A stretch of 64,000 nt of DNA. Source: Rhodanobacter lindaniclasticus. Its GTDB lineage: Bacteria; Pseudomonadota; Gammaproteobacteria; Xanthomonadales; Rhodanobacteraceae. Location: assembly GCF_004799035.1 (NCBI RefSeq), contig NZ_MWIO01000030.1:1-64000 (forward strand), read 5' to 3'. Below, piece by piece: positions 1-64,000 of the stretch; within the stretch, counting starts at the first letter, position 1, and each line of letters begins with the position of its first letter. Both the position numbers and the translations under genes were made by a program. Below the pieces are notes generated by a model. It saw only the letters and a program-made list of their open reading frames with translations, was not told the origin of the DNA and ran no database searches.

Positions 1-52
1 ATGGGAGATGTGAAAAAGAGACACCACCCGGGCCATTGCACAGAACCATGCC

Positions 53-619
53 GTGCTCCTGATCGCCACGCGACCGTTGCCGGTATCGCTGCCGACCCTG
101 CCCACGCACGCTCCGGCGGCGTTGGTACGCCTGATCCCGCCACCGCCGCAGCCGCTCGCACCGCCGCCCGTGGAACTCGAGCCGCTGCCGCACGTGCTCC
201 CCACGCCGCATGTGGCGCCCCACCCCGTGACGGTCGACGCGTCGCCGCTGCCGGTCGCCGAGGGCCAGACGCCCGCCCCGGTGGCCGAAGCCCCGTCGGC
301 GCCGGCGCAGGACCGTGGCGTGCCGGCACTCCCCGTCGCTCCGATCGAGGCCAGCCTCGCCTACGTGGCCAACCCGGTCGTCTACCCGGGCAATGCCCTG
401 CGCCAGCACCTGCAGGGCACGGTGGTACTGCGCGTGCTGGTGGATGAAACCGGGCAGCCGCTGGAGGTCACCGTGATGCGCGGCAGCGGCCACGCGGAGC
501 TCGATCGCAGCGCCCGCGAACAGGTCCTGGCGCACTGGCGCTTCCAGCCCGCGATCGTCAACGGGCACGCGGTACGCGCCTGGGCCAGCGTGCCGGTCAC
601 GTTCACGTTGCGCGGCTGA
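53..619 (+). CDS. TonB-like energy transducer protein
   Basis: The 188 aa product has a short hydrophobic N-terminus, a long proline-rich middle (about residues 25-90) and a C-terminal TonB fold (about 100-188) with GTVVLRVLVDETGQPLEVTV and a terminal VPVTFTLRG strand. TonB-family proteins sit in the inner membrane, span the periplasm through the Pro-rich rod and couple ExbB/ExbD energy to outer-membrane receptors. No exbB or exbD gene is adjacent. The start is a GTG; an in-frame TGA at 11-13 rules out a longer ATG start, and the anchor is short, so the exact start is uncertain. A weak GGGGCG/CGCCCC hairpin at 782-804 could end its transcript. The family assignment is firm, the receptor partner unknown. 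Confidence 0.8.
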   Translation: MLLIATRPLPVSLPTLPTHAPAALVRLIPPPPQPLAPPPVELEPLPHVLPTPHVAPHPVTVDASPLPVAEGQTPAPVAEAPSAPAQDRGVPALPVAPIEASLAYVANPVVYPGNALRQHLQGTVVLRVLVDETGQPLEVTVMRGSGHAELDRSAREQVLAHWRFQPAIVNGHAVRAWASVPVTFTLRG

Positions 620-826
620 TCGCGGCGGTCGCCAGGCACCGATCTCTGTGAGCGTGGTCGCGCAGCGGCGGTGTCGAAGAGCGGCGTGCGGCGAGGCTTC
701 GACTTCGCCGCTGCGCGGCTGCGCTCAGCCCGATCGGTCCGAGGAGCCCGTCAGCGCGGCCGGCTTACGCCACTTTAACCGGGGGCGTGATCCACTGGCG
801 CCCCTTCATTCTGCTGGGAGGCCCGC

Positions 827-1405
827 ATGGGCAGACCACGGCGAACCTTGAAGCTGTTGCGCGAGATTGCGCTGGAGCACGCAAGCGTGGCCCACCCGGA
901 CCTGGCTTCGATGGCGCGCGAACTGGGGCAGCTGGTGCACCGCGACAGCGCGGCGATCGCCACGCGGCTGGCGCGCCTGCCGCGGCGCGGGCAAGGCCTC
1001 GGTCGCTGGCAACTGGTGCAACGCAACCAGCCGCCGGTCAGCATGCTGGTAATGGCGTGGCCGGCGAACCATTGCACGCCGGTGCACGACCATGCCGGGC
1101 TGTGGGGGCTGGAGCTGACCCTGGTCGGGGCGCTGGAAGTGCAGTCGTGGCGCCGCGACCCCGATTCGGGCGACTTGCGCGCGCTGGGCCGCGACTGGCT
1201 CGGCCCCGGCGACGGCATCTGGTTCGAGGGCGACCCCAACCACGTGCACCGCTGCCGCAACCTGTCCCAGCACGAGACCGCGCTCACCCTGCACGTCTAC
1301 GGCGGCGAACTGAATCACTATCAGGCGTACGAGCAGACCGCGCCGGCCGGGCCGTGGACCGCACGGACCACCGACTGCGCCGTGGCCGGGCACTGGCCGG
1401 CCTGA
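827..1405 (+). CDS. Cysteine dioxygenase-type cupin protein
   Basis: This 192 aa protein has a cupin core matching thiol dioxygenases of the cysteine dioxygenase / 3-mercaptopropionate dioxygenase family, which use three histidines to hold Fe(II) and oxidise a small thiol to its sulfinate. The first metal motif is visible as TPVHDHAGLWG (about residues 86-96) and the third histidine lies in GDPNHVHRC (about 138-146). A preceding GGGAGG ribosome site supports the ATG. The next gene, a flavoprotein, starts 32 bp downstream and is probably co-transcribed. Which thiol is the substrate cannot be read from the sequence. Confidence 0.75.
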   Translation: MGRPRRTLKLLREIALEHASVAHPDLASMARELGQLVHRDSAAIATRLARLPRRGQGLGRWQLVQRNQPPVSMLVMAWPANHCTPVHDHAGLWGLELTLVGALEVQSWRRDPDSGDLRALGRDWLGPGDGIWFEGDPNHVHRCRNLSQHETALTLHVYGGELNHYQAYEQTAPAGPWTARTTDCAVAGHWPA

Positions 1406-1437
1406 CCGGCATCACGTCAGGGGAACAGGGAAACCGC

Positions 1438-2805
1438 ATGTTTCGACGGGTCGCCATCATCGGCGGCGGCGCCGCGGCCGCCAGCCTGCTCAGCGAGCTG
1501 CTGGAGCGCGAGCCGCCGCAGCCGCTGCAACTGGACTGGTTCACCGGTGCCGGCGAATCGGTGCGTGGCGTGGCCTACGGCACCGGCTCCGAGCGCCACC
1601 TGCTGAACGTGCGCGCTGCGTCGATGGGCATGTTCGCCGGCAAGCCGCAGGGCTTTCTGGATTTCGTGCAGCGCGACGACCCGGCGATCGGCGGCACCGA
1701 TTTCCTGCCGCGCCGGCGCTACGGCGACTACCTGGAAGCCGAGGTGGCCCGCGCGCTGCAGCAGGGCCAGGCGCGTGGTCGTCATCACGTCAACGTGGTG
1801 CCGTTCGAGGTCGATGCGCTGGTGCCCGAACGCGATGGCGTCACCGTGATCCACGGCGAACGCAGCCACCGCGCCGATGCCGCCGTGCTGGCGCTGGGCG
1901 CACTGCCGCCGCAGCCGCTGAAGGCCGTGAGCGCGGCGGCGCTGGACAGCGGTCGCTACATCGTCGACCCGTGGCCGTGGCTGGCGCAGCTCGACGCGGT
2001 GCCGCCACCGCGCACCGTGGCGTTGATCGGCCTGGGGCTCACGGCGGTCGACGTGTTGCTGGAACTCTCCGCGCGCTGGCCGCACACCGCCTTCGTCGCC
2101 ACCTCGCGCCACGGCCTGCTGCCCGAGGCGCACCTGGCCCACGCCGGCACGCCTGCCGGCGACAGCGCCGAGCTGGTGGATGCCATGCGCGACGGACCGG
2201 AGATCCGCCGCTGGATGCATCTGCTGCGGGAGGCGATCGCGTCGCCTGGCACCGAGTGGCGCACCGTCGTCGACAGTCTGCGCCCGCACCTGCCTGGCCT
2301 GTGGGGCGAGCTGCCACCCGAGCAGCGCGCACGCTTCATGCGGCATGCCCGCTGGGCGTGGGAACGCGCGCGCCATCGCATGCCGCCGCAGGTGCACGAG
2401 GCGATCGTCGCGCTCGAACAGCAAGGTCGCCTGCAGCGCCGGCGCGGCCGCCTGCAGGCTGCCGAGCCGAGCGATCAGGGCCTGCAGCTGCAGTTCGGGC
2501 ACGCCGGGCACAGCGAGGTGCTGCACGCCGAGCTGGCGATCCAGACCACCGGCCTGGCCACCGACGTGCGGCACAGCCGTCATCGACTGGTGCGCCAGTT
2601 GCTCACCAATGCCCACGTCACCGGCGACCCGCTCGGCCTCGGCCTGGTCGCCAGCCCCGACGGCCGCCTGCATCACGACGGCCAGCCGTGGCCGCATCTG
2701 TTCGCCATCGGCAGCTTGCGGCGCGGCAGCTTGTGGGAATCCACCGCGATGCCGGAGATCCGCCAGCAGGCCCGCAGCCTGGCCGACCAGATCCTGGCCG
2801 GCTGA
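1438..2805 (+). CDS. FAD/NAD(P)-binding oxidoreductase (NAD_binding_9 type)
   Basis: The 455 aa product begins with a Rossmann dinucleotide motif, VAIIGGGAAAASLLSELL, followed by GVAYGT and HLLNVRAASMG, features of the FAD-dependent family that also contains HcpC-like and ornithine-monooxygenase-like proteins. A second nucleotide region is visible as VALIGLGLTAVDVLLEL near residue 195. The C-terminus (LFAIGSLRRGSLWESTAMPEIR) closes the FAD domain. It follows the thiol dioxygenase gene by 32 bp and precedes the phospholipase-D-type gene by 18 bp, so all three may form one operon. The substrate is unknown; a link to sulfur metabolism is only suggested by the neighbour. Confidence 0.75.
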   Translation: MFRRVAIIGGGAAAASLLSELLEREPPQPLQLDWFTGAGESVRGVAYGTGSERHLLNVRAASMGMFAGKPQGFLDFVQRDDPAIGGTDFLPRRRYGDYLEAEVARALQQGQARGRHHVNVVPFEVDALVPERDGVTVIHGERSHRADAAVLALGALPPQPLKAVSAAALDSGRYIVDPWPWLAQLDAVPPPRTVALIGLGLTAVDVLLELSARWPHTAFVATSRHGLLPEAHLAHAGTPAGDSAELVDAMRDGPEIRRWMHLLREAIASPGTEWRTVVDSLRPHLPGLWGELPPEQRARFMRHARWAWERARHRMPPQVHEAIVALEQQGRLQRRRGRLQAAEPSDQGLQLQFGHAGHSEVLHAELAIQTTGLATDVRHSRHRLVRQLLTNAHVTGDPLGLGLVASPDGRLHHDGQPWPHLFAIGSLRRGSLWESTAMPEIRQQARSLADQILAG

Positions 2806-2823
2806 ACCGGCGCGGCCGTCACC

Positions 2824-4215
2824 ATGACCGCCAGCGCCCTCCCCGCCAGCATCGTCGCGCTGCATCTGCTCGGCGCGCTGTCGGCCCTGCATGCGATCCG
2901 CCACGCACGCACGCCGCAGGGCGCAATCGGCTGGATGCTCGGCCTGTTGCTGCTGCCCTACGTGACCTTGCTGCCGTATCTCTACCTGGGCTCCAGCCGG
3001 TTCTTCGGCTACCACGCCGGCCACGGCACGCCGACATCGCAGGCGTTGCCGGCGAGCGCGGAGGCCAGCGTCGTCGACCCGGCCTGCGCGCGCTTTGCAG
3101 CAATCAGCGCGCTGCAGCGGCGACCGTTTCGCAGCGGCCATCGGCTGCGCCTGCTGATCGACGGTGAAAGCACCTTCGCGGCGATGCTGGCCGCGATGGC
3201 ATCCGCCGAACACTGCCTGCTGGTGCAGTTCTTCGTGATCCACGACGACGCGCTGGGCCGGCGCCTGCAGCAGGTGCTGCTCGAGCGCGCGGCCGCCGGC
3301 GTGCAGGTGTGCGTGCTGTTCGACGGCGTCGGCAGCCATGCGCTGCCGCGCCGCTACGTGCAGGCGCTGCGTGAAGGCGGCGTGGCGATCCACCGCTTCG
3401 CCACGCATCGTCTGCGCAACCGCTTCCAGCTCAATTTCCGCAACCATCGCAAGATCGTGGTGGTGGACGGCGCGCGCGGTTTCGTCGGCGGCCTCAACGC
3501 GGGCGACGAATACCTGGGCCGCAAGCCGCCGCTGTCGCCATGGCGCGACACCATGCTGGAACTGCGCGGGCCGGCGGTGGCCGACCTGCAGCGGGTGTTC
3601 GCCGACGACTGGCAATGGATCACCGGGCAGCTGCCGCCGCTGCTGGACGCGCCGCAGGACGAAGGCCATGCCAGCGCGCTGGTGGTGGCGGCCGGGCCGG
3701 CCGACCCCCTGGAAACCGGCTCGCTGTTCTTCACCGCGGCAATTCACGCCGCGCGCCGGCGGCTGTGGCTGAGCACGCCGTACTTCGTGCCCGACACGGC
3801 AGTGCGTTCGGCGCTGCAGCTGGCCGTGCTGCGCGGGGTCGACGTGCGCGTGCTGATCCCGTCGCGACCGGATCACCACACCGTGTTCCTCGCCTCCACC
3901 CTGCACGCCTACCACGCGGTGCGCGCCGGCATCGGCATGTTCCGCTACCAGCCGGGCTTCCTGCACCAGAAGGCGCTGCTGATCGACGACGATGCCGCCG
4001 CGATCGGCAGCCTGAATCTGGACAGCCGCTCGTTCCGGCTCAACTTCGAAGTCGGCGCACTGGTCGTCGACCGGGCGTTCGCCGGCGAAGTGGAGGCGAT
4101 GCTCTCCAGGGACTTCGCCCGCGCGCTGGCGATCGGCGAGGAGGAATACCTCCGCGCGCCGTTCCTGCGCCGCGTGGCCATGCACGTGGCGCGGCTGTTC
4201 GACCCTCTGCTGTAG
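2824..4215 (+). CDS. cls: Cardiolipin synthase (phospholipase D superfamily)
   Basis: The 463 aa protein has two N-terminal membrane segments (about residues 8-24 and 38-58) and two PLD catalytic motifs: NHRKIVVVDG at about 217-226 and LHQKALLIDD at about 381-390, the second followed by IGSLNLDSRS. This is the layout of bacterial cardiolipin synthases, which condense two phosphatidylglycerols into cardiolipin and glycerol at the inner membrane. The first lysine motif has the usual H-x-K; the second is H-Q-K as expected. It is the last gene of a possible three-gene unit; the next gene is convergent and ends 5 bp away. Confidence 0.88.
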   Translation: MTASALPASIVALHLLGALSALHAIRHARTPQGAIGWMLGLLLLPYVTLLPYLYLGSSRFFGYHAGHGTPTSQALPASAEASVVDPACARFAAISALQRRPFRSGHRLRLLIDGESTFAAMLAAMASAEHCLLVQFFVIHDDALGRRLQQVLLERAAAGVQVCVLFDGVGSHALPRRYVQALREGGVAIHRFATHRLRNRFQLNFRNHRKIVVVDGARGFVGGLNAGDEYLGRKPPLSPWRDTMLELRGPAVADLQRVFADDWQWITGQLPPLLDAPQDEGHASALVVAAGPADPLETGSLFFTAAIHAARRRLWLSTPYFVPDTAVRSALQLAVLRGVDVRVLIPSRPDHHTVFLASTLHAYHAVRAGIGMFRYQPGFLHQKALLIDDDAAAIGSLNLDSRSFRLNFEVGALVVDRAFAGEVEAMLSRDFARALAIGEEEYLRAPFLRRVAMHVARLFDPLL

Positions 4216-4219
4216 GGGA

Positions 4220-4597
4220 TCAGGACGATTCGTGGCGCGCCGCGCCGCCGCTGAGCAGCCAACCCGCGCCGATGCCCAGCGCCACGCCCAGCAACTCGCA
4301 CAGCACACGCAGGCCGAGGTGTTCGGGATCGTGCATGCCGGCCAACACCGCTTGCAGCAGGGCGATCGACTGCAGGTTGGCGTAGTTGAGATAGAACATG
4401 TCCCACAGGTCGCCGCTGACGGTGAGCACGCAGGCCAGCAGGAACGCCCAGCCGATCTTGCGCGCGGCGCTCCAGCCGTGGCGGCGGCCCAGCCAGTGCA
4501 GCGCCAGGAACAACAGCAACCCCGCCGCCGCCGAGATCGCACCGGCCTGCAGGCCGCCGATGATGCCGCTGCCCATCCATGACTGGTCGTAATGCAC
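4220..4597 (-). CDS. Four-helix membrane protein of unknown function
   Basis: The 125 aa protein has four predicted hydrophobic stretches: residues about 14-35 (GLQAGAISAAAGLLLFLALH), 48-68, 72-90 and 96-116. I do not recognise the family. It faces the cardiolipin synthase gene tail to tail with 4 bp between the stop codons, and its start lies 91 bp from the divergent nicotinamidase gene. The coding call rests on the clean hydropathy pattern and the good fit in an otherwise gene-free gap. The very long overlapping reading frame that covers this strand from 1.4 to 4.7 kb is a GC-skew artefact. Confidence 0.6.
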   Translation of the reverse strand: MHYDQSWMGSGIIGGLQAGAISAAAGLLLFLALHWLGRRHGWSAARKIGWAFLLACVLTVSGDLWDMFYLNYANLQSIALLQAVLAGMHDPEHLGLRVLCELLGVALGIGAGWLLSGGAARHESS

Positions 4598-4688
4598 TGC
4601 TCTCGTTCCCCTTCGGATGCCGCGAGCGTGCCAACCTGCCGCACGCGCACGCTAGACTGCACGGCTCCACTCGTCCGGAGCAGTCTGC

Positions 4689-5318
4689 ATGAGTCACGCC
4701 GTTTCCGCCACGACGGCCCTGATCGTGGTCGACGTGCAGCCCGACTTCATGCCCGGTGGCGCGCTGGCCTGCCACGAGGGCGACGCGATCATCGAGGGCA
4801 TCGACGCGCTGCTGCGCGCACGCCGCTTTCGCCATGTGGTGGCCACGCAGGACTGGCATCCGCGCGGGCACGTCTCGTTCGCCAGCTCGCATCCGGGTCA
4901 TGCGCCGTTCGACGGGATCACCCTGCACGGCCATGCGCAGACGTTGTGGCCGGATCACTGTGTGCAGGGCACGCCGGGTGCCGCGCTGCATCCGCTGGTG
5001 GACTGGTCGGCGCTGGACGCGGTGCTCCGCAAGGGCAGCGACCCGGGCGTGGATTCCTACAGCGGCTTTCGCGAAAACCACGGCCCGCACGGCACGCGCC
5101 CCAGCACCGGGCTGGCCGGCTGGCTGCGCGAGCGTGGCGTGGACGAGGTGGTGGTGTGCGGGCTGGCGCGCGACGTGTGCGTGCTGTGGACCGCGCAGGA
5201 CGCCGTGGCGCTGGGCTTTCGCACGCACCTGCTGTGGGAGCTCTCCCGCCCGGTCACGCCGGCCAGCGATGCGGCCACCTGCGCCGCGCTGCAGGCGCAA
5301 GGCATCGGCATCATGTAG
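4689..5318 (+). CDS. pncA: Nicotinamidase (isochorismatase fold)
   Basis: PncA hydrolyses nicotinamide to nicotinate and ammonia in the NAD salvage pathway. The 209 aa product carries the family signatures in order: catalytic Asp in VVDVQPDFMPGG, metal-site residues in TQDWHPRGHVSFASSHPG, the catalytic-lysine region around VLRKGSDPGVDSYSGF, and the nucleophilic cysteine in VCGLARDVCVLWTAQDA. Length and motif order match E. coli PncA (213 aa). It stands alone; a small zinc-ribbon-like gene converges on it. Confidence 0.92.
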   Translation: MSHAVSATTALIVVDVQPDFMPGGALACHEGDAIIEGIDALLRARRFRHVVATQDWHPRGHVSFASSHPGHAPFDGITLHGHAQTLWPDHCVQGTPGAALHPLVDWSALDAVLRKGSDPGVDSYSGFRENHGPHGTRPSTGLAGWLRERGVDEVVVCGLARDVCVLWTAQDAVALGFRTHLLWELSRPVTPASDAATCAALQAQGIGIM

Positions 5319-5326
5319 GAGAGCGC

Positions 5327-5515
5327 TCAGGCGTCGTTCTCGCCGGATACGTGCACCCGCGCCACGCCGTCCTCGTCCACCTCCACGCTCAGCGTGATCG
5401 GGCGACAACACACCTGGCAATCCTCGATGTACTGCTGGCTGGGGATCGAGGTGTCGAGCAGGATGCCGATGGACTCGCCGCAATACGGACAGTCGATGGC
5501 GTGTGGGGTGAGCAT
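5327..5515 (-). CDS. CPXCG-motif cysteine-rich small protein
   Basis: This 62 aa protein has an N-terminal CPYCG pair and a second pair, CQVCC, about 24 residues later, spaced like a zinc ribbon, followed by an acidic tail. It matches the short CPXCG-motif cysteine-rich proteins common in gammaproteobacteria, whose role is not established. The ATG at 5513-5515 gives the length usual for the family; longer in-frame starts would add an Arg/Ala-rich tail of doubtful reality. It converges on pncA with 8 bp between the stops. Confidence 0.75.
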   Translation of the reverse strand: MLTPHAIDCPYCGESIGILLDTSIPSQQYIEDCQVCCRPITLSVEVDEDGVARVHVSGENDA

Positions 5516-5570
5516 GGCGAGTCTCCGCGGAGGACGACCCAGTACAGCACGGACCCGGGTGATGCGCCCG

Positions 5571-6020
5571 TCAAGCGTGGCGCAGCGACCAGGCCTGCGG
5601 CAGGCCGATCCAGAACAGCGCGTCGCGCTTGCAGCGCGGGGCCAGCTTGAGCAGCTCGTTGTCCTTGCTGACCAGCCAGCGCGCGCCCGACGCCTGCGCC
5701 AGTTCCAGGAACTTCTGGTCGTCCGGATCGGCGCAGCGCGGCAATGGCACGGCGGCGGTGGCCAGTTCGTCCGGCAGGCAGCGCACCAGCGCATCGAACG
5801 CCGCCTCGATCCCCGGTCGGGCGGCGTCGGTGACCGGCAGCTGCGGGTAATGCAGCACGCGCAGCCATTCCTCGCGGCAATCGGCGCGCGTCACCGCCTC
5901 GATCGTGCCGCGCTGCATCGCCACGTGCAGCGCGGCGGATTGCGCGTCGCCGAACAGGAAGATGTCCAGGCACACGTTGGTGTCCAGCACGATGCGCGGC
6001 GGCGAGGGTTCGGCAGTCAT
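5571..6020 (-). CDS. PIN-domain putative ribonuclease (VapC-like)
   Basis: The 149 aa product opens with the PIN signature IVLDTNVCLDIFLFGD, has an acidic residue cluster RADCREEWLRVL near residue 55 and a third acidic site ADPDDQKFLELAQASGARWLVSKDNELL near 110-140. This is the COG1569-type subgroup of putative toxin-antitoxin PIN proteins, Mg2+-dependent single-strand RNases. No obvious antitoxin gene lies on either side, so it may be a solitary nuclease. I chose the ATG at 6018-6020 directly before the PIN start; upstream in-frame codons give low-complexity sequence. Confidence 0.75.
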   Translation of the reverse strand: MTAEPSPPRIVLDTNVCLDIFLFGDAQSAALHVAMQRGTIEAVTRADCREEWLRVLHYPQLPVTDAARPGIEAAFDALVRCLPDELATAAVPLPRCADPDDQKFLELAQASGARWLVSKDNELLKLAPRCKRDALFWIGLPQAWSLRHA

Positions 6021-6167
6021 CGCGCCATGATGCGGCAAGCAGGCCACGCGATGCACGGCATGCCCCCGACCGGGGCCTGCGGCCAGGGTCGGACGCGTTC
6101 GCTTGCCGCCTTGCCTCGCGCGCACCGCGACGGCATCGGCGCAACCGGCCGGTGCCTGCAGCGCACC

Positions 6168-7196
6168 TCACCACCGCGGATGCATGGCCCCGCCGCGGCC
6201 GTGATGGTGGTGGCCGCGCCGATGCCCGTGCCCCTCGTTCAACTTGACCCGCGTGCTGACGTAAACGTCGCCCGGGTCGGCCGGCACCTGGGTGAAGTGC
6301 TTGCGGCCGAAATACAGGCGGGTGCCGTCGCCGGACAGCGTGGCGCGCGTTTCCGCACCGTCCGGCGTGTTGACCGCGGTGTTCTCGATCGGGCCGCGCA
6401 CGGTCCACGGCGAGTGGGTGTTCCGGCGCGTGGCATACCAGATGTCCTGGTTGCGCGGATCGGCGCTGGCGCGGTTGCTGCTGAACACGATTTCCAGCCC
6501 GTCCCGGCGCACGTTCGGCATCAGGTCGGCGGCGTCGCTGCTCAGCTCGGCCACGCGCACCCCGGGCCCGAAGCTGCCGTCCGCGCGCATGCGGCTCATG
6601 TAGATGTCATGGCTCTTGCTGTCCGGATAGCCGTCGCTGGAGAAGTACAGGAAGGTACCTTCGGCGGTTTCCACCACCGACGGGCTGTATTCCGAACCCT
6701 TCGTATTCGGGCCGCCGTCCGCGTAGCCGCCCAGATCCACCGGCGTGCCGAAGCCGTGCGCGGGGTTTTCACGGGTCAGGAAGATGTCGCCGGCCGGCGG
6801 GCTGCCGGCGGGCGGCGGTGGCATCGCCTTGCAGCCGGCGCAGTCCTCGGAGTTCTGCCGCGAGCTGACGAACAGCAGCCACTTGCCAGGCAGCGGCGTG
6901 GGGCAGTAGTCGGCGGCGGTGGGCGAATTCGCCGGCTCACCCAGGTTGGTGACGTGGTCCCAGCTGTGCATCGGGGCATTCCAGGTCGCGCGCCAGTTGT
7001 CCAGGCCGCCATTGCGGGTGGACATGAAATACAGGTTCCGCCCGTCCGGCGATTCGATCGGGCAGCCTTCGGCAGCTGCGCTGTTGATCCCCGGGGCGGG
7101 CACCGCATTGCCCCACGCGCCGTAGTGCTGGGCGTAGGCATGGGTGGACAGCATGGCCACGATGGCCAGTGCACATGGCTGGTACTTGCGGTTCAT
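6168..7196 (-). CDS. Secreted PD40/WD40-like beta-propeller protein
   Basis: The 342 aa protein has a signal peptide (about residues 1-22, cleavage after AYA) and repeated propeller strands such as SPDGRNLYFMSTRNGG, LMPNVRRDGLEIVFSSNRA and ATLSGDGTRLYFGRKH, typical of TolB-type PD40 repeats. The C-terminal 20 residues are rich in His and Gly (GHGHRRGHHHHGRGG), which could bind metal. An exported sensor, carrier or scaffold role is likely, but nothing specific is known. The next gene downstream of its promoter on the same strand, 48 bp upstream, also encodes a small exported protein, so the two may be co-expressed. Confidence 0.75.
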   Translation of the reverse strand: MNRKYQPCALAIVAMLSTHAYAQHYGAWGNAVPAPGINSAAAEGCPIESPDGRNLYFMSTRNGGLDNWRATWNAPMHSWDHVTNLGEPANSPTAADYCPTPLPGKWLLFVSSRQNSEDCAGCKAMPPPPAGSPPAGDIFLTRENPAHGFGTPVDLGGYADGGPNTKGSEYSPSVVETAEGTFLYFSSDGYPDSKSHDIYMSRMRADGSFGPGVRVAELSSDAADLMPNVRRDGLEIVFSSNRASADPRNQDIWYATRRNTHSPWTVRGPIENTAVNTPDGAETRATLSGDGTRLYFGRKHFTQVPADPGDVYVSTRVKLNEGHGHRRGHHHHGRGGAMHPRW

Positions 7197-7244
7197 GCGT
7201 ATCTCCTTGTGTGTGGCATGGATGACAGCAAAGAGGAACCCTTC

Positions 7245-7562
7245 TCAGCGGGTTTGCAGCGCGATGGCGACGACGCCTGGCTCGCCCTGCCGAACCACGA
7301 CCTGCACGCGGCTGACGCCGTGCCGCCGGCAGGCGCGGCCGATCCGGGCCATCAGCCGCTCGCGCGCGGCATAGACCTGGCCGAAGTTGTGCAGGCCGGC
7401 CCATTCGCCGACCTGACGCTGGGCGGGCAGGCGCAGCGGCACGCAGTCGGTGGCGAACCGGGTGACCCCGACCGACGGCAGCGTCGTCGGGCCTTGCTGG
7501 GCGAAGGCCGCTGTGGCGAAGGCCGCGAACAGGGCGGCGACGAAACGGATACGGCGGTTCAT
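7245..7562 (-). CDS. Small exported protein of unknown function
   Basis: This 105 aa protein has a clear Sec signal peptide (residues 1-21, MNRRIRFVAALFAAFATAAFA) and a mature part with one conserved-looking cysteine pair. I do not recognise a family. It is read away from the CadC-like regulator gene, with 185 bp between the two start codons, and sits 48 bp upstream of the propeller-protein gene. The divergent layout suggests that the regulator controls this pair, which is inference from position only. Confidence 0.6.
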   Translation of the reverse strand: MNRRIRFVAALFAAFATAAFAQQGPTTLPSVGVTRFATDCVPLRLPAQRQVGEWAGLHNFGQVYAARERLMARIGRACRRHGVSRVQVVVRQGEPGVVAIALQTR

Positions 7563-7747
7563 GGCGAGCTCCCCGATGGCATGCCGGCGAAGACCGGCGC
7601 GCCCAGCTTCGGAGATGCGGCGCGGCAGGTCTTGAGGCGGCCGCTCGGGAAAGACTGGACTTTGCTTGGATTCCTTGGGAAAACATTAGGGGCCACCCGC
7701 CGCGCCGGTTTTCGTCCACCCACGTGCGCCACCCGCCACAGGACGTC

Positions 7748-9700
7748 ATGGACCCGTCAACGCCAGCTCCGCTTGCCTTCGGCGAATCCGAGATCGACTT
7801 CGCAGGCCGGCGGCTGTTGCACGACGGCATCGAGCAGCCGCTGGAGCCCAAGGCGTTCGCCGTGCTGGCGCTGCTCGCCGGCGCGCCCGGCCGGGTCTTC
7901 ACCCGCGACGAGATCCTCGATGCCGTCTGGGGCCACCGCCACATCACCCCGGGCGTACTGAACCGGGTGATGACCCTGCTGCGACAGGCGCTCGGCGAAA
8001 ACGCGCAAGCCGCGCGCTACCTGCACACCGTGCATGGCGTGGGCTACCGCTTCGACCTCCCCGAACCCGCGCCCGGCGCGCCGCTGCCAGCCAGGCCGGC
8101 ACCCGCGTCGCAGGCGCCGACGATGCCTCCGGCCATGCGGCGGCGTGCCAGCGACCGGTACGCCATGGCGCGTACCCTGCTGTGGTTGCTGCCGCTGCTG
8201 GCGCTGACCGCCTTCGCCGGCTGGAGATGGTGGCCGCGTACGCCGCCCGCGCCGAAGCCGGCGGCGGAGCGCAGCATCGCCGTGCTGCCGCTGGTCAACG
8301 CCAGCAACGACAAGGCACAGCAGTTCTTTTCCGACGGCTTGTCGGAAAGCCTGATCAACGCCCTGTCCCGCTCCGGCGGGCTGAGGGTGATCGGTCGCGA
8401 TTCCGCTTTCCAGTTCCGCGACAGCAAGGACGACAGCCGCACCATCGGCCACAAGCTGGGCGTGTCCTATCTGCTGAGCGGCAGCGTGCAGCACGTGGGC
8501 GACATCGTGCGCATCAACGCCGCGCTGACCAGGGCCGCCGACGGCAGCACGCTGTGGGCCGAGCACTACGACCGCCCGTACCGGAACCTGTTCGCCCTGC
8601 AGGACGAGATCGCGTCCGCTGTCATCGGCGCCCTGCAGGTGAAGCTGCTGCCGCCCGGCGAATCCGTGACGCACGACGACCGGCCGCCGAGCGGCAGCAT
8701 CGATGCCTACAACGCCTATCTGCAGGGCTTGAAGCATTGGCACGACGAGGATTTCCGCCAGGCCTCCGAATACATGACCAGGGCTGTGCAACTCGACCCG
8801 GGCTATGCGATGGCCTGGGCGCACCTGTCGGGGTCGCTGAGCACCGTCGCCACGTTCTCGGACGAGCCCGCCGAGGCAGCCCGTGAACACATGAACGAGG
8901 CGGCGCGCGCGGCGGATCAGGCATTGCAACTGGCGCCCGGGCTGGGGGCGGCGCATGCGGCCCGTGCCTATCTGATGGTCTACCGCTTCGACCACCGCGG
9001 CGCCCAGGCCGAATGCCGTCGCGCCGTGCAACTGGCGCCCGAGGACGGGACCGTCCTCAATGGCTGCGGTTATGTGTTTGCCCAGGTCGGGAAACTGGGC
9101 GAAGCGATCCGGTCGCGGCAGCATCTCCTTTCGATCGAACCGCTCTACATCATCAATTACCAGCAGTACGCGAAGCTGTTGCTGGCATCCGGTCGGCTGG
9201 ACGAAGCGGAGAAGTACCTTGGCACCGTCGAAAGCCTGCCGCAGACGAACCCGCGGTGGCGCTACTCGTCCGCGTTCCTGCACATGACGGTCGCCCTGGC
9301 GCGTGGCGACACGGGCAAGGCGATGCGCAGCGCGCGGCAAATGCCGTCGGAGCACCGCGACCTGTACACGGCGCTGGCGGCCCAGATCGGGCCGGATCGC
9401 ACCGCCGCGGACGCCGCGCTGGCGAACGCCCTGGCCAGCGAGGCCGCGGCGAACGCCGATCCGTACCTGATCGCGCAGATCCATGCCCTGCGCGGCGATG
9501 CCTCCCACGCCGTGGAATGGTTGCAGCGTGCCTCGACCGACGATCTGCTGTTCCTGCCGACCGATCCGCTCATCCTGAACCTGCGCGACGATCCGCGCTT
9601 CATCGCCTTCTGCGCGAAGATCGGCCTGCCGCCACCGGGCGAAAGCGAAGCGTTGAGCATCGACCAGCTCCGCGCCGCGAACGGCACGCGCAAGCGCTGA
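7748..9700 (+). CDS. CadC/ToxR-like membrane transcriptional regulator with TPR repeats
   Basis: The 650 aa protein has an OmpR-type winged helix at residues about 12-108 (FTRDEILDAVWGHRHITPGV, HTVHGVGYRF), one membrane span near 140-160 (LLWLLPLLALTAFAG), a TolB-N-like module about 178-310 (IAVLPLVNASNDKAQQFFSD, GVSYLLSGSVQ) and TPR-type helices to about residue 560. Such one-component regulators bind DNA in the cytoplasm and sense through the periplasmic part. I chose the ATG at 7748 over the GTG at 7724 because it directly precedes the winged helix. The divergent exported-protein genes are likely targets. Confidence 0.82.
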   Translation: MDPSTPAPLAFGESEIDFAGRRLLHDGIEQPLEPKAFAVLALLAGAPGRVFTRDEILDAVWGHRHITPGVLNRVMTLLRQALGENAQAARYLHTVHGVGYRFDLPEPAPGAPLPARPAPASQAPTMPPAMRRRASDRYAMARTLLWLLPLLALTAFAGWRWWPRTPPAPKPAAERSIAVLPLVNASNDKAQQFFSDGLSESLINALSRSGGLRVIGRDSAFQFRDSKDDSRTIGHKLGVSYLLSGSVQHVGDIVRINAALTRAADGSTLWAEHYDRPYRNLFALQDEIASAVIGALQVKLLPPGESVTHDDRPPSGSIDAYNAYLQGLKHWHDEDFRQASEYMTRAVQLDPGYAMAWAHLSGSLSTVATFSDEPAEAAREHMNEAARAADQALQLAPGLGAAHAARAYLMVYRFDHRGAQAECRRAVQLAPEDGTVLNGCGYVFAQVGKLGEAIRSRQHLLSIEPLYIINYQQYAKLLLASGRLDEAEKYLGTVESLPQTNPRWRYSSAFLHMTVALARGDTGKAMRSARQMPSEHRDLYTALAAQIGPDRTAADAALANALASEAAANADPYLIAQIHALRGDASHAVEWLQRASTDDLLFLPTDPLILNLRDDPRFIAFCAKIGLPPPGESEALSIDQLRAANGTRKR

Positions 9701-9779
9701 GGCGCGGGAAGCGCCGGCATCGGCAGCGACCCCGCACCCAGCCGATACAATGCACGCTTTCCGAGCGGAACCGACGACC

Positions 9780-10034
9780 ATGGCCGAGCGCGCGTTCGAC
9801 GACTACCTGGCCCGTTCCGGCGCCACCCTGGAAGGCTCGCGCTACGCGGCGTGGCTGGCGATCACCCCACGCGGCCACGGCTTTCCGGTGTACTACGCGA
9901 TCTGCGAAAACCGCAGCTTCCGCGACAAGGAGGTGGCCGAAGCCGCCGCGGCGAAAGCGCTGGCCGACATGACCGGGCTGGAGGCGGACGGCACGCCGAT
10001 CTTTCCCGACGACTACACCGGTTTCGACGATTAG
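9780..10034 (+). CDS. Small conserved-type protein of unknown function
   Basis: The 84 aa acidic protein (MAERAFDDYLARSGATLEG to DDYTGFDD) has no motif I recognise. Its stop codon overlaps the stop of the convergent HAD-hydrolase gene by 4 bp. A TACAAT element at 9745-9750 could serve as its -10 box. The product looks globular, with a helix rich in Ala/Glu in the second half. The coding call rests on codon use and placement. Confidence 0.6.
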   Translation: MAERAFDDYLARSGATLEGSRYAAWLAITPRGHGFPVYYAICENRSFRDKEVAEAAAAKALADMTGLEADGTPIFPDDYTGFDD

Positions 10035-10783
10035 GCGGGCCGGGCCGGCTGGTGCTGCGCGCCCTGCGCCGCGGCAGCCAGCGCGCGCAGGCGTTCCACC
10101 GCGGCGGGGATGGCCGCGGGCGCATCCACCGTGAGCATGCGCGGCTCGTCGGCGGCCAGGCCGTTTTCCAGTTCATGCGCCCAGGTCACGTGGTAGGGCA
10201 TGTGCACGCCCCAGCCGCCCAGGCGCAGCACCGGCTCGATATCCGAGCGCAGCGAGTTGCCGACCATCGCGAACTGCGCCGGCTGCAGATCGAATTCGCC
10301 CAGCACGCGGTGGTAGGTGACGGCGTCCTTCTCCGAAACGATTTCGATGCGGCGGAACAAATCGGCCAGGCCGGACTGCGCCACCTTCTTCTCCTGGTGG
10401 AACAGGTCGCCCTTGGTGATCAGCACCACCTCGTACTTCGCGGCCACTTCCTCGACCGCGGCGCGGATGCCCGGCAGCAGTTCCACCGGATGCTGCAGCA
10501 CGCCCTTGCCCAGCTCGATCAGCGCGTGGATGTCGGCCACGCCGATGCGCCCGTCCGAGACCGCGATGGCGGTCTCCACCATCGACAGCGCCATGCCCTT
10601 GGCGCCGTAGCCGAACAGCTTGAGGTTGCGCTGCTCGGTGGCCAGCATGCGCGCGTGCACCTCGCGGTCGGCCACGTCCACGTAGCGCGCCATGATCGCC
10701 GCGAACGCCTCGCCGGCCTGGCGGTAGTAGCCCTCGCTGTGCCACAGCGTGTCGTCGCCGTCGAAGCCGACCAGTCGCAGCAT
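10031..10783 (-). CDS. HAD-superfamily hydrolase
   Basis: The 250 aa protein starts with HAD motif I, GFDGDDTLWHSEGYY, where the first Asp is the nucleophile; motif II is the threonine in EVVLITKGD, motif III the lysine around EKKVAQSG or VSEKDAVTY, and motif IV lies in AMVGNSLRSDIEPVLRLG. It resembles the phosphatase-type HAD family 1. Its ATG shares one base with the stop of the upstream YCII gene (TGATG), so translation is probably coupled. The substrate is unknown. Confidence 0.82.
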   Translation of the reverse strand: MLRLVGFDGDDTLWHSEGYYRQAGEAFAAIMARYVDVADREVHARMLATEQRNLKLFGYGAKGMALSMVETAIAVSDGRIGVADIHALIELGKGVLQHPVELLPGIRAAVEEVAAKYEVVLITKGDLFHQEKKVAQSGLADLFRRIEIVSEKDAVTYHRVLGEFDLQPAQFAMVGNSLRSDIEPVLRLGGWGVHMPYHVTWAHELENGLAADEPRMLTVDAPAAIPAAVERLRALAAAAQGAQHQPARPA

Positions 10784-11157
10784 CAGGCGCCGACCCGCGT
10801 GCGCACCGCATCCATGTCGCGCACCGGACGGATTTCGATGGCGCCGGTCTGCGACCACGGGAAGGACTGCGCGATGCGCACCGCCTCGTCCATGTCGGCC
10901 GCCTCGATCAGGTTGAAGCCGCCCAGGTATTCCTTGGTCTCGGCGAACGGGCCGTCGACCACGCTGGTGCGGCCGTTGCGCACGCGCACGGTGCGTGCGG
11001 TTTCCGGCGCTTCCAGTTGCTGCGAGTCGAGCAGCTGCCCCTCCGCGCGCAACGCGTCGGCCTTGCCGAAACAGCTTTTCATGCGGCTGTCGAACTCGCC
11101 TTCGGGCAGCGCGTCCAGCAGGCGGTCGTCGCAATAGATCATCACGAGATATTTCAT
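10783..11157 (-). CDS. YCII-related domain protein
   Basis: The 124 aa protein (MKYLVMIYCDDRLL, VVDGPFAETKEYLGGFNLIEA, MDEAVRIAQSFP) is a typical DUF/YCII dimeric alpha-beta barrel protein of the kind often found beside ECF sigma factors in high-GC bacteria. The conserved PFAETKE and the Asp-His-type active pocket of YciI proteins are partly visible, but function is unknown. It is the first gene of a two-gene unit with the HAD hydrolase, which it overlaps by one base. It is divergent from trmO, with 45 bp between starts. Confidence 0.8.
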   Translation of the reverse strand: MKYLVMIYCDDRLLDALPEGEFDSRMKSCFGKADALRAEGQLLDSQQLEAPETARTVRVRNGRTSVVDGPFAETKEYLGGFNLIEAADMDEAVRIAQSFPWSQTGAIEIRPVRDMDAVRTRVGA

Positions 11158-11202
11158 GGCGTCCTCGGCGGGGAAGGCGGGGCGAGGAGGGATAATGCCG
11201 CA

Positions 11203-11766
11203 ATGAACACCCGCGCCGATACCTCCGACGAATTGTCCTGTGACCCGATCGCGTTCGTGCGTTCGCCGTATGCGCAGCGCATCGACGCGCCGCACCAGGC
11301 CACCGTGGTCGAAGGCACCGAGACGCAGGCGGCGGCCGAGGCGGTGGTCGAGTTCGTCGCGGGTTTCCCCACGGCGGCGTATCGCGACCTGGCCGGTTTC
11401 GAGCGGATCTGGCTGCTGTTCGCCTTCCACCGCAGCGAGGGCTGGAAGGCCGAGGTGCGCCCGCCGCGCGGCGGCGGCAAGCGCAGCGTGCTGGCCACGC
11501 GCTCGCCGCACCGGCCGAACGCGATCGGGCTGTCGGCGGTGGAGCTGGTGACGGTGGAGGAAGGCGCTTTGCGCGTGCGCGGGGTGGATCTGCTGGACGG
11601 CACGCCGATCCTCGACATCAAGCCGTACGTGCCCTACGCCGACGCGTTCCCCGCCGCGCGCGCCGGCTGGATCGACGCGATCGACGCGGCGCAGGGCTGG
11701 CAATCCGCGCCGGGGCCGCGCAAGCCGCGCATGCGGCCGCGCGGCGAGGACGTCAGCGGCTCATGA
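11203..11766 (+). CDS. trmO: tRNA-Thr (adenine(37)-N6)-methyltransferase TrmO
   Basis: TrmO uses S-adenosylmethionine to methylate N6 of t6A37 in threonine tRNAs. The 187 aa product has the TsaA/VirR-type beta-barrel domain with FVRSPYAQRIDAPHQ near the N-terminus, VLATRSPHRPNAIGLSAVEL in the middle and LLDGTPILDIKPYVPYAD near residue 130. It is shorter than E. coli TrmO (235 aa), lacking most of the C-terminal extension, as in many proteobacteria. The stop overlaps the end of the convergent HMA-like gene by 6 bp. Confidence 0.87.
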   Translation: MNTRADTSDELSCDPIAFVRSPYAQRIDAPHQATVVEGTETQAAAEAVVEFVAGFPTAAYRDLAGFERIWLLFAFHRSEGWKAEVRPPRGGGKRSVLATRSPHRPNAIGLSAVELVTVEEGALRVRGVDLLDGTPILDIKPYVPYADAFPAARAGWIDAIDAAQGWQSAPGPRKPRMRPRGEDVSGS

Positions 11767-12006
11767 GCAGCTGCCGCAGCAGGTGCTGCTGCCGCTGACG
11801 TGGATCTGCCGCGGCTCGGACACGCGGGCGGCCTCGTAGCCGGCCTGCTGCAGGGCCGTGATCACCTGGCCGGAGGTGAGCTGGGCGGCCACCTCGATCT
11901 GTCCCGCGGCGGGATCACCGGTGACTTTCGCGTTGGCGTCGAGCGCACGCAGGATGGCGGCGATGGCGCCGGTGTCACCGGCAAAATCCTTCACTTGGAA
12001 CAGCAT
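11761..12006 (-). CDS. HMA-like small protein with C-terminal cysteine cluster
   Basis: The 81 aa protein folds, by pattern, like a heavy-metal-associated beta-alpha-beta-beta-alpha-beta domain (LFQVKDFAGDTGAIAAILRAL, GQVITALQQAGYEAARV), but the usual N-terminal MxCxxC metal site is missing. Instead it ends in SGSSTCCGSCS, three cysteines in five residues. It could be a metal-binding accessory protein that uses the tail instead of the loop, which is inference. Its upstream region holds an FNR/CRP-like palindrome. It ends inside the last codons of the convergent trmO gene. Confidence 0.65.
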   Translation of the reverse strand: MLFQVKDFAGDTGAIAAILRALDANAKVTGDPAAGQIEVAAQLTSGQVITALQQAGYEAARVSEPRQIHVSGSSTCCGSCS

Positions 12007-12076
12007 CGGTACGATCTCCAGGGTTGCGGGCGGCACATCCGCCCGGCGCGATGGTGCCCGCCGCCGCACCCGCGCG

Positions 12077-12094
12077 CCCTGACCGGGATCAGGG
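12077..12094 (-). promoter_or_regulatory. Possible FNR/CRP-family operator
   Basis: On the minus strand the sequence reads CCCTGATCCCGGTCAGGG, an 18-bp palindrome containing TGAT-CCCG-GTCA with the four-base spacer of Anr/Fnr/Dnr sites. It ends 71 bp upstream of the start codon of the HMA-like gene, a plausible activating position. This is one site read by eye, so chance is possible. Confidence 0.35.
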
Positions 12095-12196
12095 CAATCC
12101 CGCCCGGTGAGACGCAGGCCCGGCACACTGCCCCGGCCGCCGCGGACCTCCGCCGCCGGCGCCCGATGCACTGGCAGTGGATCGGTTCAGACCTTG

Positions 12197-12234
12197 GCCG
12201 CGTCCGGCACCCCCGCCGGCGCGGCTTTTTTTTT
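12197..12234 (+). terminator. Intrinsic terminator in plus orientation
   Basis: GCCGCG-T-CCGGC pairs with GCCGGCGCGGC around a six-base loop and is followed by nine T residues on the plus strand. No annotated plus-strand gene ends here: trmO stops 430 bp upstream and both flanking genes are on the minus strand. It may protect the L,D-transpeptidase gene from antisense reading or end an unseen short plus-strand transcript. Confidence 0.65.
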
Positions 12235-13898
12235 CAGGGCGCCGAGGCTGCCGGCAGCCACGGCGACACGCGCGGGCGCGCCAGCGCGGCGAGCAATGGC
12301 GGGTCGCGCCGGTACACGTCCGGGCGGAAGCCGACGCGGCCGTCCCCGCGCAGGTCCACCGTCCAGTACGCCAGCAGCAGCGGCACCGGCTTGGGCAGCA
12401 TTACGGTCTGCGTCTGCAGCGTGTCGATCGCGCGGTCGATCTCCGTGCGGTTCCAGCGCGCAGGATCGTCCAGCAGCAGCTCGGCCAGCTCGCGCGGGCG
12501 TTCCACCCGGATGCAGCCGGAGCTGAAGGTGCGCCGCTCGCTGGCGAACAGTTCCTGGTGCGGGGTGTCGTGCATGTACACCGCGTACTCGTTCGGGAAG
12601 CGGATCACCAGCCGCCCCAGCGAATTGCCCGGGCCGGCGTCCTGGCGCAGCACGATGCCGCGCGGGTTGGCCCAGTCCACGCTGGCGGGCGCCAGCTCGC
12701 GGCCCTGGCCGTCCAGCACGCGGATGCGGTTGGCGGCGAGGTAGCCCCGGTTCCTGCGCAGCTTGGGCAGGATGTCGTTCTTCAGGATGGTCGGCGGCAC
12801 CGTCCAGGTGGGGTTGAGCGTGAGGTAGGTGATCGCCGACTTGAACACCGGCGTGCTGCGGTACGGCTTGCCCACCTGCACGCGTGAGCGCCACACCGGC
12901 TTGCCGTCCTTGTAGTAGGTGACCCGGTAGCCGGCGATGTCGACCACCACGAAATCGCCCTGCAGCTGGTGCAGCAGCCAGCGTGCACGCTCCAGGTTCG
13001 CGCGCAGCTGCTCGATGCGCGCGGCGACCGGCACGTTCAGCGCGGCCAGGGTGGCCTTGCCCAGGTGGCCGTCCGCGGCCAGGTACTGTTCGCGCTGGAA
13101 CTGTTCCAGCGCGGCCTCCAGCGCCGGGTCGTACAGGTCGTCCGCGGCATCGCCCAGCGCATGGCCAGCCAGTTGCAGGCGCCGGCGCAGCGCCGGCACG
13201 CGCGCATCGCGGCTGCCCGGCTTAAGCGTGGGGCCGTTCGCGATCACGGGCCAGCCGCCTTGCGCCGCCACCTCGCGCAGCTTCGCCAGCGCCGCACGCA
13301 GCTGGGCGTAGTACGGGTGCTGCGGCCGCGCCCGCGCGAACAGCTCGCCGAGCGTGCCCTGCGCCAGCGCCTCGCGCACCGCCTGCAGGCCCCGCGCCTG
13401 GTCGAGCTGGCGCGGGTCGAAGTTCCAGTGCGTGTCCAGCGTGGCCGGATCGACCTTGCCGCGATACAGGTGCAGCAGCGCGGCGAAGCAGGCATCGGTG
13501 GCCAGCAGGTCGAACTGCGCGCGCTGCTGCGCCGTGGCCTGCGGGTCGGTGAGCACGACGCGCCGGCGCCGCAGTTCGGTCAGCGCATAGTCCTCCGGGT
13601 CGAGGCCGTCGCCAGCCACGTCGCGCAGCGCGGCCAGCAACTGGTCGAGATTGCCCGCTTGCGTCCATGCCGGCGCGAAGCGGTTCTGTTCGTAGAACGC
13701 CGCCACCGCGTTGCCGGGCGCCTGGGCCGCGGCGGCATCGGCATGCGCCGCGCGCCACTGCTCGATGCGTTCGCGGATCTGCTCGGCCACCGGCCCCGGC
13801 GGCGGCTCGGGCGCAGGCTGTTGCGCGTGCAGCGCCGTTCCCAGCAGCAGGCCCAGCAGGGCGATGCCCCGGACGACACGGAAAAATCTGGACGGCAC
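12234..13898 (-). CDS. L,D-transpeptidase, YcbB/LdtD type
   Basis: The enzyme cross-links peptidoglycan stems (3-3 links) in the periplasm. The 554 aa form begins at a GTG (13896-13898) that places a clean signal peptide (MPSRFFRVVRGIALLGLLLGTALHA) at the N-terminus; an in-frame ATG at 13985 would add an unlikely cysteine/arginine-rich leader. A peptidoglycan-binding module (LEQFQREQYLAADGHLGKAT, about residue 270-300) precedes the YkuD domain with TWTVPPTIL, HDTP and the catalytic FSSGCIRVERP (about residue 460). A divergent second L,D-transpeptidase gene starts 137 bp away, so both probably share a promoter region. Confidence 0.87.
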   Translation of the reverse strand: MPSRFFRVVRGIALLGLLLGTALHAQQPAPEPPPGPVAEQIRERIEQWRAAHADAAAAQAPGNAVAAFYEQNRFAPAWTQAGNLDQLLAALRDVAGDGLDPEDYALTELRRRRVVLTDPQATAQQRAQFDLLATDACFAALLHLYRGKVDPATLDTHWNFDPRQLDQARGLQAVREALAQGTLGELFARARPQHPYYAQLRAALAKLREVAAQGGWPVIANGPTLKPGSRDARVPALRRRLQLAGHALGDAADDLYDPALEAALEQFQREQYLAADGHLGKATLAALNVPVAARIEQLRANLERARWLLHQLQGDFVVVDIAGYRVTYYKDGKPVWRSRVQVGKPYRSTPVFKSAITYLTLNPTWTVPPTILKNDILPKLRRNRGYLAANRIRVLDGQGRELAPASVDWANPRGIVLRQDAGPGNSLGRLVIRFPNEYAVYMHDTPHQELFASERRTFSSGCIRVERPRELAELLLDDPARWNRTEIDRAIDTLQTQTVMLPKPVPLLLAYWTVDLRGDGRVGFRPDVYRRDPPLLAALARPRVSPWLPAASAP

Positions 13899-14035
13899 GG
13901 CACGGCCCTGCGCAAGGAAGACCGCCCTGTCATAGCACAGCCACCTGCGCGCGCAAGCAGCTGCCGCCCGACGGGTTCTTAACAAGGGGCTGTTAGCATC
14001 GACGACCGCATGCCCGCCCCCACCCAGCCGTTCCG

Positions 14036-14737
14036 ATGAGCCGATTCCTGCGTCCCGTCGCCAGCCTGACCGTGCTTCTTGCCAGCAGCCTCGCCGCGGC
14101 GCACGCCGCCACGCCGTCGCTGCAGGACGCGCTCAGCCAGCTCGCGCCGCAGGCGAACCCCAAGGTGATCGGGCTGGCGCTGGCCGCCACCGAATGCGCC
14201 GCCGCGCAGGGCCAGCCGCCATCCGATCGGCTGGCGGTGATCGACTATTCGAAGCCTTCGACCGAGCCGCGGCTGTGGGTGTTCGACCTGACCCGGCGCA
14301 AGCTGCTGTATCAGGAACTGGTGGCGCACGGGCGCAACACCGGCGAGAACCTGGCGAGCAGGTTCTCCAACACGCCGGAAAGCCGGCAATCGAGCCTGGG
14401 CCTGTTCCGCACGCTGGGCACCTACGCCGGCCGCAACGGCTACTCGCTGCGCATGGAAGGCCTCGAACCGGGCACCAACGACCACGCGCTGGAGCGCGCG
14501 CTGGTGATCCACGGCGCGGCCTACGTCAACCCGGCGCTGGCCCGCCAGCAGGGCCGCATCGGCCGCAGCCACGGCTGCCCGGCGGTGCGCAACGCGATCG
14601 CGCGGCCGTTGATCGACGCGCTCAAGGGCGGCCAGTACGTGTTCTCCTACTATCCCGATGCCAAGTGGCTGGGTGCCTCGCCTTATCTCAAATGCGGTGG
14701 AGGAACGGTGATGACGGCCGCGCTCGGCGCGCCCTGA
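14036..14737 (+). CDS. Murein L,D-transpeptidase family protein (YkuD_2 type)
   Basis: The 233 aa exported protein has a signal peptide (residues about 1-24, cleavage after AHA) and a YkuD_2-type catalytic region: VIHGAAYVNPALARQQGRIGRSHGCPAVRN, with the probable nucleophilic Cys in RSHGCPAV. Such proteins act on cell-wall peptides, as transpeptidases or carboxypeptidases. It is divergent from the YcbB-type gene, an arrangement that suggests joint control of wall remodelling. The C-terminus ends in a short Gly-rich tail. Confidence 0.82.
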   Translation: MSRFLRPVASLTVLLASSLAAAHAATPSLQDALSQLAPQANPKVIGLALAATECAAAQGQPPSDRLAVIDYSKPSTEPRLWVFDLTRRKLLYQELVAHGRNTGENLASRFSNTPESRQSSLGLFRTLGTYAGRNGYSLRMEGLEPGTNDHALERALVIHGAAYVNPALARQQGRIGRSHGCPAVRNAIARPLIDALKGGQYVFSYYPDAKWLGASPYLKCGGGTVMTAALGAP

Positions 14738-14785
14738 TTCACCCGCACGGTTGACCTCGCCGCGGAGCGCACGGCCGGCAGCCTC

Positions 14786-15262
14786 TCACTCGCCAGTCTG
14801 CTGCAGGCTCGCGCCGCCTTCGTCCGGCGTCACCGGCAGGCGCAGGATCAGCAGCCACAGCAGCACGACCAGCGCGACCAGCAGCCACGGCAACCAGGCG
14901 TGTCCGCGGAACCACCAGATCGTGCCGGCCATCGACAGCGTGACCAGACCGAGCGCCAGCCAGCGGGTTCGCCGCGAAATGCTGCGTTCGCGCTCCCAGT
15001 GCGCGATCGCCGGGCCCAGTCGGGGCAGCGAAAGCAGCCAGCGATGCCAGCGCGGCGAGGCGCGCGACCAGCACGCGGCGGTCACCAGCAGGAACGGCAC
15101 GGTCGGCATCACCGGCAACATCAGGCCGATCAGCCCCAGCAACAACGCCACGCCGCCCGCGAACAGCAGCAACCAGCGCATCAGCCCGGTGTGGCGCGGA
15201 TGCGCGGGGTGCGGATCGTGTCCATCGCCGCCCGCCGGCGGCCTGCGCCCGGACGGCGTCAT
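14786..15262 (-). CDS. YbaN/DUF454 family inner-membrane protein
   Basis: The 158 aa protein contains the DUF454 signature [31 protein letters not shown] and [25 protein letters not shown], with about four membrane helices. Function is unknown; E. coli YbaN is the reference. Its ATG (15260-15262) overlaps the stop of the upstream GGDEF gene as ATGA, so the pair is translationally coupled. A shorter start at the Met before RWLLLFAGG would give a length closer to the family average of about 125 aa. Confidence 0.75.
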
Positions 15263-17019
15263 GGCGCCCGCTTCGGCCGGCCTTCGCGCGCCTTGTACAG
15301 GCGCCGGTCGGCTTCGCCCAGGCCGGCTTCCAGCGAGGCGCCCGGCACGACCGTGGTCGCGCCCATGGTGAAGCCGATCGGCGCAGCGGCGCGATCGGCC
15401 TCGAGTCGATCGACCACGCCTTGCGTGAGCTCCTCGCCGGCGCCGCGCAGCAACACCAGGAACTCGTCGCCGCCGAGGCGGATCACCGCATCCTGCGGTC
15501 GCACGTGGCCGCGCAGGAACTTCGCCATGGCCACCAGCACTTCGTCGCCGCGCGCGTGGCCATGGGTGTCGTTGACCTGCTTGAAATGGTCCAGGTCGAA
15601 CACGATGCAGCCCCAGCCCGCGGCCGGTCCGGCGGTCAGCTCGGCCAGGTAGCGGCGATTGAAGCAGCCGGTCAGCGCGTCGTGGATCGACCACTCGCGC
15701 AACTGGCTCTCCTGGCGGAAGCGCTCGGTGACGTCCAGCGCATGGCCGAGCACGTAGGGATCGTCGACATCGTCGTCGAGCACGTTGTGGTACTGCCAGA
15801 CGTGTTCGCTGCCGTCCTTGGCGACCACCTGGAGCATGCCCGCGTCGCTGTCCTCGCGCATGAGGCGCAACAGGTATTCGGCGAAGTACGGGCGCCGCTC
15901 GGGCCGCATGAAATCGGTCAGCGGGCGGCCGATCATCTCGCCCACCGAATAGCCCAGCGATCTGGCCGCCGCCGGGTTCACCGACAGCAGCACGCCCTCG
16001 TGGTCGTGCGTGCAGATCAGGCCGGGACTGTACTGGAACAGCTTGCGGTAGCGGCGGTCGCTGGCCTCCAGCGCCAAGATCGCGCGCCGCTGCAGGGTGA
16101 TGTCCTGGAATGCGCCGACCAGCCGCTGCGGAGTGCCATCCTCGGCGCATTCCAAGATGCCGACCGCACGCACCCAGATCTTCCGGCCGGTGGCGGTGGT
16201 CAGCGGCAGCTGCAGATCCCATCCCTCGCCGGTGTCGATGCTCTTGCGCACGGCCGCGTCGATCACCGGCCGCGCCACCGCATCGTAGAAGCTCACCGCT
16301 TCTTCCAGGCTCGGGTGGAAACCCGGCGGCACGTCGTGCAGGCGGCAGGTCTGGTCCGACCAGGTGATCGCGTTGGTGGCCAGGTCCAGCTCCCAGCCGC
16401 CGGCGTCGAGCAGGCGCCCGGTGCGTTCGAGCAGCGCCTCGTTGGCGCGCCGCTTCCGTTCCGTCTCGCCGGCCGACTCCAGCGGCGGCTGCAACGATGG
16501 CGCCGCGCCGACCGGCACGAGGTTGTTCCGGCGCGCGACCGGCCGCGTCTCCAGCGCCTGCGCCACCGCGCGGGCCAGTTGCCGCAGCGTCTCGTGTTGT
16601 CGCTCGTCGAGCGTACCCGGCGCGCGATCGAGCACGCACAACGCGCCCGCTTTCGCGCTCTCGCCCCGCCTGATCGGCACGGCGACGAAGCAACGGATGC
16701 CCGCCGCGCCGACAACCAGCGGGTCGTCGGCGCAGCGCGGATCGACCCGCGCGTCGGGAATCTCCAGCACGCCGGAACTCGCCTTGGCCAGCACCCGCAG
16801 CACGCTCGGCTCGTCGATATCCGGCGCCGGCGCATGCACGGCAAGCCCGTGGCCGTCGGCATCGACCAGCACGATCAGCGCCAGCGCCCGCCCGCTCGCC
16901 GCCGCGGCGCTGCGCACGAGCGCATCGAACAGCGGTTCGGCGCGCGTATCCAGCGCACCCATGGCGCGCAGCGTCGCCAGGCGCAGCGTCTTGTCGGGAT
17001 GACGGGCGGCAGCGGACAT
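15259..17019 (-). CDS. Diguanylate cyclase with GAF and two PAS domains
   Basis: The 586 aa cytoplasmic protein makes cyclic di-GMP. Domain order: GAF about residues 15-165 ([21 protein letters not shown]), PAS about 195-310 ([15 protein letters not shown]), PAS about 320-430 ([19 protein letters not shown]), GGDEF about 440-575 with the intact [11 protein letters not shown] active site. No RxxD inhibitory site is visible five residues before GGDEF (it reads [10 protein letters not shown]), so product inhibition may be absent. No EAL domain. The start is the ATG at 17019, just before the GAF helix; longer frames add Arg-rich sequence. It overlaps the DUF454 gene by 4 bp. Confidence 0.85.
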
Positions 17020-17122
17020 ACGGGGCGGCAATCCTCGCGGGTCGGCACATCGTGCGGCCACCGTAACAGTCCGCATCTGAATCGGCCACGCATGCCGCCG
17101 CAGTTTCGGACGCGGCCCCACG

Positions 17123-17151
17123 AAAAAGCCGCCCGGATCGCTCCGGGCGGC
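17123..17151 (-). terminator. Intrinsic terminator of the M3 peptidase gene
   Basis: GCCGCCCGGA pairs with TCCGGGCGGC around a four-base loop and is followed on the minus strand by five T residues. It lies 30 bp after the stop codon of the minus-strand peptidase gene and just upstream of the GGDEF gene, separating the two units. Confidence 0.85.
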
Positions 17152-17180
17152 TTCGTCATGCCGCGCTCAGGCGATGCGGA

Positions 17181-19370
17181 TCACTCGGCGCTGCCGTCCA
17201 GCCCGCGACGCTCCAGCAGCGGTTCGATGCGCGGCTCGTGGCCGGCGAAATCGCGGAACAGCTGCAGCGCATCCTTGCTGCCGCCCTGCGACAGCAGCGT
17301 CTGCCGGAAACGGTCGCCGTTGGTGCGGGTCAGGCCGCCGTGGCTCTTGATCCACTCCACCGTGTTCGCATCCAGCACCTCGGACCAGATGTAGGCGTAG
17401 TAGCCGGCCGCATAGCCGCCCATGATGTGGCTGAAGTACGGCGTGCGGTAGCGTGGCGGCACCGGCGCGTAATCGGTACCGTTGGCCTTCAGCGCGGCCG
17501 CCTCGAACGCCATCACGCCGTCCGCGTCGGGGATCTTGTCCGCGCCGAGCTGGTGCCAGCTCTGGTCGAGCATCGCCGCGCCGAGGTATTCGGTGGTGGC
17601 GAAGCCCTGGTTGAACTTCGAGGTGGCCAGCACCTTGTCCAGCAGTTCCTTCGGCATCGGCGCGCCGGTCTGGTAGTGCTTCGCATAGTTGGCCAGCACG
17701 CTGGGCCAGTCGGCCCACATCTCGTTCACCTGCGAGGGGAACTCGACGAAGTCGCGCGGCACGCTGGTACCGCTGAAGCGCGGGTACTTCACGTTGGAGA
17801 ACATGCCGTGCAGCGCGTGGCCGAACTCGTGGAATGCCGTGGTCACCTCGTCCCAGGTCAGCAGGGTCGGGCCGCTGGTCGGCTTGGTGATGTTGAGGTG
17901 GTTGGCCACCACCGGCAGGTTGCCGGTCAGCGCGGACTGGTCCACGTAGGAGTTCATCCAGGCGCCGCCGCGCTTGGACGGGCGGGCATACATGTCGGCC
18001 AGGAAGATCGCCAGCTGGCTGCCGTCTTCGTTGTAGACGTCGTACACCAGCACGTCGGGGTTGTAGACCGGCAGGTCGGTGCGCTGCTTGAACTTGAGTC
18101 CGTAGAGCTGGCCGGCGGCGTAGAACACGCCGTTCTCCAGCACGTTCTTCATCTCGAAATAGGGCTTGAGCTGGCTCTCGTCGAAGTTGTACTTGTCGGC
18201 CCGGACCTTCTCCGTGTAGTAGGCCCAGTCCCACGGCTGCAGCGCGAACGTGGGCTGGCCCTTGGCCGCCTGCTCCCTGTCGATCATCGCCTGCAACGCG
18301 GCGCCTTCGCGCCTGGCGTTGGCGACCGCCGGCGGCGCCAGCTTGCCGAGCATGGCGTTGACCGCCTCCGGCGTCTTCGCGGTCTGGTCGGCCAGCACGT
18401 AGGCAGCCCAGGTCGGATAGCCGAGCATGCCCGCCTTCTCCGCACGCAGTTTCATCACCTGCGACACGATCGCGGTGTTGTCGTACGCGTTGCCACGGCT
18501 GCCGCGCGTGATCGAGGCCTTGTACAGGCGCTCGCGCAACGCGCGGTTTTCCAGCTGCGCCAGCGGCGGCTGGCCGGTGGTGTTGAGCAGGGCGATCACG
18601 TACTTGCCGTCCAGCCCCTTCGCCTTGGCGGCGGCCGCCGCGGCTTCGATCTGGGCATCGGTGAGGCCGGCCAGTTCGGCGCGGCTGTCCACCACCAGTG
18701 CCGAATCGTTGACCTCGGCCAGCACGTTCTGGGTGAACCTGGTGCCGAGCTTGGCGAGCTCGCCGTTGATCTGCTTCAGGTGCGCCTTGTCGGCGTCGGA
18801 CAGCTTGGCGCCGGCGCGCACGAAATCGGTGTGGTAGCGCTCGATCAGGCGCACGCCCTGCGCATCCAGGCCGAGGCTGTCGCGCGTGTCGTACAGCTTC
18901 TGGATACGCGCGAACAGCGCCGGGTCCAGCGCGATCGCGTCGCGGTGCGCGGCCAGCTTCGGCGCGTACTCGGCCTGCAGCTTCTTCAGCGCATCGTTGT
19001 TCTCGACCCCGGACACGCTGAAGAACACGGTCGAGGTGCGCTCCAGCACCTGGCCGGATTTCTCCAGCGCGATGATGGTGTTGTCGAAGGTCGGCGCAGC
19101 AGGGTTGGCGCTGATCGCCGCCACTTCACGCAGCTGCTCGGCCATGCCGCGGTCGAACGCAGGCGCGTAGTCGCTGTCCTTGATCCTGTCGAACGCGGGG
19201 TAGTGCAGCGGCAGCGTGCTTTCGGCGAAGAACGGATTGGCACGGACATCGGCAGCGGCCGCGTGTGACGCGTGCGTGCCTGCGTGCTGCTTGTCCGCCG
19301 CGGTGTCGGCATAGGCCGCCATGGAACTGGTCAACGCGATCGTCATCGCCAGGGAAAGGGTGGGCTTCAT
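17181..19370 (-). CDS. M3-family peptidyl-dipeptidase, exported (Dcp type)
   Basis: The 729 aa zinc metallopeptidase has a signal peptide (MKPTLSLAMTIALTSSMAAYA), a long helical N-domain and the catalytic FHEFGHALHGMFSN (about residue 485-498), the HExxH motif of thimet-type oligopeptidases, with the third ligand Glu expected in SQVNEMWADWP. Dcp removes C-terminal dipeptides. I used the ATG at 19368-19370; an adjacent TTG is also possible. It stands alone with its own terminator. An export signal means a periplasmic role, unlike E. coli Dcp, which is described as cytoplasmic. Confidence 0.88.
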   Translation of the reverse strand: MKPTLSLAMTIALTSSMAAYADTAADKQHAGTHASHAAAADVRANPFFAESTLPLHYPAFDRIKDSDYAPAFDRGMAEQLREVAAISANPAAPTFDNTIIALEKSGQVLERTSTVFFSVSGVENNDALKKLQAEYAPKLAAHRDAIALDPALFARIQKLYDTRDSLGLDAQGVRLIERYHTDFVRAGAKLSDADKAHLKQINGELAKLGTRFTQNVLAEVNDSALVVDSRAELAGLTDAQIEAAAAAAKAKGLDGKYVIALLNTTGQPPLAQLENRALRERLYKASITRGSRGNAYDNTAIVSQVMKLRAEKAGMLGYPTWAAYVLADQTAKTPEAVNAMLGKLAPPAVANARREGAALQAMIDREQAAKGQPTFALQPWDWAYYTEKVRADKYNFDESQLKPYFEMKNVLENGVFYAAGQLYGLKFKQRTDLPVYNPDVLVYDVYNEDGSQLAIFLADMYARPSKRGGAWMNSYVDQSALTGNLPVVANHLNITKPTSGPTLLTWDEVTTAFHEFGHALHGMFSNVKYPRFSGTSVPRDFVEFPSQVNEMWADWPSVLANYAKHYQTGAPMPKELLDKVLATSKFNQGFATTEYLGAAMLDQSWHQLGADKIPDADGVMAFEAAALKANGTDYAPVPPRYRTPYFSHIMGGYAAGYYAYIWSEVLDANTVEWIKSHGGLTRTNGDRFRQTLLSQGGSKDALQLFRDFAGHEPRIEPLLERRGLDGSAE

Positions 19371-19424
19371 CAAGGTCCGCTCGACGTGGGGGGAGCCCCG
19401 ATCCTACCCAAAGCCTCCGCCACG

Positions 19425-19448
19425 CACCCATGACTAAAGCCATGGGTG
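19425..19448. repeat. Isolated 8-bp-arm hairpin resembling IS200/IS605 ends
   Basis: CACCCATG and CATGGGTG flank the loop ACTAAAGC, giving a perfect 8-bp stem in the 94-bp gap between the M3 peptidase and esterase genes. Hairpins with a TTTAG-type loop occur at ends of IS200/IS605 elements and as REP sequences. No transposase or second end is nearby, so at most this is a remnant or a REP unit. Confidence 0.4.
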
Positions 19449-19464
19449 GACACCGCGAGATCCG

Positions 19465-21090
19465 CTACAACGGGTCCGCGTGTGTGGCGAAGTAAGCCTG
19501 CAGGAACGCCTGCCGCGCCGCTCCGCGATCGGCCTCGGTGCGGCAATGCGCCGCAATCACCTGACGCAGCAGCCCGCCATCGGATTCGCGCACCGCGGGC
19601 CAGGGCGGCAGGCCCGCGCCGTTGGGATCGCCGGTCTTGATGAACCGTGCGAAGTAGCCTTCCATCATGGCGGACGCGGCGCGGTCGGCAGCCGTCCACG
19701 CATAGACCGGATTGCCCGCCAGGTTGCCCAGCGCGTACTCGATCCCGGCGCTGTGCACCGCGCCGGGATCCGGGCTTTCGCCCGCCGCCGGATGCACCTT
19801 GGCCGGACGCGGCTGATCGAAGTAGTAGAAGTACACCGGCGCGCCGCCGTGGCGTCGCTGCAGATCCATCCAGCGCCAGGTGGTGTGCGCGATGAACATG
19901 TCGCCGGCCAGCGCCGTGGCGGAAGATTTCACCTGCGTCGTGTCCGCGCCGGGGTACAGCGTCAGTGCGCGCGCCGCCTGCGCGCCGAACAGCCGTTGCA
20001 GCGCCGTGCGGTAATGGGCCGGGGTCGGCGGCTGGTCCTTCAGGATCGCGGTGTAGTAACCCTCCTGCGAATTGCTCCCCAGCAGCAGCGGCACCTGTGC
20101 CTGCTCGCCGCGGGCCATGCTGGCCGCGGGTGACTCGCGCAGGAACCAGCCGTCGAGATTGACGTCGGCATCGCCGTGCTGCTCGCGCGTGGCCTGCAGC
20201 AGGCGGTCCGCCGGCAGCGCGCGCAACGCGGCCAGCGTGCCGGCGCCCAGCTTCCGTGCGAACGCCTCGCCGCGGCGCTCCATCGTCGCCAGCGGCACCG
20301 GCGCGATCGGCGCGATCAGGGCGCCGCTTTCGCCGATCGCGCGCGCAAACAGCCCGCGCGAAAGCGGCGAGGCCATCAAGGCACTCACCGCGATCGAACC
20401 GGCCGACTCGCCAGCGATCGTCACCTGCGCCGGATCACCGCCGAAAGCGGCGATGTTGTCGCGCACCCAGCGCAGCGCGGCGACCTGGTCGAGCAGACCG
20501 TAGTTGCCCGCCGCGTGCTGCGGCGACTCGGTGGCGAGTGCGGGCGTGGCGAAGAAGCCGAACACGCCCAGGCGATAGTTCACCGTGACCGTGACGATGC
20601 CGCGGCTGGCCAGGCTGGCGCCGTCGTAGCGCGGTTCCGAGCCGTCGCCGGCAACGAAGCCGCCGCCGAAGAAATACACCAGCACCGGCAGCTTGGTGGT
20701 CGCGCCCGCAGGCTTCCACACGTTGAGGTAGAGACAGTCTTCGCTCATGCCGGCGGAGCGGAACCGCATGTCGCCGAACAGCGGCAGCTGCATGCAGCGC
20801 GGGCCGAAGCGTTTCGCCTCGCGCACGTCGTTCCACGCGGAGGCAGGTTGCGGCGGCTTCCAGCGCAGATCGCCGAGCGGCGGCGCGGCGTAGGGAATGC
20901 CCTGGAATACCTCCAGCGCCACCGCATCGGCCTGCGCACGGCGGCCTTCGACCCAGCCATCGGCCAGCGACACCCGCGGCGGCGGTGCGGCGGCGTGGGC
21001 CACGAAGGCGGCGAAACCCGCCATCCCGGCGAGCATCCTGACGAATTGGCTTGCCTTTCGCGGCGCCGGTCGTGCAATCGGGTCGGACAT
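19465..21090 (-). CDS. Type-B carboxylesterase, exported
   Basis: The 541 aa protein has a signal peptide (about residues 15-35, MLAGMAGFAAFVAHAAA) and the carboxylesterase/lipase family core: the EDCLYLNVWKP signature near residue 120, oxyanion region YFFGGGFVAGDG, and the serine nucleophile in TIAGESAGSIAVSAL near residue 228. The charge-relay His is probably in VHSAGIEYALGN (about residue 450). It would hydrolyse carboxylic esters in the periplasm. No partner genes; a small membrane-protein gene is 73 bp upstream. Confidence 0.87.
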   Translation of the reverse strand: MSDPIARPAPRKASQFVRMLAGMAGFAAFVAHAAAPPPRVSLADGWVEGRRAQADAVALEVFQGIPYAAPPLGDLRWKPPQPASAWNDVREAKRFGPRCMQLPLFGDMRFRSAGMSEDCLYLNVWKPAGATTKLPVLVYFFGGGFVAGDGSEPRYDGASLASRGIVTVTVNYRLGVFGFFATPALATESPQHAAGNYGLLDQVAALRWVRDNIAAFGGDPAQVTIAGESAGSIAVSALMASPLSRGLFARAIGESGALIAPIAPVPLATMERRGEAFARKLGAGTLAALRALPADRLLQATREQHGDADVNLDGWFLRESPAASMARGEQAQVPLLLGSNSQEGYYTAILKDQPPTPAHYRTALQRLFGAQAARALTLYPGADTTQVKSSATALAGDMFIAHTTWRWMDLQRRHGGAPVYFYYFDQPRPAKVHPAAGESPDPGAVHSAGIEYALGNLAGNPVYAWTAADRAASAMMEGYFARFIKTGDPNGAGLPPWPAVRESDGGLLRQVIAAHCRTEADRGAARQAFLQAYFATHADPL

Positions 21091-21163
21091 CGACTCAACC
21101 CATGGGGTACGGGTCTCGCAGCCTAGGCGCCTGGTCGCCCCATGTCATCCCGGACAAGGCGAC

Positions 21164-21364
21164 TCAGGCCTCGGGTGCGCCGCACGTTTCCACCGCGGTT
21201 GGCGTTGCGCAATCGACCTGTACGGCGACCGCGGGCGCGGCGCGACGGACCTTGGCCAATTGCGCCGACGACGGGCTGGCGGTCAGCATGGCGCCCATCA
21301 CCAGCACGCAGACGCTGGAGCAAGCGACGAACAGCATGGTCAGGAAGATGGATTCGAATTTCAT
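21164..21364 (-). CDS. Small single-span membrane or exported protein
   Basis: The 66 aa product has a hydrophobic segment at residues about 5-30 (IFLTMLFVACSSVCVLVMGAML) followed by a short Ala/Val-rich part with two cysteines near the C-terminus. I do not recognise a family. The ATG at 21362-21364 has a GAGAAC-type ribosome site nearby. It lies upstream of the esterase gene on the same strand. Evidence for coding is moderate: clear hydropathy but little else. Confidence 0.5.
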   Translation of the reverse strand: MKFESIFLTMLFVACSSVCVLVMGAMLTASPSSAQLAKVRRAAPAVAVQVDCATPTAVETCGAPEA

Positions 21365-21617
21365 GACGCGTTCTCCGATGGAAGCAAGTCCCTGTGCTGT
21401 CCCTGGAGCAATCGCCGTGCCAAGTGCGGATGAAGACGCAAGTAAATGACTTATATTGAATTTTTCCCGTCGGCGTGGAGGCGAATGATTGTCCGCGGAC
21501 AGCACCGCGCCGTGCAGCCGGACAGCGCTTCGGCCCGGGCCACGCGCGGGAAGTCCCGCGCGCGACGTGACTGCCAGGCCAGTTACACTCCATTAACAAA
21601 CCGTCGAGTACATTATT

Positions 21618-21726
21618 GCCCATGTCGTGAGACATCCATCCCATCGTGCGGCGAGGCTCCCCCTCCTCCTCCGCACCAAACGCAGACGGATCCCCCAACC
21701 CGCAGACTCCCCTCTGCGGGTTTTTT
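21618..21726 (+). ncRNA. Candidate sRNA with C-rich loops (sX13-like layout)
   Basis: This intergenic stretch of about 109 nt contains three stem-loops in a row on the plus strand: ATGTC/GACAT with loop GTGA (21622-21635), GTGCGG/CCGCAC around a C-rich loop (21646-21675), and AACCCGCAGA/TCTGCGGGTT with loop CTCCCC followed by six T residues (21697-21726), a strong terminator. No protein gene uses that terminator: the small gene to the left and terC to the right are both on the minus strand. The layout, length and C-rich loops recall Xanthomonas sX13, a small RNA that pairs with G-rich sites in mRNAs. A TACATT element at 21609-21614 could be the -10 box; no good -35 box is seen. Homology is not tested. 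Confidence 0.55.
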
Positions 21727-21740
21727 CGTGCCCGGTGCCG

Positions 21741-22505
21741 CTACTCGCCTGGCGCGTACTTTTCGTGCAGCGACACCGGCGCCACCTGGCGCTGCGTGCG
21801 CCGGCGGATCGCCAGGTTGATCAGCTCCACGAACACCGAGAAAGCCATCGCGGCGTAGATGTAGCCCTTCGGGATGTGCTGGCCGAAACCGTCCGCCATC
21901 AGCACCAGGCCGATCATGATCAGGAAGCTCAGCGCCAGCACCTTGACCGTGGGGTGACGCTCGACGAATTCACCCAGCGGCCTGGCGAACATCAGCATGA
22001 ACACGATCGAGGCAAGGATCGCGGCGACCATCACCCAGCGCTGGTCGACCATGCCCACCGCGGTGATGATCGAGTCCAGCGAAAACACGATGTCCAGCAG
22101 CATGATCTGCATGATCACGCCGCCGAAGGTCGCCGTGGCCGTGACCGCCCCCGTGCCGACGTGTTCGGTGGCGCCCTCCAGTTTCTGGTGGATCTCGTGG
22201 GTGGCCTTGCCGATCAGGAACAATCCGCCGCCGATCAGGATCAGGTCGCGCCACGAGAAGGCGTGGCCGAACAGCTCGAACAGCGGCGCGGTGAGTCCGA
22301 CGATCCAGGCGATCGCCATCAGCAGGCCCAGCCGCGACACGGCCGCCAGCATGATGCCCAGGCGCCGGGCCTTGTCGCGTCGTTCCGGCGGCAGCTTGCC
22401 GGCCAGGATCGAGATGAAAATGATGTTGTCGATGCCCAGCACCAGCTCGAGTGCGGTGAGTGTGGCGAGGGCAATCCAGATTTCGGGGTTGGCCAGTTGT
22501 TCCAT
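21741..22505 (-). CDS. TerC/Alx family membrane protein (likely Mn2+ exporter)
   Basis: The 254 aa protein has seven to eight membrane helices and the TerC signature ALELVLGIDNIIFISILAGKLP at the N-terminus and LLDIVFSLDSIITAVGM in the middle; the two acidic motifs are thought to bind metal. Family members (Alx, MeeF, YkoY) export manganese. The start Met precedes EQLANPEIW, the usual family start; an in-frame Met 11 codons upstream is less likely. The preceding riboswitch of the yybP-ykoY class supports Mn2+-induced expression. Confidence 0.88.
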   Translation of the reverse strand: MEQLANPEIWIALATLTALELVLGIDNIIFISILAGKLPPERRDKARRLGIMLAAVSRLGLLMAIAWIVGLTAPLFELFGHAFSWRDLILIGGGLFLIGKATHEIHQKLEGATEHVGTGAVTATATFGGVIMQIMLLDIVFSLDSIITAVGMVDQRWVMVAAILASIVFMLMFARPLGEFVERHPTVKVLALSFLIMIGLVLMADGFGQHIPKGYIYAAMAFSVFVELINLAIRRRTQRQVAPVSLHEKYAPGE

Positions 22506-22730
22506 GGAAGGGTTCTCGGAAATGACGAAGAAGGGCATGCGCCCGATCCGATGGCACGCGGGGCAGGCTGCAACGATCGGCAGAACGGGAAGCGGAGATA
22601 CCGGGCCAGGCCACGCCGCACGATGAGGTGCACGCGCAACGACCATGGTGCTCGCTGGGTATCGGGGGCGGGTGAACGTCTCCGGCGGGCTGGAAGGACC
22701 ACGGCGGCGGAGGCATCTTTTGCGGACGCA

Positions 22731-22846
22731 CCTTCGCCGTGGGACGGCGAAGGTCTTGCTCGCAAATGGCTGTGCCATTTGCTGCTGCACCGGGGCGCGA
22801 GGCCCGTCATGACGGCGACAGCGATCGGGAGCTACTCCCCTTCGGT
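22731..22846 (-). promoter_or_regulatory. yybP-ykoY (Mn2+) riboswitch with competing hairpin
   Basis: Read on the minus strand, the aptamer starts with CCGAAGGGGAGTAGCTCCC (22829-22847), the GGGGAGTAG core of yybP-ykoY RNAs, followed by GCCGTCATGACGGGC and, at the 3' end, GCGAGCAAGACCTTCG. P1 pairs CGAAGG with CCTTCG. The 3' strand of P1 can instead form a perfect 10-bp hairpin, CCTTCGCCGT with ACGGCGAAGG (22731-22753), so a ligand switch between the two pairings is easy to draw. There is no U tract after that hairpin, so control is probably translational or Rho-linked rather than by intrinsic termination. The RNA leads into terC, whose start is 225 nt downstream. Confidence 0.82.
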
Positions 22847-22899
22847 GGCCGATGCTAGCACGGGGACCGGCACGCCACCGCTGCGTATGCGGTCAGATC

Positions 22900-23433
22900 T
22901 CACAATTCGGGAATCAGCGCGGAGAGATCGGTCACGCCGACATCGATGCCGAACTGGCTGAACAAGGTCGTGACCTGGCCGCGATGGTGGGTCTGGTGGT
23001 TGAACACATGGCGCAGCACCAGGCCGCACGGCTTGGCGTGGGATTCGCCGGCACTGTTCACGTAGCGCAGCGACTGCTCGTACAGCGTGTCGGTGGCTTC
23101 GCGGGTGAACGCGATCAGCGCCGCATCCACCAGCTCCCGATCATGGCGCAGACGGGCCAGCTCGGGGAACGTGATGCCGCGAACCAGCGGCGGCAGCGGC
23201 AGCGCGCGCACCGGGTCGAGCGATGCCAGCGACGGCCATGCGGCGGCGAAACGCTTCAGCCAGTGGATGTCGGCAGCCAGGATGTGCTCCAGCGTGGCGG
23301 CGATCGAGCCGAAGAAAGCGCCGCGATCGGCATGCCACTGCGCCTCGTCCAGCTGCGCGGCGGCGACATACAGACGCACGTTCATCCACTGGTTGTAGCG
23401 CGCGGTGAGTTCGAAATCGGACTTCAGCGACAT
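22900..23433 (-). CDS. DinB-fold (YfiT/DinB) putative metalloenzyme
   Basis: The 177 aa protein is a DinB-superfamily four-helix bundle, recognised by AARYNQWMNVRLYVAA at the N-terminus, the first metal His in LEHILAADIHWLKRF (about residue 49) and the paired His in VLRHVFNHQTHHRGQVTTLF (about residues 140-155). These proteins bind Zn2+ or Ni2+ through three histidines and include thiol transferases; the substrate here is unknown. The M14 peptidase gene is 15 bp upstream on the same strand, so they probably form an operon. Confidence 0.85.
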   Translation of the reverse strand: MSLKSDFELTARYNQWMNVRLYVAAAQLDEAQWHADRGAFFGSIAATLEHILAADIHWLKRFAAAWPSLASLDPVRALPLPPLVRGITFPELARLRHDRELVDAALIAFTREATDTLYEQSLRYVNSAGESHAKPCGLVLRHVFNHQTHHRGQVTTLFSQFGIDVGVTDLSALIPEL

Positions 23434-23448
23434 GCCGGCCGATCCGCG

Positions 23449-24375
23449 TCAGCCGGCCGGATGCGCCAGCGCGAAGTCGATTGCCGCCGCCACCGCCGCC
23501 ACCTGCGCCGCGTTGCATTGCGCGGGCGTGGCGCGCGGGCTGTCGGGGTAGACCTCGGTAGTGGTCCGGTACGGGGCGTCGGTAATGCCGGCGCACAGGC
23601 CAAGCCGGCCGTAGTCGTATTCGATCACGCCGTGCGCCACCACCGGCGAACCGATGATGGTGCCGTCGGGATCGGCCGGCGCGATGTGGGTGACCGCGGC
23701 CACCGCGGCGATGACCGCCTGCTGGAACGCCGGCTGCGACCGCGCGCTGTCGGCGCACAGGTAGAAGCCATCGGGAATCGTGCCTGGTTCGAACGGCTTG
23801 CCGTCGCGTGCCGCCAGTGCCGGGCGGAACTCGTTCTCGTCGCTGTCGGTGGTTTCGTGCAGGTCGATGTGCGTCGCCACGCGGTGGCGCAGCGGCGCGA
23901 CCAGCGCCATCAGCGCGGCCGCTTCCTGCGCCGGGCTGTCCGCGTAAAACGAGCGGTTGGGATCGAGTGCCGCGGCGTTCCAGCGCTGGATGCGCTCGTA
24001 ACCCCACGGGCTCACACACGGCACCACCAGCAAGTTGGCCCGGCCGGCGACGTCTGCCGCGTGCTGCTCGGCGAACTGCAGCGCACCATGCACGCCGCTG
24101 GTTTCGTAGCCGTGCACGCCACCGGTAACCAGCATCACCGGCAGCTCCTCGCGCCAGCCGCTGCTGCGCAGGGCGAACAGCGGATAGCGGGCGCCGGGAT
24201 AATCCAGTTCGCCGTACTGCGACACCTCCCACCGTGCGCGCAGCGCGTCGATCCGGCGCAGCACGTCATCCGCGTAGCTGCGCTGCACGCGCTGGCGCGA
24301 GCGCCATGCCTCGCGTTCGGCCTCGCCCCAGGGCAGGCCCGGGGTGCCGACGGGATAAAAGCTGGACTGGTTCAT
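23449..24375 (-). CDS. M14-family metallocarboxypeptidase-like protein
   Basis: The 308 aa product shows the zinc carboxypeptidase pattern: ligands H and E in TGGVHGYETSGVHG (about residues 90-103), LDPNRSF (substrate Arg-type region), the third ligand His in HIDLHETTDSD (about 180), and the probable catalytic Glu in TTEVYPDSP near 285. It lacks a signal peptide, so the protein is cytoplasmic. Such M14 enzymes cut C-terminal residues or deacylate small substrates (succinylglutamate desuccinylase/AstE side). The start at MNQSSFYPVG follows GGAA; an ATG five codons upstream is possible. Confidence 0.82.
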   Translation of the reverse strand: MNQSSFYPVGTPGLPWGEAEREAWRSRQRVQRSYADDVLRRIDALRARWEVSQYGELDYPGARYPLFALRSSGWREELPVMLVTGGVHGYETSGVHGALQFAEQHAADVAGRANLLVVPCVSPWGYERIQRWNAAALDPNRSFYADSPAQEAAALMALVAPLRHRVATHIDLHETTDSDENEFRPALAARDGKPFEPGTIPDGFYLCADSARSQPAFQQAVIAAVAAVTHIAPADPDGTIIGSPVVAHGVIEYDYGRLGLCAGITDAPYRTTTEVYPDSPRATPAQCNAAQVAAVAAAIDFALAHPAG

Positions 24376-24441
24376 CGTGGTTCCGTGCATGGGCGACGAG
24401 AAGCCGGCGGTCCTGCCGCCGGTCCCGATGGCCGGGGTCGC

Positions 24442-25068
24442 TTACTTCGCACCGCCGTTCGAGGCGCCCTGGGCCGGCAGCGGTTCGAGATTGAAGCTGA
24501 TCGTGGTGAGCTTGGCGTCCAGGCCCTGCACGACGTCACTGGTCAGGTCGTTGGTGGTGTTGCCGCCCAGCACCGCGTCGCGGTTGAGCAGCAAGCCGCA
24601 ACGGTGCTTGGTGTAGCTGGCGGCGACCACCGGCTGCGCCTCCTGGCCGATCCGCTGCATCACCTTGGCGCGGGTGAGCTGGATGCGCTCGTTCTGCTCG
24701 CTGGCCTGCGACTGGAAGGTCTGCATGCGCTGCTGCAAGGCCGCACCCTGCTGCTTGCGCTGATCCTCGGTGAGCGTGGAGGCCTTCTGCTGGAAGCTCT
24801 GGATATCCGTATCCAGCGGCTTGCGCTGGTTCGACAGCGTGTTGCGTGCCTGCTCGGCCAACTGGCCCAGCCGCTCACTGGCGGCCTTGCCGACCTTGGA
24901 CTGGGCGAACACCGCTTCACGCGAGAGCATGCACACGCCGGCCACCGGGCTGCCACCCAGCTCGCCGGCGGCCGGCGCGCTCTGGGCGTGCGCGCTCTGG
25001 GCGGGAACGACGGACAAACCGGTGGCGAGGGCGAGCGCGGCAGCGAGCGTGAGACGAGGCAGGTTCAT
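24442..25068 (-). CDS. OmpH/Skp-like periplasmic protein
   Basis: The 208 aa protein has a signal peptide (about residues 1-28, cleavage after AHA) and a mature part with long charged/Gln-rich coiled-coil helices (about 65-145, QLAEQARNTLSNQRKPLDTD and AALQQRMQTFQSQASEQNE), the hallmark of the Skp/OmpH chaperone family. A C-terminal beta-like tail holds one cysteine. Skp binds outer-membrane proteins in the periplasm. This copy is not beside bamA or lpxD, so it is probably an extra family member rather than the main skp gene. Confidence 0.75.
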   Translation of the reverse strand: MNLPRLTLAAALALATGLSVVPAQSAHAQSAPAAGELGGSPVAGVCMLSREAVFAQSKVGKAASERLGQLAEQARNTLSNQRKPLDTDIQSFQQKASTLTEDQRKQQGAALQQRMQTFQSQASEQNERIQLTRAKVMQRIGQEAQPVVAASYTKHRCGLLLNRDAVLGGNTTNDLTSDVVQGLDAKLTTISFNLEPLPAQGASNGGAK

Positions 25069-25156
25069 GGTGGCGGTTCCGGATGAATTGAGGTCACGAG
25101 TTCAGCCGACCACATGCCGGCTGCGTGGTTCCCCAGCATAGCCGATCGCACCGCGA

Positions 25157-27283
25157 TCACGGTTCAGCGACTGTTCGGGAGCGTGCGCGGCGATTGGCCT
25201 CGCGCACCGCCTGCACGAAGCCGCCGAACGGAATGTCGGTGATGCCGACCAGGCCGATGTGGCTGTTCTCGCCGTCGAGCAGGCGGCCGGTGAGCGGCTG
25301 GTCGGCGTACTCGAACCAGTGTGCGCCGACCACCCACGGGTTCGCCGTGGCAGCGGCGAGATAGCGCGCGTAGGCCACGCCGCGTGCGGCCTCGTCGGCC
25401 ACCGGTACCACGCCCGCACCGAACGGGCCGCGGTCGTTCGAGCCGAAATGGAACTCGCTGAGCAGCACCGGGCGATCCAGCGTCCGCATCAGCGCCATGT
25501 CGACGTGATGCTGCGGCAGGTCGGCATAGGCGTTGAAGCTGACCACGTCGCAATAATGGGCGCAGGCGGCGACCGCCTCGGGCGTGTACACCGCGAAACG
25601 TCCGCCCAGGAACAGGTGATGCGGATCGTGACGACGGATCGCCGCGGCCACGGTGCGGAAATAGGTGTCGGCGTAGCGGCGCAGCCAGTGGCCGTAGTCG
25701 CGGGCGAGCGCGGGATGCGCCTCGTTCGGCGCGGGTGCCGCGTAGCCGGTGGCCTGCAGCGCATCCCATGAGCGCAGCGCGATGCCCCAGGCTTCGCCCA
25801 GCGCGTGCGGCGTGGCGTACTGCTGGCGCAGCATCGCGATGAAGGCCCGCTTGGACGGGCTGTGCGCGTCGCCGGCGAGCGTGCCCAAGGCCAGTCCCCA
25901 GCGTCCCTGCGGCCCCTCGCCGGCCCAGGCCAGTTCGTTGTCGGCGAAGTAGCCGAGCAGCCACGGATCGTCGGCCACACCCACGCTGGCCTTCGCCACC
26001 GCCGCCTCGGTGGCGGCGGCGAAGCGAGGGTCGAACGGATCGGGCATGCGGCCCCAGTAGTCGTAGCCGCTGGCGACGCTGGCATAGTCGCCGGCGATGT
26101 TGATCGAGCGCGTGTACGGCAGACGATGCGCGGCGCCCAGCGTGACATCGCTCCAGTTGCCGATGGTGTTGAAGCCCCAGGCCTGCAACCGATCCAGCGC
26201 GCGTTTGCGCCAGACGGCCAGCCAGTCGCTGCCGTCGATCCGATGGAGATTGGCTGCGTAGAAATCGAACCAGCGGCCGTGGTTGTACGCGATGCCCTGG
26301 CTGGCGCCCTCGCCCGGGCGCCGGCTGTCGCTGCGTCCGTAAAAGGCCGCCCATGCGCCGCGATCGGGCGGCAGGCTGGCGAACATGAACTCGCGGCCCT
26401 CCACGTAGCTGCGCCCGCCATCGGCGTTGACCGCATTGACGCCCAGCGAGAAGAACGCATGGCCATCGGGCGTCACCAGCCACCAGCGGCTGCCCTGCTT
26501 TTGCGCGTGGAACCAGCCGGTGCGATCCAGCGCGGGGCCCGCCTGGCCACCGTAGGCATCGGCGGCCGGGGCCACGCTTCCCGCATCGACCCGCACCGCC
26601 GCCCGCAACGCGGCATCGGAGTCGATCTTCTGCGGCCACTGCGCGCGCGTGGATTGGCCGTAGCGATCGACGATGCCTGCATACGCCGCATGCAGGCCGA
26701 TCTCGCCCGACAGCGTGCCGATGCCGCCGAGCAGCAGCGTCTGTGCCGCTTGCGGCGAGGGGATGCCGAGGCAGATGGCGTACACGTGACGCCGGTCCAG
26801 CGCGCCGCGCACGGTGGTCGCCAGCAGTATCCGGTGGCCGCCCTCGTCGAACGGCAGCGACGGGCCAACCTGCATGCCCTGCGCGCGCGGCGAGCTGGCG
26901 CGCAGCGGCACCACCAGCGTCTGCGCCGGCCCCGGCGGCAAGCCCACGCGTGCCTGCAGGCGCTGGCCGGCGCTGTCGATCTCCACATCGAACGTGACCG
27001 CCCACGGCATCGCGTTCTGCACGCGCAAGTGCAGCTCGCCCTGATCCGACCAGTCCCATGTCCCGCTGCGCGGCACGAGCACGATCGACGGCCGCGCTGC
27101 CGGCGCGAAGGTGTAGCGGCGCTGCGCCACGCCGTCGGCGGCGTACTCGACGCCGCCCACCCGTCGCACCTGTTCCAGCCGGATGGTGCCGACCACCTCG
27201 CGGCGCGCCGCATCCGCGCCCTCGGCATGGCCGGCGCCCAGCAAGGCCAGACCGAAGCAGGCAATCCACACACGCACGTTCAT
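25157..27283 (-). CDS. Exported glycoside hydrolase, clan GH-A, agarase-like
   Basis: The 708 aa protein has a signal peptide (residues 1-23), a beta-rich N-domain (about 30-240) and a TIM-barrel region opening with GWFHAQKQGSRWWLVTPDGHAFFSLGVNAVN, the pattern of beta-agarase/GH50-like enzymes. Likely acid/base Glu is in GYFADNELAWAGEG (about 435) and nucleophile Glu in VLLSEFHFGS (about 625). These residue roles are inferred from clan GH-A rules. Terrestrial relatives need not degrade agar; the true polysaccharide is unknown. The transporter gene upstream, 33 bp away, is on the same strand. Confidence 0.75.
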   Translation of the reverse strand: MNVRVWIACFGLALLGAGHAEGADAARREVVGTIRLEQVRRVGGVEYAADGVAQRRYTFAPAARPSIVLVPRSGTWDWSDQGELHLRVQNAMPWAVTFDVEIDSAGQRLQARVGLPPGPAQTLVVPLRASSPRAQGMQVGPSLPFDEGGHRILLATTVRGALDRRHVYAICLGIPSPQAAQTLLLGGIGTLSGEIGLHAAYAGIVDRYGQSTRAQWPQKIDSDAALRAAVRVDAGSVAPAADAYGGQAGPALDRTGWFHAQKQGSRWWLVTPDGHAFFSLGVNAVNADGGRSYVEGREFMFASLPPDRGAWAAFYGRSDSRRPGEGASQGIAYNHGRWFDFYAANLHRIDGSDWLAVWRKRALDRLQAWGFNTIGNWSDVTLGAAHRLPYTRSINIAGDYASVASGYDYWGRMPDPFDPRFAAATEAAVAKASVGVADDPWLLGYFADNELAWAGEGPQGRWGLALGTLAGDAHSPSKRAFIAMLRQQYATPHALGEAWGIALRSWDALQATGYAAPAPNEAHPALARDYGHWLRRYADTYFRTVAAAIRRHDPHHLFLGGRFAVYTPEAVAACAHYCDVVSFNAYADLPQHHVDMALMRTLDRPVLLSEFHFGSNDRGPFGAGVVPVADEAARGVAYARYLAAATANPWVVGAHWFEYADQPLTGRLLDGENSHIGLVGITDIPFGGFVQAVREANRRARSRTVAEP

Positions 27284-27316
27284 CGGCGTCCCCGCCGGCA
27301 GCAGCTCGCCGCCAGC

Positions 27317-28654
27317 CTACGCCAGCGGATGCCGGCGCACCCAGCGCTGCCAGCCGTAGTACACCGGCACGCCCAGCGCGATGATCACCAGGCTCATGCC
27401 GGCGTCGCGCGGGGCGTGGATCGCGCTGGCCACGATCACGCCGAACACGGTGACGACGAAGATCAGCGGCAGCAGCGGATAGAACGGCACCCGGTACGGC
27501 GCCGGCTCGTCGATGAAATGCTTGCGGTACCAGAACAGCGTGCCGATGCCGAACACGTGGCCCAGCCACTCGCCGACCGTGGTGTAGTTGAGCAACTGGC
27601 CGAAGGTGCCGGACAGTGTCAGCACCACCGCCCATGCCCCGAGCACGGCCAGCGCCACCTGCGGCGCGCGGGTGCGCGGATCGACCCGCCCGGCGGCGCG
27701 GAAGAACACCCCGTCGGCGCCCATCGTCTGCAACACGCGCGCGCCGCCGGCCACCGCGATCGCGCAATAGCCGAAGGTGGAACAGGCGATGCCGACCGCG
27801 ATCACGGTGGCGCCGCGCTCGCCGAACAGGCGGCGCAGCAGGTCCGCCGCCGGCGCGTCACTGGCGGCGAGGCCGGCATGCCCCAGCCCGGCGAGATAGG
27901 CGTAGTTGGCCAGCAGATAGCAGATCACCACGCCGGTCATGCCCATGCCCAGCGCGCGCGGCAGCGTGCGCTGGGGATTGCGCACTTCACCGGCGAGGTC
28001 GTTGAGGTAGTGGAAGCCGCCGTAGGAAAACAGCACCGGCAACAACGCACCGGCGAACGCCCACGGCGAGGCCGGCGTGGCCGGCTGGCCGATCAGCGCC
28101 ACGCCCAGATGTTCGTGCGCCAGCACCAGGCCGGTGATCACCAGCAGCACGATCGCCAGCAGCTTGAGCACGGTGAACACGTTCTGCAGCCACGCGCCGG
28201 CGCGGATGCCGAACAGGTTGATGCCGACGATGAACACGATCGCGCCCACCGCCACCGGCTTCACGAACGCCGGCCCATCGAGCCCCAGCGCACTGCACAG
28301 GTACTCGGCGAACATCGTCGCGACCGCCGCCACGCTGCCCGGGTAGTTGATCAGCGCCATGGTCCAGCCGAACAGGAACGCCGGCATCAGGCCGAACGCC
28401 TCGCGCAGGTAGACGTAGATGCCGCCGGCCTGGGGCCGCCGCGCACCCAGCTCGGCGTAGCACAGCACGCCGGCCAGGGTGAGTCCGCCGCCGATCGCCC
28501 ACAGGATCAGCAGTTCGGCGCCCGATGACGTATGCCGCGCCACCGTCGACGGGGTGAGGAAGATGCCCGCACCGATCACGCCGCCGATGACGATCATCGC
28601 GGCGTCCCAGGTGTTCAGGCGGCGGGCATAAGCATTGGCGGGTTCGGTCAGCAC
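27317..28654 (-). CDS. APC-family amino acid permease
   Basis: The 445 aa transporter has about 12 membrane helices and the APC signature IVIGGVIGAGIFLTPSTVA in helix 1, followed by YAELGARRPQAGGIYVYLREAFG. The fold and length fit the LAT/AdiC-like amino acid transporters of the inner membrane. The GTG start at 28652-28654 is supported by AAGGTAG eight bases upstream, so the much longer open frame is not used. The glycosidase gene follows after 33 bp. It is divergent from the ATP-grasp gene. The substrate is unknown. Confidence 0.85.
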   Translation of the reverse strand: MLTEPANAYARRLNTWDAAMIVIGGVIGAGIFLTPSTVARHTSSGAELLILWAIGGGLTLAGVLCYAELGARRPQAGGIYVYLREAFGLMPAFLFGWTMALINYPGSVAAVATMFAEYLCSALGLDGPAFVKPVAVGAIVFIVGINLFGIRAGAWLQNVFTVLKLLAIVLLVITGLVLAHEHLGVALIGQPATPASPWAFAGALLPVLFSYGGFHYLNDLAGEVRNPQRTLPRALGMGMTGVVICYLLANYAYLAGLGHAGLAASDAPAADLLRRLFGERGATVIAVGIACSTFGYCAIAVAGGARVLQTMGADGVFFRAAGRVDPRTRAPQVALAVLGAWAVVLTLSGTFGQLLNYTTVGEWLGHVFGIGTLFWYRKHFIDEPAPYRVPFYPLLPLIFVVTVFGVIVASAIHAPRDAGMSLVIIALGVPVYYGWQRWVRRHPLA

Positions 28655-28747
28655 GCCGGCTACCTTGCCATTGTCGGGGACGCTTTCACCAGTCCCCTCT
28701 GGCACGGGACCGCGCGCAACGCCGCCCAGCGCTGCTAGATTGCACCG

Positions 28748-29662
28748 ATGCCGTTGCCCGATCGCCCCGCCCGACTCGCCCTCGCCACCTGTGCCGCGCG
28801 CGCCTGGATCGACCCGGACGACGCGCATCTCGCCGCCACGCTGGCGCAACTCGGCGCACCGCCGACGGTGTGCGTGTGGAACGACGCGCAGGTCGACTGG
28901 TCGGCGTTCGACCTGGTGCTGATCCGCACGATCTGGGATTACCACCAGCACCACGCGGCGTTCGGGCAATGGCTGGATCGCCTCGACCGGCTCGGCATCG
29001 CCACGGTGAACGACAGCCGCCTGCTGCGCTGGAACAGCGACAAGCGCTACCTGTTCGAACTCGCCCGCCTCGGCGTGGCGACCATCCCGACCCGGCTGGC
29101 GCACGGCGGCGAGCTAGCGCGCGTGCTGGCGTCGATGCCCGACGCGTCGGTGGTGGTCAAGCCGACGATCAGCGGCGGCGCGTGGCAGACGCTGCGCGGC
29201 GAGGTCGGCGACGCCGCATTCGCGGCGGCCGTGGCGCAGTTGCCGACCGCGATGGAATACCTGGTGCAGCCCTACCTTCCCGAAATCGCCAGCGCCGGCG
29301 AATGGTCGCTGCTGTATTTCGGCGGCGAGTACAGCCACGCCGTCATCAAGCGCCCCGCCGCGGGCGACTACCGCGTGCAGGACGAGCACGGCGGACGCAG
29401 CGAAGCGGCCACGCCGGATGCCGCCACGCGCGCCGCCGCCGAGCGCGCCCTGGCCGCGGTCGCCGCCGCGGGCCACGACGTGCCGGCGTATGCGCGGGTG
29501 GATGGCGTGGTCAGCGGCGGGCGTTTCATGCTGATGGAACTGGAGCTGATCGAACCGTCGCTGTTCCTCGCCGCGCAACCGCGCGCCGCCGAACGCTTCG
29601 CACACCTGCTCGCCGACCACCCCGCGCTGCGGCGCGCCGCGCTCGCCTCGCCAGGCCCCTGA
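28748..29662 (+). CDS. ATP-grasp domain protein (RimK-like)
   Basis: The 304 aa product has an N-domain with LVLIRTIWDYHQHH and an ATP-grasp core: NSDKRYLFELARLGVATIPT, the ATP-binding lysine in SVVVKPTISGGAWQT, and Mg2+ ligands around FMLMELELIEPSLFL near the C-terminus. It resembles the cycloserine-type DcsG/ATP-grasp group, which joins a carboxylate to an amine with ATP. Its partner substrate is unknown. The membrane-protein gene begins 25 bp downstream. A second, clearly different ATP-grasp gene, rimK, lies 5 kb further on. Confidence 0.78.
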   Translation: MPLPDRPARLALATCAARAWIDPDDAHLAATLAQLGAPPTVCVWNDAQVDWSAFDLVLIRTIWDYHQHHAAFGQWLDRLDRLGIATVNDSRLLRWNSDKRYLFELARLGVATIPTRLAHGGELARVLASMPDASVVVKPTISGGAWQTLRGEVGDAAFAAAVAQLPTAMEYLVQPYLPEIASAGEWSLLYFGGEYSHAVIKRPAAGDYRVQDEHGGRSEAATPDAATRAAAERALAAVAAAGHDVPAYARVDGVVSGGRFMLMELELIEPSLFLAAQPRAAERFAHLLADHPALRRAALASPGP

Positions 29663-29687
29663 AGCCACTCACCGGGAACCCCGCTTC

Positions 29688-31004
29688 ATGACCGCCAACG
29701 ATCTGCCGACCGAAACCGTGCAAGACGCCGATGCGCTGCCCGGCCACACCACCCCGACCTGGGAGGTCGAGTTGCTGATCTCCGGCGTGGCGGTGTTCGC
29801 CATGCTGCAACTGCCCGGCTGGCTGGACGATCGCTTCTTTGCGCTGGTGCCGCGCTTCGAGCAGGGCTGGGTGGCGATGCTGACCACCTTGTTCGTCTAT
29901 CTGAAGTCGGCTGCGCTGATCCTGGCGATCACCTTCACCCTGCATCTGATCCTGCGTGCCCGCTGGATCGCCCTGGTCGGTCTGCGTTCGGTGTTCCCCG
30001 ACGGCGTGCGCTGGAAGCACCTGCGCATGGGCCCGGTGCGGCGAGCCCTCGAACAACAGCGCCTGGCGCCGGCCACCGTAGTCATCGAGCGGGCCGACAA
30101 CCAGGCCACCGTGGTGTTCGCGATGGGCGTGATGCTGGGCTGCCTGATGCTGGTGGTCAGCCTCGTCGTCAGCGTCGCATTCGCCATCACCGGCACGCTG
30201 CAGCGGGTGCTCGGCGTGAATCTCGATGTCGTCCTGCCGATCCTCGCCGTGGTCGGCGTGCTCACGCTTCCCTTCCTGGCCGCACACCTGGTCGATCTCC
30301 GGTTCGGCAACGCGCTGTCTGCCACCGGCTGGCAGCGGCGCGCGCTGGAGCGGATCTTCCGCGTCTATGCCCGGGTCGGCATCGGTCGCTCCCAATATGT
30401 GTGGCTGCTGGTTTCCAGTCGCGTCGGCGAAGTGCGCTCCGTGGTCATGCTCTGGTTGATCGTCATGCCGGTGGCGATCGGCGCGGCGATGACGCTGTTC
30501 CCCGCCAAATCACCCTACCGGCTGGGCAACTACGCTGCCTTCCCTTACCTCGCCAACGACAGCCGCGCCATGAACGCCGCGCACTACGACGATCAGCGCG
30601 ACCTGGCGCACGACCCGGCCGTGCCTTACATCCAGAGCACGGTGATCGACACCCCCTACCTCCAGCTGGTGGTTCCTTATCAGCCCGACCGCGATGGCGC
30701 CGCCGTGCAACGACAGTGCGCGGCGGCACTCGACATGACCGAAGCGAAGGTGCGCGCCGAACACACCCTCGACTGCCTGGGCGAGCTGCACGCGGTGACG
30801 CTGGACGGCCAGCCGCTGCAAGCGCTGCGCTACCAGACGGGCAGCGATGCGCGCACGCGACGACCGGCGCTGGTGGCGATGATCGACGTGCGCGCGCTGG
30901 CGCCGGGACGGCACGAACTGCGCGTGATGCGGGCACCGGCTGCCGCAAGCCGCGACAAGTCGCGGGACGCCATCAACGAGTACGTCATCCCGTTCTGGCG
31001 CTGA
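29688..31004 (+). CDS. Large membrane protein of unknown function
   Basis: The 438 aa protein has four to five hydrophobic helices: about residues 28-45, 62-88, 142-170, 178-205 and 255-278, then a soluble C-terminal part of about 150 residues (YIQSTVIDTPYLQLVVPYQP, REPALVAMIDVRAL-like) ending in NEYVIPFWR. I do not recognise the family. The C-terminal part probably faces the periplasm, because it follows an odd number of spans, which is inference. It follows the ATP-grasp gene by 25 bp and may be in the same unit. Confidence 0.65.
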   Translation: MTANDLPTETVQDADALPGHTTPTWEVELLISGVAVFAMLQLPGWLDDRFFALVPRFEQGWVAMLTTLFVYLKSAALILAITFTLHLILRARWIALVGLRSVFPDGVRWKHLRMGPVRRALEQQRLAPATVVIERADNQATVVFAMGVMLGCLMLVVSLVVSVAFAITGTLQRVLGVNLDVVLPILAVVGVLTLPFLAAHLVDLRFGNALSATGWQRRALERIFRVYARVGIGRSQYVWLLVSSRVGEVRSVVMLWLIVMPVAIGAAMTLFPAKSPYRLGNYAAFPYLANDSRAMNAAHYDDQRDLAHDPAVPYIQSTVIDTPYLQLVVPYQPDRDGAAVQRQCAAALDMTEAKVRAEHTLDCLGELHAVTLDGQPLQALRYQTGSDARTRRPALVAMIDVRALAPGRHELRVMRAPAAASRDKSRDAINEYVIPFWR

Positions 31005-31068
31005 AGGCCGCATCCACGCTGCGTACAATGAGCGGGTTCCTCCGCCACGCCAGGCCGCGATCCCCAGA

Positions 31069-32154
31069 ATGTCCGCCCCGCGGAAAATCCTGCACATCGA
31101 CATGGATGCGTTCTACGCCTCGGTGGAGCAGCGCGACGATCCCTCGTTGCGCGGCAAGCCGGTGGCGGTGGCTTGGCGCGGCGCGCGTTCGGTGGTGTGC
31201 GCGGCCAGCTACGAGGCGCGCGTGTTCGGCGTGCGCTCGGCGATGCCGGCGGTCAGCGCCGAACGCCTGTGCCCGCAGCTGGTGTTCGTGCCGCCGGATT
31301 TCGTGCGCTACAAGGCGGTGTCGCGACAGATCCGCGAGATCTTCGCCCGCCACACCGACCTGATCGAGCCGCTGTCGCTGGACGAGGCCTACCTCGACGT
31401 CACCACCACCAAGACCGCCCTGCCTTCGGCCACCGCCACCGCCGAGGCGATCCGCGCGGCGATCCGCGCAGAGACCGCACTGACCGCCTCCGCCGGCGTG
31501 GCGCCGAACAAGTTCCTGGCCAAGATCGCCTCGGACTGGAACAAGCCCGATGGCCTGTGCGTGATCCGCCCACGCCAGATCCTGGACTTCCTCACGCCGC
31601 TGCCGGTGGGCCGCCTGCCCGGCGTGGGCAAGGTGATGGAGGGCAAGCTCGCCGCCCTGGGCATCGCCACCGTGGGCGAGCTGCGCGAACGCGCCGCCGC
31701 CGAGCTGGAACAGCGCTTCGGCCGCTGGGGCCGGCGCCTGCATGAGCTGGCCCACGGCATCGACGAGCATCCGGTGCAACCGGAGCGCCCGACCCTGCAG
31801 ATCTCGGCCGAGGACACCTTCGAGCACGACTTGCCGCTGGACGAGCTGGAGCCGCACATCCGCCGCCTGGCCGACAAGGCGTGGAGCGGCTACCAGCGCG
31901 AACGCGAACGCGTCGCCCGCACCGTGGTGCTGAAGCTGAAAACGGCCGACTTCCACACGCTCACCCGCAGCCTCACGCCGCCGCAGCGACCGCGCTCGGC
32001 CCACGAGCTGGGCGAGATCGCCTGCACCTTGCGCGAGCGCGTGGAACGCCCGGCGACCACGCGCTACCGCCTGGTCGGCGTGGGGCTCGCCGGTTTCGTC
32101 GACCGCGACAGTTACCAGGCCCAGACGGACCTGTTCGACACCGCCACGTCCTGA
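31069..32154 (+). CDS. dinB: DNA polymerase IV (Y family)
   Basis: DinB carries out error-prone translesion synthesis. The 361 aa protein shows the Y-family motifs: ILHIDMDAFYASVEQRDDP (first catalytic Asp), VVCAASYEARVFGVRSAMP, PLSLDEAYLDVT (catalytic Asp-Glu), then the helix-hairpin-helix GRLPGVGKVMEGKL and little-finger domain. The C-terminal QTDLFD matches the beta-clamp binding motif QxxLF. A TACAAT -10 box lies at 31024-31029. No LexA box is obvious. The only unusual point is a compact length, typical for the genus group. Confidence 0.93.
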   Translation: MSAPRKILHIDMDAFYASVEQRDDPSLRGKPVAVAWRGARSVVCAASYEARVFGVRSAMPAVSAERLCPQLVFVPPDFVRYKAVSRQIREIFARHTDLIEPLSLDEAYLDVTTTKTALPSATATAEAIRAAIRAETALTASAGVAPNKFLAKIASDWNKPDGLCVIRPRQILDFLTPLPVGRLPGVGKVMEGKLAALGIATVGELRERAAAELEQRFGRWGRRLHELAHGIDEHPVQPERPTLQISAEDTFEHDLPLDELEPHIRRLADKAWSGYQRERERVARTVVLKLKTADFHTLTRSLTPPQRPRSAHELGEIACTLRERVERPATTRYRLVGVGLAGFVDRDSYQAQTDLFDTATS

Positions 32155-32182
32155 GCCGCGGCACGGGAATCGCAGGCTTCGA

Positions 32183-33466
32183 CTACGAGAACGTGATGCT
32201 GGCGATCGCGCCGTTGGTGTCGGTGCGCGGGCGCATCGCCACGTCCCAGCCGTACAGTTCGCACAGGCGGCGCACGATCGCCAGACCCAGGCCCGCGCCG
32301 CTGCCGCCGGCGCCCTCGCCGCGCACGCCGCGCTGGAACAGGCGCTCGGCTTCCTCCGGCTTGATCCCGGGGCCGGTGTCGATCACCTCGACGCCGCCGT
32401 CGCCGACCACCACCTGCACGCTGCCCTCGAGCGTGTACTTGATCGCATTGCCGATCAGGTTGGTCAGCGCCACCGCCAGCACCGAGGCCGGCGCGTTGAC
32501 GCTGACCGCACTGCGCACTTCCAGTTCGATCGTCAGCGGCTTGCCGCGCATCTGCGGGCGCTGACTCTCGATCACGTCGGTGGCGACCTTGCCCACCTCG
32601 GTGGTCTCGCCGCGCGTGGGCCCGCGTCGCTCGGCGCGCGACAGCAACAGCAGCGCCTCGATCAGCTCGGTGGCCTGGCGCGAGGCGCGCTCGATGCGCT
32701 TGAGTCGCTCGGCCAGCTTGGGCGTGAGGTCGGGCGAACCCTGCAGCAGCTCGGTGGTGCTGGCAATCACCGCCAGCGGCGTGCGCAATTCGTGGCTGAC
32801 GTCGGAGTTGAACTCGCGGTCGCGCTCGACCATCGCGGTGAGCCGCGCCGAATATTCGTCCAGCGCATGCGCCAGCTCGCCCACCTCGTCGTCGGCGAAA
32901 TGCGGCGCCAGCGGCTCCGCCTTGCCTGCGCGGCGGAAGTCGCGCAGGCGGTTGGCCAGTTCGCTGACCGGCTTCAGCACCTTGCGCGAAAGCCATACGC
33001 CGATCGCCAGCGAGAGCACGCTGAACAGGAACACCACGAGCACCAGCGCGGTGATCAGTTGGCGCTTGCCCAGCTCTTCGCGACTCACGTCATAGCGCAC
33101 GAAACCGATGATGCCGTCCTTGCGCCGCACCGCCAGCTTGTAGTGGCGCGGGCGACCCTGCTCGTCCACGTCGTTCATGTCGTAGACGCCGGTGGACAGG
33201 GTTTGCCAATCCAGCGGCGCCTTGTAGATGGTGCGATCGCTCCACATCCAGGCATCGATCAGCTCCGAGCTGGCGGGCTGGTCGGGGTGGGCGATCACCT
33301 TGTCGACCGCCTGGTCCACGTCGTGTTGCAGCGCCGACACCACCAGCTGATCCTCCACCTTGGCGCGCACGTACAGCGAGGCCACGGCAAACAACGCGCT
33401 GAGGCCGAAGCCGAACAGCGCGAAGGAGACGATCAGGCGGTAACGAAGCTTACGCCTGGACTGCAT
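32183..33466 (-). CDS. Sensor histidine kinase of OmpR-linked two-component system
   Basis: The 427 aa kinase has two membrane spans (about residues 10-32 and 137-158) enclosing a periplasmic sensor of about 105 residues, then HAMP (VLKPVSELANRLRDFRRAG), HisKA with the phospho-His in FNSDVSHELRTPLAV, and HATPase with NLIGNAIKYT, DTGPGIKPEEA and GAGLGLAIV. It belongs to the PhoR/EnvZ class. The ATG at 33466 overlaps the end of the response-regulator gene by 17 bp, so they form an operon with the regulator first. The signal is unknown. Confidence 0.88.
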   Translation of the reverse strand: MQSRRKLRYRLIVSFALFGFGLSALFAVASLYVRAKVEDQLVVSALQHDVDQAVDKVIAHPDQPASSELIDAWMWSDRTIYKAPLDWQTLSTGVYDMNDVDEQGRPRHYKLAVRRKDGIIGFVRYDVSREELGKRQLITALVLVVFLFSVLSLAIGVWLSRKVLKPVSELANRLRDFRRAGKAEPLAPHFADDEVGELAHALDEYSARLTAMVERDREFNSDVSHELRTPLAVIASTTELLQGSPDLTPKLAERLKRIERASRQATELIEALLLLSRAERRGPTRGETTEVGKVATDVIESQRPQMRGKPLTIELEVRSAVSVNAPASVLAVALTNLIGNAIKYTLEGSVQVVVGDGGVEVIDTGPGIKPEEAERLFQRGVRGEGAGGSGAGLGLAIVRRLCELYGWDVAMRPRTDTNGAIASITFS

Positions 33467-34136
33467 CCGGCTCGACCATGCGGTAGCCAATGCCGTGCCG
33501 CGTGTGGATCAGCGGCTTGCCGAACGGCTTGTCGATCGCCGCGCGCAGGCCGTGGATGTGCACGCGCAGCGAATCGGAATCGGGCAGCTCCTCGCCCCAC
33601 ACGCGCTGCTCCAGGTCCTGCCGGGTCACCACCGAGGGGCTGGCCTCCATCAGCGCCTGCAGCAGCTTCAGGCCGATCGGGTTGAGCTGGATCGACTTGC
33701 CCTCGCGATTCACGGTGAGCGTGTCGAGGTTGAAGGTGAGGTCGGCGACCTTCAGCACGCGGCTCTGCGGGCCCTTGCCGCGGCGCGAGAGCACCTCCAG
33801 TCGCGCGGCCAGTTCCTGCAGCGCGAACGGCTTGGTCATGTAATCGTCGGCGCCGGATTCGAAGCCGGTCAGCTTCTGCTCCAGCGCATCGCGCGCGGTG
33901 AGCATGAGAATCGGCGTCTGCTTGTGCGCCTCGTGGCGCAGCTTGCGCGCCACTTCCAGGCCGTCCATGCCGGGCAGGGTGAGGTCCAGCACGATCACGT
34001 CGAAATCGTGCACCACCGCCAGGTGCAGCCCGGTCACGCCGTCGCCGGCGAAATCGACCACGTTGCCGCGGTCTTCCAGGTAATCGCCGATGTTGGTGGC
34101 GATGTCGCTGTTGTCTTCGATTACCAGTACGCGCAT
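33450..34136 (-). CDS. OmpR-family response regulator
   Basis: The 228 aa regulator has a receiver domain starting MRVLVIEDNSDIATNIGDYL with the phospho-Asp in FDVIVLDLTLPGMDGLEV, followed by an OmpR winged helix (VVTRQDLEQRVWGEELPDSDSLRVHIHGLRAAIDKPF, GIGYRMVEPD). It is paired with the histidine kinase downstream (17 bp overlap). Start chosen at MRVLVIEDN because the receiver begins there; an upstream Met five codons earlier is possible. The domain arrangement resembles PhoP/QseB-type regulators. Confidence 0.88.
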   Translation of the reverse strand: MRVLVIEDNSDIATNIGDYLEDRGNVVDFAGDGVTGLHLAVVHDFDVIVLDLTLPGMDGLEVARKLRHEAHKQTPILMLTARDALEQKLTGFESGADDYMTKPFALQELAARLEVLSRRGKGPQSRVLKVADLTFNLDTLTVNREGKSIQLNPIGLKLLQALMEASPSVVTRQDLEQRVWGEELPDSDSLRVHIHGLRAAIDKPFGKPLIHTRHGIGYRMVEPDAVQA

Positions 34137-34208
34137 GTGCCACTCCTGCACAACCGGCGCCGGGCCGGTGGGGATTGCCAGCTTAACAAGCTTGCGTGAA
34201 CGCGGCGC

Positions 34209-34400
34209 GCTGAGAGGTAGTGATTTTCCAACCTCTCAGCCCGGCCATGGCGAGGGCATGGATGCCCGAGTTGAGGCAACGCAGGAGCAGTTGCCCGATG
34301 CCCGGACGCGGACGGGCACACCGTGCCTGATTCGCGTGAGCAAGTCCGGGCGTGTACCGGACTTGCGATGGAAGAAAACCACAGGAAGTGGCTTTCTTCC
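34209..34400 (-). other. Hairpin-dense intergenic segment of unknown role
   Basis: Within the 416-bp gap between the response regulator and rimK, at least five stems follow each other: GCTGAGAGGT/ACCTCTCAGC (34209-34240, 10 bp), GGGCA/TGCCC (34254-34267), GGCAAC/GTTGCC (34275-34295), GCAAGTCCGG/CCGGACTTGC (34340-34366, 10 bp) and GGAAGAAA/TTTCTTCC extended by a CCAC/GTGG pair (34370-34400). The last stem is fully paired only in minus-strand RNA (G-U instead of A-C), pointing to a minus-strand transcript. Short open frames overlap the segment but look non-coding. It could be a mosaic palindromic repeat or a structured RNA. Confidence 0.5.
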
Positions 34401-34410
34401 CGGGTTCTCC

Positions 34411-34455
34411 AAGAAAAAGGCCCAGATGCACGACTCGGCGTCGCCCACCTGGGCC
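34411..34455 (-). terminator. Terminator downstream of rimK
   Basis: GGCCCAGRTG on one side pairs with CACCTGGGCC on the other across a 17-nt loop, followed on the minus strand by five T residues, C and two T residues. It lies about 100 bp after the rimK stop codon and is the likely end of the rimB-rimK transcript. Confidence 0.65.
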
Positions 34456-34552
34456 CAAACAACTGCCCCGCTACCATCACCTGCCGTCCGTCACGGGCTC
34501 ACCCGCCGACAGACAACGCGGACCTTATAGCGGCTCGCAGGTTAGATGCCGG

Positions 34553-35440
34553 TTAACCGCCGCGTCGGGTCACATGCCGTTCGAGATGGCCCACGATCGC
34601 GCCGGCCACGTCGACGCCGGAGGCGGCCTCGATGCCTTCCAGGCCGGGCGAGGCGTTGACCTCCAGCAGCAGCGGGCCGCGCTTGGAGCGCAGCAGGTCG
34701 ACGCCGGCGATGCCCAGGCCCAGCGCGGCGGCCGCCTTGACCGCGAGGCGCTTCTCCCCGGCGCTCAGGTTCGCCGCCACCGCGCTGCCGCCGCGGTGCA
34801 GGTTGGCGCGAAAATCGCCCGGGCTGGCCTCGCGCTGCATCGCGGCGACCACCTTCCGGCCGACCACGAAGCAGCGGATGTCGCTGCCGTTCGCCTCGCC
34901 GATGAACTCCTGCACCAGGAAGTTCGCGTACAGCCCGCGGAACGCCTCGATCACGCTCTGCGAGCCGCTGCGCTTCTCCGCCAGCACCACGCCGGTGCCC
35001 TGGCTGCCCTCGTTGAGCTTGATCACGTGCGGCGGCTCGCCGAGCAGGGCCAGCACGTCGGCGCTGTCGTCCGGGTTGTCGCCGAACACGGTGACCGGCA
35101 TGTCGATGCCCTGCGCGGCGAGGATCTGCAGGCAGCGCAGCTTGTCGCGCGCACGCAGCACCGCGTCGGACGGGTTGGGCGTGTACACGCCCATCATCTC
35201 CAGCTGGCGCAGCACCGCGGTGCCGTAGAACGTGGTGGAGGTGCCGATGCGCGGGATCACCGCGTCGATGTCGCGCAGCGGCTTGCCGTTGTAGCGGATC
35301 GCCACCGCGCCGGGCGCGATGCGCACGTAGCAGCGCAGCGGATCGAGCACTCGCACCACGTGGCCGCGCTCGCGGGCCGCCTCGACCAGCCGCTTGGTCG
35401 AATACAGGCGGGTATTGCGCGACAGGATGGCGATCTTCAT
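34553..35440 (-). CDS. rimK: RimK-type ATP-grasp ligase
   Basis: RimK adds glutamate residues to the C-terminus of ribosomal protein S6. The 295 aa protein has [52 protein letters not shown], the ATP lysine in [20 protein letters not shown] and the metal site [14 protein letters not shown]. Its ATG overlaps the stop of the upstream RimB-type peptidase gene by 4 bp, the usual rim neighbourhood. A terminator about 100 bp downstream ends the unit. Confidence 0.92.
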
Positions 35441-35913
35441 GCAGGGCTCGCGACGCCCGTGGCGGCGGTCGGCCACGGCGAGGATTGGGTATAGGAAAGC
35501 GAGGGATCGACGACGAAACGCCCGGCCAGCGCGGTGCGCCCGAGCAACAACGGAAACAGCATATGGCGGCGATCGGTGAGGTTGATGTCAATGCTGAAGC
35601 GCTCACCCGCCAGCTCCACCTCGCTGCGGATGAACCAGCGCTCGGAGCGGCGCCCGCCAGTGTCGGTGACCATGCGCCGGTCCAGCGCGCGGGCCTCGGC
35701 GTGCACCACCGGCGTACGTCGCCCGGGATGCAGCGAGAAGCGCAGCCACACCTCGCCGTCGCGCCGGAAGGTTTCCAGTGTGTCGACATGCAACGAGCTG
35801 CTGCGCGCCCCGGTATCGAGCTTGGCCTTGAGCCGCGCGATGCCCAGCGCCGGCAGGGCGAGCCGCTCGCGCCAACCCAGGATCATCAGCCGTGCACCGA
35901 TCGGATCCGCCAT
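35437..35913 (-). CDS. rimB: RimB-type retropepsin-like peptidase
   Basis: The 158 aa protein matches the ATP-dependent zinc protease/RimB family: [23 protein letters not shown] carries the aspartic protease Asp-Thr-Gly, and [29 protein letters not shown] closes the fold. RimB trims the poly-glutamate tail that RimK adds to S6, so the two act on the same substrate. The 4-bp overlap with rimK supports an operon. The start at [14 protein letters not shown] is chosen over longer low-complexity frames. Confidence 0.85.
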
Positions 35914-36215
35914 GGTTCGAGACAGTTCGCAAATCGCGGGATCGGGGAGTGGAGCGGGTGAAGGGAACAGCACCCGGTCGCTAACTCGTTTATTACGAAC
36001 GTTTTTTCCGATCCAAGCGTCACGGAATGGACTCGACTGTGGACTCAAGTCTTCGGCCTGGTCAACGCAGGCCGTTGCGGGTGATCCAAAGCGAGCCAAG
36101 CACATCCATCAACAGCCAGAGCATCGGATTTCATACCGAAGTCTATCTGTCCACTGGCACATCACGCCACAGGCCGCTACGGACAGGTGAGCTGCGTCCT
36201 CAAAGGATTGACTCA
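35914..36215. other. Gene-free gap at the chromosome-to-island transition
   Basis: This 302-bp stretch has lower GC in its middle (a run with TTATTACGAACGTTTTTTCC near 35981-36010) and no convincing reading frame. It separates the conserved rim operon from the first cargo-type LysR gene, so it is a natural place for an element boundary. I see no tRNA gene and no att-like direct repeat that I can confirm. Confidence 0.4.
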
Positions 36216-37112
36216 TCATCGACAGGCCCGGTCCCGCCCGCCTTTCGCCCGCTCGATGAACCGCTTCATGGGCTCCGAGGGTTCGCCCCGGCGGCGCAGC
36301 AGGTAGGTAGAGAGCACCGGTGGGCTGCCGGCCAAGGGACGAATGGAGATGTCCGGGCGCTGTAGCGTCTGCACCTGCGAGGCGATGGCGAAGCCGATGC
36401 CGTAGCCGGCACCGACCAGGGTCAGCATCACGCCCAGGCTGGTCACTTCATCGACCAGCTTGAGCGGCGTGCCTGCGTCCTGCAGCAGCGCTTGAATCTG
36501 ATGGCGGCAGCCCGATCCCGATTCGGGATGGCACAGAACCAGCGGGAACTTCAGGGCTTCGGCCAGCGGCACCTGCACGTGTGCCAGCAAGGGATGGCGT
36601 GTGGGCACGATCACCGACAGCGGATCGGTCCACACCGGCTCGGCGACGAGGCCATCATGCACCGCGTTTGACAACGCAAAGCCGATGTCCAGCAGATCGT
36701 TGTGCAGCATCTTGAGCTGCTGCGCGAACGGCAGCTCGAAGACGCGAATCTCCAGCTCGGGCTCATCCTCGCGGCTGCGTGCCAGCAAGGTGGCGATACG
36801 GGGCTGCGCCAGGCTGTCGCAGATTGCGATGCGCAGATGGCCCTGGTAGCCCTGTGCCGCCGCCTTGGCGCTCTTGACTGCCTGCTCCACGGTGGCCTGC
36901 ACACGCCGGCATTCGACGAGGAACACCTGGCCGGCCCAGGTCAGCCGCGTCAGGCGTGTGCTCCGGTCGAACAACTGCACGCCAAGCTGGCTCTCCAGGT
37001 TGCGCATCGCACGCGAAAGCGGTGACTGCTCGATGTTCAGCCGCTCGGCGGCGCGGCCGAAGTGCAATTCCTCGGCCACCGCCACGAAGTAACGCAATAG
37101 TCTCAGCTCCAT
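36216..37112 (-). CDS. LysR-family transcriptional regulator
   Basis: The 298 aa regulator has a winged HTH at residues 1-60 (LRYFVAVAEELHFGRAAERLNIEQSPLSRAMRNLE) and a periplasmic-binding-type effector domain (about 90-290). It closely resembles the LysR protein encoded at 44.0-44.9 kb in the same positions (FVAVAEELHFGRAA, EQSPLSR, HPLLAH, PLVLCHP), so the two are paralogues. In ICEclc-type elements a LysR protein (TciR) feeds the transfer-competence cascade; whether this one or the second copy does so here is unknown. It reads toward the rim operon and away from the kinase gene. Confidence 0.85.
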   Translation of the reverse strand: MELRLLRYFVAVAEELHFGRAAERLNIEQSPLSRAMRNLESQLGVQLFDRSTRLTRLTWAGQVFLVECRRVQATVEQAVKSAKAAAQGYQGHLRIAICDSLAQPRIATLLARSREDEPELEIRVFELPFAQQLKMLHNDLLDIGFALSNAVHDGLVAEPVWTDPLSVIVPTRHPLLAHVQVPLAEALKFPLVLCHPESGSGCRHQIQALLQDAGTPLKLVDEVTSLGVMLTLVGAGYGIGFAIASQVQTLQRPDISIRPLAGSPPVLSTYLLRRRGEPSEPMKRFIERAKGGRDRACR

Positions 37113-37183
37113 GGCGGCCTCTCTGTTCCTGTTGTTGTCGGCCGGTCGACGCGTTCCAGTGATCCATCTCTACATTGCGCTCA

Positions 37184-39022
37184 TTAAGTGAATTGATGGA
37201 AATCAGGCTCCCCACCCTCAGACGACAAGAGCCAGTGGCCAAGCACGGCCTGCAGCTCCGTTGGCTCCACCGGTTTGCGCAGCACGAGATAGCCTTGCTC
37301 TTCCGCCTCCGCCAATTCCGGGGAATCCAGTTCGCCGCTGATCATGGCCCCGCTCGCATCGGGCAGGCGTTCAAGCAATTCGCACAACAGCTCGAAACCG
37401 CTCTCGCCCGAGCGCAGCCGCTGGTCGCAGAACACGACATCCGGTTTGAAGCCGGATTCGAGGAGGCGCAAAGCCTGCCCGCCCGATTCGGCGCAGGCGA
37501 CCTGCAGACCCCAGGATTGCATCAAGGTTTGCCAGGCGCTGCGCACCAAAGGATCGTCATCGACCACGAGGCAAGCGCCCGACCAATGCGGCACCGCCTG
37601 GGGCAAGGTCGAGGCGGTCAGCCCAGCGAGGGCGGGATGCCCCACTTTCTTCGCCGCATCGAGACGAATCCAGAAACACGAACCCTTGCCCTCGCGGGAG
37701 CGGAATCCGTGCTTCGCGCCCATCATGGCGCAGCAGCGGGCGACGACGGCCAGCCCCAGCCCGTGGCCGGCACTGTCGATATCCCAGGCGTGCTCGTTGC
37801 GGAAAAAGGGCGAAAAGATGTCGGCACCGTCGCGCGTGGCGATTCCGATACCGGTATCCCAGACTTCGCATCGCCAGCCGCCGCCCCGTCGACGAACGGC
37901 CAGCAGGATGCCTCCTTGGCGCGTGTAGCGCAGGGCGTTGTGCAGCAGGTTGCTCAGCGACTGGCGCAGCAGCGTCCCATCGGCGACGGCCATCGCCCCC
38001 TCCGCCGGCAGATGCACGCGCAATTCCAGGCCGCGATTGCGCGCCTCCTCGCGAAAGATGGTCGCGACGTTGGCGATCACCGCGGCCAGATCGACGGCTT
38101 CGGTCTTGATCTGCACCCGGCCGCTCTCGATCCGGGACAGGTCGAGCAGGGCGTTGAACATCTGCGTGGCCGAACGCACGCTTTCCCGCAGGTCCGCCAG
38201 GGCGGCGTCGAGCGCCGGGTCGCGATTGCTTCGCGAAATCGATTCGACCAGGAAGCCCATGGCATGCACCGGCTGGCGCAGGTCGTGGCTGGCCGTGGTC
38301 AGGAACAGGTTCTTGTTATACAGCGCCTTTTCCGCCTCTTCCTTGGCCCGGCGGAAGTTCTCGGCCAGTCGCGCGCCTTCTTCCTTCAGCGCGATGTTTT
38401 GCACGAAGAAGCGATGCGAGATCGCCGAATGCTTGAGCATCGTGCGGATATAGATCAGGGTCAGCGGCATCACGTAATACCAGTAACCCGGAAAGCTGTA
38501 TGGCACCAGCAGCGTCACGCTTCCCCAGCCGGTCAGGAAAAAGCAGCGGAACACCGACAGCACCGGCGATGAATGCACGGAATTGCCAGCGACGATGGCC
38601 GCGATCGTCACCAGATAGAGCAGTTGAAATTCGAACGTGGCGTGGTGGGCCGTCAGTAACGGCGGAACGGCCATGCTGCTGCCGTAAACCAGCGCCATGC
38701 CGTGAATCCGCGGCGACCAGCGGCGCAGGATCGCCGCGGGCTCGCCTTCGGCGCGCTCGCGGTGGTAGCGCCGATACTGCCAGCGAACCACCAGCAGCCC
38801 GACGAAATACCAGGCCGCCCACAACACAAGCCCGAGTGGGTTCTGACCGAGGTGGATATACCAGGCGATGAAGGGCAGGCTGACAACGACCATCGCCCCG
38901 AAGCCGTAGTTGATCCGGGCGAAAGCCACGTCAAACAGCCCCACCCGGCCGGCCGTGCTGATGTCGGCGTAGCCGAGCTCCTTGCCTGCTTCGGCCGGCC
39001 GCTCCTCGACCCGCTCAGACAT
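37184..39022 (-). CDS. Hybrid sensor histidine kinase/response regulator
   Basis: The 612 aa protein has an N-terminal block of five to six membrane helices (about residues 36-195), HisKA with the phospho-His at about 246 (LTTASHDLRQPVHAMGFLVES), a HATPase domain with NLLHNALRYT, DTGIGIATRDG and GLGLAVVARCC, and a C-terminal receiver (about 488-605) with phospho-Asp in DVVFCDQRLRSG. It overlaps the upstream NarL-type regulator gene by 8 bp, so the pair is a two-component unit. No periplasmic sensor domain is present, so the signal is probably sensed in the membrane. Confidence 0.85.
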   Translation of the reverse strand: MSERVEERPAEAGKELGYADISTAGRVGLFDVAFARINYGFGAMVVVSLPFIAWYIHLGQNPLGLVLWAAWYFVGLLVVRWQYRRYHRERAEGEPAAILRRWSPRIHGMALVYGSSMAVPPLLTAHHATFEFQLLYLVTIAAIVAGNSVHSSPVLSVFRCFFLTGWGSVTLLVPYSFPGYWYYVMPLTLIYIRTMLKHSAISHRFFVQNIALKEEGARLAENFRRAKEEAEKALYNKNLFLTTASHDLRQPVHAMGFLVESISRSNRDPALDAALADLRESVRSATQMFNALLDLSRIESGRVQIKTEAVDLAAVIANVATIFREEARNRGLELRVHLPAEGAMAVADGTLLRQSLSNLLHNALRYTRQGGILLAVRRRGGGWRCEVWDTGIGIATRDGADIFSPFFRNEHAWDIDSAGHGLGLAVVARCCAMMGAKHGFRSREGKGSCFWIRLDAAKKVGHPALAGLTASTLPQAVPHWSGACLVVDDDPLVRSAWQTLMQSWGLQVACAESGGQALRLLESGFKPDVVFCDQRLRSGESGFELLCELLERLPDASGAMISGELDSPELAEAEEQGYLVLRKPVEPTELQAVLGHWLLSSEGGEPDFHQFT

Positions 39023-39668
39023 CGATCCGCTTTCCCCGCAGCCGCGTGATCAACTCGACGCGACTGCGTGCTCCCAGCCGTTCCAGGATACCGCTCACAT
39101 GCTCCTTGACGGTTTGTTCGGTCAGCGAGAGCTGTTGCGCAACCCGCTTGTTGGGCAGGCCCTTGAGCATCAGGGCGAGGACCTCCCCCTGGCGTGGCGT
39201 CAGGCCCAACTCGGCGGGGCTCAACGGCAGACTGCGCGCTTCGTCGGTCGCCTGGGCGACAACCGAAGTGTCGTCGAACCATGCATCGCCGCGCAGTACC
39301 GCAGCGACGGCCAGCACAAAAACTGCGGGGTCGGCGTGCTTCAGCACAAAACCATCGACGGCCAACCGGCGTACCTTGTCACGGATCACAGGATCGCCGT
39401 CCCCGCTGATCACCAGCAGTCGAGTTGCTGGATACTCGTCCCGAAACCGTGCCAGCATCGGCAACGCCGTACCCTCCGGCAGCCAGAAATCGATCATAGC
39501 CAGTGTCGGCGCTCCGAATTGCCCGATGTGCGCCCAGAGGTCGTCAGCCCGGCAAATCGCATCAGTGCGCGCAAACCCGCCATGCGTGCGCAGAAAGTCC
39601 GCGATGCCGCGCGCGACCAGTGGATGGTCATCCACAACCACGGCGGAATGTTCACTGGGCGGCATCAT
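39015..39668 (-). CDS. NarL/LuxR-family response regulator
   Basis: The 217 aa regulator has a receiver (SAVVVDDHPLVARGIADFL, phospho-Asp in LAMIDFWLPEGTALPML) and a LuxR-type HTH (LGLTPRQGEVLALMLKGLPNKRVAQQLSLTEQTVKEHVSGILERL). It precedes the hybrid kinase gene with an 8-bp overlap. Its own start is 8 bp from the end of the hypothetical gene upstream, so transcription could begin further up. Targets are unknown. Confidence 0.87.
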   Translation of the reverse strand: MMPPSEHSAVVVDDHPLVARGIADFLRTHGGFARTDAICRADDLWAHIGQFGAPTLAMIDFWLPEGTALPMLARFRDEYPATRLLVISGDGDPVIRDKVRRLAVDGFVLKHADPAVFVLAVAAVLRGDAWFDDTSVVAQATDEARSLPLSPAELGLTPRQGEVLALMLKGLPNKRVAQQLSLTEQTVKEHVSGILERLGARSRVELITRLRGKRIDV

Positions 39669-39676
39669 CGCAATGG

Positions 39677-40381
39677 TCAGAATCGTAAATGCCTTTTGTC
39701 ATCGAAGGACTTACCAGCCAAACACTGCTTCAGTTCATCGCGTGCCTTGAGTCCGTCGTGCCACTCAATGTCGGCAATCGACTTGCCCTCGTAGACGACC
39801 TCAAAACGCCAGGTGTCTTCCATGCCGCCCATCAGCGCCTCGATGCTCGGCACGGCGAAGACGATCAGCGGCGGCGCGGTAGGGCTCACTTCCATGTAGA
39901 TCGCATTTAGCGTCACCGGGGCCACATCGCCTTGTTTCAAGGTGACCTTGACCGGCTGCCGGCTCTTCAATTTCGGGAAGGCGTGGTCCTTGCCCAGTGG
40001 CGAGAACCCGAGCAGCGCGCCTCGATAATTCCCCCCGGGGCCGAACAGGGTGACCGCCATGCCGTCGGAAAAGCCGTCCTTGCGCTCGCCTTTGGCGCGC
40101 TTGGCGAGTTTGGCGCGCAGGAACGTCGCCGCGCAGTACTCGCCCGGCTTGGCTTTCGAGTTGACCTGCATGAATTCCCACCACCCGGCGATGATCTTCT
40201 CGCGGTATCGGATCGCCTCTTCCTTGTTGGAAGTCATGATGTTCGCAGCATTGATTTCCTTCACGTTGGTCTCCATCACGGAGCCCAACACATCGAAAGA
40301 TTCCCCCTGGACTTCAGTCTTGGCGTGGCAGGGGACGGTCGCAACCATGAGCGTGGTGGCCAAAATCACTGTTTTCATCAT
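39677..40381 (-). CDS. Exported protein of unknown function
   Basis: The 234 aa protein has a signal peptide (MMKTVILATTLMVATVPCHA) and a mature domain with one pair of cysteines (EYCAATFLRA and ELKQCLAGKS). I do not recognise a family. The start used here is the second cluster of ATGs (40379-40381), because AAAGG lies about 10 bp upstream and the signal peptide fits; an ATG six codons upstream is the alternative. GC is lower than in the chromosomal part. It is followed by the response regulator gene and preceded by another exported-protein gene. Confidence 0.65.
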   Translation of the reverse strand: MMKTVILATTLMVATVPCHAKTEVQGESFDVLGSVMETNVKEINAANIMTSNKEEAIRYREKIIAGWWEFMQVNSKAKPGEYCAATFLRAKLAKRAKGERKDGFSDGMAVTLFGPGGNYRGALLGFSPLGKDHAFPKLKSRQPVKVTLKQGDVAPVTLNAIYMEVSPTAPPLIVFAVPSIEALMGGMEDTWRFEVVYEGKSIADIEWHDGLKARDELKQCLAGKSFDDKRHLRF

Positions 40382-40465
40382 TTTCCAGTTGCCTTTCATT
40401 GTTCGAAACCGCAGTGACAAGCAAGGATGGTCACTGCATCCGGTACCGCATGGTGTTGGGTTGTA

Positions 40466-41683
40466 TCAGCGCTTGGGCCTGATGGCGTCGTTGCAAACGA
40501 GCCGGATTTCGCGCGACCCCGTTCCCTCGTAGTCTCCACGGACGACGATATCGTCCACCCGCCATTCGCCACTGGCGTCGGGCCGCACGCTGAATTCGGC
40601 GAAGCATTCGGCATAACCGCCTGGGTCCCCGCCGATGACGCCCTGCGCACCGTAAACCGTGACACCCTGCTGTTCCCACCAGGCGCTGTAGCGCAGGAAG
40701 CGCGCGTCGGCGGTCTGGTTGAAATCATCGGGGTTGCCCATGATGTCGACGACTTTCTGTTCGGGCTGGCCGATAAAGACCGCCGCCAGTTTGGCCTCGT
40801 GCTTGTTCATTTTCGAGCCATCCGGATGTTTGCCGGCGTTCTTGGCGACTTCGAGATCGGCCTTCATTTCCGCATTGGTCTTCTTGATGCTCTCCAGCAG
40901 ACCGGCTCGAATCGATGCAGTGCCGGACTCCAGTTCCTGCTGTTTCCGCTTGAGCTTTTCGATCGCCGCCTGCCTGTCGGCTTCAGAAAGCGTCTGAGCC
41001 CATTTACCGCTCGGGTCGGGACGTTTCTTGGCAAGAACCTTGTCCCACCAGAAGCTATCCCAGGCGAAGTCCAGGAATTCAGACGGCAAAGTTGCGCCGA
41101 TGAGCAGCATATCTTCCGGCAGACCCAGCTTGCCGATGCGCTTGCCAAAGCCCTCGAAATCGAAGGTGCCGCCCTTGATGGCGGCGTGCAAGGCCTTATC
41201 GAATTCGATGTCGTTGCAGGCAATCGTCCCGGCTTTCGAGAGCATCGGCGCGCTGGAGGTTTTCCAGTCGCTGGCAGCCACGGCTTCGGTTTTCAGATCG
41301 GAACGCCTTAGCTTGTAACTGCCCGGTCCGATGCGAAAGGTAACGACATTATCAGGCCGGACCTTGTTCTTGTTTTCGGTGATCTTGCGGCTGGCCATGT
41401 CCATCGAAAAGGCGTTCGAACACTGGAACTGCAATTTCATATGCACGAACTCAGGCTTGTTTGCGTTCTCATATACGGCCGTAACAGCGATTTCCCTGAT
41501 TTCTGTCGGGCCCATGACCTGATCTGGCGGCGTCCGATTCAAAATCGTTCTGACATCGGCAAAGTAAGCAACCCGGTCATCGACCTCGCCTTCGTATTGC
41601 AGAACCACGCCAAAGGCAAAAGCCTCTCCAGGCAACAGGAGTGCCCCGGCAAAAAGCATCGGCAACCAGCGTGGCGTAATCAT
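40466..41683 (-). CDS. Exported protein with a BamE/SmpA-like C-terminal module
   Basis: The 405 aa protein has a signal peptide (residues about 1-23, cleavage after AFA), a long N-terminal domain of unknown type (about 25-230), a charged helical coiled-coil (about 225-285, LKRKQQELESGTASIRAG) and a C-terminal segment HEAKLAAVFIGQPEQKVVDIMGNPDDFN that looks like the SmpA/OmlA (BamE) fold. No lipobox is present. I do not know the function; the neighbour downstream is also exported and they may act together. GC is below the window average. Confidence 0.65.
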   Translation of the reverse strand: MITPRWLPMLFAGALLLPGEAFAFGVVLQYEGEVDDRVAYFADVRTILNRTPPDQVMGPTEIREIAVTAVYENANKPEFVHMKLQFQCSNAFSMDMASRKITENKNKVRPDNVVTFRIGPGSYKLRRSDLKTEAVAASDWKTSSAPMLSKAGTIACNDIEFDKALHAAIKGGTFDFEGFGKRIGKLGLPEDMLLIGATLPSEFLDFAWDSFWWDKVLAKKRPDPSGKWAQTLSEADRQAAIEKLKRKQQELESGTASIRAGLLESIKKTNAEMKADLEVAKNAGKHPDGSKMNKHEAKLAAVFIGQPEQKVVDIMGNPDDFNQTADARFLRYSAWWEQQGVTVYGAQGVIGGDPGGYAECFAEFSVRPDASGEWRVDDIVVRGDYEGTGSREIRLVCNDAIRPKR

Positions 41684-41768
41684 GCGGGCAGCCCAACTCT
41701 ATATTCCATATCGATGCTACTCATGGCTCACTAAACCGATAGATGAAGATCAGCGTGTACGAGACGCG

Positions 41769-42470
41769 CTACCGGGCCGTACTGCGATCCGGTTCGCGGG
41801 CGCCCACCAGCAGAAGCCACAAACAGGTGCCGATCTCGCCGATGGCGGCGGGCAGGCCCGCATAGTTCGAAACCAGCGTCAGGGTGTAGTTCGGAACGAG
41901 AAGTTCCCCGAATACGTTGACCATGTAGCCAAGGAAACCCAGCATCAGGAATACGCCAAGGAGCTTCGGCAGGAAGCCGGACTTCACGACCAGGTAGCCT
42001 AACGGGAGCAGCCAGAGTCCCCAGAACAGCTTGGTGATGAGCAGGCCCGTGCCGTAAGCACCGAGAGACGCCTTCGCGGCGGCCTGCAAGGGCGCGGGCG
42101 CGAGGGCCTGGCCGAAATAGGGATTGGTCAGCAGCGACAGCGCGTCGAGCCGGTTCGCCAGGCTGGCCAGTCCGATCGGCACGCTCACGACCGCGAAGGT
42201 CACCATGAGCGCTGCCGCGGAGCGGTCGACATCACGAAAGAGTTGAAAGAGCGCCAGCGGCAACAACAGAAAGGCGACCTGCATGACCATGAAACTGGCA
42301 ATGCCATAACGGAACAACGGTTCGGACGAAACGATGTTGCGCGCCGTTGCCTGGAAATCGTCCGCGACATTGATCTGCGAAGGGACATAAGCAAGGCTGA
42401 ACATGCCCGTGACAACCACGACGAGGTACAACAGGCCGGCCAATCTGCTGATCTTGCGATGGGTCATCAT
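41769..42470 (-). CDS. DUF4386 family membrane protein
   Basis: The 233 aa protein has six to seven hydrophobic helices and the DUF4386 pattern: an N-terminal RKISRLAGLLYLVVVVTGMFSLAYVP and a paired SYLVVKSGFLPKLLGVFLMLGFLGY-like region near the C-terminus. Function is unknown; the family is common beside small DUF membrane genes. It starts at the ATG at 42468-42470, with a second ATG next to it. Another DUF membrane gene lies 95 bp upstream, on the same strand. Confidence 0.8.
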   Translation of the reverse strand: MMTHRKISRLAGLLYLVVVVTGMFSLAYVPSQINVADDFQATARNIVSSEPLFRYGIASFMVMQVAFLLLPLALFQLFRDVDRSAAALMVTFAVVSVPIGLASLANRLDALSLLTNPYFGQALAPAPLQAAAKASLGAYGTGLLITKLFWGLWLLPLGYLVVKSGFLPKLLGVFLMLGFLGYMVNVFGELLVPNYTLTLVSNYAGLPAAIGEIGTCLWLLLVGAREPDRSTAR

Positions 42471-42565
42471 GCGACTCTCGTCCGTGTTGATGAAATGCCC
42501 GCGAGGAAATGGATCTTGCTGCAATCTGCGATTCGCGCCCGGCGACGGCCGCCTGCAGCGGCGCA

Positions 42566-42991
42566 TCAGGCCGATGGCTCCGGCGTGCGCGGCCAACGCC
42601 ACGCATATCCGACCACGAGCAAGGTGAGCGCAATCTCGATCGCGGCAAAGAGCATGTAGAAAGCCCAAGCGCCGCCGAGAAGGATCAGCAGCATGATGGC
42701 GGCATAGAACAGGCCGGCACCAATGTTGAGCCAGCGGGCGGCCATGGCCGGCAAGACGAGCGAGAGAAAGATCATGAGGCCGGGCACGGCCATCAGGCTC
42801 GCCGTGCCGAACAGCATTCCCTGCGTGACGGTCCCCAGCGCCATCTTGCCCTCCAGCATCTCCTGCAGCTTGCCGGGAACATAGAGTTCGAAGTAGTCGC
42901 CGTACACGTAGCAGAACATCACGCTCGCCCAGAGAGCGGACAACTTGCTTCGGGTGGGCATTCGCTCGTCAGCCAGAGCATGCGAACGCAT
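42566..42991 (-). CDS. DUF6326-like small membrane protein
   Basis: The 141 aa protein has four hydrophobic helices and begins MRSHALADERMPTRSKLSALWASVMFCYVYGDYFELYVPG, a pattern seen in DUF6326-type proteins. The start at 42989-42991 is supported by GGGGGAAAG five bases upstream; an in-frame ATG 23 codons earlier is not preceded by a ribosome site. It reads away from the lipoprotein gene and 234 bp from the palindromes upstream of that gene. Confidence 0.7.
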   Translation of the reverse strand: MRSHALADERMPTRSKLSALWASVMFCYVYGDYFELYVPGKLQEMLEGKMALGTVTQGMLFGTASLMAVPGLMIFLSLVLPAMAARWLNIGAGLFYAAIMLLILLGGAWAFYMLFAAIEIALTLLVVGYAWRWPRTPEPSA

Positions 42992-43200
42992 TTTCTTTCC
43001 CCCATGTCTTCTTTCGAATGATGAGCCATTGTCAAATCTGGTGTTCAGGAAGTTGATCAAGCGGCGGCCCGATCGTCTGTGTTCACCTCGATAGCATCTT
43101 TGAATCTGACCCCGGTAGTCACCTTGGCCACGTCACTGAAGCCGTGCTGGCGGCGCCAGTTCTTCTGTGCACATTCTCCCAACTTGAAGATCAGAAATTA

Positions 43201-43244
43201 TGGAGTATCGACTCCATCGAGCGAAACCCTACCGCGGTAGGGTT
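43201..43244. promoter_or_regulatory. Two adjacent palindromes in a divergent promoter region
   Basis: TGGAGT-ATCG-ACTCCA (43201-43216) is followed after eight bases by the perfect 20-bp palindrome AACCCTACCGCGGTAGGGTT (43225-43244). They lie between the DUF6326 gene (minus) and the lipoprotein gene (plus), 67 bp before the latter's ATG. MerR-type regulators bind 18-20 bp palindromes of this form between -35 and -10, but no clear -35/-10 pair frames it here. The binding protein is unknown. Confidence 0.5.
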
Positions 43245-43310
43245 GAATGATCACAGCAGCTCTGGGACATTCCTCGTGCATATCAACAACTCTGAAAAAG
43301 GAACGCACCC

Positions 43311-43655
43311 ATGAAGAAGAGGCTTGCGCTGGCCTCGGCGGCCGCATTCGTTGTCCTGTCCTCTGGCTGCGCCTCGTTTGCGGTCAGCGATGACGCCATC
43401 GAGCGAAACACTGCCCAGGCCCTCGGCTTGGCCAAGGGCTCGTTCACCATCGCTGATCGCGTAGATGACGGTGTAAAAGCGAGCTACACGGTCAAGACGA
43501 ACACCGGCAAGCAATACTCCTGCTACGTCACTGGCTCGGTGTCACAGCTCGGGCGCGCCGTGTCCGATGCGATCTGCTCCGAGGTCGGCAAGGGAGGCAA
43601 GCCTGCGGCTGGTAGGTCGTGCAATGCGCTGCTGAAGGCAGCGGGCAAGTGTTGA
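43311..43655 (+). CDS. Small lipoprotein of unknown function
   Basis: The 114 aa product has a signal peptide with a lipobox (AFVVLSSGCASFAVS, cysteine at residue 20). The mature part carries three further cysteines and ends in NALLKAAGKC, suggesting at least one disulfide in the periplasm. I do not recognise a family. GAAAAAGG about 10 bp upstream is the ribosome site. A 20-bp palindrome is 67 bp upstream of its ATG. No gene follows it closely. Confidence 0.65.
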   Translation: MKKRLALASAAAFVVLSSGCASFAVSDDAIERNTAQALGLAKGSFTIADRVDDGVKASYTVKTNTGKQYSCYVTGSVSQLGRAVSDAICSEVGKGGKPAAGRSCNALLKAAGKC

Positions 43656-44031
43656 TGGTGCCCAGCGCTTCATAGACCTTCGGCGGCTTAAAGTCCCCTC
43701 GATTGCCCGTACTACTCAGGGTTTTGGAATTGTGACGTTCCCCCGGAAACCTGACAGTTCCAAACTACAGGTAGAAGTCTGCACGGCAGAACGCACCTCC
43801 TTCGATTGAATCGCGTCGAAGCACTCATGTCTGTCGGGAGCAGGCCCGTCGCCGACACGCGCGGAGCTGGCCGGCGCACACAGCCGGACACTGAATGCTG
43901 ATGGCCAGTGTTTGCTGCTGCCATGCCAGGGCGGGCGGCCAAGCAATATGACGCAGGCGTTCCTGCGAACCGGGGCCGCGAAGACGATGCTGCGTCCGCA
44001 AGGCTGGTAAATCAGCCGGTGTGCCGAGCAC
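43656..44031. other. Gene-free interval between lipoprotein and LysR genes
   Basis: This 376-bp stretch has no reading frame that I accept. A short stretch at 43731-43761 (TGTGACGTTCCCCCGGAAAC) resembles the ends of some IS3-family elements, but no transposase or second end is present, so it may be only a decayed remnant. The remainder should contain the promoter of the LysR gene that starts at 44032. Confidence 0.35.
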
Positions 44032-44943
44032 ATGAACTTACGCCATCTTCGCTGCTTCATCGCCGTGGCTGAGGAATTGCACTTTGGCCGGGCGGCGCGA
44101 CGGCTGCATGTGGAGCAGTCGCCCCTGTCGCGAACGATCCGCCAACTGGAGGCGGACCTGGGCGTGACGCTGCTGGAGCGCACGCCGCGCGGGGTGCGCC
44201 TGACCCCGGCCGGGCAGGTGTTCCTGGAGGAGGCCCGGCGCGTAATGCTGGCCTTTGAGCAAGCCCAGACCAAGGCGCAGGCGGTGGCGGCGGGACACCG
44301 AGGCACCCTGCGCATCGCCTTGGCCGGCGGCGTCGGGCGGGCCCGGCTGTCGGCGCTGCTCGCGCTGTGCCGCGAGGAGGCGCCGGAGGTGGGCATCCGG
44401 CTGTTCGAGGCGCCGCTGTCGCAGGTGGTGGGCGGGCTGAGCAACGACCTGTACGACGCGGCCTTTGCGATGGCCGACGAGATGGAGGCCGGGGTGGTCG
44501 CCAGGCCGGTGTGGCAAGATCCACTGGTGGTGGCCATTCCGGCGCGGCACCCCTTGCTGGCGCACAAGCGGGTACCGCTGGACGAGGTGGTGGGCTACCC
44601 GCTGGTGCTGTGCCACCCGCAGGCTTGTCAGGAGTGCAGCCGGCAATGCGAGCGCCTGCTGCGCCTGGTGGAGACACCGCCGGTCGTGGCCGAGTACGTG
44701 ACGACCCACTCGTTGATGCTGGCCCTGGTGGCGGCCGGCTATGGCGTGGGATTTTCCACCGCGGCCCACGCGGTGGCATGCCGGCAGGCGGACGTGATCG
44801 TCCGGCCGCTGGACGAAGATTCGGCGGCGTTGACGACCTACCTGCTACATCCCGAGGGCGCGATGTCGGAGCCGCTGCGCCACTTCATCGACCGTGCTCA
44901 GCGTGTCGGCCATATGCCGTTGGATACGCAACGGCTCGCATGA
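44032..44943 (+). CDS. LysR-family regulator, TciR position
   Basis: The 303 aa protein has a LysR HTH (LRCFIAVAEELHFGRAARRLHVEQSPLSRTIRQLEADLG) and an effector-binding domain with HPLLAHKRVPLDEVVGYPLVLCHP. It is a paralogue of the LysR protein at 36.2-37.1 kb. It lies 528 bp upstream of, and in the same direction as, the BisR-position gene. In ICEclc the LysR-type TciR activates bisR, so position suggests the same role here. Binding of an inducer is possible but not established. Confidence 0.85.
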   Translation: MNLRHLRCFIAVAEELHFGRAARRLHVEQSPLSRTIRQLEADLGVTLLERTPRGVRLTPAGQVFLEEARRVMLAFEQAQTKAQAVAAGHRGTLRIALAGGVGRARLSALLALCREEAPEVGIRLFEAPLSQVVGGLSNDLYDAAFAMADEMEAGVVARPVWQDPLVVAIPARHPLLAHKRVPLDEVVGYPLVLCHPQACQECSRQCERLLRLVETPPVVAEYVTTHSLMLALVAAGYGVGFSTAAHAVACRQADVIVRPLDEDSAALTTYLLHPEGAMSEPLRHFIDRAQRVGHMPLDTQRLA

Positions 44944-45471
44944 GGCTGCTTCAGGCGGGTTGACCGATTCCATTTTGGTCAAAGCGCCAGACCTGTTTTG
45001 CCACAGCGGGATTCCATTGGCGGTGCACGGGCGCGCTGCACTCAGGCGTTGCTCGCGCTTGCCGTTGGCATCCTGCGAGCAACTTCGCATGCCCATCGTG
45101 GCGCGTCACAGCGAAGACGCGCGGCGCAACAGTGCTTGCCGTATGCGCATCGGCTCTGGCCTGTTGAGCTGATCGCGCTTTACTGGGCCTCTTTCCCTGC
45201 AAAGACTTTGGCCTGGTTATCCGGGTCAAGCATGGTGCCCGCGAATGACGCTGGTGACAGCGTGTTTCGCGGCTTGCGAATTGTGAGTGATGGCGCCATG
45301 CGCGGCAAGGCGCGCATCTCGCAACGAAACCGGCGGCATCAACGATGCCACGGTCTTCGCCGCTTCGCCACCTGCTCGTTTCGCCCGGAGATTCCTGGAC
45401 CGCCACGCACGCCGCCGGTACGGCGGGTGCGCGGCGTGGACTCGGTGCGATGACGAATGGAGGCGCGCGAT
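44944..45471. other. 528-bp leader region upstream of the BisR-position gene
   Basis: No reading frame here has convincing codon use or a ribosome site; short frames on both strands are probably by chance. The region ends in GGAGG at 45459-45463, the ribosome site of the next gene. It should hold the promoter of that gene and, if the LysR gene upstream acts as in ICEclc, its binding site; I could not locate a clear T-N11-A box. The length is unusual for this dense element. Confidence 0.4.
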
Positions 45472-46233
45472 ATGCCGAAGTCGAGCAGCCTGGCCGATGG
45501 CGCCAAGACCTACTACCGCCCGATCGAGGCGGCAATCCGCTGGAGCGGATTGCTGCGCTTCGAGCGGCGCATCCTGGCGACCTTGGGACAGCGGCCTCTG
45601 CCGGAGGCAATGGAGTTTCCGCGCTGGCCGATGCTGCGGTTGAACGCCGAAAGAATCTTCGATGCGCTGGCTCACGGCGAGATGCCGTATGGCAAGGAGG
45701 GCTTGGGGCGGGACACGCAAGGCCTGGCGATGGACGACTCGTCGCTGACGGTGCGGCACGTCGATCTGAAAGCCTGGATGGCGCACTACTACCCCGGCGA
45801 GAAACCGGCGTTTCTGTTCGATGAGATCGAGCGTGCGCTTCACCCGGCGATCAGCTTGGACACAGTGGGCGCATTGCTGGTCGAGCGGGAAGCGATCAAG
45901 GCGCGGCTGGCGGAACACTTGGGCGTGCATGAGACGCTGCGCGCCGAGCATGAGGCGCTGCTCAGAACGCACGCCGCCTGCGCGGCCGACGCGGAGCGTG
46001 CGAACACGCCGGGGCAGCGCAGCGAATCGACCTACCTGAACATCGTTGGCGGGTTACTGACGCTGCTGCTGGGCAAGTCGCCCAGCGGCATGCCGTATTC
46101 CAGCTTCCTGACGCAGGAGGCCATCATCAGCGCGATGGTGGCGCACCACGGCAACGCGATGGGCATCACCGAACGCACCCTGCAGGCCAAGTTCGCACTG
46201 GCTCGGCGCAATTTGCAGAGCACAACTTCCTGA
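45472..46233 (+). CDS. ICE regulatory protein in the BisR position
   Basis: The 253 aa protein (AKTYYRPIEAAIRWSGLLRFERRILATL, FPRWPMLRLNAERIFDALAHGEMPYGK) has no recognisable DNA-binding motif. It sits upstream of an alpA-parA-parB-type operon, where ICEclc has BisR, the activator that switches on the alpA promoter. The ATG is supported by GGAGG eight bases upstream. I assign it by position and general resemblance; sequence identity to BisR is not tested. Two 14-bp palindromes directly downstream of this gene are candidate targets. Confidence 0.6.
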   Translation: MPKSSSLADGAKTYYRPIEAAIRWSGLLRFERRILATLGQRPLPEAMEFPRWPMLRLNAERIFDALAHGEMPYGKEGLGRDTQGLAMDDSSLTVRHVDLKAWMAHYYPGEKPAFLFDEIERALHPAISLDTVGALLVEREAIKARLAEHLGVHETLRAEHEALLRTHAACAADAERANTPGQRSESTYLNIVGGLLTLLLGKSPSGMPYSSFLTQEAIISAMVAHHGNAMGITERTLQAKFALARRNLQSTTS

Positions 46234-46243
46234 GCGATGCCAG

Positions 46244-46278
46244 ACCGTATCTGCGGTCGCGAATACCGCATTTGCGGT
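46244..46278 (+). promoter_or_regulatory. Tandem 14-bp palindromes upstream of alpA
   Basis: ACCGTATCTGCGGT (46244-46257) and ACCGCATTTGCGGT (46265-46278) share the form ACCGYATYTGCGGT; the second is a perfect 6+2+6 palindrome. Their starts are 21 bp apart, two helical turns, so proteins bound to both would lie on one face of the DNA. A TTAAT-containing -10 candidate follows at about 46301. The site fits an activator of the alpA operon, most likely the BisR-position protein. Confidence 0.6.
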
Positions 46279-46351
46279 GTCTTTCTTCAACGCGGCGTTC
46301 TTAATTCGAGTCACGCCAATCAGCGCCACTGAGCGTTAAGGAGTGACCCTC

Positions 46352-46570
46352 ATGTCTTCGCAGACCGCCGCCACGGCAGCACCGATCGAACACCGCATCC
46401 TGCGCCGCGCCGAGGTCGAAGCCAAGACCGGCTTCAAGCGCGCGCACATCTACAGCCTGATGAAGGAAGGCAAGTTCCCCAAGGCGCTGCGCCTGGGCGT
46501 GCGCGCGGTGGGCTGGGACTCGGTGGAGATCGAACAGTGGATCGCTGATCGCCTCAAAGAACGCGCCTGA
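46352..46570 (+). CDS. alpA: AlpA-family regulator
   Basis: The 72 aa protein is an AlpA/MerR-type helix-turn-helix: RILRRAEVEAKTGFKRAHIYSLMKEGKFPKAL, VGWDSVEIEQWIADR. AlpA proteins regulate excision or operon expression in prophages and ICEs. The ATG at 46352 follows AAGGAG by eight bases; a GTG three codons upstream is less likely. It is the first gene of a run that continues with parA 41 bp downstream. Confidence 0.85.
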   Translation: MSSQTAATAAPIEHRILRRAEVEAKTGFKRAHIYSLMKEGKFPKALRLGVRAVGWDSVEIEQWIADRLKERA

Positions 46571-46610
46571 CGCTTCTTCTCGGTTCATGCCATTCGACGA
46601 GGAGAAGCTC

Positions 46611-47477
46611 ATGCAAGTGGTGTCCATCATTTCGACCAAGGGCGGCGTGGGCAAGACCACGACGGCGGCCAACCTGGGCGGCTTCATCGCCGATGCCGGG
46701 CTGCGCGTGCTGCTGCTGGACCTGGACGTGCAGCCCACGCTGTCGAGCTACTTCACGCTGGACGTGCGCGCGCCCGGCGGCATCTACGAGATGCTGGCCT
46801 TCAACGAGCGGCGCATCGAGCAACTGGTGTCGCGCACCGCGATCGCGGGCCTGGACCTGGTGCTCTCCAACGACGACCGCGGCGAACTGAACACGCTGCT
46901 GCTGCACGCTCCGGATGGGCGCCTGCGACTGCGCCATCTGCTTCCCGTCTTCCGCACGCACTACGACTTGCTGCTGATCGACACCCAGGGCGCGCGCAGC
47001 GTGCTGCTGGAGATGGCGGTGCTGGCGTCCGACCTGGCGCTGTCGCCGGTGACGCCGGAAATCCTCGCGGCGCGCGAGCTGCGCCGCGGCACCCTGCAAC
47101 TGATCGAGGACATCGCGCCGTATCGGCACCTGGGCATCGAGCCGCCGCCGCTGCGCCTGATCATCAACCGTGTGCATCCGGTGTCGTCGAACGCGCGGCT
47201 GGTCCAGCAGGCGCTGCGACAGGTGTTCCAGGAACAGGCCGGCGTACAGGTGCTGGACACCGACGTGCCGGCCATCGAAGCCTATCCGCGCGCTGCGACA
47301 CGAGGATTGCCGGTACATCGGGTGGAGTACCGGCAGCCGACTGGGCGCACGGCGCCCGCGGCGCTGGACACCATGCGCACGCTGGCCGGTGAGCTGTTCC
47401 CCGCGTGGCGGGAGCGCTTCGCGCTGGTCACCGGCCGCGCCGATGCGGGAGGGGCCGGCCATGGCGAGCGCGCATGA
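46611..47477 (+). CDS. parA: ParA-family ATPase of the ICE
   Basis: The 288 aa protein has a deviant Walker A, STKGGVGKTTTAANLGGFIAD, Walker B-like YDLLLIDTQGAR and the usual ParA helices. It probably stabilises the circular ICE by partition together with the ParB-like protein encoded two genes on. The start at MQVVSII follows GAGGAG by about six bases; an ATG eight codons upstream is also in frame. It overlaps the next small gene by 17 bp. Confidence 0.88.
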   Translation: MQVVSIISTKGGVGKTTTAANLGGFIADAGLRVLLLDLDVQPTLSSYFTLDVRAPGGIYEMLAFNERRIEQLVSRTAIAGLDLVLSNDDRGELNTLLLHAPDGRLRLRHLLPVFRTHYDLLLIDTQGARSVLLEMAVLASDLALSPVTPEILAARELRRGTLQLIEDIAPYRHLGIEPPPLRLIINRVHPVSSNARLVQQALRQVFQEQAGVQVLDTDVPAIEAYPRAATRGLPVHRVEYRQPTGRTAPAALDTMRTLAGELFPAWRERFALVTGRADAGGAGHGERA

Positions 47478-47697
47478 ACTGGCGCGCGGCCGTGAACGGC
47501 TGCGCGCGCTGATCGAGTTTGCGCTGGGCGAAGGCTGGCGCGTGGTGCGCACGTCCGGCGGGCACCTGAAATTCACGAAACCAGGCTGCGCGTCGATCTA
47601 CACCAGCTCGACTGCGAGCGACCACTGTGCCGACCGCAATGCCCGCGCGCAGCTTCGCCGCGCCGACCGGCAGGCGCAGGAGAACGGCCGTGGCTGA
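47461..47697 (+). CDS. Small HicA-like protein between parA and parB
   Basis: The 78 aa protein has an N-terminal helix (HELARGRERLRALIEFALGEGW) and RTSGGHLKFTKPGCASIYTSSTASDHCADRN, which resembles the dsRNA-binding-like fold of HicA (R-x-GSH-x-KF). It corresponds to shi, the short gene between parA and parB in ICEclc. No HicB antitoxin gene is next to it, so a toxin role is uncertain. Start (47461) and end overlap both neighbours (17 and 8 bp). Confidence 0.65.
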   Translation: MASAHELARGRERLRALIEFALGEGWRVVRTSGGHLKFTKPGCASIYTSSTASDHCADRNARAQLRRADRQAQENGRG

Positions 47698-49330
47698 GCT
47701 GACGCCGCAGGACATGGCTGCCAAGCTGCTGGCCACCGGCTTCGAGCGCAGCGGCCCTTCGGCCGCGACCTTGAGCGACCCCATCGCCGACACGCCGATG
47801 GTGGTGACGCTGGACCAGTTGCGGCCCTACGACCACGACCCGCGCGTGACGCGCAACCCGGCCTATGCGGAGATCAAGGCGTCCATCCGCGAACGCGGGC
47901 TGGACGCGCCCCCCGCGATCACGCGCAGGCCGGGCGAGGTGCACTACATCATTCGCAACGGCGGCAACACGCGGCTCGCGATCCTGCGCGAGTTGTGGAG
48001 CGAGACCAAGGAGGAACGCTTCTTCCGCATTGCGTGCCTGTTCCGCCCGTGGCCGGCGCGCGGCGAAATCGTGGCGCTGACCGGGCATCTGGCCGAGAAC
48101 GAGCTGCGCGGCGGGCTGACCTTCATCGAGCGGGCGTTGGGCATCGAGAAGGCGCGCGAGTTCTACGAGCAGGAAAGCGGCCAGGCGCTGTCGCAGAGCG
48201 AACTCGCGCGGCGGCTGACTGCCGACGGCTATCCGGTGCCGCAGTCGCACATCAGCCGCATGAACGATGCGGTGCGCTATCTGCTGCCGGCGATCCCGAC
48301 GTTGTTGTACGGCGGATTGGGCCGGCATCAGGTGGACCGGCTCGCAGTGCTGCGCAAGGCGTGCGAGCGCACCTGGGAGCGGCGTGCGCTGGGCCGCACC
48401 GTGGCCGTGGACTTCGCCACCTTGTTTCAGGACGTGCTGACGCAGTTCGACACACAGCCGGACGACTTCTCGCCGCAGCGGGTGCAGGACGAGCTGGTGG
48501 GCCAGATGGCCGAGCTGCTGGAGGCGGACTACGACACCCTGGCGCTGGAGATAAACGACAGCGAAAGCCGCCAGCGTGCGCTGACCAGCGAACCGGCGGC
48601 GCCTGTCGTGCCTGCTGCACCGCCCTCGCCGGTCTCCGCGCCTCGGCAGCCACGCGCCTCGTCTGTGCCGCGCGACACCACGCCGGTCGCGCCTCCGGCG
48701 CCAGCAGCGACGCCGCCTGCATCGCCCGAAGCACCGGAGGAACAGCACGGGCAACGCGACGAGCGCCTGCAAGGGCACATCGTGACGCCGGCACCGACCA
48801 CCGAGCGTCTGCAGTCCATCCAACGGATGGTCGCGGACCAGCTCGGCGACAAGCTGCCCGACTTCGAGGCCGATGCGCTGCGTGCGATCCCCGTGCAGGC
48901 CGGCGGGCTCTATCCCATCTCGGACGTCTGGTACATCGAGCCGGGGCTGGACGCGCCGGATCGCCTGCGCGTGCACATCGCGCAGTTCGCGCGCGAGATC
49001 GCCGGGGATGCGGCGGTAGCCGACCACATCGAGGCCAGCGACGGCGGCATCGGCTTCGTCTGCGTGGCGCCGGCCATGGGTCAGGCGAAAGCGCTGCCGG
49101 CGTTCGCGCGGGCGGTGCTCACCCTGCTGCATACGCTGAGTGCGGCGCCGCCCGCCGCGAACGGCTTGGACCGCGCGCGGCTGGCCGACGAGCTGGCGGC
49201 GCTGCTGCATGGCCACGGCGGCTCGGCCACACGCCTGAGCGATGCTGCGCTGGTGAAGCTGTTCCGTCTGCTGCGCCTGGCGCGCCGGCTGCTGGATCTG
49301 GAAGCCGGCGTAGCGAGCCAGGATTCCTGA
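47690..49330 (+). CDS. parB: ParB-family protein of the ICE
   Basis: The 546 aa protein starts at a GTG (47690) preceded by AGGAG. Its N-terminal ParB/Srx-type domain shows LDQLRPYDHDPRVTRNPAYAEIKASIRERGLDAPPA and GGNTRLAILREL; a KorB-like helix region follows (LTADGYPVPQSHISRMNDAV). A Pro/Ala-rich linker (about residues 300-350) leads to a C-terminal domain of its own type. In ICEclc the ParB-like gene of this operon has been renamed bisD, partner of BisC in a transcription activator complex; that role is inferred here. Confidence 0.85.
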   Translation: MAELTPQDMAAKLLATGFERSGPSAATLSDPIADTPMVVTLDQLRPYDHDPRVTRNPAYAEIKASIRERGLDAPPAITRRPGEVHYIIRNGGNTRLAILRELWSETKEERFFRIACLFRPWPARGEIVALTGHLAENELRGGLTFIERALGIEKAREFYEQESGQALSQSELARRLTADGYPVPQSHISRMNDAVRYLLPAIPTLLYGGLGRHQVDRLAVLRKACERTWERRALGRTVAVDFATLFQDVLTQFDTQPDDFSPQRVQDELVGQMAELLEADYDTLALEINDSESRQRALTSEPAAPVVPAAPPSPVSAPRQPRASSVPRDTTPVAPPAPAATPPASPEAPEEQHGQRDERLQGHIVTPAPTTERLQSIQRMVADQLGDKLPDFEADALRAIPVQAGGLYPISDVWYIEPGLDAPDRLRVHIAQFAREIAGDAAVADHIEASDGGIGFVCVAPAMGQAKALPAFARAVLTLLHTLSAAPPAANGLDRARLADELAALLHGHGGSATRLSDAALVKLFRLLRLARRLLDLEAGVASQDS

Positions 49331-49347
49331 GCGCAGGAGGCTCCCGT

Positions 49348-49908
49348 ATGTCGGCACCGCACCCGCTCAACCAGGCCGTGATCGCCCAGGCCCTGCATGA
49401 CCTGCGCAACGGCCAGTTGCGCCGCTGCAAGGCCATGGGCTTCGGCGAGGAGGAGCTGGATGCGCTGAAGCACCCCGAACTCGTGAGCATGCTGGTGAAT
49501 GCCACGGTGTCGTGGTGTTCGGTGTCGGTGAACCGGGAGGTATTGAAGCGGCTTCTGAGCCAGGTGCACGACGTGGAGCGGGAGATCGCCACGGTGGACC
49601 GCATGCTGCGCCTGGGGGCGAGCACGGAGATGGTCAGCAAGTTCTACGGCCTCACGCATCAGGAAGTGGCGCTGCGCCGTGACATCCTCGGGCTGCCCAA
49701 GCGCAAGGGCCGGCATCCGGTGCTCGATGAGGCGCAGGACGTGGCCTTGTGGGAGCGCTGGAAGGCCGGCGTCACCAAGCGCCATATCGCCCTGTCCGAC
49801 GACATGGCGATGCTGGCGCTGACCATGGACCTGGCCGAGGCGCTGAGCCTGCCGATGTCGGTGGTGTGGGCGGCAATACGAAACTGGATCGACCAGGGGC
49901 TGGTGTAG
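49348..49908 (+). CDS. DUF2857 protein (BisC position)
   Basis: The 186 aa protein is a DUF2857 member, recognised by ALHDLRNGQLRRCKAMGFGEEELDAL, TVSWCSVSVNREVLKRL and FYGLTHQEVALRRDILGLPKRKGRHP. DUF2857 has a remote relationship with the flagellar activator FlhC, and in ICEclc the corresponding protein (BisC) activates transfer genes with BisD. It follows parB by 17 bp with AGGAGG at 49335-49340 and precedes the STY4528 gene by 3 bp, so they are one operon. Confidence 0.82.
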   Translation: MSAPHPLNQAVIAQALHDLRNGQLRRCKAMGFGEEELDALKHPELVSMLVNATVSWCSVSVNREVLKRLLSQVHDVEREIATVDRMLRLGASTEMVSKFYGLTHQEVALRRDILGLPKRKGRHPVLDEAQDVALWERWKAGVTKRHIALSDDMAMLALTMDLAEALSLPMSVVWAAIRNWIDQGLV

Positions 49909-49911
49909 GCC

Positions 49912-51096
49912 ATGAGCACGGGTGGCGTACCACGGCGCGAAGGCCCCGTCGCGCTGTCCGCGCTCTTCGACGAGGCCCTGCAGCACCTGCAGCCGGCGCA
50001 GGGAACGGCGCCGGCCGCCGATGGTTTCCTCTACAGCGGCAACCGCCATGAGAGCGTGCCGCGCAGGCTGTTCCTCGACCGACGTCTGACGCCGCTGGAG
50101 CGCAACGCCTGGCAGGTGTTCCGCCTGCAGCTCAACGACGACGGCGTGACCGCCTTTCCCACCTACGACCAATTGCGCCCTTACTTGGCCTCGATGCCCT
50201 GCGCGGCACAAGCCTCGCACGAGACCGTGGCGCGCGCCCTGACGCTGTTGCGGCTGACACGCTGGCTCAGCCTGGTGCGGCGGCGGCGCGACCCGAAGAC
50301 CGGCCGCATTCAAGGCAACCTCTACGTGCTGCACGACGAACCGCTGTCGCCCTTCGAGGCGATGCAGCTCGATGCCGACTACCTCGGCCTGGTCAGTCAG
50401 GCGCTGACCCATGCCGCCAAGGCGGTACAGATCGTGGGCATGAACACGCTCAAGGAGATTGCCGAAGACCCGCTGCTCAGCGGCCGCACGCTGCCGACCC
50501 GCTTGCAGGTGCTGGCGCAGCGCATGGCGCGGCATGGCTGGACGACGCCAGGTTATCCACAGGAGGGTGCCGACCACGAATCCGAAGAAGGCCAGGAAGC
50601 CCTGCTTCGGAATGCTGCGCGCCCGTCTTCGGAATCCGAAGCAGGGCCGAAACCCGCGCCGGACGGCTCTCTTCGGATTCCGAAGGAGGACCGTACAGTA
50701 CGTAATGATCGTATAAATGAAGTACGTACAGTACCGCGCGCGAGGGCCTTGCAGAACCTGCGGCTGCCCGAGCGTTTCCTGCGCTTGAAGGACGAGCAGC
50801 AGGCCGGCGCGCTGGTGGCGCTGAAGCAGGTGGACGAGGCGCAGAGGCAGGCCGTTCTCGACGAGTGGTCCGCACGCTGCCACAACAGCGCGGTACGCAA
50901 CCCGGCCGGCTACCTGTTTGGCATCATCCAGAAGGCGATCCGCGGGGAGTTCAAGGCCTGGGCTGGAGAAAGTGCATCGACGCCGCCAGCGCCCCCGCCA
51001 CCTGCGCCCTCGTCACCGCCGGCATCCCGTGCGGCTGACCCCGAGGTCGCACGAGCCTACCTGGCTCAGCTCCGAGAAGCCTTGCGTGATCGCTGA
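49912..51096 (+). CDS. STY4528-family ICE replication protein
   Basis: The 394 aa protein is of the STY4528 type found in pathogenicity islands and ICEs. N-terminal domain about residues 40-205 (RRLFLDRRLTPLERNAWQVFRLQL, DPKTGRIQGNLYVLHDEPLSP) is DNA-binding and winged-helix-like. Residues about 214-274 are a hydrophilic, low-complexity linker encoded by DNA that contains a DnaA box, iteron-like palindromes and an AT-rich inverted repeat. The C-terminal part (about 280-345, LPERFLRLKDEQQAGALVALKQ) resembles the end of replication initiators. The arrangement recalls lambda O. Confidence 0.78.
   Translation: MSTGGVPRREGPVALSALFDEALQHLQPAQGTAPAADGFLYSGNRHESVPRRLFLDRRLTPLERNAWQVFRLQLNDDGVTAFPTYDQLRPYLASMPCAAQASHETVARALTLLRLTRWLSLVRRRRDPKTGRIQGNLYVLHDEPLSPFEAMQLDADYLGLVSQALTHAAKAVQIVGMNTLKEIAEDPLLSGRTLPTRLQVLAQRMARHGWTTPGYPQEGADHESEEGQEALLRNAARPSSESEAGPKPAPDGSLRIPKEDRTVRNDRINEVRTVPRARALQNLRLPERFLRLKDEQQAGALVALKQVDEAQRQAVLDEWSARCHNSAVRNPAGYLFGIIQKAIRGEFKAWAGESASTPPAPPPPAPSSPPASRAADPEVARAYLAQLREALRDR
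50553..50734. other. Candidate replication origin inside the STY4528 gene
   Basis: In order on the plus strand: a perfect DnaA box TTATCCACA (50553-50561), TCCGAAG half-site (50580-50586), CTTCGGAAT (50605-50613), CTTCGGAATCCGAAG (50627-50641), CTTCGGATTCCGAAG (50671-50685), then GTACAGTACGTA (50693-50704) and TACGTACAGTAC (50723-50734), inverted repeats with one mismatch around an AT-rich 18-bp core. Phage lambda has iterons and an AT-rich unwinding element inside its initiator gene O, in the region encoding a linker. The same layout appears here. Function is inferred. Confidence 0.6.
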
Positions 51097-51102
51097 TGCT
51101 GA

Positions 51103-51119
51103 CTATCCCCAGGGGATAG
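51103..51119. repeat. Palindrome copy 1, CTATCCCC-A-GGGGATAG
   Basis: The perfect 17-bp palindrome CTATCCCCAGGGGATAG lies in the gap after the STY4528 gene, 107 bp upstream of the LOTUS-domain gene. It is the first of three identical cores in the ICE intergenic regions (others at 52137-52155 and 54054-54076). No T run follows, so it does not look like a terminator. Operator for an ICE regulator is a reasonable guess. Confidence 0.6.
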
Positions 51120-51226
51120 CTGGAACAGACATCTTTCCGCCGCGCTCGATTGTTGCCCGCCGAATGACAGGCGAAACTGTCGCCTGTGAATCAGACGAGG
51201 ACAGCCACGCACGAGCCCGGCCGACG

Positions 51227-52087
51227 ATGGACATGACAACTTCCCCCGCCACAAACGCACTGCAACCACTACAGCGAGACGTTCAGCGCTTGCTGGGCAG
51301 ATGCCTGTTGCGCCTTCAACAATACGAGCGCCTCATGAAAGCCATCGTGGCCCACCACGAGATTTCAGGCCCGGCGCATTCGCTGGAGGCCATTCGCGCA
51401 GCGCGGATTGAAGATGCCGCGACCAAGACCCTGGGCACGTTGGTCGGACAACTGTTTGGTTCGTATGTCGTCACCGATGGAAATGGCGGCGAGGAACGCG
51501 ACGACGATCTTCCCGGCGACGTGATTTCCTTTCGCACGCGCGTGCAACTGAGCCTGTCTGCGCAGGACTACGCCAACACCCAAGCCGACCTCAAAGACCT
51601 GGTATCGCTGCGCAACACCTTGGTGCACCACTTCATCGATCAGCACGATCTATGGACCGTGGACGGGTGCCGCGCTGCACAGGACGAACTCGGTTCCGCC
51701 TACACGCGCATCGATCAATACTTCGAGCAGCTGCGCGGCTGGGCCGAGCACATGGATCAGGCGCGGCGCCTGACAGCGGAATTCGTCCAGTCGGATGTGT
51801 TCCACGACCTGGTGGTCAATGGCATCGCGCCGGACGGCACGGTGGACTGGCCGGCCGCCGGCATCGTTCGTGCGCTGCGCGAGGCCGCCGCGCAGTTGGC
51901 CGTCGAGGGCTGGACACCCATCGCCGCCGCTGGCCGCTGGATCGCGGACCGGCATCCCGAGCAGCTTCCAGCCAAGTACGGCTGCAGCAGTTGGCGGCAG
52001 GTGGTGCACGAGTGCCGCCTGTTCGAGCTTCGCTACCGTGAGGTGGAGGGGCAACGGGCCGCCTGGTACCGACCTCGCGAGGCATAG
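51227..52087 (+). CDS. ICE protein with C-terminal OST-HTH/LOTUS-like domain
   Basis: The 286 aa protein has an N-terminal helical region of about 170 residues (LQRDVQRLLGRCLLRLQQYERLMKAIVAHHE, NTLVHHFIDQHDLW, related to conserved helical bundles with a His motif) and a C-terminal winged-helix, LAVEGWTPIAAAGRWIADRHPEQLPAKYGCSSWRQVV, of OST-HTH/LOTUS type. LOTUS domains bind RNA or DEAD-box helicases in animals and structured RNA in bacteria. The ATG at 51227 is one of two closely spaced choices. Preceded by palindrome copy 1. Role in the ICE unknown. Confidence 0.7.
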   Translation: MDMTTSPATNALQPLQRDVQRLLGRCLLRLQQYERLMKAIVAHHEISGPAHSLEAIRAARIEDAATKTLGTLVGQLFGSYVVTDGNGGEERDDDLPGDVISFRTRVQLSLSAQDYANTQADLKDLVSLRNTLVHHFIDQHDLWTVDGCRAAQDELGSAYTRIDQYFEQLRGWAEHMDQARRLTAEFVQSDVFHDLVVNGIAPDGTVDWPAAGIVRALREAAAQLAVEGWTPIAAAGRWIADRHPEQLPAKYGCSSWRQVVHECRLFELRYREVEGQRAAWYRPREA

Positions 52088-52136
52088 CCCCGCGACGCGG
52101 TCTCACCTCCGCGCGAGCCGCGAACGACTCCGCCGA

Positions 52137-52155
52137 GCTATCCCCAGGGGATAGC
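52137..52155. repeat. Palindrome copy 2
   Basis: GCTATCCCCAGGGGATAGC, the same core as copy 1 with one more pair on each side (19 bp), lies 49 bp after the stop of the LOTUS gene and 121 bp upstream of the TIGR03761 gene. Confidence 0.6.
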
Positions 52156-52275
52156 CGGCACACACAGCCTTCCGTGCGGAACAAACCGGGCGCGCATGGG
52201 CTGCGGTTTGTTGACTGACGGCCTTCCGGCCGATGCCGATGCTGGCGACTCGCCCCTTCACCGCGAGTCGCTCCC

Positions 52276-53064
52276 ATGGCCAACGAACGCACAGAACCCC
52301 TGCAACTGAATCTCGGATCGCTGCGCAGCGCGATGTCGCTGACGCTGCACACGCACCACGCATCGCGCATCTGGCACGGCCGCGCGCCGACCGAGGGGCG
52401 CCCCGGCATCATCGGTCTCAACGGCTTCATCGGCGCCATGAACAAGATGAAGCGCGGCGCCGAGCAGGACGACCCGTACTCGGACTGGTGGATGTTGCGG
52501 ATCGAGGACAAGCTCGCCGACACCAAGACACGCCTGCAGACCCTGCGCGAACAGGTGGATCAGGCCTTGGCCGACGTGCCAGCGGCGCTGTCGCTGGGCG
52601 AGAACATGAACGTGCAGCCGGTGAAGCTGCCGCTGTTCGTGAACGCCCAGCTCGGCTTCATGGCGGTGTACCTGCTGGCCGACTACGACGACCTGGCACG
52701 CAAACTCATCCTGGCGCATCACACGGCGCTGATCGACCGCAGCACCTTGGAGCGCTGGCTCAATGATGGTGCGCACGCGCTGCGCAGCCTGTTCTCACTG
52801 GCCCAGCAGTACCGCTACTCGGGCACGACGCGCGACGACTTCGCGGCGAAGAACGCCGCGGCGCGAGCGGCGCTGGAGAAGTTCGGCGAGCTGCCGCAGG
52901 ACGTGCTGGAAGGCACGCGCCGCTCGCGCTTTGCGCCACCGATCGCGCGGCGGACGACCAAGCCCGGCACGCCGCCTGCAGCGTCCGCCATCGAGCCCGA
53001 TACGCCGGCTCCCACGGGTGGCGCAGCCGATGGTGCGGCGGGCAATGAGGGTGCTGGCGCATGA
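52276..53064 (+). CDS. TIGR03761-family ICE protein
   Basis: The 262 aa protein matches the PFL_4669/TIGR03761 family of ICE proteins, recognised by LGSLRSAMSLTLHTHHASRIWHGRAPTEGRPGIIGLNGFI and DPYSDWWMLRIEDKL. The C-terminal 50 residues are a disordered Pro/Ala-rich tail. Function is unknown but the gene is always in the replication/regulation block of these elements. Its end overlaps the DUF3158 start by 4 bp. Copy 2 of the palindrome precedes it. Confidence 0.82.
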   Translation: MANERTEPLQLNLGSLRSAMSLTLHTHHASRIWHGRAPTEGRPGIIGLNGFIGAMNKMKRGAEQDDPYSDWWMLRIEDKLADTKTRLQTLREQVDQALADVPAALSLGENMNVQPVKLPLFVNAQLGFMAVYLLADYDDLARKLILAHHTALIDRSTLERWLNDGAHALRSLFSLAQQYRYSGTTRDDFAAKNAAARAALEKFGELPQDVLEGTRRSRFAPPIARRTTKPGTPPAASAIEPDTPAPTGGAADGAAGNEGAGA

Positions 53065-53609
53065 CAGCATCGCCCCCCATCAGCCACTCCACGCGCTTCG
53101 TGGCGCTGGAACAGGCGGACTTCCAGCGGCTGGAACACGCAGGCTACCTAAAAGGCCTTTTACAGCCCTTTAAGGGTAAGGGGAGTCTGGAGACCTGGGC
53201 CAGCCAGTGCGCAGCGCTGCGCGACGACGTGATTGGCCTGGCGCAGCGGCGCGTGCTGCCCCAGGCGCGCGCCTATCCCTTCAGTCTGCTCGACGTGCAA
53301 CTGGCCCAGCAGGCCACTGGCGCAGGGACGACCTTCCTGCGCTGGCGCAACCTCGACCGTTCCTCCATGGGCGTGGCGTTGTGGGAGGCCCTGCTGGCCA
53401 ACCCCGCGACGCCGGCCTCGCTGATCGACGAGCTGTACGCGATCGAACTGCAGCGCATCGTGCTGAACATGCAGATCAGCCTGACCCACAGCATCGCTCG
53501 CCAAGCCCTGGAATGCGCCAACAAGGCCGCGCAGGCCGAAGCGGCTTACCTGCGGCGCGTCCACGGGCATACCGCGTCCGTTCCACCCACCACCAAGGAG
53601 TCACCATGA
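53061..53609 (+). CDS. DUF3158 family ICE protein
   Basis: The 182 aa product is of the DUF3158 family (FQRLEHAGYLKGLLQPFKGKGSLETWASQCAALRDDVIGLAQRRVL, TTFLRWRNLDRSSMGVALWEALL). It is helical and without known activity. It overlaps TIGR03761 upstream by 4 bp and the ssb gene downstream by 4 bp, so all three are translated from one message. Confidence 0.82.
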   Translation: MTASPPISHSTRFVALEQADFQRLEHAGYLKGLLQPFKGKGSLETWASQCAALRDDVIGLAQRRVLPQARAYPFSLLDVQLAQQATGAGTTFLRWRNLDRSSMGVALWEALLANPATPASLIDELYAIELQRIVLNMQISLTHSIARQALECANKAAQAEAAYLRRVHGHTASVPPTTKESP

Positions 53610-53989
53610 GCACGCACTTCGTCGGCGAGGGCAACATCGGTTCTGCGCCGGACTACCGCGAATTTCCGAACGGCAACGACGAGCCACGCCGGCTGCTGCG
53701 CCTGAACGTCTACTTCGACAACCCGATCCCGAAGAAGGACGGCGAGTACGAAGATCGCGGCGGCTTCTGGGCGCCCGTGGAGCTGTGGCACCGCGACGCC
53801 GAGCACTGGAAGACGCTGTACCAGAAAGGTATGCGGGTACTGGTCGAGGGCCGCACCGTGCGCGACGAATGGGAGGACGCCGACGAGAATGAGCGCGTGA
53901 CGTTCAAGGTCGAGGCGCGGCGCGTGGGCATCCTGCCGTACCGCATCGAGTCGGTGGCGCTCAGCGCCAAGCCGGCCGGCGGACAGTAA
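53606..53989 (+). CDS. ssb: ICE single-stranded DNA-binding protein
   Basis: The 127 aa protein is an SSB-like OB-fold: GNIGSAPDYREFPNGNDEPRRLLRLNVYFDN, GFWAPVELWHRDAEHWKTLYQKGMRVLVEGRTVRDEW. It is shorter than chromosomal SSB and lacks the acidic DDDIPF tail that recruits repair proteins. It probably coats ICE single strands during conjugation or replication. The ATG follows AAGGAG by seven bases and overlaps the DUF3158 gene by 4 bp. Confidence 0.85.
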   Translation: MSTHFVGEGNIGSAPDYREFPNGNDEPRRLLRLNVYFDNPIPKKDGEYEDRGGFWAPVELWHRDAEHWKTLYQKGMRVLVEGRTVRDEWEDADENERVTFKVEARRVGILPYRIESVALSAKPAGGQ

Positions 53990-54053
53990 TTCGCTCATCG
54001 CCGTTCCCCCGAGGGCGGCTGTAGCAACCGTCATACGCCCGCGATGCACCAGC

Positions 54054-54076
54054 GAGCTATCCCCAGGGGATAGCTC
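54054..54076. repeat. Palindrome copy 3, extended to 23 bp
   Basis: The same core as in copies 1 and 2, here extended by GA and TC on the outer sides to a perfect 23-bp palindrome. It lies 65 bp after the ssb stop and 207 bp upstream of the topoisomerase gene, inside a 294-bp gap that otherwise holds no gene. Confidence 0.6.
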
Positions 54077-54283
54077 CAAGGTCGTCCACGGCGTTCCAGC
54101 CGCCCTCCCGAAACGACGCTCTTGCTGTGCCAGCTCCTGCGGTCCATGCGCACCGTTGCGGCAACGGACCGCCTGCCGATCACAAAGCGGTGGCTGCATC
54201 AATCGGCTTCCTTGCTGCCGGCATCTCCTGGCCCCGCCAAGCTGACGCCCATCCGATGAACCGCACATTTCCAAGGAGGCTTC

Positions 54284-56299
54284 ATGCGCGTGTTTCTGTG
54301 CGAGAAGCCGTCCCAGGGCAAGGACATCGCCCGTGTGCTGGGCGCCGGCCAACGCGGCAATGGCTGCTACAGCGGCGCGGGTGTCGTCGTGACCTGGTGC
54401 ATCGGTCATCTGGTGGAGGCGGTTCCGCCCGAAGGCTATGGTGAGCAATACAAGCGCTGGGCCATCGAGCAACTGCCTATTCTTCCTGAGCGTTGGCGTG
54501 TCGAGCCCAAGGTGGCGACCGCGGCGCAATTCAAGGTCGTGCAGCAGCTCGTCGCCAAGGCGGGCGAGCTGGTGATAGCGACCGACGCCGACCGCGAGGG
54601 CGAGATGATCGCCCGCGAGATCATCGACCTGTGCGGCTACCACGGGCCGATTCAGCGCCTGTGGCTGTCGGCGCTTAACGATGCGTCGATCCGCAAAGCG
54701 CTGGGTGCGCTCAAGCCGTCCGCCGAGACGCTGCCGCTGTATTTCTCCGCACTCGCCCGATCGCGCGCCGACTGGCTGATTGGGATGAACCTGAGCCGCT
54801 TGTTCACACTGCTGGGGCGCCAGGCCGGCTATACCGGCGTGCTGTCGGTGGGGCGCGTGCAGACGCCGACGCTGAAGTTGGTGGTGGATCGTGATCGCGA
54901 GATCGCACGTTTCGTCTCAGTGCCGTTCTGGGCGATCGAGGTCACGCTGTCCCATGCCGGCCAATCCTTCATCGCAAGTTGGACGTCGCCGCAGGGTTGT
55001 ATTGACGATGCTGGCCGTTGCTTGCAACAGCCGGTCGCCCAGCAGGCCGCCGACCGCATGCGCGCCGCCGGCAGCGCCCAGGTGGTGTCGGTCGAGACGG
55101 AGCGCATGCGCGAAGGGCCGCCGCTGCCGTTCGACCTGGGCACGCTGCAGGAGGTGTGCTCCAAGCAGTTGGGCCTTGACGTGCAGGAGACGCTGGACAT
55201 TGCCCAGGCGCTGTACGAGACGCACAAGGCGACAACGTATCCGCGCTCGGATTCGGGCTACCTGCCCGAGAGCATGCTGGCCGAGGTACCGACCGTACTC
55301 GACAGCCTGGTCAAGACCGACCCCAGCCTGCGGCCGCTGATCGAGCGCCTGGATCGCCAACAGCGCTCGCGTGCATGGAACGACGGCAAGGTGTCGGCTC
55401 ACCACGGCATCATCCCGACGCTGGAGCCCGCCAACCTGTCGGCCATGAACGAGAAGGAACTGGCCGTCTACCGACTGATCCGCGCCCATTACCTCGCGCA
55501 GTTCCTCCCGCACCATGAGTTCGACCGGACGGTGTCGCAGTTCTCGTGCGGCAGTCAGTCGCTGGCGGCCGTGGGCAAGCAGATCGCCGTCACCGGCTGG
55601 CGCGAGGTGCTGGCATCGCCGGCACCGGACGATGCCGATGGCGAGGATGCGCTGCGCAGCCAGATTCTGCCCGCCCTGCATGCGGGCCTGTCCTGCCCGG
55701 TCGGGAAGGTAGATCTCAAGGCGCTGAAGACGCTGCCGCCCAAACCCTACACGCAGGGCGAGCTGATCAAGGCCATGAAGACCGTCGCCAAGTTCGTGAC
55801 CGACCCGCGGCTGAAACAGAAGCTGCGAGATACCACCGGCATCGGCACCGAGGCGACACGCGCCAACATCATCAACGGTCTGATCGGTCGCGGCTACCTG
55901 GTCAAGAAAGGCCGCGCCGTCCGCGCTTCCGACGCGGCATTCACGCTCATCGACGCGGTGCCCTCGGCCATCGCCGACCCCGGCACCACGGCGGTGTGGG
56001 AGCAGGCGCTCGACATGATCGAGGCCGGCCAGATGGCGCTGGACACCTTCATCGAGAAGCAGTCCGTGTGGGTCGGTCAGCTCGTGCAGCAGTACCGCGG
56101 CGCGACGCTCTCGCTCAAGCTGCCGCCGGCGCCGGCCTGCCCGCAGTGCGGCGCACCGATGCAGCAGCGCACGGGCAAGAGCGGCGCGTTTTGGTCCTGT
56201 TCGCGCTACCCGGACTGCAAGGGCACGTTGCCGATCGAGTCCCCGACGGGCCGGCGCAGCGCACCGCGCAAGCGGCGCGCTGCCTCCAAGGCGTCCTGA
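54284..56299 (+). CDS. topB: DNA topoisomerase III (ICE copy)
   Basis: The 671 aa type IA topoisomerase decatenates or relaxes DNA. It has the TOPRIM motifs VFLCEKPSQGKDIARVLG and ATDADREGEMIAREI, ARSRADWLIGMNLSRLFTL, SVGRVQTPTLKLVVDRD, the active-site tyrosine in TTYPRSDSGYLPE (about residue 320), and one C-terminal zinc ribbon CPQCGAPMQQRTGKSGAFWSCSRYPDCKGTL. ICE copies of TopB belong to the element's replication/partition set. The ATG follows AAGGAGG by five bases. It is followed by a long non-coding stretch. Confidence 0.92.
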   Translation: MRVFLCEKPSQGKDIARVLGAGQRGNGCYSGAGVVVTWCIGHLVEAVPPEGYGEQYKRWAIEQLPILPERWRVEPKVATAAQFKVVQQLVAKAGELVIATDADREGEMIAREIIDLCGYHGPIQRLWLSALNDASIRKALGALKPSAETLPLYFSALARSRADWLIGMNLSRLFTLLGRQAGYTGVLSVGRVQTPTLKLVVDRDREIARFVSVPFWAIEVTLSHAGQSFIASWTSPQGCIDDAGRCLQQPVAQQAADRMRAAGSAQVVSVETERMREGPPLPFDLGTLQEVCSKQLGLDVQETLDIAQALYETHKATTYPRSDSGYLPESMLAEVPTVLDSLVKTDPSLRPLIERLDRQQRSRAWNDGKVSAHHGIIPTLEPANLSAMNEKELAVYRLIRAHYLAQFLPHHEFDRTVSQFSCGSQSLAAVGKQIAVTGWREVLASPAPDDADGEDALRSQILPALHAGLSCPVGKVDLKALKTLPPKPYTQGELIKAMKTVAKFVTDPRLKQKLRDTTGIGTEATRANIINGLIGRGYLVKKGRAVRASDAAFTLIDAVPSAIADPGTTAVWEQALDMIEAGQMALDTFIEKQSVWVGQLVQQYRGATLSLKLPPAPACPQCGAPMQQRTGKSGAFWSCSRYPDCKGTLPIESPTGRRSAPRKRRAASKAS

Positions 56300-56877
56300 T
56301 CCTCGCTTCCCCCCTGCCGCGCCGGCCACTTCACTGGCGGCGAGGCAAACGTCCCGCACCGCGCGGGACTCCAAAGCGCGCGTCTCCTTCTGCAACGGTG
56401 TGCGCGCCCCGTCTGCCCGCCATCGGGCGACGGGGCGAGAAGGTCATTGCTCCACGAATCGCGCCCGCCGCCATTCCCTTGATCGGTGTGCCTTGCCTCG
56501 GCCACGAGGGGCTTCCTGACGCCTTGCCGCCGTGCGAGCCGTGAGGAGGCCCCTTGGGCCGAGGGTATTCCGTGCCGGTGCCCGCCGGCGGAACAACGGG
56601 CTCCCTTTGTGTGTGGATGCACGCCAGAGGTTTCCGGCCCCAGCCACGAAACGGGCCGGGTGCGATTGCTGACGCAGCGAACGGCTTTGACGACGGCCTG
56701 CGCTGACGCAGCCCACAGGTGGTTTTCCTTCCTCTCCAGCCGAAGGCCCGCGTGGCCTTCGGCGCCCTGGTCCTTGCCTTGTCCCGTGACGCGGGCCTGC
56801 CTTAAAGCGGGCCGTCCGCGATTCGGTTTTCCCTGCGACGGCAGCCATGCTTCGCGCCCATCCTCACGCCATGCGTT
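56300..56877 (+). other. Hairpin-rich non-coding stretch after topB
   Basis: About 580 bp without an acceptable gene. It contains several strong inverted repeats, including CGCCCCGTC/GACGGGGCG with an inner GCCCG/CGGGC near 56406-56437 and a perfect CCGAAGGCC/GGCCTTCGG hairpin near 56741-56763, and two direct copies of GCTGACGCAGC about 32 bp apart near 56670-56711. The three-hairpin element R1 follows directly. The region could hold an origin of transfer or a long leader RNA; I see no relaxase nick consensus that I can defend. Confidence 0.45.
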
Positions 56878-56946
56878 GCTGACAGTCGTCAGCGGCATGC
56901 CCTGGCAGTCTCGGTCTTCAAGACTGCAACGCGGTTCGCCGCGTTG
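56878..56946 (+). repeat. Three-hairpin repeat element R1
   Basis: Three stems in a row: GCTGAC/GTCAGC (56878-56893), GCAGTC/GACTGC with an 11-nt loop (56905-56927) and CAACGCGG/CCGCGTTG around TTCG (56927-56946). Elements R2 and R3 have the same three stems at the same spacing with compensating base changes. R1 ends 133 bp before the next gene. Confidence 0.65.
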
Positions 56947-57079
56947 ACCGATCCAGTCCGCTTCGCATCGCCCACCGCGGACGCTCGCCGGCCTGGCGAC
57001 GATGCACTTTTCTCAACCACCCGAGGGGAACTCCATCCTCTACGGGATGCGTGCTCCCCGACCCACCAAGGAGCACGGC

Positions 57080-57316
57080 ATGTCTGAACCTTCTGCATCT
57101 TCCTCTGCAACCGCAGTGCGCAGTGGTGCGCTGGCGCTGGCCTGGACCGGCAAGCGTTTGCCGCTACAGGTGCTGCGCAGCGCGGCCGGCCACTACATCG
57201 GCACGCAAGACGACGAAGGCCCGGTATCGCGGGAGTCCGTCGAGTATTTCCCGACCCACCTCGCAGCACAGCGCGCCCTGGATACCCATGCCTGGACACA
57301 GCGCGCTCACCCCTGA
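57080..57316 (+). CDS. Small ICE protein of unknown function
   Basis: The 78 aa product (ALAWTGKRLPLQVLRSAAGHYIGTQDDEGPVSRESVEYFPTH) has no known domain but resembles small conserved proteins in this position in related ICEs. The ATG follows AAGGAG by six bases, which decides the start. A leader with GGGG/CCCC-type hairpins (57019-57058) precedes it. The next gene starts 25 bp downstream. Confidence 0.65.
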   Translation: MSEPSASSSATAVRSGALALAWTGKRLPLQVLRSAAGHYIGTQDDEGPVSRESVEYFPTHLAAQRALDTHAWTQRAHP

Positions 57317-57341
57317 TTCCCACCCTTCAAGGAGTTCTCTC

Positions 57342-57734
57342 ATGAATCTGTCTTTACCCGAAGACGTGCTCGATCAGATGGCGCTGGAACAGGCGCACTT
57401 CGACGCTGCACCGCAGGCCTTCTTCGAGGCCTGGAAGCGCGGCGCGCAGATCGCCGGCCACGAGTGGTTCGGCGACGGCACACGCGAAGGTCTGCAGCGT
57501 GCCACCACCAAGTGGGACCTGCGGCCCAACATGCTGATGCTCAACGACGCCCTGGGCGTGCTGAGCAGCGGTCAACGCATGTTCCTGTCCGCGATGGTGA
57601 GCTTCTACAACTCCCGCGAGGGCGGCGCGATGCTCAAGCGTTGCGGCTTCGAGGGGCTGTCCGACTTCGGCGGCCTCGATCTGGAACGGCGCCAGGTCAT
57701 CGCCGACCTCACGCTGCACTACAACGGCTGGTGA
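57342..57734 (+). CDS. ICE hypothetical protein
   Basis: The 130 aa protein is mainly helical (LPEDVLDQMALEQAHFDAAPQAFFEAWKRGA, NMLMLNDALGVLSSGQRMFLSAMVSFYN). I do not recognise a function. The ATG follows AAGGAG by seven bases. It is the second of a pair with the 57080 gene and is followed by a hairpin with a T-rich tail. Confidence 0.7.
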   Translation: MNLSLPEDVLDQMALEQAHFDAAPQAFFEAWKRGAQIAGHEWFGDGTREGLQRATTKWDLRPNMLMLNDALGVLSSGQRMFLSAMVSFYNSREGGAMLKRCGFEGLSDFGGLDLERRQVIADLTLHYNGW

Positions 57735-57774
57735 GCCGCGCCTGGCAACCCACCGTCCTTTCATCCCACCCCAC

Positions 57775-57818
57775 GAGGGACATGCGTCCCCGTTCGGGGC
57801 CATGTCCCTCCTTCTTTT
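57775..57818 (+). terminator. Hairpin with pyrimidine tail after 57734
   Basis: GAGGGACATG pairs with CATGTCCCTC around an inner CCCCG/CGGGG stem, and is followed by CTTCTTTTC. It lies 40 bp after the stop. The tail has interrupted T runs, so termination may be partial. Confidence 0.6.
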
Positions 57819-57981
57819 CGCAGGAGCGGCCATGTCCCGAATCAGCATCTTCCACTGACCTGCACCGCCCGCCACCACGGCCCGACGCCGCGGCCGGTTG
57901 ACCGGCTGCCACTTCATCCACTCGCTGGGGTTCAATCCCCGGCAGGGGATTGCCTCGGCCATCCTCTGCTGGAGGAATCCC

Positions 57982-58698
57982 ATGTCCCATTCCAACAATC
58001 CCTTCGTCCGCGGCTACGATGGCCTGTCCGTGCAACGGCTGCTGGCGATTTCCTACGACGACGACTGCCCGCTGAGCTATCTGCCGCTGCACGTCTCGCA
58101 GTCGCACCTGCCGGACAGCCAGGTCGAGCGCCATGCCTGCGTCTTCTGCGACGACTTCGCGCTGATCACCGAGGGCCAGAACGTGCCGCCCGAGCTGGAC
58201 GCGCAGTGCCCCAGCCACGGCATCGCCCGAAACCTCGTCTACGCCGTCATGGCCGAAGAAGCCGGCAAGCCGCTGCACGTCGGCGACACCTACTCCGAGG
58301 AAGCCGCGCGCGAGGTGGTACGCCGCCTGCGCTTCGAGACCGGGTTCTACAGCCGTGCTTGGGAAATCAGTTCGGCGCACATCACCGAGGAGGCCGGCCG
58401 CTTCCTCGCCGAACTGGCGGACATCGCCACGCCGAGCGGTTTTCTGTTCGTGGCCTTCCGCATTCCCTACAGCCCGGCGGTCGGCGTGAAGCTGATCGCC
58501 ACGCCCTGGACGGATGCGAACGTGCAGCAGGTCGAGGGCATCACCGCCGAAGAACTGCGGCAGGAGCACCGGGCCAAGGGCATGCCGGAGTCCCTCGTGG
58601 AAGTGTTGCACCTGGCTGCGCTCGCCGACGTTCGCATGTTGGTGTTCGATGCCGGCGCGCCCGTGCTGGACGGACTGACGCTCTACGACGACGAGTAA
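57982..58698 (+). CDS. ICE hypothetical protein (DUF5983-like?)
   Basis: The 238 aa protein begins MSHSNNPFVRGYDGLSVQRLLAISYDDDCPLSYLPLHVSQSHLPD and ends in a strand-rich part (SGFLFVAFRIPYSPAVGV, ADVRMLVFDAGAPVLDGLTLYDDE). It resembles the cargo-like proteins often annotated DUF5983 in ICEs, but I am not sure. The ATG follows GGAGG by five bases. A T-arm-like GGGG-TTCAAT-CCCC hairpin precedes it (57927-57940). A terminator hairpin follows the stop by 9 bp. Confidence 0.65.
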   Translation: MSHSNNPFVRGYDGLSVQRLLAISYDDDCPLSYLPLHVSQSHLPDSQVERHACVFCDDFALITEGQNVPPELDAQCPSHGIARNLVYAVMAEEAGKPLHVGDTYSEEAAREVVRRLRFETGFYSRAWEISSAHITEEAGRFLAELADIATPSGFLFVAFRIPYSPAVGVKLIATPWTDANVQQVEGITAEELRQEHRAKGMPESLVEVLHLAALADVRMLVFDAGAPVLDGLTLYDDE

Positions 58699-58707
58699 CC
58701 CCCTCTT

Positions 58708-58733
58708 GAGCCCCGTGCGGGGCTCTTCTTTTC
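58708..58733 (+). terminator. Terminator after 58698
   Basis: GAGCCCC pairs with GGGGCTC around GTGC, followed by TTCTTTTCC. It is 9 bp after the stop and of the ordinary intrinsic form with one C in the T run. Confidence 0.7.
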
Positions 58734-58810
58734 CGCGGAACGCGGTGCCGGCGCGTTGCCGATTCCAGGCGGACGGCCGCCGCCATGTGCCGCACGCTGG
58801 CCGCATGTTC

Positions 58811-58878
58811 GCTGGCGTTGCCGGCAGCATGCCCAGGCAGTCGAGACCTTCGAGACTGCGGCGCGGTTCGCCGTGCTG
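58811..58878 (+). repeat. Three-hairpin repeat element R2
   Basis: Second copy of the element, with stems GCTGGCG/CCGGCAGC (58811-58828), GCAGTC/GACTGC with an 11-nt loop (58837-58859) and CGGCGCGG/CCGTGCTG around TTCG (58859-58878; two G-U pairs). It ends 103 bp before the next gene's ATG. Confidence 0.65.
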
Positions 58879-58981
58879 GTTGTTTCGTTCTCCGGGCGCA
58901 CCCGCGTCCATCCACCTCACCCTCAAGGGACAGACCTCCCTTGCGGGCGGGAGTCCCTTGGTTGCCACAAGGAGTCTCCCC

Positions 58982-59782
58982 ATGGATACCCAAGCCATCC
59001 GCGCACAGATGCCGACGCTCGTTGTCGGTCATGTGCCTTCCAACGTCCGTTCGTTCAAGTTCAACATCTTCGACGGCCAGCCCAAGGTTTCGACGCTGGG
59101 CTTTCACATTGACCCGAAGCCTTTCGAGGGCAAGGTCATCGCCACCACCGACGAGGCCATCGTCGTCAAGACGGGACGAGCCGAGTTCGCGGTGCTCGAT
59201 CGAACGCTCGTGACCGAGGTGCCCGACGAGGGCGCCAAGGTGCAGGTCGAACCCTATGTCAGACGCCGCTTCGACGGTCAGCGGGCGGACACGCCCGAGG
59301 AGCAGACCGAGTTCACCGCCGACGGCCAGCCCTACACGGTGAAGCGGTTCGTGCTCGGTTCCGCACCGGCGAAGCTGCCGATCCCCGAGCCGCGCTGCCC
59401 CGAGCTGCAGGAACTGATCGACCAACTGGAGCAGTTGCCCGCTCCCGACGGCTTCCGGCGCATCACCCACATGCTGGTGGATGCCGGTGCGCGGGACATC
59501 ACCTGGGTCGATCCGCTGCCCGCCGACATCATCCGCACGCCGCCGGCCATCGGCTTCACCGTCGCCACGATGAAGTTCCAGGGTTGCGTCACCGTGCTGT
59601 ATGAGCGTGGCCTCGACCTCTACGCGGTGGAGCTGCGCCGCGACGGCGAGCTGATTGAACGGGTCGATGAGGTGTTCTTCGACACCCTCGGCGAGACGCT
59701 GGAACGGCTGATCGACGACGGGAGCTGGCGCCGCATCCGAGTGCAGTGCCTGTTGTCGGGTCGCAAGGCTGTCCGGCACTGA
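58982..59782 (+). CDS. ICE hypothetical protein
   Basis: The 266 aa protein (LVVGHVPSNVRSFKFNIFDGQPKVSTLGFHIDPKPFEG, TDEAIVVKTGRAEFAVLDRTLV) looks globular and strand-rich in its N-terminal half, with KLPIPEPRCPELQELIDQLEQLP in the middle. I do not recognise a family. The ATG follows AAGGAG by seven bases. Element R2 lies upstream and a hairpin with a pyrimidine tail downstream. Confidence 0.7.
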   Translation: MDTQAIRAQMPTLVVGHVPSNVRSFKFNIFDGQPKVSTLGFHIDPKPFEGKVIATTDEAIVVKTGRAEFAVLDRTLVTEVPDEGAKVQVEPYVRRRFDGQRADTPEEQTEFTADGQPYTVKRFVLGSAPAKLPIPEPRCPELQELIDQLEQLPAPDGFRRITHMLVDAGARDITWVDPLPADIIRTPPAIGFTVATMKFQGCVTVLYERGLDLYAVELRRDGELIERVDEVFFDTLGETLERLIDDGSWRRIRVQCLLSGRKAVRH

Positions 59783-59792
59783 TCTCCCAGCA

Positions 59793-59826
59793 GCTTCCCG
59801 CCTTCGCGGCGGGAAGCCTCTCTTCC
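59793..59826 (+). terminator. Hairpin with pyrimidine tail after 59782
   Basis: GCTTCCCGCC pairs with GGCGGGAAGC around TTCGC, followed by CTCTCTTCC. Strong stem, weak U tract; only 22 bp before the next ATG, so read-through is likely. Confidence 0.55.
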
Positions 59827-59848
59827 TGCATCCCTGGAGATCACACCC

Positions 59849-60214
59849 ATGACTGTTCGATTCAAAGGCACGGAGCTGCGGCCCGTGCTCGCCGAAGCGG
59901 TGGCGAATCAATGCCGCGTCATCCTGGTCAAGGATCAGGGCGTGTACTTCCTGGCCGAGCGCGGCGAGCGCCGACCCGATGGTCGCCAGAAGACCATCGC
60001 CTATGCCGCTGGCTGCAACCCGGATGTCGATGCGTTCGATGACTGGTGGGAGCTGGCGCGCGCCGAGTTCGGCGGCGATGACTTTGGCGAGTTCTTCGAT
60101 CCGAAGGAGGGCGTGTTTGCGTGCATCCTGCACAGCGAGGACGATCTCGACGTGTCCGCCACCGCGACACACCTGTCGCTGCAGGCGGTTCCTTCCGCGC
60201 CCAGCGGTAACTGA
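59849..60214 (+). CDS. DUF3085 family ICE protein
   Basis: The 121 aa protein matches DUF3085 (RFKGTELRPVLAEAVANQCRVILVKDQGVYFLAERGERRPDGRQKTIAYAAGCNPDVD, FDDWWELARAEFGGDDFGEFFD). Function is unknown; it is a regular member of this ICE module. The ATG lies eight bases after GGAG. It is preceded by a hairpin 22 bp away and followed by one after 12 bp. Confidence 0.78.
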   Translation: MTVRFKGTELRPVLAEAVANQCRVILVKDQGVYFLAERGERRPDGRQKTIAYAAGCNPDVDAFDDWWELARAEFGGDDFGEFFDPKEGVFACILHSEDDLDVSATATHLSLQAVPSAPSGN

Positions 60215-60226
60215 CCGCCCATCCCT

Positions 60227-60256
60227 GGCCCCCGCTCCGGGGGCCTCTTTCTTCCC
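60227..60256 (+). terminator. Terminator after 60214
   Basis: GGCCCCCG pairs with CGGGGGCC around CTC, followed by TCTTTCTTCCC, 12 bp after the DUF3085 stop codon. Confidence 0.65.
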
Positions 60257-60332
60257 GGCAATGCGGACAGCCGCGAGTGCCAATTACCGCTCGCATGCGC
60301 GCCGCCCCGGCGCCACGCTTCCGCCCATGTTC

Positions 60333-60404
60333 CGCTGACGTCCGTCAGCGACATGCCCAGGCAGCCACGATCTTCAAGGCTGCGATGCGGTTCCGACCGC
60401 GTTG
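60333..60404 (+). repeat. Three-hairpin repeat element R3
   Basis: Third copy: CGCTGAC/GTCAGCG (60333-60350), GCAGCC/GGCTGC with an 11-nt loop (60361-60383) and CGATGCGGT/ACCGCGTTG (60383-60404). The middle stem has a C-G pair where R1 and R2 have T-A, a compensatory change. It lies in a 344-bp gap and ends 154 bp before the STY4534 gene. Confidence 0.65.
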
Positions 60405-60558
60405 ATCACCCCAGTTCGCACCGGCATCCATGCGCGAACGGCCATCGGTTCTCGATGGCGATGCCACCAAGCTGTTCCATCAACCCACGCGGGGGTTCCA
60501 CACCTTCCCCGCCTTGGGTCGGGTGTGTCTCCGCCTCATTGTTCTCAGGAGATTCACC

Positions 60559-61110
60559 ATGACCACTTCCACCGAAAAGTCCTACTTCGATCTGCACATC
60601 ACCGGCCTCGGGTATCTCAATCGCATCCGCGAAGTGAAGCCCAAGAAAGGCGATGCGTTCCTGGCCTGCGACATCGCGGCTCTGAACGGTCCCAGCGATG
60701 ACGTCTCGTATGTGCGTTTCGACACGCGCGTATCGGGTTCGGAAGCGCAGCACCTGGTGCGCCGCTGCATTCAGGCGGTCGACGCCGAGAAGAAGGTGAT
60801 GATCGGCTTCCGCCTGGGCGACCTGTGGGCCGACACCTTCACCTACTCCAAGGGCAAGCGTGCCGGCGAGCAGGGGGTGAGCCTCAAGGCCCGCCTGCTG
60901 TTCGTCAGTTGGATCAAGGTCGACGGCAAGCTCGTCTACAAGGCCGAACCCAAGCCGACCGAGACCGACGAGCGCGACCCGGAAGTCCCTGTGACGTCCG
61001 ACGCGCCCGCCGCGCAGCAAGCCTCGGCACCGGAGCCTTCCAAGCCCGACGCCGATGCTGCCGACGACGCTGCCGATGCCCCCGCATTGGCCGTTGCCGA
61101 GTCGTTCTGA
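60559..61110 (+). CDS. STY4534-family ICE replication protein (DUF3577)
   Basis: The 183 aa protein has the DUF3577 domain (EKSYFDLHITGLGYLNRIREVKPKKGDAFLACDIAALNGPSDDVSYVRFD) in residues 1-140 and an Ala/Pro-rich acidic tail. STY4534 proteins are described as ICE replication proteins and probably adopt an OB-like fold that binds DNA; the mechanism is not established. The ATG follows AGGAGATTC by a standard spacing. Element R3 is upstream. Confidence 0.82.
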   Translation: MTTSTEKSYFDLHITGLGYLNRIREVKPKKGDAFLACDIAALNGPSDDVSYVRFDTRVSGSEAQHLVRRCIQAVDAEKKVMIGFRLGDLWADTFTYSKGKRAGEQGVSLKARLLFVSWIKVDGKLVYKAEPKPTETDERDPEVPVTSDAPAAQQASAPEPSKPDADAADDAADAPALAVAESF

Positions 61111-61115
61111 TCCGC

Positions 61116-61148
61116 AAGGCCCCATCCCCGGGGCCTTGTCTTCTCTTC
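61116..61148 (+). terminator. Hairpin with pyrimidine tail after 61110
   Basis: AAGGCCCC pairs with GGGGCCTT around ATCCCC, followed by GTCTTCTCTTC, only 5 bp after the stop codon and 18 bp before the next ATG. Confidence 0.6.
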
Positions 61149-61165
61149 GTCAGCAGGAGACCTTC

Positions 61166-61777
61166 ATGATCACCATCCCCGGCCAACTGGCCATCAAGAC
61201 CATCCACGGCAGGAACGGCGACTTCAACGTCGGCCGCCTGGCGACCTCGATCGGCGAGTTCGTCGTGAAGAACGCCGAACTCGATCAGTACCGCGAGGGC
61301 AAGTACGACGGTGATTTCGTCATCGTCGAGATTCGCCCCTCCACGTACAACGCCAACGGCCGCATGGTCATCGAGATCCGCGCCCATCTGGGCGGGATGA
61401 CACTGTCCAACATCGACGCCCTGAGCCGCGACGAAGCCCGCCGGCTGAGTCCGCAGGAAGTCGATCCGGTCGACGAGGAGGCGCAGGCGCCCGTGCCGGC
61501 AACGCCCCCGGCCAAGCCGAAGGCGAAGCCGCGCAGTCCGCGTGATCCCCTGGTCGATACCACGCCGTTCGGCAGCGAACCGGCTCCCGTGTCCGCTGCG
61601 GCCTCGGCCGAGGCAGACGACGCGGCGCTGTTCGGTGCCTTGTGGCCCCTGGGCGAGACCGTGAAGCTCGATGCGACCGTGGATCGTCGTGTGCTGCGTC
61701 AGCAGCGCGACCGTCTCGACAAGCTGGGCTACGAGTTCGCTCCGTTGTCCCAGGACTGGCACCTCAAAGCTGCCTGA
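61166..61777 (+). CDS. DUF3275 family ICE protein
   Basis: The 203 aa protein is a DUF3275 member (IPGQLAIKTIHGRNGDFNVGRLATSIGEFVVKNAELDQYREGKYDGDFVIVEI) with a Pro/Ala-rich linker (about residues 105-150) and a small C-terminal domain (DATVDRRVLRQQRDRLDKLGYEF). Function unknown. The ATG follows AGGAG by eight bases. It belongs to the run of small ICE genes on this strand. Confidence 0.8.
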   Translation: MITIPGQLAIKTIHGRNGDFNVGRLATSIGEFVVKNAELDQYREGKYDGDFVIVEIRPSTYNANGRMVIEIRAHLGGMTLSNIDALSRDEARRLSPQEVDPVDEEAQAPVPATPPAKPKAKPRSPRDPLVDTTPFGSEPAPVSAAASAEADDAALFGALWPLGETVKLDATVDRRVLRQQRDRLDKLGYEFAPLSQDWHLKAA

Positions 61778-61866
61778 TCCATCCGCCGCCTTACGCGGCA
61801 TTCCGCCACCCGCCGGGGTTCTCCCCCGACGGGGAGGGCTCCGGCCTTTGCTTCAAGGAGACCCTC

Positions 61867-62232
61867 ATGGGCTGGACCTTCGTTCGTCAGACGCGCGATC
61901 AGTTGATCCGCGAGCTGATCGCTCCGCAGGCGTCCGAACACGCTTGCTGCGAAGTCATCGACCACACGCTGGACGGCGACGTTCTGTGGACCGTGGTTCG
62001 CGTCACCGCCAGGCAGGCGGGCGTCATGGGCCTCGTGGCCGGTGAGTCCGTCTGCTACATCGGCTGCCATCTGCTGGAAAGCTCGGGCGGCGATTGGGGC
62101 TACAAGTCCCTCGATGAGTCCGTGCATCCGTACTACTACTCGTGCCCGCTGCGCTATCTCGACATGGCGCCGGTGCAAAGCCCCGAGTGGCGCGAGCGGG
62201 TTCACCGCTTCCACGCGGGGCGCGCTGTCTAG
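61867..62232 (+). CDS. ICE hypothetical protein (DUF6927-like?)
   Basis: The 121 aa protein begins MGWTFVRQTRDQLIRELIAPQ and ends in LDESVHPYYYSCPLRYLDMAPVQSPEWRERVHRFHA, like DUF6927-type proteins of phages and ICEs. It contains cysteines that could bind a metal. Function is unknown. A GC-rich hairpin (CCGGGG type, 61812-61845) sits upstream of its AAGGAG ribosome site, as for most genes here. Confidence 0.65.
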   Translation: MGWTFVRQTRDQLIRELIAPQASEHACCEVIDHTLDGDVLWTVVRVTARQAGVMGLVAGESVCYIGCHLLESSGGDWGYKSLDESVHPYYYSCPLRYLDMAPVQSPEWRERVHRFHAGRAV

Positions 62233-62316
62233 CGGCACGCATCTTCCTTCACCCAACCGGGGCGAGCACGGCCCCGCGGGCTGTGGTTGCTCCTTCATTT
62301 CCAAGAGGACATCACC

Positions 62317-62967
62317 ATGCCTGCACCTTCTTCCGCGAAACCGCTGTACCGCATCGACGAATGCCCCGACCTCATGGCCGACGGTTGCGTCGGTGACGAG
62401 CAGGGCAATCTCGTCTTTCTCTCGATCTGGGCGCGCGACACCGCCGTTCAGGAGTTCCTCGCCCGCCTGACCCTCGGCCGGGATGAACAGGGACTGGATC
62501 AGTTCCACGTCATCACCGAGCAGGGCGCATCCATCTCGGTCTTCGTCGGCAACGTCGAGAACCTGGAAAAGCGCATCACCCGCGCCTATCGGCGAACGCT
62601 GTTCGGTTCGCTGACGAACGTGTGGCTGTTCGATCGTCGCTGCGTGAAGCCAGACAAGGCCAACGCCAGCGCGCTGGCGCTTCTGCCCAGGGATTCCGCT
62701 CACCGGCTCGACCGGCTGTGGACGCTGGTGCAGGACACCTGCCCGCTGCCACTGCTCGACCACTGGCGCGACACCGTGCTGGAGCTGTTGCAGACACGGC
62801 GGATGCTGACCGGTCTTCCCTTGGCCCTCGGGCCGCTGGAAGGCCATCGGCTGGCCCTCGATGTCCCGGCGCTGACGAAGGCGTTGGGCGAGCTGATCCG
62901 CAACGGCACCCTTGGCGCCACGCAGTACGAACTGGCCGCGAACGCACCGCTTCGGCGTGTGGCGTGA
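62317..62967 (+). CDS. ICE hypothetical protein
   Basis: The 216 aa protein (YRIDECPDLMADGCVGDEQGNLVFLSIWARDTAVQEFLARL, HRLDRLWTLVQDTCPLPLLDHWRDTVLELL) has no domain I recognise; the second half is helical. The ATG follows AAGAGGA by seven bases. It precedes the methylase-like gene by 65 bp. Confidence 0.65.
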   Translation: MPAPSSAKPLYRIDECPDLMADGCVGDEQGNLVFLSIWARDTAVQEFLARLTLGRDEQGLDQFHVITEQGASISVFVGNVENLEKRITRAYRRTLFGSLTNVWLFDRRCVKPDKANASALALLPRDSAHRLDRLWTLVQDTCPLPLLDHWRDTVLELLQTRRMLTGLPLALGPLEGHRLALDVPALTKALGELIRNGTLGATQYELAANAPLRRVA

Positions 62968-63032
62968 GCCATCCCCACGGGCATGCGCGCCGCGCGTGCC
63001 CGCCTTCCCTCATCCATCATCAGGAGAAATCC

Positions 63033-64000
63033 ATGGCACTCATGTTTCCGCGCCTGGCGCGCAATTTCATCCGTAACGGCTACTTCCCCACCGACGAGCC
63101 GACGCTGGAGCGGGCCTTGTCCGCACTGGCGCCGTCTCCCGGCTCCATGTCCATCCTCGATCCCTGCGCCGGCGAAGGCGTGGCGATTGCCGAAGCCGCC
63201 CACGCCCTCGGGCGCGAGCAGGTCCAGGCCTTCGCCGTCGAGTACGACGCTGAGCGTGCCCGCCACGCACGGCAACTGGTCGATCGCTGCATCCACGGTG
63301 ACCTGATGGACACACTGATCTCGCGCCAGTCCTTCGGGCTGCTGTGGCTGAACCCGCCGTATGGCGACCTGAGCAAGGACGTGAACGGCAACATCGGCTA
63401 TCAGGGCCAGGGCCGTGCGCGGCTGGAAAAGCTCTTCTATCAGCGCGCGCTGCCGCTGCTGCAGTACGACGGCGTGCTGATCTTCATCGTGCCGTCCTAC
63501 GTGCTCGACCCCGAGCTGGTCGGATGGCTGACGCGCCACTTCGCCGACCTACGCATCTACCGTGCGGTGGAAACGCAGTTCAAGCAGGTGGTGATCTTCG
63601 GCCGCAGGATTCGTCAGCGCGACCAGGCGTCGGAGTCGGTCAAGGCCGTGCGTGGTCTGCTGCTGCAGATCGGACAGGGCGACGCCGAAGCCGAGGAGCT
63701 GCCGCTCGAATGGCCGTTCCTGCCGTACACCGTCCCTGCCAGCCCGGCCGAGCCGGAGCACTTCTATCGCGTGACGATGGAGCCCGAGCAGTTCGCCGAT
63801 GAAGTCGGCCGGCTGCAAGGTCTCTGGCCGGCGCTCGATACGCACCTGGGCGCCGCGCAGCAATCGCTGCGTCCGCCCGCGCGGGCCTTGTCGCACTGGC
63901 ATCTCGCCTTGGCCTTGGCCGCAGGCGCGATCTCTGGCGTAGTGAAGTCCAAGAGCGGGCGCGTGCTCGTCGTCAAAGGTGATACCCACAAGGAGAAGAC
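63033..64000 (+). CDS. N-6 DNA methylase-like protein (cut by window end)
   Basis: The frame is open from the ATG at 63033 (after AGGAG) to the window edge, 322 codons without a stop. It has SAM motif I in SILDPCAGEGVAIAEAAHALG, motif IV in LLWLNPPYGDLSKD (NPPY, as in adenine-N6 methylases) and a helicase-free layout. It resembles DUF6094-type proteins seen in ICE modules, which look like methylases without a restriction partner. The C-terminal part is missing. Whether it methylates DNA or is degenerate cannot be said. Confidence 0.72.
   Translation, partial: MALMFPRLARNFIRNGYFPTDEPTLERALSALAPSPGSMSILDPCAGEGVAIAEAAHALGREQVQAFAVEYDAERARHARQLVDRCIHGDLMDTLISRQSFGLLWLNPPYGDLSKDVNGNIGYQGQGRARLEKLFYQRALPLLQYDGVLIFIVPSYVLDPELVGWLTRHFADLRIYRAVETQFKQVVIFGRRIRQRDQASESVKAVRGLLLQIGQGDAEAEELPLEWPFLPYTVPASPAEPEHFYRVTMEPEQFADEVGRLQGLWPALDTHLGAAQQSLRPPARALSHWHLALALAAGAISGVVKSKSGRVLVVKGDTHKEK

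Follow-up and report, generated by a model that had tools for sequence, protein, structure and literature searches.

Candidate iteron-type replication origin nested in the STY4528-family gene of Rhodanobacter lindaniclasticus and its relatives

The stretch of DNA analysed, hereafter the window, comprises 64,000 nucleotides of Rhodanobacter lindaniclasticus (contig NZ_MWIO01000030.1, positions 1 to 64,000). It carries a row of genes encoding ParA, a PFGI-1-type ParB, a DUF2857 protein and a STY4528-family replication protein (Table 1). By gene order, the ICEclc counterparts of the ParB and DUF2857 proteins are BisD and BisC, respectively, as these are named in an excerpt of the ICEclc report (PMC7423338). 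The genes located 3' of STY4528 encode an OST-HTH protein, PFL_4669/AcaB, DUF3158, a single-stranded DNA-binding protein (SSB) and topoisomerase III (TopB); the SSB start at 53606 was inferred from the family match within ORF 53207-53989. The OST-HTH/LOTUS-domain gene (51227-52087; PF12872, E 8e-10) directly follows STY4528. A DnaB-type helicase (dnaB-PI or dnaB) is encoded beside ParB in enterobacterial and Haemophilus relatives; on the window's contig there is no DnaB_C match, and the two DnaB_C matches of the genome sit on other contigs.

The product of the STY4528 gene scores 410 bits against NF040582, for which the curated cut-off is 130, and thus belongs to this family, while no Pfam match was found at E 0.1. 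The third helix of its predicted winged helix-turn-helix (residues 103-115) is taken as the recognition helix. In the predicted structure most of residues 212-279 have pLDDT below 50, which is consistent with a disordered linker, the location that an earlier reading made from the letters alone (the sequence-only reading) had assigned to the sites described below. The C-terminal helices that follow may form a domain contacting the helicase or the host.

Table 1. Genes and sequence features of the STY4528 locus (window coordinates)
Feature	Position	Strand	Remarks
ParA	46587..47477	+	PF13614 E 2.5e-26
PFGI-1-type ParB	47627..49330	+	TIGR03764 E 3.8e-120
DUF2857	49348..49908	+	PF11198 E 5.3e-64
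STY4528-family replication protein gene, 394 aa, proposed initiator	49912..51096	+	NCBIfam NF040582 E 9.4e-123; ORF
Codons of predicted winged helix-turn-helix, residues 46-145	50047..50346	+	
Codons of ASHET, residues 101-105, start of recognition helix	50212..50226	+	varies with iteron type
DnaA box TTATCCACA	50553..50561	+	sole perfect copy in the 64 kb window
Half iteron 1 GAATCCGAAG	50578..50587	+	
Half iteron 2 CTTCGGAAT	50605..50613	+	
Full iteron CTTCGGAATCCGAAG	50627..50641	+	translated as SESE
Full iteron CTTCGGATTCCGAAG	50671..50685	+	other frame, translated as LRIPK; 44 bp after preceding full iteron
Left arm GTACAGTACGTA of framed AT patch	50693..50704	+	
AT-rich core, candidate unwinding element	50705..50722	+	
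Right arm TACGTACAGTAC of framed AT patch	50723..50734	+	
Codons of C-terminal helices, residues 287-343	50770..50940	+	helices 287-290, 294-304, 312-324, 331-343
Single-stranded DNA-binding protein	53606..53989	+	NF006039 E 8.9e-73, match from residue 134 of ORF 53207-53989
DNA topoisomerase III	54284..56299	+	NF005829 E 1.2e-264

Within the linker codons (50553-50734) lie a perfect DnaA box, four copies of a 15-bp palindrome (two complete, two halves) and an AT patch enclosed by inverted repeats of the GTAC type. The box, the full and partial palindromes and the inverted repeat around an AT core had all been pointed out in the sequence-only reading, and each was found in place. The expected number of perfect DnaA boxes in the window is 0.05, and one or more appeared in 5 of 100 shuffles. 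In the 4.06-Mb genome the exact pattern CTTCGGANTCCGAAG has two occurrences, both being the full iterons of STY4528, and the reversed-pattern control has none. With three mismatches allowed, the window holds three matches against 2.4 expected, which is unremarkable, and the unusual thing is therefore the presence of two exact copies. A repeat scan of the gene (11-mers with at most one mismatch, either strand, 250 bp) revealed five copies of one word, compared with a mean of 2.05 and a maximum of 3 in 20 synonymous-codon shuffles. The four iteron copies lie in two reading frames, in which one DNA word yields both SESE-type and LRIPK/LRN-type peptides, suggesting that the DNA rather than the peptide is what is kept. 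The AT core is flanked by the arms GTACAGTACGTA and TACGTACAGTAC, which pair as an inverted repeat of 12 bp with a single mismatch. The 60 bp 3' of the last iteron are 50% AT versus 33% for the gene, and 2.3% of such stretches of the gene are higher.

Close relatives comprised the best 80 of 308 confirmed genome-contig relatives (430 candidate stretches), two genes from the class genomes (21 of 369 genomes matched) and the window copy; these 83 genes were reduced to 57, window included, by removing near-duplicates at 98.5% identity. Six peptide seeds served to retrieve them, of which one (DHESEEGQ) falls in the linker and is a possible source of bias. At third codon positions, the 57 genes match the window with an identity of 0.913 over 50553-50734 and 0.938 over 50605-50734; the corresponding values are 0.807 for the N-domain, 0.849 for the C-domain and 0.599 for the tail. 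Amino-acid identity along the linker, about 0.75-0.92, is nevertheless lower than in most of the N-domain. The synonymous excess over expectation in block 50605-50763 is 0.130, the maximum in non-overlapping blocks of equal length being 0.042; 9 of 343 equal-length blocks lie above it, and at the scale of 12 codons two stretches of the N-domain (50116-50151 and 50332-50367) also reach +0.12.

Of the individual sites, the DnaA box is exact in 53 of the 57 genes and within one difference in all of them; half iteron 1 is exact in 44 (56 with at most one difference) and half iteron 2 in 56. The first full iteron is exact in 53 genes and keeps all six arm pairs in 55; the second is exact in 41 and replaced by CTTCGGAATCCGAAG in 12 others, with all six arm pairs retained in 53. 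The left and right arms of the inverted repeat are exact in 47 and 50 genes, and the AT core (50705-50721) in 32. This pattern of substitutions points to selection acting on the DNA of 50553-50734 at synonymous sites. The question raised by the sequence-only reading, namely whether the iteron layout is kept beyond the linker protein, is answered positively by the synonymous excess of the block and by distant relatives, which keep the layout.

Distant relatives were obtained from plasmid and ICE sequences (33 of 72,556 plasmid records, from which 16 regions were used) and from viral contigs (five loci found, four used). They are 25-50% identical to the window, except for L108 and L130 at about 73-76%. 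Together with the window these 16 plasmid and four viral-contig loci form a set of 21 genes, which includes several near-duplicates and in which kinship between rows was retained. All 21 genes contain at least two related 15-bp palindromes, and the palindrome count exceeds all 30 synonymous shuffles in 20 of them, L131 being tied. The palindromes have the form [CG]TTC-N7-GAA[GC] with lineage-specific inner bases: the half-site is CTTCGG in the window, L108 and L130, GTTCGG in Pseudomonas, Enterobacterales and L131, GTTCCA in ICEHin1056 and GTTCTC in L132.

A palindrome spacing of 44 bp occurs in 18 of the 21 genes and is the last spacing in 16. When the relatives found in class-level genomes are included, 40 spacings show a periodicity of 10.75 bp (R 0.79; none of 5000 random sets as high, kinship being uncorrected), and the 14 distinct values counted once each give R 0.61 (p 0.025). 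What speaks against a purely helical reading is that multiples of three make up 21 of the 40 spacings, more than the expected third; the commonest spacing, 44 bp (14 of 40), is not one of them. Spacings, last-iteron positions and half-sites were entered by hand from the palindrome scan, the L011 entry resting on one palindrome. Repeats near helical phase that adjoin an AT-rich region, as found here with codon phase not fully separated, are a feature of iteron-type theta origins.

In all 20 genes compared (L119 omitted), the 60 bp 3' of the last iteron have a higher AT content than the gene, and in 18 they fall within its top 3.1% of stretches by this measure, the exceptions being ICEHin1056 (0.097) and L131 (0.105). 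Defined strictly (arms of 9 bp with no more than one mismatch and two or more GTA), the inverted-repeat frame occurs in 8 of 19 genes outside the class-level set (L109 and L119 omitted), the others having shorter arms. The class-level relatives constitute a second branch. Here, repeats of the GTAGTAG...CTACTAC type enclose the AT patch in 15 of 18 genes, some of them near-duplicates; at most 4 of 50 shuffles of each had any such GTA-rich repeat. These TAG repeats are reminiscent of DnaA-trios. The iterons of this branch are less regular, and strict palindromes are above the null in only 2 of 14 genes. A word scan of the window and 40 relatives beat every shuffle in all plasmid genes except L120, which tied (15 of 16), and in 9 of 24 class-level loci, which include fragments and duplicates and among which L004 is counted by its tail repeats. 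Iterons missed by the strict palindrome definition, TTCAAA/TTTGAA and similar, were seen, partly by eye, in several class-level relatives. A partial copy of the STY4528 C-terminal part (L022 and L027, G262:C1:1406950-1407370) shares its contig with an intact gene; it has 161-aa frames and one TGA in the second match.

The DnaA box, which the sequence-only reading had counted as part of the layout, holds that place in the close clade but not across the family. Its consensus, TTWTNCACA, occurs in 5 of 30 distant linker stretches (L108, L118, L130, L132 and L019), in perfect form in L108, L130 and L019, and the family-wide layout thus consists of the iterons and the AT patch.

The iteron sequence may be compared with the predicted DNA-binding domain. 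ASHET is present in all 83 close genes, and in 82 of them both full iterons have C..G as outer bases; ASHET pairs with CTTCGG half-sites in L108 and L130 too. All 12 genes with GTTCGG iterons have AS[RK]E[TS]. In 21 genes, chosen without the near-duplicates L111, L119, L120 and L122 and without several class-level genes lacking clear iterons, half-site distance tracks the N-domain (partial r 0.72 with the C-domain controlled for; reached in 0 of 2000 permutations), whereas the reverse comparison, with the C-domain given the N-domain, yields a partial r of -0.42. In the sequences compared, therefore, the iteron half-site varies with the putative recognition helix of the predicted winged helix.

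We propose, with a probability of about 0.8, that 50553-50734 is an iteron-containing oriV lying within the gene that encodes its initiator, STY4528. The best reading of its operation is by analogy with lambda O or staphylococcal RepA. After excision of the element, the STY4528 protein, probably in dimeric form, would use its recognition helix to bind the dyads, and the phased complex would open the AT patch, with the help of host DnaA in the window's clade. The C-terminal helical domain might then recruit a DnaB-type helicase: the product of dnaB-PI or dnaB in enterobacterial and Haemophilus relatives and, given the absence of a DnaB_C match from the window's contig, presumably host DnaB in the window element. 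The adjoining SSB and TopB could assist replication, and the disordered linker would represent coding sequence that tolerates an origin.

We also lean, if only slightly, towards a wider reading, in which STY4528 proteins form a large separate initiator family of proteobacterial ICEs and their plasmid forms, each with an oriV in its own linker codons. The common plan would be 15-bp dyads, typically [CG]TTC-N7-GAA[GC], near helical phase, with an AT patch after them that is enclosed by GTA-rich inverted repeats, of the GTAC type in one branch and as TAG repeats in the other. Residues 102-105 would largely set dyad specificity, so that gene and origin diverge together. A match between recognition helix and iterons could explain compatibility between co-resident elements. 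If the nested oriV is real, it would give a widespread ICE family a plasmid-like replication system of its own and, on the wider reading, ICEclc-type elements an alternative replication route that would let them live as plasmids; the finding narrows the replication question to one gene and about 180 bp.

The sequence-only reading had likened the region to lambda oriL in gene O, a likeness that extends to the layout and not to homology. In lambda, as in STY4528, the iterons occupy the central part of the initiator gene and are immediately followed by an AT-rich region: the annotated iterons of gene O (39034-39118) are followed by 60 bp at 68% AT, compared with 52% for the gene. However, comparison with lambda O by hhalign gave a probability of 0.1, so that membership of that family was not detected, and the window protein has no O-like PHROG match; the relative L006 matches PHROG O-like families at 5.5e-5, and the pKLC102 and SGI4 proteins do so weakly (0.03 and 0.036). 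Phage searches by tblastn gave two and three records, in none of which an annotated O gene lies under the match, and a scan of viral contigs for the dyad plus TACGTA pattern found one contig, already in the relative set. The full iterons of STY4528 are commonly 44 or 54 bp apart rather than 20-24 bp as in lambda; unlike lambda, STY4528 genes have an inverted-repeat frame and, in the window's clade, a DnaA box, and the gene is part of a ParA-ParB(BisD)-BisC-STY4528 row of an ICE. Thus, lambda O serves as an analogy for the putative STY4528 origin and not as a homologue.

Among solved folds the best-ranked are Geobacillus primosome DnaB, RctB and initiator entries, which we take to be staphylococcal RepA, the first six VIA-align rows all being replication proteins. 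The search of solved-structure sequences with the family profile and the window N-domain gave chance matches only, and Foldseek against PDB and viral models no match below 0.001. The plasmids pSK41, pSK1 and pAD1 belong to the RepA_N type of Gram-positive bacteria. Pfam RepA_N has no match at E 0.1 in the window or at E 1 in nine relatives; in contrast to these plasmids, the STY4528 relatives found lie in Proteobacteria, many in ICE-like elements, and their dyads are spaced palindromes. The repABC plasmids of Alphaproteobacteria likewise have genes for ParA-type, ParB-type and initiator proteins in one row and an oriV inside the initiator gene. In the excerpted repABC report, silent changes in the AT region abolish replication, and the AT-rich oriV in repC of p42d, unlike that proposed here, is described as having no iterons or DnaA boxes (PMC3155836). 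The RP-C N-domain (PF03428) has no match in the window or nine relatives, and RP-C_C matches two relatives only, weakly (0.045 and 0.14). Intragenic iteron origins are called 'uncommon but not exceptional' in the same excerpt, with pAD1, pSX267, pAMbeta1, pLS32, pSK1 and pSK41 as examples (PMC3155836).

Parts of the layout have been noted before. Palindromes of the same kind, CTGAGTTCGGAATCCGAACTCAGT, were termed part of a putative oriV in PFGI-1, which according to the same excerpted paper encodes no Rep protein (PMC2647930), and for ICEHin1056 an AT-rich region and iteron-like repeats were reported as consistent with pKLC102, SPI-7 and PAPI (PMC2258188). Unlike the reading proposed here, the excerpts describing these putative oriVs give the array no location within an initiator gene. 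A search of titles and abstract openings, mostly outside the subscription literature (to which the pKLC102 paper belongs), found no report of an origin inside the STY4528 gene. Hence the palindromes as a putative oriV of PFGI-1 and intragenic iteron origins elsewhere are already in print, and the location inside the STY4528 gene appears to be new relative to the literature covered. In ICEHin1056, orf5 (L118:2977-4200) is by size and place the STY4528-family gene; it was listed as ssb and not disrupted, according to the part of the report available (PMC3739013). Dyads of its own are present in this gene, as is a large CAGTACAGTAC inverted repeat.

As parS sites are often palindromic, the dyads might instead serve the neighbouring ParB-family protein as parS or BisDC operator sites, with the AT patch incidental. 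The TIGR03764 ParB is encoded two genes 5' of STY4528, and its presence or absence could not separate an origin from parS, the two genes being found together in 15 of 16 records and in 13 of 14 genomes. In ICEclc, a Pint reporter falls when orf96323, orf95213 and inrR, the three genes after bisC, are cut from the cloned fragment (excerpt of PMC7423338); by position, orf96323 is the STY4528 gene of ICEclc. The same source describes BisD and BisC as transcription activators, while the genome has no further exact copy of the palindrome, and thus none at other promoters. Moreover, the iteron sequence tracks the STY4528 recognition helix, and the AT patch, with the DnaA box in the window's clade, adjoins the palindromes, which makes this explanation improbable. 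We regard as similarly doubtful that STY4528 binds these sites for copy control, autoregulation or incompatibility, the true origin being elsewhere, at oriT or in downstream repeats of the PFGI-1/pKLC102 kind. Extra copies of excised ICEclc depend on TraI and oriT1 in the excerpted report (PMC6561031), pKLC102 has a 57-bp array directly 3' of STY4528, where the putative oriV of PFGI-1 includes 46-bp repeats (excerpt of PMC2647930), and the ColpVC mini-plasmids discussed below have a single such palindrome. Yet no tandem array lies 3' of STY4528 in the window, whereas the intragenic dyads occur in all 21 genes outside the class-level set; the AT patch is located 3' of the last dyad, and sites in the middle of a gene would suit an origin better than an operator.

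The synonymous conservation could also reflect mRNA hairpins acting in attenuation, stability or translation control and not DNA sites, which we consider very improbable. The region does fold strongly as RNA (z -5.99; 0 of 200 shuffles equally good), but inverted repeats would give the same result. Hairpins need no AT-rich patch, and the helical multiples of the spacings (with the caveat of codon phase), the retention of half-site copies and of the DnaA box, and the covariation of the iteron with the predicted DNA-recognition helix all argue against the hairpin explanation.

Whether STY4528 serves as the only initiator of a plasmid was considered for pPant4 and rejected, as this plasmid has another 'replication initiation protein'. 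In a Citrobacter circle of 71,960 bp with 69 annotated features, the sole initiator-type gene besides STY4528 is that of a 'STY4534 family ICE replication protein'; this picture is suggestive only, because integrases are carried and the gene table is incomplete. In pKLC102, the tandem repeat directly 3' of STY4528 has about 15 copies of the 57-bp unit (L111:6370-7235).

Small plasmids of the ColpVC type (1,934 and 2,058 bp and kin) carry a STY4528-type dyad outside annotated genes. Matches were found in 122 records, and among the 60 matches listed 51 are smaller than 4.3 kb. They were considered as natural satellites carrying the origin alone, and this was rejected: L124 and L126 encode their own 'protein rep', and L124 has a single dyad. 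The gene table of L127 lists only a hypothetical protein. A tie between the ColpVC-type plasmids and co-resident ICEs is possible. In L124 the dyad is located at 1224-1248 and reads ACTGAGTTCGG-TTT-CCGAACTCAGT.
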